Below are positions 1 to 14,011 of a DNA stretch of 14,011 bases, piece after piece. Source of the stretch: Pavlovales sp. CCMP2436 (lineage: Eukaryota; Haptophyta; Pavlovophyceae; Pavlovales); contig MU631843.1 in NCBI GenBank assembly GCA_026770615.1, positions 35,748-49,758 on the forward strand, in the 5' to 3' direction. The notes beneath the pieces are model-generated. The model saw nothing but the letters and a program-made list of their open reading frames with translations, was not told the origin of the DNA and ran no database searches. Both the position numbers and the translations under genes were made by a program. The first letter of the stretch is position 1, and each line of letters opens with the position of its first letter.

Positions 1-322
1 TGGATTATAACATGACTTTCTGGATTACAACAGAACAAAAAAGGGGAATGCGAGGGCCACACGGTAAATGGCGTACAGATGTCAATCGGACAGGGTCTGT
101 GGGTGCTGCGTAGGGTGACGGCCGACACGGGAGGTCATTTTGCGTCATTGCAATCATTAATTTGTCAATGTCTTCAACATCATTAAATAAAGTGACAACA
201 ACTACAAATATGGCAGTGACGGATGTTACATACGGCAGTGATGGGAGCATATGAACATAGGAAATAGCGCATTACTATATCGCTCGATGTATGACATATT
301 TCAGACATAATATGAAACGCAC
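1..322. other. Left flank, probable intron or 3' flank of the LRR gene
   Basis: Mixed, AT-leaning sequence with no exon-like GC block. It has small direct repeats: TGGATTATAAC/TGGATTACAAC at the start and GGCAGTGA(C/T)GG at about 213 and 234. If exon 9 splices onward, this is intron; otherwise it is 3' flank. Confidence 0.45.
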
Positions 323-473
323 CCCGGCCGCCTCGCCGCCCGCCGCCGGCTGTGCGGCCGCGGCGTCGGCGAGCGTCAGCGCCGCGGCCTCAAACACCGT
401 GGCGCCGGCAACAGCCGCCGGTGCGGGGCGGAGCACGCGGAGCGCCTCCAGCCGACGCAGCGCGAAGGCGAGC
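323..473 (-). CDS. LRR gene exon 9
   Basis: 151 bases after ATAATCAG. One base completes Arg; then 50 codons starting LAFALRRLEALRVLRP and ending AAGGEAAG. The likely donor is GGG|GTGCGTTT in phase 0, resembling the other GTGCG donors, so the gene may continue past the left edge. If it is not spliced, the frame stops at 275-277 after 15 more codons. Confidence 0.65.
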
Positions 474-3400
474 CTGATTATTTATTTGATTAATTTATGA
501 TGCGCATGATGATGATGATGATTATGATATTATTATCGATGATTTATGAGGATGATTATAATGATTAGATTATTATGATCGAGCATTTATAGCTATTGAT
601 TGTTGTTGTGATGAATATTTTGATATTGCTATGATGTGATTATTGTTGGTAGTTGCATGTCATGCCCGTACGCCTTCGGGCTGCAAGTCGGAGGGCGTTG
701 AAAGAACTATTATGTAAGTACCGCTACTCGAGGGAAAAAACTATTATTTATATCAAAAAAGTTGTTGGTGTTATTATTATTGCTCTTATAATAATAATAA
801 ACATTTCAAGGTAGTTGTGCTACCGCTCCTAGAGTGCGCCGAGCCCTGCGCGTGCCATCCGTTAATATGTATTTATTACTGATTCTTCTTATTTATTTGC
901 TATTATTGTTATGTGTATTTATTGTTTTTGTACCGCTCCTCGAGCGCGCCGAGCGCCGCGGCACTGCGCACACCATCCGCCTCGTGGGCGGCAAGCGCAA
1001 CGCCCAGGCCTATTATATAAATATATTAATAAGAACCACCGGCATAAGGCTATGTACACATACACACATACACACACATATATAAATACACACATATATA
1101 TGTATATATATATATATATATAATATACACACACACATATATATATATATATATACACACACACATGTATTATTGATTTTTTGTTATCACTACTACTACT
1201 ATTACACCTACGATGATTAATATTACTATTATTAATTATAAGAATTAAACCACCGTCCGCGAGCTACCGAACGATTTGTAATTATCATATAAGTATAACC
1301 GCCCTTGCCCGGGCACACTACCGGAGATCCATCGGCACGCGCGGTGGCGCCCAAGCCAGCGCAGCCGATTAAGGCACGCAGCAGGCAATGGGCGACGCAG
1401 CGCTCAGACCAGCACAACTTCCAGAACAGTCAGACGCCAGCTTGAATCCCTATCAGAAATATATAATATAACAAATATCTAGGCGTGCAAGATATACATG
1501 ATATTTAGTAGAACGACAGTATAAAGCTAAAACAATAGTTCTTCCAACTATCATACAGTTATACGAGTGATAGTTATACGAGTAAGATTGACGCACTCTG
1601 TCGACACAGATATTAGGTACACACACAACCCCCCCCCACACACAACAGCAAATACCAGGCACACACCACCCCACTCCCCTATATACCCCCCCCCACCCAC
1701 ACACACCGACCCCCCCTCCACCACTCCCCTTCCCTACCCCCATTAACATACGTCTATACATTTACACCCCCTCCCCCCACACACACACCGCCCGTGAGCT
1801 GTCGCACGAGTGCCCTGAGCGCGACTGCCGCCTCGGCGCTGCCCTGCTGGCTCCCGAGCGCACGCCGCGCGCGGCCAAGCTCGGCGTGGGCGAGGCGCAG
1901 TGCGGTGCGCTCGAGGGCCGCCTCGTGCTGCGCGCGGCTCGCCAACCTGGGGTTTGGGGGGAAGCGGGGGGGGGGGTGTAGGGGGGTGGGGGTAGGGTGG
2001 GGGTTACAAAAGTACGGAACATTCGAGGACAAAAGCATTGCTCCCGTTTGCAATCAAATCAAAATGCTGCGCACAGCTCGCCAACCTAGGGTGTAGGGGG
2101 GGGAGGAGGGTTGGGTGTGGGGGTTACAAAAGGACGGAACATTCGAGGAATCGCACTGCTCCCTCCTCCCCCCAGGTAGAAGACGCGCGCACCTCTCTGC
2201 CGCCCCCATCCCCTCCCTCGCCCCCTTCGCCTCTGCCTCACGCGCGCGCAGGAGCTCGCGCAGCTTGGCGCGCTCGTGGCGCGCGCGAAGCTCCGCCGAC
2301 TTGGCGGTCACCAGCGAGCCGAAGAGGCGGCTGCGCCACAGCCGGAGCAGCGAGAGGGCGGGGGGGGCGTCGGCGCCGTCGGCGCGCGCGTCGAGGCCTG
2401 TTGTAGATTGAATGTATACTGTTATACACTACATATTTATGAAGCCGAGGCCTGTTCTAAATTATATTCATATACGTTAGGACTGTTATACGTTAGTTGA
2501 TTACCGTCTGCGTCCCCTTCGTAGAGGTGTGCCTCCTGCGCCTCCAGCAGCTCGCCCATCGCCTCTAACCGCATCTGATATAAATAAAGAAGCAATTAAT
2601 TAATTAATAAGAATAAGAATATCAATAAGAATATCAATATTAATATTATAAAGTATATTACATATTAATCCAGCAGATCGCCCATCGCCTCTAGCCGCAT
2701 CTGATAAATGATGAGAATGATAATAACAAATAAATTAATCAGAATAATTAGTATACTAAGCCAGCAGATCGCCCATCGCTTTGAGGTGCATCTGATAGAT
2801 AATAATAATAATAACAACAAATAAATAAATAAACAAATAAATAAAGAAGAGTAATTATGGTAATAAGCCAGCAGCTCGCCCATCGCCTTTAGCCGCATCT
2901 GATATGATTATATAATTTATTCCTCTCGAGACCCCTTATCGTCGTCAGTTCATAACGACGTCACTCCGAGGAGTGAACCCGCCGTGGCCAAAAAAAAAAA
3001 AAAAAAACAGATCGCCCATCGCCTTTAACCGCATCCGATAATAATAATATTGATAATAATAATGATGAGAAAAATACCTGCAGTAGCACGGACAAAGGCG
3101 CGCCCTCCCCCTCCGCATCGTCATCCGCACCCTCGCCGGCCGGCGGGATGCTGCTCGCGCGCGCGAGCTGCTGCGGCGGCGGCGGCGGCTGCGGCCGCGC
3201 GGCGGGGGGCGGCGGGGGTGCCGTCGCGGCCTGTATATATGGTTATATCCAATTGTAATCTATTTAAAATACAGGTACAGGTAGAGATAACCGATAGAGA
3301 TGTATAGATACAGATTTATAGATCAGCTTTGTAGTTTGGTGGGTCTGTACTCTTGGCTACGACCCCCGCCCAACGCCTCCCCTGCTGCTTGTTGGCATGA

Positions 3401-5101
3401 AGCTCTCAGACCCAGACCTGTTGCAAACTGCTGAGCCACTTATATATATATATATATATATATAATATGTGTGTGTGTGTGTGTATATATATTTTTATAT
3501 ATACATATATGTATACATATATGTTTTTTTTCGGAAGCCTCGCAATGGCCCGTGAAATAGAGTATATACATTTGTGCGTAGCGCGTAGGAGTCTGCGTCG
3601 GAGCGCTAAGATCAGCTTGACTTGAAATTGACACACCGCCAGCCAGTACCCCCTACATTAATATAATAGCGGCTCAGCAGATTCTATATAATATAATATG
3701 TGTATGTACCTGCGCGGACACGAGGCCGATGTACCGGCGCAGGTTGGCGGCGGCGGTGCGCTCGGCGGCGAGCTCTCCAGTGGCCTCGGCGAGTGCGCTC
3801 TCGGCCGTGGCAAGCGCGCACGCGCTGCCCGCGGCCTGCGCGCGGGCGCCGGCTGCGTCCGCTCTGAGCGCACTCGCCTCCCCCTCCCAGGCGTCGTGCG
3901 CGCGCGCGTGCGTCGCCGCCGCCTCGGCGAGCTGCGCAGACAGGGCGGCGATCGTCTCCCGGTCGGCATGCGCGGCGGCGGCCGCCTCGGCCACCGCCGC
4001 CTCGGCGCGTGCGCGCTCCGAGCGAGCCCACGCCGCCGCCTCCGCGACCGCCGCCTCGGCGCGGGCCGCGGCGGCGGCGGCGCGCGCGCCCCCCTGCGAG
4101 CCGTCTGGCGTCGGCGGCGCGCGCGGCGCCGAGCTCGCAAAGGCGAGGGCATGTCGCGCGCCCGCCGCTGGCGCGTAGCTGGCGGACGCGTAGCTGGCCG
4201 GTGCCGCCACCGGCACCATCGCGTAGTGGTCGAGCGCGGCGGTTGGCTGCGCCCCGACGGGCGTCAGCGGCGCGGGCGAGCGCGTCGCGTCCGAGGCCCA
4301 CGCGGCCGGCGCATCATGCGCGGCGGTGGCCGGTGCGTGGCCGAGACAAGCTGCGCGCCAGGCATCCGGCGGGCTGCCGCCGTAGCGGAGCGCGGCGGCG
4401 GCCGGTGGATGCACGGCGGCGTGCGAGCGGCGCTCCAGCGGGGTGCCATCAAGCACTCGAAGCCGCGGCAGCTGCGCTGCGACGGCAGCGCGGTATCCGG
4501 GTGCAGCGGCGAGCGGGCAGCCGGCTAGAGAGAGACTGGTCAGCGAGGGCAGCAAGCCGAGCGGAAGCAGGCTCTCCATCGCGTGCAGCGGATTGTCGGA
4601 GAGCGAGAGCGAGGACAGCCGGGGCAGCAGCGCACCCCGCAGCGCGGAGAGGTCGGCACTGCGCGCGGATGGCGCGAGTAAGGGGGAGAGGACGGCTCGT
4701 CAGCGGGGAGGCGTGGCAAGCCCCATTCCCCACGAGCTCGCTGGCAGGTGGGCGTGCGCAGCGACGAGCGGGCGCGCACATCTGGTTGGCCGAGAGGACC
4801 AACGCCTCGAGTGCGGCCAGCGTGCGCACGCCCTCGATCGAGCCGAGCCCGAGCCGGTTGTGCGAGAGGTCGAGCTTGCGTAGCCCCGGTAGGCTCTCAA
4901 GGTTCTCCACATGCGAGATCACTGCGCAGCGGCGAAACGCGGCGGCGCGTCAGGGCGGGTGCTGGGCTCGCGGGTGCACACGGTGAATGCACGCGGTAGG
5001 TGGCGGCGCGCACAGTTGTGCGAGAGGTTGAGCGCGTGCAGTGCCGCGAACCCCGAGGAGACCTCGTCGATTAGCTCGCGCGTGATCCGGTAGATCGGCA
5101 T
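323..5101 (-). CDS. LRR and coiled-coil protein, LRRCC1/VFL1-like, nine exons (3' end uncertain)
   Basis: Spliced exons, in transcript order: 5014-5101, 4780-4921, 3710-4658, 3078-3230, 2505-2574, 2193-2397, 1789-1946, 934-1009, 323-473. Every intron is GT-AG and every junction keeps phase, giving about 664 residues. Residues 20-160 are SDS22-type leucine-rich repeats (LNLSHN, LDLSHN, LVLSAN, LSLSDN). An LRR cap follows (GYRAAVAAQLPRLRVLDG). Then come a low-complexity stretch, an Ala/Glu/Arg-rich coiled coil, a Pro-rich linker and further coiled coil. The layout matches LRRCC1 (VFL1 in Chlamydomonas), a centriole distal-end protein that positions basal bodies; its human form is about 1000 residues. 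That identity is inference, and another centrosomal or ciliary LRR protein is possible. The start ATG at 5101 directly precedes the first repeat. Exon 9 either splices onward out of the window or reads through to a TAG at 275-277. Head-to-head with the dynein light chain gene. Confidence 0.75.
474..720. repeat. AT-rich TGA/TTA-repeat intron sequence
   Basis: Intron 8 begins, in plus coordinates, with imperfect (GAT)n/(TTA)n runs at about 505-560. It also holds a small GC-rich patch at 660-705 with a stem GCCCG...CGGGC. No coding sequence seen. Confidence 0.6.
717..990 (-). repeat. Copies of exon 8 3' edge and donor in intron 8
   Basis: The exon 8 end and donor (931-975, plus strand TACCGCTCCTCGAGCGCGCC) recur at 821-861 as TACCGCTCCTAGAGTGCGCC followed by a shortened version of the next 20 bases. 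A shorter trace is at 718-732 (TACCGCTACTCGAG without the first T). The 821-861 copy keeps a GT in the donor position. Confidence 0.75.
934..1009 (-). CDS. LRR gene exon 8
   Basis: 76 bases after ATAATAG. Encodes LGVALAAHEADGVRSAAALG then ALEE, with split Gly and Arg codons at its two ends. The donor is GAGCG|GTACAAAAA. Partial copies of its 3' edge and donor lie in the following intron. Confidence 0.68.
1030..1170. repeat. CA/TA microsatellite
   Basis: Imperfect runs of (CA)n and (TA)n in intron 7, including TATATATATATATATATA-type tracts and ACACACAC blocks. No gene on either strand; short open frames here are artefacts of the repeat. Confidence 0.9.
1240..1445. other. Unassigned GC-rich island inside intron 7
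   Basis: About 200 bp of mixed, GC-rich, non-repetitive sequence within an otherwise AT-rich and simple-repeat intron. Neither strand gives a coiled-coil reading that fits the phase between exons 7 and 8, so it is not used as an exon. It could be an inserted mobile fragment or an alternative exon. I recognise no family. Confidence 0.4.
1621..1790 (+). repeat. C-rich and CA-rich low-complexity tract by the exon 7 donor
   Basis: Alternating runs of C and CA. The donor-region string CCCACACACACACCG by exon 7 (about 1775-1790) is approximately repeated at 1690-1710 (CCCACACACACCGACC), so this tract may also be a donor-edge expansion. It belongs to intron 7. Confidence 0.6.
1789..1946 (-). CDS. 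LRR gene exon 7 (coiled coil)
   Basis: 158 bases after AAACCCCAG. Encodes LASRAQHEAALERTALRLAH and continues to VALRALVRQLTG. It ends in a single G before the donor GTGTGTGTGG. The acceptor was chosen because only this one completes the split Arg codon and stays in the coiled-coil frame. Confidence 0.75.
1927..2160 (-). repeat. Tandem duplication of intron 6 end plus exon 7 start
   Basis: Two units share the acceptor and the first ~22 bases of exon 7 (genuine 1925-1950, copy 2064-2088). They also share an intron segment with GGGTTACAAAAG and ACGGAACATTCGAGGA (1999-2030 and 2119-2149). Between these lie G-rich tracts of different length, giving a period of about 120-138 bp. The copy keeps an AG acceptor but becomes noncoding after GCGCAGCA. 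Confidence 0.85.
2193..2397 (-). CDS. LRR gene exon 6 (coiled coil)
   Basis: 205 bases after CTACAACAG. Encodes GLDARADGADAPPALSLLR and then a basic helix with SAELRARHERAKLRELLRAR, ending GAAE plus a split Arg codon (AG|GTGCGCGCG). The phase fits both neighbours exactly. Confidence 0.78.
2391..2476 (-). repeat. Duplicated exon 6 acceptor in intron 5
   Basis: The junction sequence CGAGGCCTGTTGTAGATT (plus strand, 2392-2409), covering the first bases of exon 6 and the end of the intron, recurs as CGAGGCCTGTTCTAAATT at 2446-2463. Weaker similarity continues to about 2476 (ATATTCATATACG against GAATGTATACTG). Confidence 0.65.
2505..2574 (-). CDS. LRR gene exon 5
   Basis: 70 bases after the acceptor TATCAG. 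Encodes MRLEAMGELLEAQEAHLYEG and then DAD, with a final G that completes a Gly codon in exon 6. The donor is GACG|GTAATC. Heptad-like spacing fits a coiled coil. The first 28-30 bases of this exon recur four times in the upstream intron (see the repeat at 2669-3040). Confidence 0.75.
2669..3040 (-). repeat. Four degraded copies of the exon 5 acceptor and exon start inside intron 4
   Basis: Copies lie near 2669-2706, 2760-2797, 2867-2905 and 3008-3040; the genuine junction is at 2574. Each has, on the minus strand, TATCAG or a variant followed by about 28 bases matching the exon 5 start (protein M-R/H-L-K/E-A-M-G-D/E-L-L). The match ends at the same point in three of them. None carries the rest of the exon or a standard donor. 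The copy at 3008-3040 has lost the acceptor AG (TATCGG). Spacers are AT-rich and 55-105 bp long. Confidence 0.85.
2918..3007 (+). other. Retroposon-like insert ending in a 17-base A run
   Basis: Within intron 4, about 75 bp of mixed sequence ends in GCCGTGGCC followed by an uninterrupted A run at about 2991-3007. It contains two neighbouring stem-loops: CGTCGT/ACGACG (2940-2945 with 2955-2960) and CACTCC-GA-GGAGTG just after. The layout is that of a short poly(A)-tailed retrocopy. No clear target duplication or family was recognised. Confidence 0.4.
3078..3230 (-). CDS. LRR gene exon 4 (Pro-rich linker)
   Basis: 153 bases, 51 codons, phase 0 at both ends, between TATATACAG and CAG|GTATTT. 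It encodes a poly-Pro/Ala/Gln stretch followed by an acidic segment (GEGADDDAEGEG) and ends PLSVLLQ. The sharp change from AT-rich flanks to very GC-rich sequence marks it as an exon. Confidence 0.7.
3439..3530. repeat. TA/GT microsatellite in intron 3
   Basis: (TA)n followed by (GT)n, then (TATA)/(CATA) runs and a T run ending near 3530. It is flanked by a 9-bp inverted pair, TGCTGAGCC near 3430 and GGCTCAGCA near 3671. Confidence 0.9.
3579..3663 (+). repeat. 88-bp dispersed repeat, copy 1 (in intron 3 of the LRR gene)
   Basis: Begins TAGCGCGTAGGAG and ends CCCCTACATTAATA. It matches the two copies in the retrotransposon along its whole length, with about a dozen changes and a 3-base length difference. 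The ends hold a weak inverted match (GTAGGAG near the start, CCCCTAC near the end), as in a tiny inverted-repeat element. No target duplication is clear. Confidence 0.85.
3710..4658 (-). CDS. LRR gene exon 3 (LRR cap and first coiled coil)
   Basis: Largest exon, 316 whole codons. It carries the last LRRs (PRLSSLSLSDN, PSLTSLSLAG), the LRR cap ending LRVLDG, then about 110 residues rich in Ala, Pro and Ser. The rest is a coiled coil with an internal duplication (ARAEAAVAEAAA twice) and ends NLRRYIGLVSAQ. The donor is CAG|GTACATAC. Long GC-rich open frames on the other strand here are shadows of this exon. Confidence 0.85.
4659..5013 (-). other. Two short GC-rich introns with matching ends (4922-5013 and 4659-4779)
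   Basis: Introns 1 (92 bp) and 2 (121 bp) both begin GTGCGCGCC, both end GCGCAG, and both sit in the context T|intron|TG. They are GC-rich like the exons, unlike the AT-rich introns in the 3' half of the gene. The exon between them (4780-4921) is annotated separately. Confidence 0.75.
4780..4921 (-). CDS. LRR gene exon 2
   Basis: Starts TG after GCGCAG, completing a Leu codon, and encodes ISHVENLESLPGLRKLDLSHN followed by a second repeat ending LVLSANQ. It ends in AT, which the next exon completes to Ile. The LRR periodicity runs unbroken across both junctions, which is strong support for the splice sites. Confidence 0.85.
5014..5101 (-). CDS. LRR gene exon 1
   Basis: Encodes 29 residues beginning MPIYRITRELIDEV and ending in the LRR motif ALNLSHN, plus the first base of a split Leu codon. 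The donor is T|GTGCGCGCC. The frame is open further upstream, but that sequence has no recognisable protein pattern, so the ATG just before the first repeat is preferred. Confidence 0.75.
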
Positions 5102-5453
5102 CACTAGAGAGAGTGGGCCGCCGCGCGCAGCGCCGCCGGCCGGGTTCGCGCTCTCGCTCGCTGAGTGAGAGTTCAAAAAAGTCGCTGATGGGTTTTTTGA
5201 ACCAGCGCTTTTTTTTTGACGAGCGCTTTCTTTCCCGACGAGCGGTGATGTGGTGTGTGCGGCTTGAAGGGTGTGATACGCGCGCTCGCCCGTCCTCGAC
5301 GGGCAACCCGAGGCCCGTCCGCTCTTGCCTGTGCAGGTTTTGCATGTCTCACCTAAATCCTGCATGTCTCGCCGATTTTTAATCGCGCAGCGGCAGTTCC
5401 ATTTCTCGAGGCTCAGCTCGCTCGGAGAGCGGCCGCGGCGGCGAGGAGAAGAG
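5102..5453. promoter_or_regulatory. Divergent promoter region of the LRR gene and the dynein light chain gene
   Basis: 352 bp separate the two start codons. It holds a near-perfect inverted repeat (GTTCAAAAAA at 5172-5181 against TTTTTTGAAC at about 5193-5202), T-rich direct repeats GCGCTTT at about 5206 and 5223, and TGCATGTCTC twice (5341-5350 and 5362-5371). A segment from CAG|GTTTTGC (5336) to GCGCAG (about 5390) could be a 5'UTR intron. No TATA box stands out. Shared regulation is inferred from the geometry. Confidence 0.6.
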
Positions 5454-5756
5454 ATGTCGACCGAGATCGAGGAGACGGTCAAGCGGCTGACCGGCTTCAA
5501 GGGCGTGAAGGGCCTGATCGTCATCAACCAGGACGGCATCCCGATCCGCTACACCTTCGAGCCCGAGCTCGTCACGCACTACGCCGCACTCGTCCACCAG
5601 CTTGTCAATCAGGCGCGCGCCATCGTGCGCGAGCTGGACTCAACGGACGACCTGGTGACGCTGCGCGTGCGCTCGAAGAACCACGAGTTGATCATAGCTC
5701 CCGAAAAGGAGTACGTCATGTGCGTCATCCACGTACCCGATGTGACGCATGACTGA
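5454..5756 (+). CDS. DYNLRB1: Dynein light chain, roadblock/LC7 type
   Basis: 100 residues, the usual length of this family. Roadblock light chains form a homodimer that binds the dynein intermediate chain, in cytoplasmic dynein and, for flagellar forms, in axonemal and intraflagellar-transport dyneins. Visible landmarks are the N-terminal helix EIEETVKRL, the beta-strand KGLIVINQDGIPIRYTF, the long helix HYAALVHQLVNQARAIVREL, then DLVTLRVRSKNHELIIAPEKEY and the closing VIHVP. It is one uninterrupted exon ending in TGA. The frame is open upstream to 5325, but that extension lacks family similarity and contains promoter repeats, so the ATG at 5454 (GAGAAGAGATG) is chosen. Sequence alone cannot decide between cytoplasmic and flagellar isoforms. 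Confidence 0.94.
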   Translation: MSTEIEETVKRLTGFKGVKGLIVINQDGIPIRYTFEPELVTHYAALVHQLVNQARAIVRELDSTDDLVTLRVRSKNHELIIAPEKEYVMCVIHVPDVTHD

Positions 5757-6240
5757 CGCAGCTCCCGCGGCGGGCGAGCCGGGCCCTCCCGCGGGCTCAA
5801 GCGTGGACTTCTCGTGGCCCGCGGGCGTTTAGCGGGACGGCGAGAGCTGTGAGGGTGTGGAGCGCGCGAGGCTGCCAGTCAAGGCTCGCTCTGTGAGAGG
5901 CCCTCGTGGGGTCGGAGATCAAGCTTTGACGCCGGCTCTGGCGCCGCGTGCTGCGCGCTTGGCCGCAGCCACTGCTATCACAACAACCGTCCGCCGCCGA
6001 CTGCTATCCAGCTATCGCTTATCCGGTGCTCGCTGCGTGCGCACAATGTGATCGACTTTTCATGGGCCGCGCCACCGCGCGCTTGGCCACTTTAATGTCA
6101 GTGCCAGTTGCCAACGACCGCCACCCCGGAGGCCAGCTAGTCGGCCACGCCGCGCGCAAGATAGTAGAGGCGACTCACGCGTGCACGTGAAGTCTCCCGA
6201 CGGTTGATGGGCGGGCAACTAGCTAGTAGCTCTGATAGAG
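5757..6240. other. Intergenic, no gene seen
   Basis: Follows the dynein light chain stop. The first 80 bp hold GC-rich palindromic pieces (CCCGCGGGC, GGCCCGCGGGCG) that could lie in the 3'UTR. The rest is mixed sequence without a frame resembling protein, and no clear polyadenylation signal was found. It ends near an AT-rich patch (6239-6290) that may be the 3' end of the retrotransposon. Confidence 0.5.
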
Positions 6241-6309
6241 AAAAAAAGCAGCAAAAAATAATAACTGAAAATTAAAACTGGTTACTCACAGGTTAGTGAC
6301 TGTACGACA

Positions 6310-6978
6310 TCATATCCTGGAAACCCGACACTGAAGGGTCCAGCCGCTACCTCCTGAGTGGGTTGAGGCAGTCCCAAGAGGTGGTGAGTATCGTCTGTGT
6401 TTGGAGGGATTTGAGTCGGAGGAGCTGAGTGTCGCAGCTGTGAGCTCGCTGTCTAGAGCGTCTTTGTCCCCTGGACGGATGGCGTTTATCATGTGTATTT
6501 CCCGTCTCCCGTCTGAATAGTTGATTAGGTAAGCGACGCCTCCTGCTGTTTTCCCTGTCATCTCATTGTGGGAGCCATCGACTACTACGTCGGTGACTGT
6601 TAAACCTCCCGGGAGAGCTGTTCCTAGTGTTTTGTCATGTTTGTCCAGATGAGTGTTTCGCAGGTGTGCCGTGTGGGATCTGGTGCCTGCGGATGCAGCA
6701 AACCGTGGGAGGGCTTGGAGGGTTGCGGCTGTCAGGATTTTTGGAGAGATGGTGGGATGTGGTGTTTGTGGCCTGGCTCCCAGTTGGAGACCCATTCTTT
6801 TGCGAAGAAGGCTCAGCTTTGTGAGACCCAGGGATCCTCGTTTGTGCGTGCACTTGATGATCCATTCAGCTGGATTTTCTTCTTGATCGTCCGTTCTATC
6901 GCTGTTGTGGGGTTGGGCGAGAGAATGGCACGGTCTAGATCTGTTGCTCCGTCTGTTCGTCCTTGTATGGGTTGGCAC
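6310..6978 (-). pseudogene. LINE RNase H-like domain, C-terminally broken
   Basis: In 222 codons the middle has VTDVVVDGSHNEMTGKTAGG, with the first catalytic Asp in VDGS and the Gly-rich second strand. DKDALDSELTAAT follows with the Glu of the second catalytic position. This fits the first half of RNase H, which removes template RNA. The expected third motif (T-D-S) is not in this frame; a diverged TILTTSWDCLN lies in the +1 frame nearby with the Asp absent. The frame instead ends in SGWTLQCRVSRI, which belongs to a sequence shared with the window's right end. Confidence 0.72.
6315..6350 (+). repeat. Shared sequence, left copy (LINE 3' part)
   Basis: TCCTGGAAACCCGAC, then CTGAAGGGTCCAGCCGCTAC. 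The same string lies inverted at 13941-13997, with small differences and a 20-bp internal duplication there. Confidence 0.8.
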
Positions 6979-7308
6979 AGTTGGAGTGTGTCGGTGAGTG
7001 GTCTGTTGAGTTGGGTCTGTAGTTGGCTCCTTAGCTTTTTGATTAGGCCGCCTTGGGTTTTGGCTTTCCCGGTGGCTATTAGTGGAGATGTCAGTTCCGG
7101 TCCGAGGAGTTCACTAAGTGTGAGTTTCCCGATCAGGATGTCGGCCGCTATTCGAAAATTGTTTGAAATCGGGTCCTCGGATTCTTTTGTGACCGTGCTG
7201 TTTAGGGATCGCCAGCCCTCTGCGACTGTGGGGGGTAGAGGGTGTCAAGGTGTGCTTGTGATCTGTCGTACTCGAGAGTGCCGTTGAAAGCATGATATAG
7301 TTTCGGCT
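6813..7308 (-). pseudogene. LINE region between post-RT segment and RNase H
   Basis: Continues after repeat copy 2 as KLYHAFNGTLEYDRSQAHLD (frame open to about 7208). It then shifts frame to PTVAEGWRSLNSTVTKESED, RIAADILIGKLTLSELLGP and KTQGGLIKKLRSQLQTQLNR, ending at a TGA near 6813-6815. No named domain; helical and polar. Confidence 0.6.
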
Positions 7309-7396
7309 TAGCGCGTAGGAGCCTGCGTCGGAACGCTAAGATCAGCCTGACTTAAACTTGAAACGTACCGCCAGCCCGAACACCCCTACATTAATA
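7309..7396 (+). repeat. 88-bp dispersed repeat, copy 2 (in the LINE)
   Basis: Same element, differing from copy 3 at about 4 of 88 positions by eye. It interrupts the minus-strand LINE frame between a segment ending SAVGIASRQL and one starting KLYHAFNGTLEYDR. Both flanking segments are in the same frame. Confidence 0.9.
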
Positions 7397-7662
7397 CAGT
7401 TGGCGTGATGCTATGCCCACTGCAGAGCTTGTATTAAGGAGGGTGAGCAGGGCTGCGGCTTTGTACCCTGCGTTGAGAGCGAAAGGATCTGCAATGCCCG
7501 TTCCTCCGGAGTTGAGTGAGCCGCAAAGCATGGCTGTTGGTGTGAAGAGTGCGGGGAGCAAGCCCCTGCGTATTATGGTCGATAGCAGGGTATTCTGCGC
7601 TGAGTTTAGTTGTGCTGCTGTGGTTCTAATTGCTTGTAGGTGGTAGGGTAGCAGGCTTAATA
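7397..7662 (-). pseudogene. LINE post-RT segment trapped between two inverted 88-bp repeats
   Basis: Translates as PYHLQAIRTTAAQLNSAQNT, then LLSTIIRRGLLPALFTPT, GSLNSGGTGIADPFALNAGY and KAAALLTLLNTSSAVGIASR. The Gly-Gly-x-Gly-Ile followed by an Ala-rich helix is typical of the region after RT in LINEs. It is in sense orientation with RT and in one frame with the flanks outside both repeats, so it is original LINE sequence and not cargo. Confidence 0.75.
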
Positions 7663-7750
7663 TATTAATGTAGGGGGGTTCGGGCTGGCGGTACGTTTCA
7701 AGTTCAAATCAGGCTGATCTTAGCGCTCCGACGCAGGCTCCTACGCGCTA
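7663..7750 (-). repeat. 88-bp dispersed repeat, copy 3 (in the LINE, inverted to copy 2)
   Basis: Opposite orientation to copy 2, 266 bp away, so the two can pair as long arms. It puts a stop codon into the RT-distal frame right after HHFYQLPTSA; coding sequence resumes in the same frame as PYHLQAIRTTAAQ. Confidence 0.9.
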
Positions 7751-9324
7751 TGCCGAAGTGGGGAGCTGGTAGAAGTGGTGGATGATGAGGAAGCCGAAAA
7801 CAAAGCGCTGGCGTCGCTGCGCAACGCGGAGCCGCCCGACAGTGCGCCATGTGCTGTGAACATGGCCAGTGTAGCTAGGCGGCACGCCGGTGATGCTGCT
7901 ACTGCTTTCCATCTGGATGCTGCGGCGCCTAGGCGGGTCTGCAGGTGGGTCCACGTCACGTCCCAGTTGAGGGTCGGGCCCATGCTTATGCCTAGGTAGG
8001 TCACTTGGTCCCCGTTGTTGAGTGTTATTATTTCGAGGTGTGGGCGGTGGTCAGTTGCTGGAATGATTAAATTTTCCGGTGTAGCTGTATCTTCCTTTCC
8101 TTCGTCCGTTCGGGCTCTTTTGTGGGGCCCTGTGGGTAGCCATTGGAGGTGGCTGCATTTCGAGATGTTGAGCGTCATATTGTGGGCGGTGAGGAATTCG
8201 TGTAGGAGTGCAATTTGTTGGGTGCTTCCCGTTGTAGTGTCGGCGACGATTGCTGTATCGTCCATCCAAGCTTGGGCGAAAAGGCAGTGGTCGCTGTTGG
8301 GATCGGCCTTATATGCGGTTTCCGGGTGTGTGATGGCGAGCCAACAGTAGAACATGTCGATGAAAAGACAGAATCTGATCGGGCTCATGGGGCACCCCTG
8401 CTTGCATCCCAACGATATTGGGTATGTGCAGTGTGAGTGGCCATATAGGGTGCGGGTTGCTGCTTCGTCGTAGACTTGTAGATTTCCGACTCGTTGAATG
8501 AGACCTTCTGGGAAACCGTGTAATTTGAGCGCCTGTGTTAGTGCGGCTTGTGGGACTTTGTCGAAAACCTTGGCTATGTCGTAGAAGACGATGTGGAGTT
8601 CTTTGTTATTCCGCTTGGCACGCATTATTATGGAGATTAAGCCTGCTGCTTGTAGGCCGGAGTTGCTTTTGGCCCGTGTGGCTCCTTGTGTGGTGTGGAT
8701 TAGTTCTTGACTGTGCACTGCTTTCATGATGCGGCCAGCAGTGTGCGCTGCTGCGAGTTTGTAAAGGATGCTTTGGAGGGCAATGCCTCTGTAGTTGGTC
8801 AAGTCTAAGGGGTCACCTTTCTTATGGAAATAGACGACCTCTGCTTTGGTTACTTGTTTGGGTAGCCTGAGTGTTTTGAGGAAGCAGTTTACTATGTTGG
8901 TTAGGAAGATTTGCACTCGCTCTGGTTGGTAAAAAATCCCGCGTTTCGATGCTTGCTCTGCGGCGAGGTCATCAGCGAATAGCATCAGCTTCAGCACTCC
9001 GTATTGGATGCCATCGAACCCTGGGGCTCCGTTGGTTTTTCCTTTGCGGATTAATTTTTGAATTTCTGCTTCGGTGGCTAGTGCGCAGACTTCCTTTGTG
9101 TTTTCTTCATTCCAGCTTGAGAGGCAGGTTTGCCAGATTGCTGGGCTTTCCCAGGGTCTTGTGGCGTCTGTGGTTGCGTGTGATGGGGGTGGTTGTTGTG
9201 GGTTTAGGAGGCTCTCTGTGTAGGCGGCTGCTCCATTGATCCCTAATGGTGGTGGGTCTTGCGTGGTTTTCCCTGTGGCTTTAACTCTGACATCGAGAGA
9301 TCTGCCCTGTGGTGTTTGTAGGAT
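7741..9324 (-). pseudogene. LINE reverse transcriptase domain
   Basis: Open for 527 codons, from a TAG at 9325-9327 to the stop at 7741-7743. RT copies the element RNA into DNA at the nicked target. Motifs in order: KTNGAPGFDGIQ, KAEVVYFHKKGDP with LTNYRGIALQSILYKL, FYDIAKVFDKVPQAAL (box A Asp), GCKQGCPMSPIRF (box B), FAQAWMDDTAIVADT (box C, Met-Asp-Asp, in place of the common Ala-Asp-Asp), LNISKCSHLQW, VTYLGISMGP. All three catalytic Asp positions are present. The last ~60 codons probably left the true frame, since another frame (to 7748, FGFLIIHHFYQLPTSA) connects to the next segment. The N-terminal start is unknown because the domain belongs to a longer polyprotein. Confidence 0.95.
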
Positions 9325-9578
9325 CTATTGAGTAAGGTGCGTGCTTCTGCTGTGTCCTTGCGAAAGAGTTCGGCTAGAATGGCTATTTCCAGATTTTTGG
9401 CGCGTTTTTGGTCGGCTGCCCTCTGTTTCACACTGTAGGCTAGGGTGCGGTCTGCGGTTTTCTGGCGCAGTTGGTCTCGCCAATTACGGAGTGCAGAATT
9501 CCCGGTTTTGGAGAGGTCCTTGTGGTTTGGTGTTGAGGTGTCTCCTGGGCCAAGTGTGGGTACATCGCTGGGTTCCAT
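9243..9578 (-). pseudogene. LINE pre-RT helical segment
   Basis: 111 codons in a third frame, including LRNWRDQLRQKTADRTLAYS and KNLEIAILAELFRKDTAEAR, likely the helical region just before RT. It overlaps the RT frame at 9243-9324, so a frameshift lies there. Near 9578 it takes over from the linker frame. Confidence 0.6.
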
Positions 9579-10180
9579 TTCTGGATTGCTTTATTGTATG
9601 TGGTCATGACCCTCCGGTGGCGTATGTGGTCGGATTGTGTTAAAGTGTGGCTTGGTGTGCTGGCGCTTGGGTTGTTTGCGTCGGCTGGGTGGATGCGAGG
9701 GGGGTAGCAACGGGTAGCTAATATTTGTGTCGTGACTGCTGCGGCTTTACTGTACCAAGCAGCTAGATGCCTGTCTTTCCTAGCCTCGGGGGCTAGGACG
9801 CATCTGATGCGTTAGCCGGGTTTGTCCTGGTCGGAAGCCATTGGAGGTAGGGCGAGTGCTTTCCTGACGCCTGTGGTGGCGAATTTGGGAAGTGATGATA
9901 ATGCGCTGTCTAGTTGGTTGATTGCTGATGTCCTCTTGCGATGTATTTTCTCTGGTTGAGATGTTGTTGTCAATAAGGATTTCCCTGACCTTGGTTGGAA
10001 GTGTGTCGAGTATGTTGTTAGTGACGGTATCAGGGCGTTCCCAGCTTTGGCTTTTTCCACGCAGTTTGCAAGGTTTAGATGTATGCGTTGTGGCTGATAG
10101 CGTTTATGTGCCGGTGGTCGAACTGCTTCATTGAGTAGGTTGAGAGGGAAGTCCGCCGTTACCCAAAAATGGGTGATTGA
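9443..10180 (-). pseudogene. LINE linker between endonuclease and RT
   Basis: The endonuclease frame continues through SITHFWVTADFPLNLLNEAV, RIHLNLANCVEKAKAGNALI and KFATTGVRKALALPP to a TAA at 9812-9814. It is then open again to 9443 (HLAAWYSKAAAVTTQILATR). This matches the helical, Arg/Leu-rich linker found between APE and RT in LINEs. No separate catalytic motif is seen. Confidence 0.7.
9779..9812. promoter_or_regulatory. Two abutting stem-loops next to an in-frame TAA of the LINE
   Basis: Perfect stems: CCTAGCC-TCGGG-GGCTAGG (9779-9797), directly followed by ACGCATC-T-GATGCGT (9798-9812). On the LINE sense strand they immediately follow the TAA at 9814-9812, with coding-like sequence beyond. 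They may be RNA structures acting at a stop codon, or chance or insertion palindromes. Confidence 0.5.
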
Positions 10181-11059
10181 TCAGTGTGCTGTGGTGCCAG
10201 GTTTTACGGATGCACCTTCATCTTCGTTTGTGTGTAGAACGTGTTGGCTGATGTTGATGTTGGAGAAAATGTAGTTGATGCGTTTGCAGGTTTTCCCAAT
10301 GCGGTGTGTATAATTGGTCTGTGGGTTAAAAGTGCCTGGTAGTATTTGGTCTTTCATTTCAGTGAGATTTTCCATCGTTTGTTTGAAATCCCATCCATAA
10401 GGTTCCCGTTCGTGGCTTTGTTCGGTCTCCATGCCATCTGTGAGATAGATGACCCCGTTTGTTGCCCGAACCCCGTTACCGTCTCCGCCTTCAATACGGA
10501 CGACACCGGAGCGACCTGGTGCCATTCAGTCGCCGGCTGTCAAATGGGCCTCGAGACTTGGGAGAAAGCGCTCTTCTCTAGACTTTTTGTGGGGGGCGTA
10601 GAAGCTGGTGAGTTCTATGATTTGTGTGTCTCCTGTTTGGGCTTGGAGAATGAGATCGCCTGTGATGAGGAGGCCGGCTGCTTCACGGCCCATATCTTTC
10701 CCTGTCTTGATGTTCGTCAGGGTCATATAATTGGTTGTTGGAGTGGTTCTGATTGCTATTGCTGTTCCTGACCCAGACTTGATGTTGGAAGGTTTAAAGT
10801 CATTGTACAATGTGTATCTGTCAATGTAATTTGTAGTTGGGGCTCCTTCACAAAGGTTGATTTCTTGCAATAAAAGGACGTCATATTCCATCTTGTCAAA
10901 CTCCCGTTTGTGTTGCAGGGCTGCGTTGAGTCTAGTAAGTCCGTCTGACCCTGAGATGCCGCCAACATTTGCGCTTGCTATTAAGATGCTCTTTTCCTTG
11001 GTGTGTGAGCCGGGATGCCGCCTCTCAGGCGTCCAATACATACAGGGGATCGCGGGCAA
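10181..11059 (-). pseudogene. LINE APE-type endonuclease domain
   Basis: This domain nicks the target DNA to prime reverse transcription. Landmarks in order: ILIASANVGGISG (Asn-containing first strand), DVLLLQEINL (metal-binding Glu), SGSGTAIAIR, TSFYAPHKKSREERFLPSLE, AGD (Asp), then THRIGKTCKRINYIFSN. In the last motif the usual Arg-Ile-Asp is Arg-Ile-Asn. A TGA follows AGD at 10526-10528 with the same frame open on both sides, so a substitution is likelier than an indel. A second in-frame TGA at 10181-10183 comes just before SITHFWVTADF, where the final Asp-His is expected; His is present and Asp is not obvious. The domain is recognisable but probably inactive. Confidence 0.88.
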
Positions 11060-11210
11060 TAAGAACGGCGCTTTTTGAGGCTGAGGCTGAGTTTCTTAGC
11101 AAAATACATACAAGCAATGCTTAAATTTGTTTAAATTACATACAAACTATGCAAAAAAGAGGCTCAGTTTCTTAACACGACGTTTCTTATTGCCCGCGAT
11201 CCCCTGTATG
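11039..11210. repeat. 172-bp inverted-repeat insert between ubiquitin-like and endonuclease regions
   Basis: The outer ends are perfect 27-bp inverted repeats (11039-11065, starting CATACAGGGGATCG, and 11184-11210). Just inside lie two GAGGCT(G/C)AGTTTCTTA blocks in direct orientation (about 11084-11099 and 11159-11174). The core is AT-rich with ATACATACAA repeats. It looks like a small non-autonomous inverted-repeat element or a foldback rearrangement. It ends the ubiquitin-like frame and puts the endonuclease in another frame. No target duplication is evident. Confidence 0.85.
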
Positions 11211-11549
11211 GTGGATTGTGGAGAGTGATGTGATTCCGTGTGTGATTATGAGTGTGTTGTCTGTTGGTACAACTTTTTCTTGGTGGGTGATATAGGTGTA
11301 TCTAGGTGGTATCTTGGTTCCTTGGGTGATTAGAAAGTGTAGGTCGGTGCATGTGGTGTCTTGGTTTGTGTCCATCAGTAAAGTCTTCCCTTGTAATATT
11401 TTTAATTGAATTTGAAAATGTTTTGGCTTGTGTGGTGGTGATAAGTTTGGTGAAGCTGTATGAAGGGTAGCGTGTTCAGTCAATGATGATGGAAAGGGGC
11501 TGCTGGGATACTTAGGCCTGGTATTTTTTTTAGTGCTGGGTTGAAACAC
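11187..11549 (-). pseudogene. LINE ubiquitin-like domain
   Basis: 120 codons; the last ~75 align along the ubiquitin fold. FQIQLKILQGKTLLMDT matches the first beta hairpin with its GKT turn. TTCTDLHFLITQGTKIPP matches the central helix and the following IPP turn. NTLIITHGITSLSTIHHTG matches the last strands (TL...GI...STLHL in ubiquitin). The place of the diglycine tail reads TGDRGQ and then a stop, exactly where an inserted inverted repeat begins. A hydrophilic linker rich in Pro and Ser precedes it. Such a domain could let the polyprotein be cleaved by host deubiquitinases, or recruit host factors; both are inference. The similarity was judged by eye. Confidence 0.72.
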
Positions 11550-11824
11550 GTGTTGATCCGTTTCCGTTGGTTGTAATTGGTTGTTTTGTAGAGTTGCGCT
11601 AATGTTTTGATGTGTATAATAGGAGGGTTAGTTTGAAATTTGATCGTAGCGAATTTAGTGTACATCGGGGTGCGCCTCAACACCACGCGTCTGTCAGATA
11701 TAAACCTTGTGAACGCGCACGTTTCTGGTATTTCGCGAGCATTTTGGCTGTTTTGGAGTTTGTTTGATGGGGTGACCAGGTAAAATGTATTGATTTTCGG
11801 AGGCAGCCTATGCGTTTTTGGCAC
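11480..11824 (-). pseudogene. LINE segment between basic region and ubiquitin-like domain
   Basis: 114 codons, no family recognised. It contains INTFYLVTPSNKLQNSQNA and RRVVLRRTPMYTKFATIKF. Overlap with both neighbouring frames suggests that it is a middle piece of one ancestral reading frame, broken by two frameshifts. The composition (Thr, Asn, Ile, Lys) matches the rest of the element and differs from the GC-rich host exons. Confidence 0.4.
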
Positions 11825-12312
11825 TTTTTATTGGGTTGATGCGTGGTGTGGAGTGTTTCTTGTTGGCACCGGAGTCGGATGTTTCTTTTGTGTCTGCCTG
11901 TGTTTTTAATCCAGTTTAGGAGAGATCTTTGCTTGCGTTGAAATTGAGTGGGTTTTTTCGGAAGGGAGTATCCAGTCCGTTTGCGAGCGGAGTTTATTTT
12001 AGGTTTGGTTTGCTGAGAGAGCCTTGGTTTATATTTGTGGTTTGTATTTGGGATTATTTCCTCTGGTATTTGAGAGTTGCGGTATTTGCGTCTGGCTGTG
12101 AGGCTTTGTGACTTTGCTGTGTGCCAGTTTTCGCTTCTTTTCAGAGCTTGCCTGAAGGCCTCCCTGCCCATTTGGGTGGCGTATCGGTGTGCCAGGTTTC
12201 TTGCGATGTTCCTTTCTGACCATTCGGCGTTTATATGCCAGAGTTTGTGCTTGAAAGCCGCTCCTGCATAGGAAGGAGGTTTCCAAAATAGAGTCGCAAT
12301 TTTTAGTGACAT
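11677..12312 (-). pseudogene. LINE N-terminal basic region
   Basis: 211 codons starting MSLKIATLFWKPPSYAG, rich in Lys, Arg, Asn and Gln with several Trp, as expected of a nucleic-acid-binding N-terminal region. No zinc knuckle or RRM is visible. It ends at a stop at 11677, and the next frame (about 11824-11480, MPKTHRLPPKINTFYLV) overlaps it, so a frameshift probably joins them. The ATG at 12312 is the first plausible start of the element. An alternative frame at 12029-12286 is also open and not clearly worse. Function is inferred from position. Confidence 0.5.
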
Positions 12313-12421
12313 GGTTAATTATAATAGGCCGTATAGTATTACTAGTGATTTATACAGTGTCTGAATCATGCATGGTCGGGATTCTTGGTGCTTTGGTGGT
12401 TTAACTCTAGGCCTTGGCTTT
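12313..12421. other. Short gap between LINE start and the next gene's stop
   Basis: AT-rich, about 110 bp, without a frame. It may hold the LINE 5'UTR and the 3'UTR of the minus-strand candidate ending at 12422. Its shortness suggests that the LINE inserted just downstream of that gene, if the gene is real. Confidence 0.4.
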
Positions 12422-12584
12422 CTAGTGGGGGGCCTCAAGCACGACGAGGTCCGCAGCGCGCTCGACGCGGGGTTTCTTTGCGGTGGCTGCAGCGGGGGCA
12501 GCAGCAGGGGCAGCTGCCGCCTCCAGCTCTGCGTTGAGGTTTTTGGCAGTGCCGGTGGGGGCGGGGGGGGTTGAGGCTGCCGGT
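12422..12584 (-). CDS. Possible last exon of an unidentified gene
   Basis: GC-rich, open, ending NLNAELEAAAAPAAAPAA then TAKKPRVERAADLVVLEAPH and TAG at 12422-12424. A pyrimidine-rich run of over 25 bases followed by TCGCAG (12585-12590) is a good acceptor just before it. The basic PKKPRV-like AKKPRVER could be a nuclear localisation signal. The same frame is open without a stop back to about 13245, so an intron is not required. No family was recognised, and coding status rests on composition, the acceptor and the C-terminus. Confidence 0.38.
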
Positions 12585-13049
12585 CTGCGAGGGGAGGGTG
12601 GGGGGGAGGGTGGGGTTCGTAGCTCCCTCGTTTGTGCCAGCCAACGGCGCGGGTAGGGCGCGAGCCAGCTCCGCGGGGGAGGTGAGGAGTGGGGAGGGAA
12701 TGGAGGGGGAGGCTGCCGTTCCGCGGCCGGACCCAGCGTCCTGGCTGTCCCCAGCGCCCTGGCCGCCCCGGTCCCAGCCGCTTTTTCCGCGGATTCTCCA
12801 GGCTGATGCGCGCATGGAACCCGGCGGGAGAGCGGCCGCGTTGCGCGCGAGCAGGTGGTAAGGCGGGTGTTCGGGTATGGCTGAGTGGGGGTTGGCGGTG
12901 ATGCGGCAGATTTAAAATTTGGCTGCTTAACTAACTTTGCGGTTTGTAGGGTAGGGGTTTGGTGCCCAGTAGCGGAGAGAAGGCACGGAGGAATAAAAGG
13001 CAGGTGGTGAGAGGCCCGGGTGCTAAGAAAATACTGGCCCGAGGCGGAG

Positions 13050-13403
13050 CTATTCCGTTGAAGCTGCTGTCTGATAGTTTCGTTCAGTTCGGTTGTGTGA
13101 GACTGAGACATGTTTATTGTTTGTTTGTTTGCCGTTGTGTTTGCGTTTGCAGTTTTGTTTGCGGTTGTGTTTGCGTTTGCGGTTGTCATTGCGATTGTCT
13201 TTGATGTTGTCTTTGGGGTTGTCTTTGCGGTTGTCTTTGCGGTTCAGTCCCGAAGGAAGAAGGTTGGTTGTCGGGTTTGGATTGTCCCCACTGTGGGAAA
13301 CAGTGGGGGTTCCGTGATGAAGAGCCCGTAGATCCTGGTCCCCTGTGAGCGCGGAGAGCGTGATGGCGAGAGCGAGGAGGAGGAGTTTAAGCGAGCGAGT
13401 CAT
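13050..13403 (-). CDS. Possible secreted repeat protein with signal peptide
   Basis: 117 codons starting MTRSLKLLLLALAITL and continuing SALTG: a short basic n-region, a strong hydrophobic core and a plausible cleavage site, i.e. a classic secretory signal. A polar region follows, then about eight NRKDN/NRK-type repeats rich in Asn, Lys and Arg (encoded by the 12-bp minisatellite), ending AASTE. The GC-rich 5' flank has CCCTTAAAGGG (13464-13474) about 65 bp upstream. In the repeat, the other frame reads Thr-rich (TTAKTTPKTTSK) and stays open to 12422. The real protein may therefore be a signal peptide joined by splicing or a frameshift to a Thr-rich secreted protein ending at 12422. No homolog recognised. 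Confidence 0.45.
   Translation of the reverse strand: MTRSLKLLLLALAITLSALTGDQDLRALHHGTPTVSHSGDNPNPTTNLLPSGLNRKDNRKDNPKDNIKDNRNDNRKRKHNRKQNCKRKHNGKQTNNKHVSVSHNRTERNYQTAASTE
13123..13252 (+). repeat. 12-bp minisatellite (TTGTCTTTGCGG-like)
   Basis: About ten imperfect units of TTG(T/C)(C/G)TTTGCGG and a GTTTGCGTTTGC variant, lying inside the possible secreted-protein ORF. The unit length is divisible by three, so copy changes keep the frame. Confidence 0.85.
13286..13308. repeat. Hairpin CCCCACTG...CAGTGGGG
   Basis: Perfect 8-bp stem with a 7-base loop, within the possible secreted-protein coding region after the signal peptide. It could be a structured mRNA element or chance. Confidence 0.5.
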
Positions 13404-14011
13404 TGGGCGTGGTGGGTGTTCGAGGCAGGGAAGAGGTGATTTGCGGCCTCAGTGCTGCGCGTCCCTTAAAGGGTGACACAGTGTAGCGTAGGGCGAGGCG
13501 GGCGGCACAGGGCGGCGCGACGCAGGGCGGCGCGACGCAGTGCGGCGCGTGCGGGGCACGTGGCGCAGGCGAGGAGGGCCCGGCGTGGCCCTTGTGACGC
13601 GGCTAAAGGCCGGTCTGGGCCCGGGCCCAGGTGGTCGGAGCTGGGCCGTGTCTCGCAGCGTTGCGCGTGCAAAGTGCGCAGCTAGGCCAGGCGGGCCGGG
13701 CGTGGCCGCGTCGCGGCAGGGCAGGCCGTGCGTGCCTGTCTGTCCCTGGCCGGGGGCAGCGTCTGGTCTGCTCTTGGCAGAGCAGGCCGGCTGCGATTCC
13801 CGCGGCGAGGCGGGCCGGGGTGCGGGCGCAAGCGAGCGTGCGCGCGCCTGCGGCGCGCACCGATGGAGGGGGGGGGCGCGACCCGGGCTCTGCCATTGGC
13901 CGGCGGCGGTGTCCACTGCTCCGCTCGGAGCGCGTTCGGGGTAGCGGCTACCCTTCAGAATGGCGGCTGGACCCTTCACAGAGTCGGGTTTCCAGGAATT
14001 CATCGTCTTTT
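13404..14011. other. GC-rich flank without a convincing gene
   Basis: Contains a tandem 15-bp repeat (GGGCGGCGCGACGCA at 13510-13524 and 13525-13539, with a partial third). It also has several variants of GGCCGGGCGTGGCC-type sequence and long open frames on both strands that follow from GC content. Nothing resembles a known domain. The part nearest 13404 probably holds the promoter of the minus-strand secreted-protein candidate. Confidence 0.5.
13941..13997 (-). repeat. Shared sequence, right copy
   Basis: On the minus strand: TCCTGGAAACCCGAC, TCTGTGAAGGGTCCAGCCGC, then a second, partial TCTGAAGGGTAGCCGCTAC. The left copy looks like a fusion of the two partial units. The right copy may mark the start of another repeat running off the window. 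Confidence 0.75.

Follow-up and report, generated by a model that had tools for sequence, protein, structure and literature searches.

Long introns are mostly credited to transposons. In a window of 14,011 nt from the haptophyte Pavlovales sp. CCMP2436 (the whole stretch of DNA analysed here; contig MU631843.1, positions 35,748 to 49,758), one gene encoding leucine-rich repeats (LRR) raises the question of how its introns came to hold partial copies of their own splice junctions, and whether other genes of this alga carry similar copies. An earlier note, made from the letters of the window alone, had proposed an active process that is anchored on splice junctions and lengthens introns by tandem duplication. 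The GC content of the window is 54.8%. The published assembly of the strain is given as 165.4 Mbp with a GC content of 55.2%, and the word "intron" is absent from the main text of that paper in its accessible part (PMC9756366). For Diacronema lutheri, the available portion of the genome report lists 43.5 Mb, with 45% of the coding sequences being single-exon (PMC8379373).

The LRR gene lies on the minus strand (294..5101, the end of exon 9 being uncertain) and comprises, in our hand-made model, nine exons in a single open frame with GT-AG at every internal junction: exon 1 at 5014-5101, exon 2 at 4780-4921, exon 3 at 3710-4658, exon 4 at 3078-3230, exon 5 at 2505..2574 (acceptor AG at 2575-2576), exon 6 at 2193..2397, exon 7 at 1789..1946, exon 8 at 934..1009 and exon 9 at about 294-473. 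A simple gene finder placed exons 2-8 at the same borders; its training cores included exons 1-4, 6 and 7 of this gene, and exons 5 and 8 were not among them. The leucine-rich repeats of the encoded protein exceed the Pfam cut-offs and its tail appears coiled-coil-like by eye. A homologue search returned five proteins, the best of them 46% identical, with no homologue from the same species among the five. The divergent neighbour of the LRR gene is an intronless gene of the dynein light chain roadblock type (Robl_LC7; 5454-5756, plus strand). Elsewhere in the window we noted part of a retrotransposon that encodes a reverse transcriptase domain (RVT_1; 7744-9324, minus strand) and a short repeat, recognised by eye, at 3570-3665 in LRR intron 3 and, in opposite orientations near the retrotransposon, at 7310-7400 and 7656-7756. 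Pfam matched neither of the open reading frames at 6313-7110 and 10529-11095, the window yielded nothing in Rfam or tRNA searches, and P0007 found no relative when compared with viral contigs.

Sequence comparison and shuffle controls bore out all eight copies that the earlier note had listed in introns 4, 5, 6 and 8 of this gene, namely four of the exon 5 acceptor edge, one each of the exon 6 and exon 7 acceptor edges and two of the exon 8 donor edge, all on the minus strand. The exon 5 copies lie at 2670..2703 (junction 2700; CAG followed by 31 exon nucleotides), 2761..2794 (junction 2791), 2868..2901 (junction 2898) and 3004..3037 (junction 3034), in an array of tandem units with a period of 91 in intron 4. 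CAG is retained in three of the four; the fourth has lost its AG and reads CGG. A 23-mer probe of this edge matched the real edge and all copies except copy 2, which has more than 3 mismatches, and it had no match in 200 shuffles. The exon 6 copy (2446..2472) includes an exact ACAGGCCTCG at 2446-2455, for which shuffles expect 0.04 matches, and its similarity extends into the intron (p=0.003), the exon part amounting to only 6-7 bases. At exon 7 the copied edge (2065..2163, by sequence comparison) comprises about 21 exon bases and, with gaps, roughly 78-99 intron bases; the copy itself thus held up, while its intron part, put earlier at over 100 bp, had been set slightly too high. The two exon 8 donor copies lie at 814..850, with GTA kept, and at 718..732, the latter being 15 nt long with one mismatch and GTAC kept; the probes for both found nothing in 200 shuffles each. 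Whole-window shuffles covered the exon 5, 6 and 8 probes, and the exon 7 edge was set against shuffles of its own intron, which it beats (p=0.005). The weakest copies of the gene are the second exon 8 donor copy, with its 15 nt, and the exon 6 copy, with its 6-7 exon nucleotides.

Other genes were examined in a genome search space of 119 Mb on 703 contigs. The sample comprised 12 kinase loci out of 100 matches, picked for split or partial matches before their sequence was seen, all seven contigs with at least two kinesin matches, and one CCT1 contig with three matches. Two loci (L035 and L037) with doubtful tiny GC-rich introns were excluded before counting, and two mini-exons predicted in L032, which are in fact copies, were removed from its model by hand. 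The resulting confident set holds 60 introns with 116 exon edges from 19 loci, that is 18 family-anchored loci and the hand-modelled LRR gene. When a copy was counted as a match of at least 19 of 24 nt in the edge's own intron, 15 of the 116 edges had one. None of the controls came close: inverted probes 0/116, reversed probes 0/116, the intron across the same exon 0/97, and foreign introns 1/6489. The excess of exon-edge copies expected by the earlier note is therefore present in this sample of loci. Shuffles within each intron gave p<=0.01 at 20/116 edges versus 0/97 in the intron across the exon. With the LRR gene left out, 12 of 100 edges in seven of 18 loci had copies, and in the other 11 of these 18 loci none were found at this threshold.

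The copies go with long introns. No edge adjoining an intron shorter than 150 nt had one (0/39), compared with 7/22 for introns of at least 600 nt, and the median intron length was 592 nt with edge pairs and 177 nt without them. Edge pairs occurred in 14 of the 60 introns, a lower bound since the pair detector missed the LRR gene arrays at exons 6, 7 and 8, and a single intron held intron-only pairs alone. One donor pair among these, in L036, is weak, being 25 nt long and not touching the junction. Tandem Repeats Finder was set aside as too insensitive to diverged units.

A random sample of 20 stretches of 10 kb, of which 12 were all N, left 40 kb of readable sequence. Across seven random stretches and seven repeat-anchored loci (L002-L008) the gene finder predicted 14 genes, with copies at 6/138 edges and 1/111 across the exon. 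Three of the six passing edges were accepted (one in L021, two in L027), and the remaining three (one in L020, two in L002) were rejected as low-complexity sequence. In the random stretch L027, one intron on the reverse strand, near 4323-4800, has both a donor-edge and an acceptor-edge copy, each matching at 23/24 positions.

Errors in gene models or duplications introduced during assembly might in principle produce such patterns, since most of the models are computed and the published assembly of the strain, according to the accessible part of its description (PMC9756366), was made from Illumina reads. We consider this exceedingly improbable. The spliced model of CCT1 (L048) agrees without gaps with an independent protein, P0006, at 392/394 residues, and an NCBI protein from Pavlovales sp. 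CCMP2436 matches the kinesin model of L043 with 100% identity over 83% of the model. Furthermore, most copies mismatch the edge at 1-6/25 positions and so are not duplicated pieces of the assembly.

The anatomy of the copies points to duplications that cross an existing junction. Acceptor-edge copies are found upstream of their acceptor and donor-edge copies downstream of their donor, the order that a junction-crossing duplication requires. Reading of 33 copies showed that, inside the intron, exon-end copies precede GT and exon-start copies follow AG. A layout of the AGGT type, with the copy of the downstream exon start directly at the donor end of the intron or that of the upstream exon end directly at its acceptor end, was recognisable in 0/33 by the same reading, though older cases may have decayed. 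Judged by eye, the copies end within the exon, and none looks like the full open exon flanked by two splice sites that mutually exclusive exons would call for; the donor copies of L034 happen to have an AG upstream. In offset probes the signal in the own intron had faded by 36-48 nt into the exon. Probes placed 36-72 nt inside the exon gave a few matches across the exon (donor 2/46 at offset 36; acceptor 3/42 and donor 1/41 at offset 48; acceptor 2/34 and donor 3/36 at offset 72, with donor 1/32 at offset 96), which, taken as a group, are probably due to short exons in which the probe extends to the other edge. Consecutive spacings (n=33) ranged from 49 to 274 nt with a median of 135, and 28/33 fell within 70-171 nt. 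A nucleosome-sized period was considered and dropped, the clustering not being significant against a lognormal null (p=0.08).

Two classes of copies can be distinguished. In the first, similarity reaches well into the intron (L031, intron 3 of L033, the L034 donor, L045 and LRR exons 5-7), and some form regular arrays, with a period of 78-79 and up to 98% identity in L034 and a period of 147 in L033. In the second, found at donors, only the exon edge and 0-5 intron nucleotides are shared (three donors of L032, L043 and LRR exon 8); one L032 copy is 31/32 identical at the edge with unrelated intron sequence behind it.

Overall, many long introns of this alga look like a record of growth by small duplications, carrying decayed tandem copies of the adjoining exon edge and its splice site. 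The copies are in direct orientation only, adjacent to their cognate junction and linked to long introns. Our favoured reading, which we hold to be probable, is that they are relics of small direct tandem duplications that lengthened short introns and were kept by survivorship. At a donor, a duplication would begin within the final 10-60 nt of the exon and extend into the intron; at an acceptor the arrangement would be mirrored. The outermost splice site would stay intact and joined to the rest of the exon; because this outer site still works, the mRNA need not change while the intron gains one unit. The inner copy would afterwards decay, repeated events would build arrays, and transposable elements and A/T-rich simple sequence would fill the remaining intron space. 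The underlying step may have been a staggered break followed by fill-in and end joining, by analogy with small tandem duplications in mammalian cells. Of the earlier proposal, one part is supported: introns were lengthened by direct duplication of local sequence spanning the splice junction, and this recurs in the LRR gene and in other genes.

Whether such duplications are directed to junctions is a separate matter. Breaks or copying might favour splice junctions so that introns grow from their ends, for example through transcription-linked breaks or through a step that copies the exon edge alone. Nearly all duplications detected in the 60 introns touch an exon edge (14 introns versus one), and windows with copies were more frequent at exon edges (11/61) than in intron interiors (36/746) or random stretches (17/1050); for exon interiors the count was 12/425. 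However, exon-edge duplicates remain recognisable for longer, because selection conserves the real exon, which is also rich in GC. In a simulation with randomly placed blocks that were retained only where splicing survives, read by the same detector, survivorship alone brought the edge share to 0.75-0.76 where ancestral introns measured up to 130 nt, to 0.52-0.56 for those up to 260 nt and to 0.44-0.50 over all lengths. The observed arrays lie at the edge in about 15/17 cases (15 at an edge, including the weak L036 pair, and two intron-only, or three if A/T-rich pairs in L031 are included). A binomial calculated by hand for 15/17 gives about 0.19 against a share of 0.76 and about 0.005 against 0.56, so that random placement is compatible with the counts, fitting well only given short ancestral introns and sitting uneasily with longer ones. 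Similarly spaced duplications were also found outside predicted genes (33/544 windows with a copy at 63-308 nt, compared with 44/2382 inside predicted gene spans), a rate that is not representative because L004 and L005, two loci chosen on account of a repeat, contribute 31 of the 33. The edge-only donor copies, with homology ending 0-5 nt past the junction, speak for anchoring and tell against plain unit duplication; filler insertion, indel turnover or some other copying is needed to account for them. On balance we regard anchoring as unlikely and infer survivorship rather than targeting, with the copies themselves being neutral; targeting is possible but not required. Of the active, junction-anchored process of the earlier note, the data support the duplication without requiring the anchoring: in the simulation, 44-76% of the duplications detected under random placement cross an edge. 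That the process may still be active is suggested by the 98% identical array of L034.

The earlier note had also raised decoy or alternative splice sites, that is, copies kept by selection for splice choice. Splice dinucleotides are retained in 29/33 copies, where 21.7 would be expected at the flanking identity of 0.811 (p=0.004), and in 31/33 if two copies are shifted by one base; a first placement of the junctions, some off by 1-3 bases from indels, had given 25/33 before most of these were corrected. This is mild evidence of constraint, weakened because CpG decay in the GC-rich exon part and the placement of junctions by hand may produce the same excess. All four exon 5 copies, read in the exon frame, meet a stop codon before the real exon. 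A 58-nt donor copy in L032 differs at six sites, two per codon position by our reading, and its GT lies away from the homologous position. In CCT1, exon 7 has acceptor copies upstream and a donor copy downstream. P0006 (564 aa) derives from JGI contigs of at most 2138 nt, against a genomic span of 2.84 kb for 394 codons, and hence represents spliced sequence; the copies are absent from it. Similarly, the kinesin protein of CCMP2436, a gene model rather than RNA, crosses the L043 donor without the copy. Decoy use is unproven, and we consider functional decoys very unlikely. Somewhat less improbable, and nonetheless doubtful, is a compound scenario in which local duplications target splice junctions and copy the edge as far as the splice consensus, introns grow from their ends and the duplicate GT or AG sites are kept as working decoys. 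If it were true, junction-directed copying with working decoys would amount to a genome-wide, splice-guided engine of intron growth. As for CCT1 itself, the L048 product is 88% identical to that of Diacronema lutheri, the last residues of P0006 look by eye like a retained intron, and exon 8 (coding strand 2629-2634) begins with NI where P0006 has YF, these being the two residues that differ, exactly at the acceptor edge.

Mobile elements are also present in these introns. A dispersed repeat with its A-run end on the plus strand, SINE-like by eye, occupies 2907..3007 between exon 5 copies 3 and 4, and its part at 2907-2986 matches other contigs. In intron 7, positions 1296-1481 hold a dispersed repeat of about 170 bp whose copies in many contigs, where they cluster locally, are mostly 91-98% identical. 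Sequence comparison also identified an element of about 170 bp with terminal inverted repeats (TIR; CAGGGG...CCCCTG) at 11036-11210 of the window, at 2210-2377 on the coding strand of L032 and at about 645-808 on that of L034; a first look at the genome gave more than a thousand candidates for it. Introners, transposable intron-like elements, might bring splice sites with them, the edge copies then being long target duplications; in favour of this, the TIR element in L032 and L034 sits exactly at the TA of TAG acceptors, so that its end provides the acceptor context. Its position at the acceptor also explains some of the similarity loss in these two loci. However, among the best 40 candidates scored per search, the edge segments and most spacers do not appear dispersed: the matches elsewhere listed in the first search all fell on the 170-bp repeat, an A/T repeat or SINE-like parts, and nearly all of those in the second on the TIR element, with two short exceptions. 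Target duplications of some introners measure 3-9 bp in the available part of the study (PMC9860276), compared with 20-60 here. Introners are thus a highly improbable source of the edge copies.

How do small junction-crossing duplications relate to known systems? Introners, which are common in aquatic lineages, add introns by transposition and, like the copies described here, are sequence additions that alter introns, but they form dispersed families as far as the accessible text goes (PMC9860276), whereas the exon-edge copies are local, direct and gene-specific. Tandem genomic duplication is an accepted route of intron gain in the sections available to us (the AGGT model, PMC3443670; Drosophila cases, PMC2891723). 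As that model is described in part (PMC3443670), it shares with our case small tandem duplications in genes whose extra copy is tolerated through splicing, but in that model duplication of an AGGT within an exon gives rise to a new intron between the two copies. In this alga, by contrast, the unit spans a junction already present and adds length to its intron. One study has reportedly considered within-gene duplications spanning splice sites as giving rise to new introns or exons, and it is not known to have dealt with serial partial relics within introns. For the molecular step, fill-in by Pol alpha-primase/CST at double-strand breaks with 3' overhangs yields small tandem duplications that are likewise short, direct and beside their source, with a mutational signature abundant in genomes, according to the accessible part of that work (PMC8355091). 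It concerns human and mouse cells, with induced overhangs of 43 and 50 bp, whereas the spacings in the alga are mostly 70-171 nt, and a link to fill-in would be by analogy. Among the top listings of our search of the open-access literature, subscription papers lying outside it, no paper described serial relics of exon edges as a mark that intron growth leaves across a genome, which is weak evidence of their novelty.

Small tandem duplications kept by survivorship would make intron growth legible, as the added DNA is tagged by the neighbouring exon edge and can be counted, dated and placed for each junction. Near-identical copies also provide natural tests of how the spliceosome chooses the true site. 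For gene prediction they call for caution, as the gene finder took two of the L032 copies for exons.
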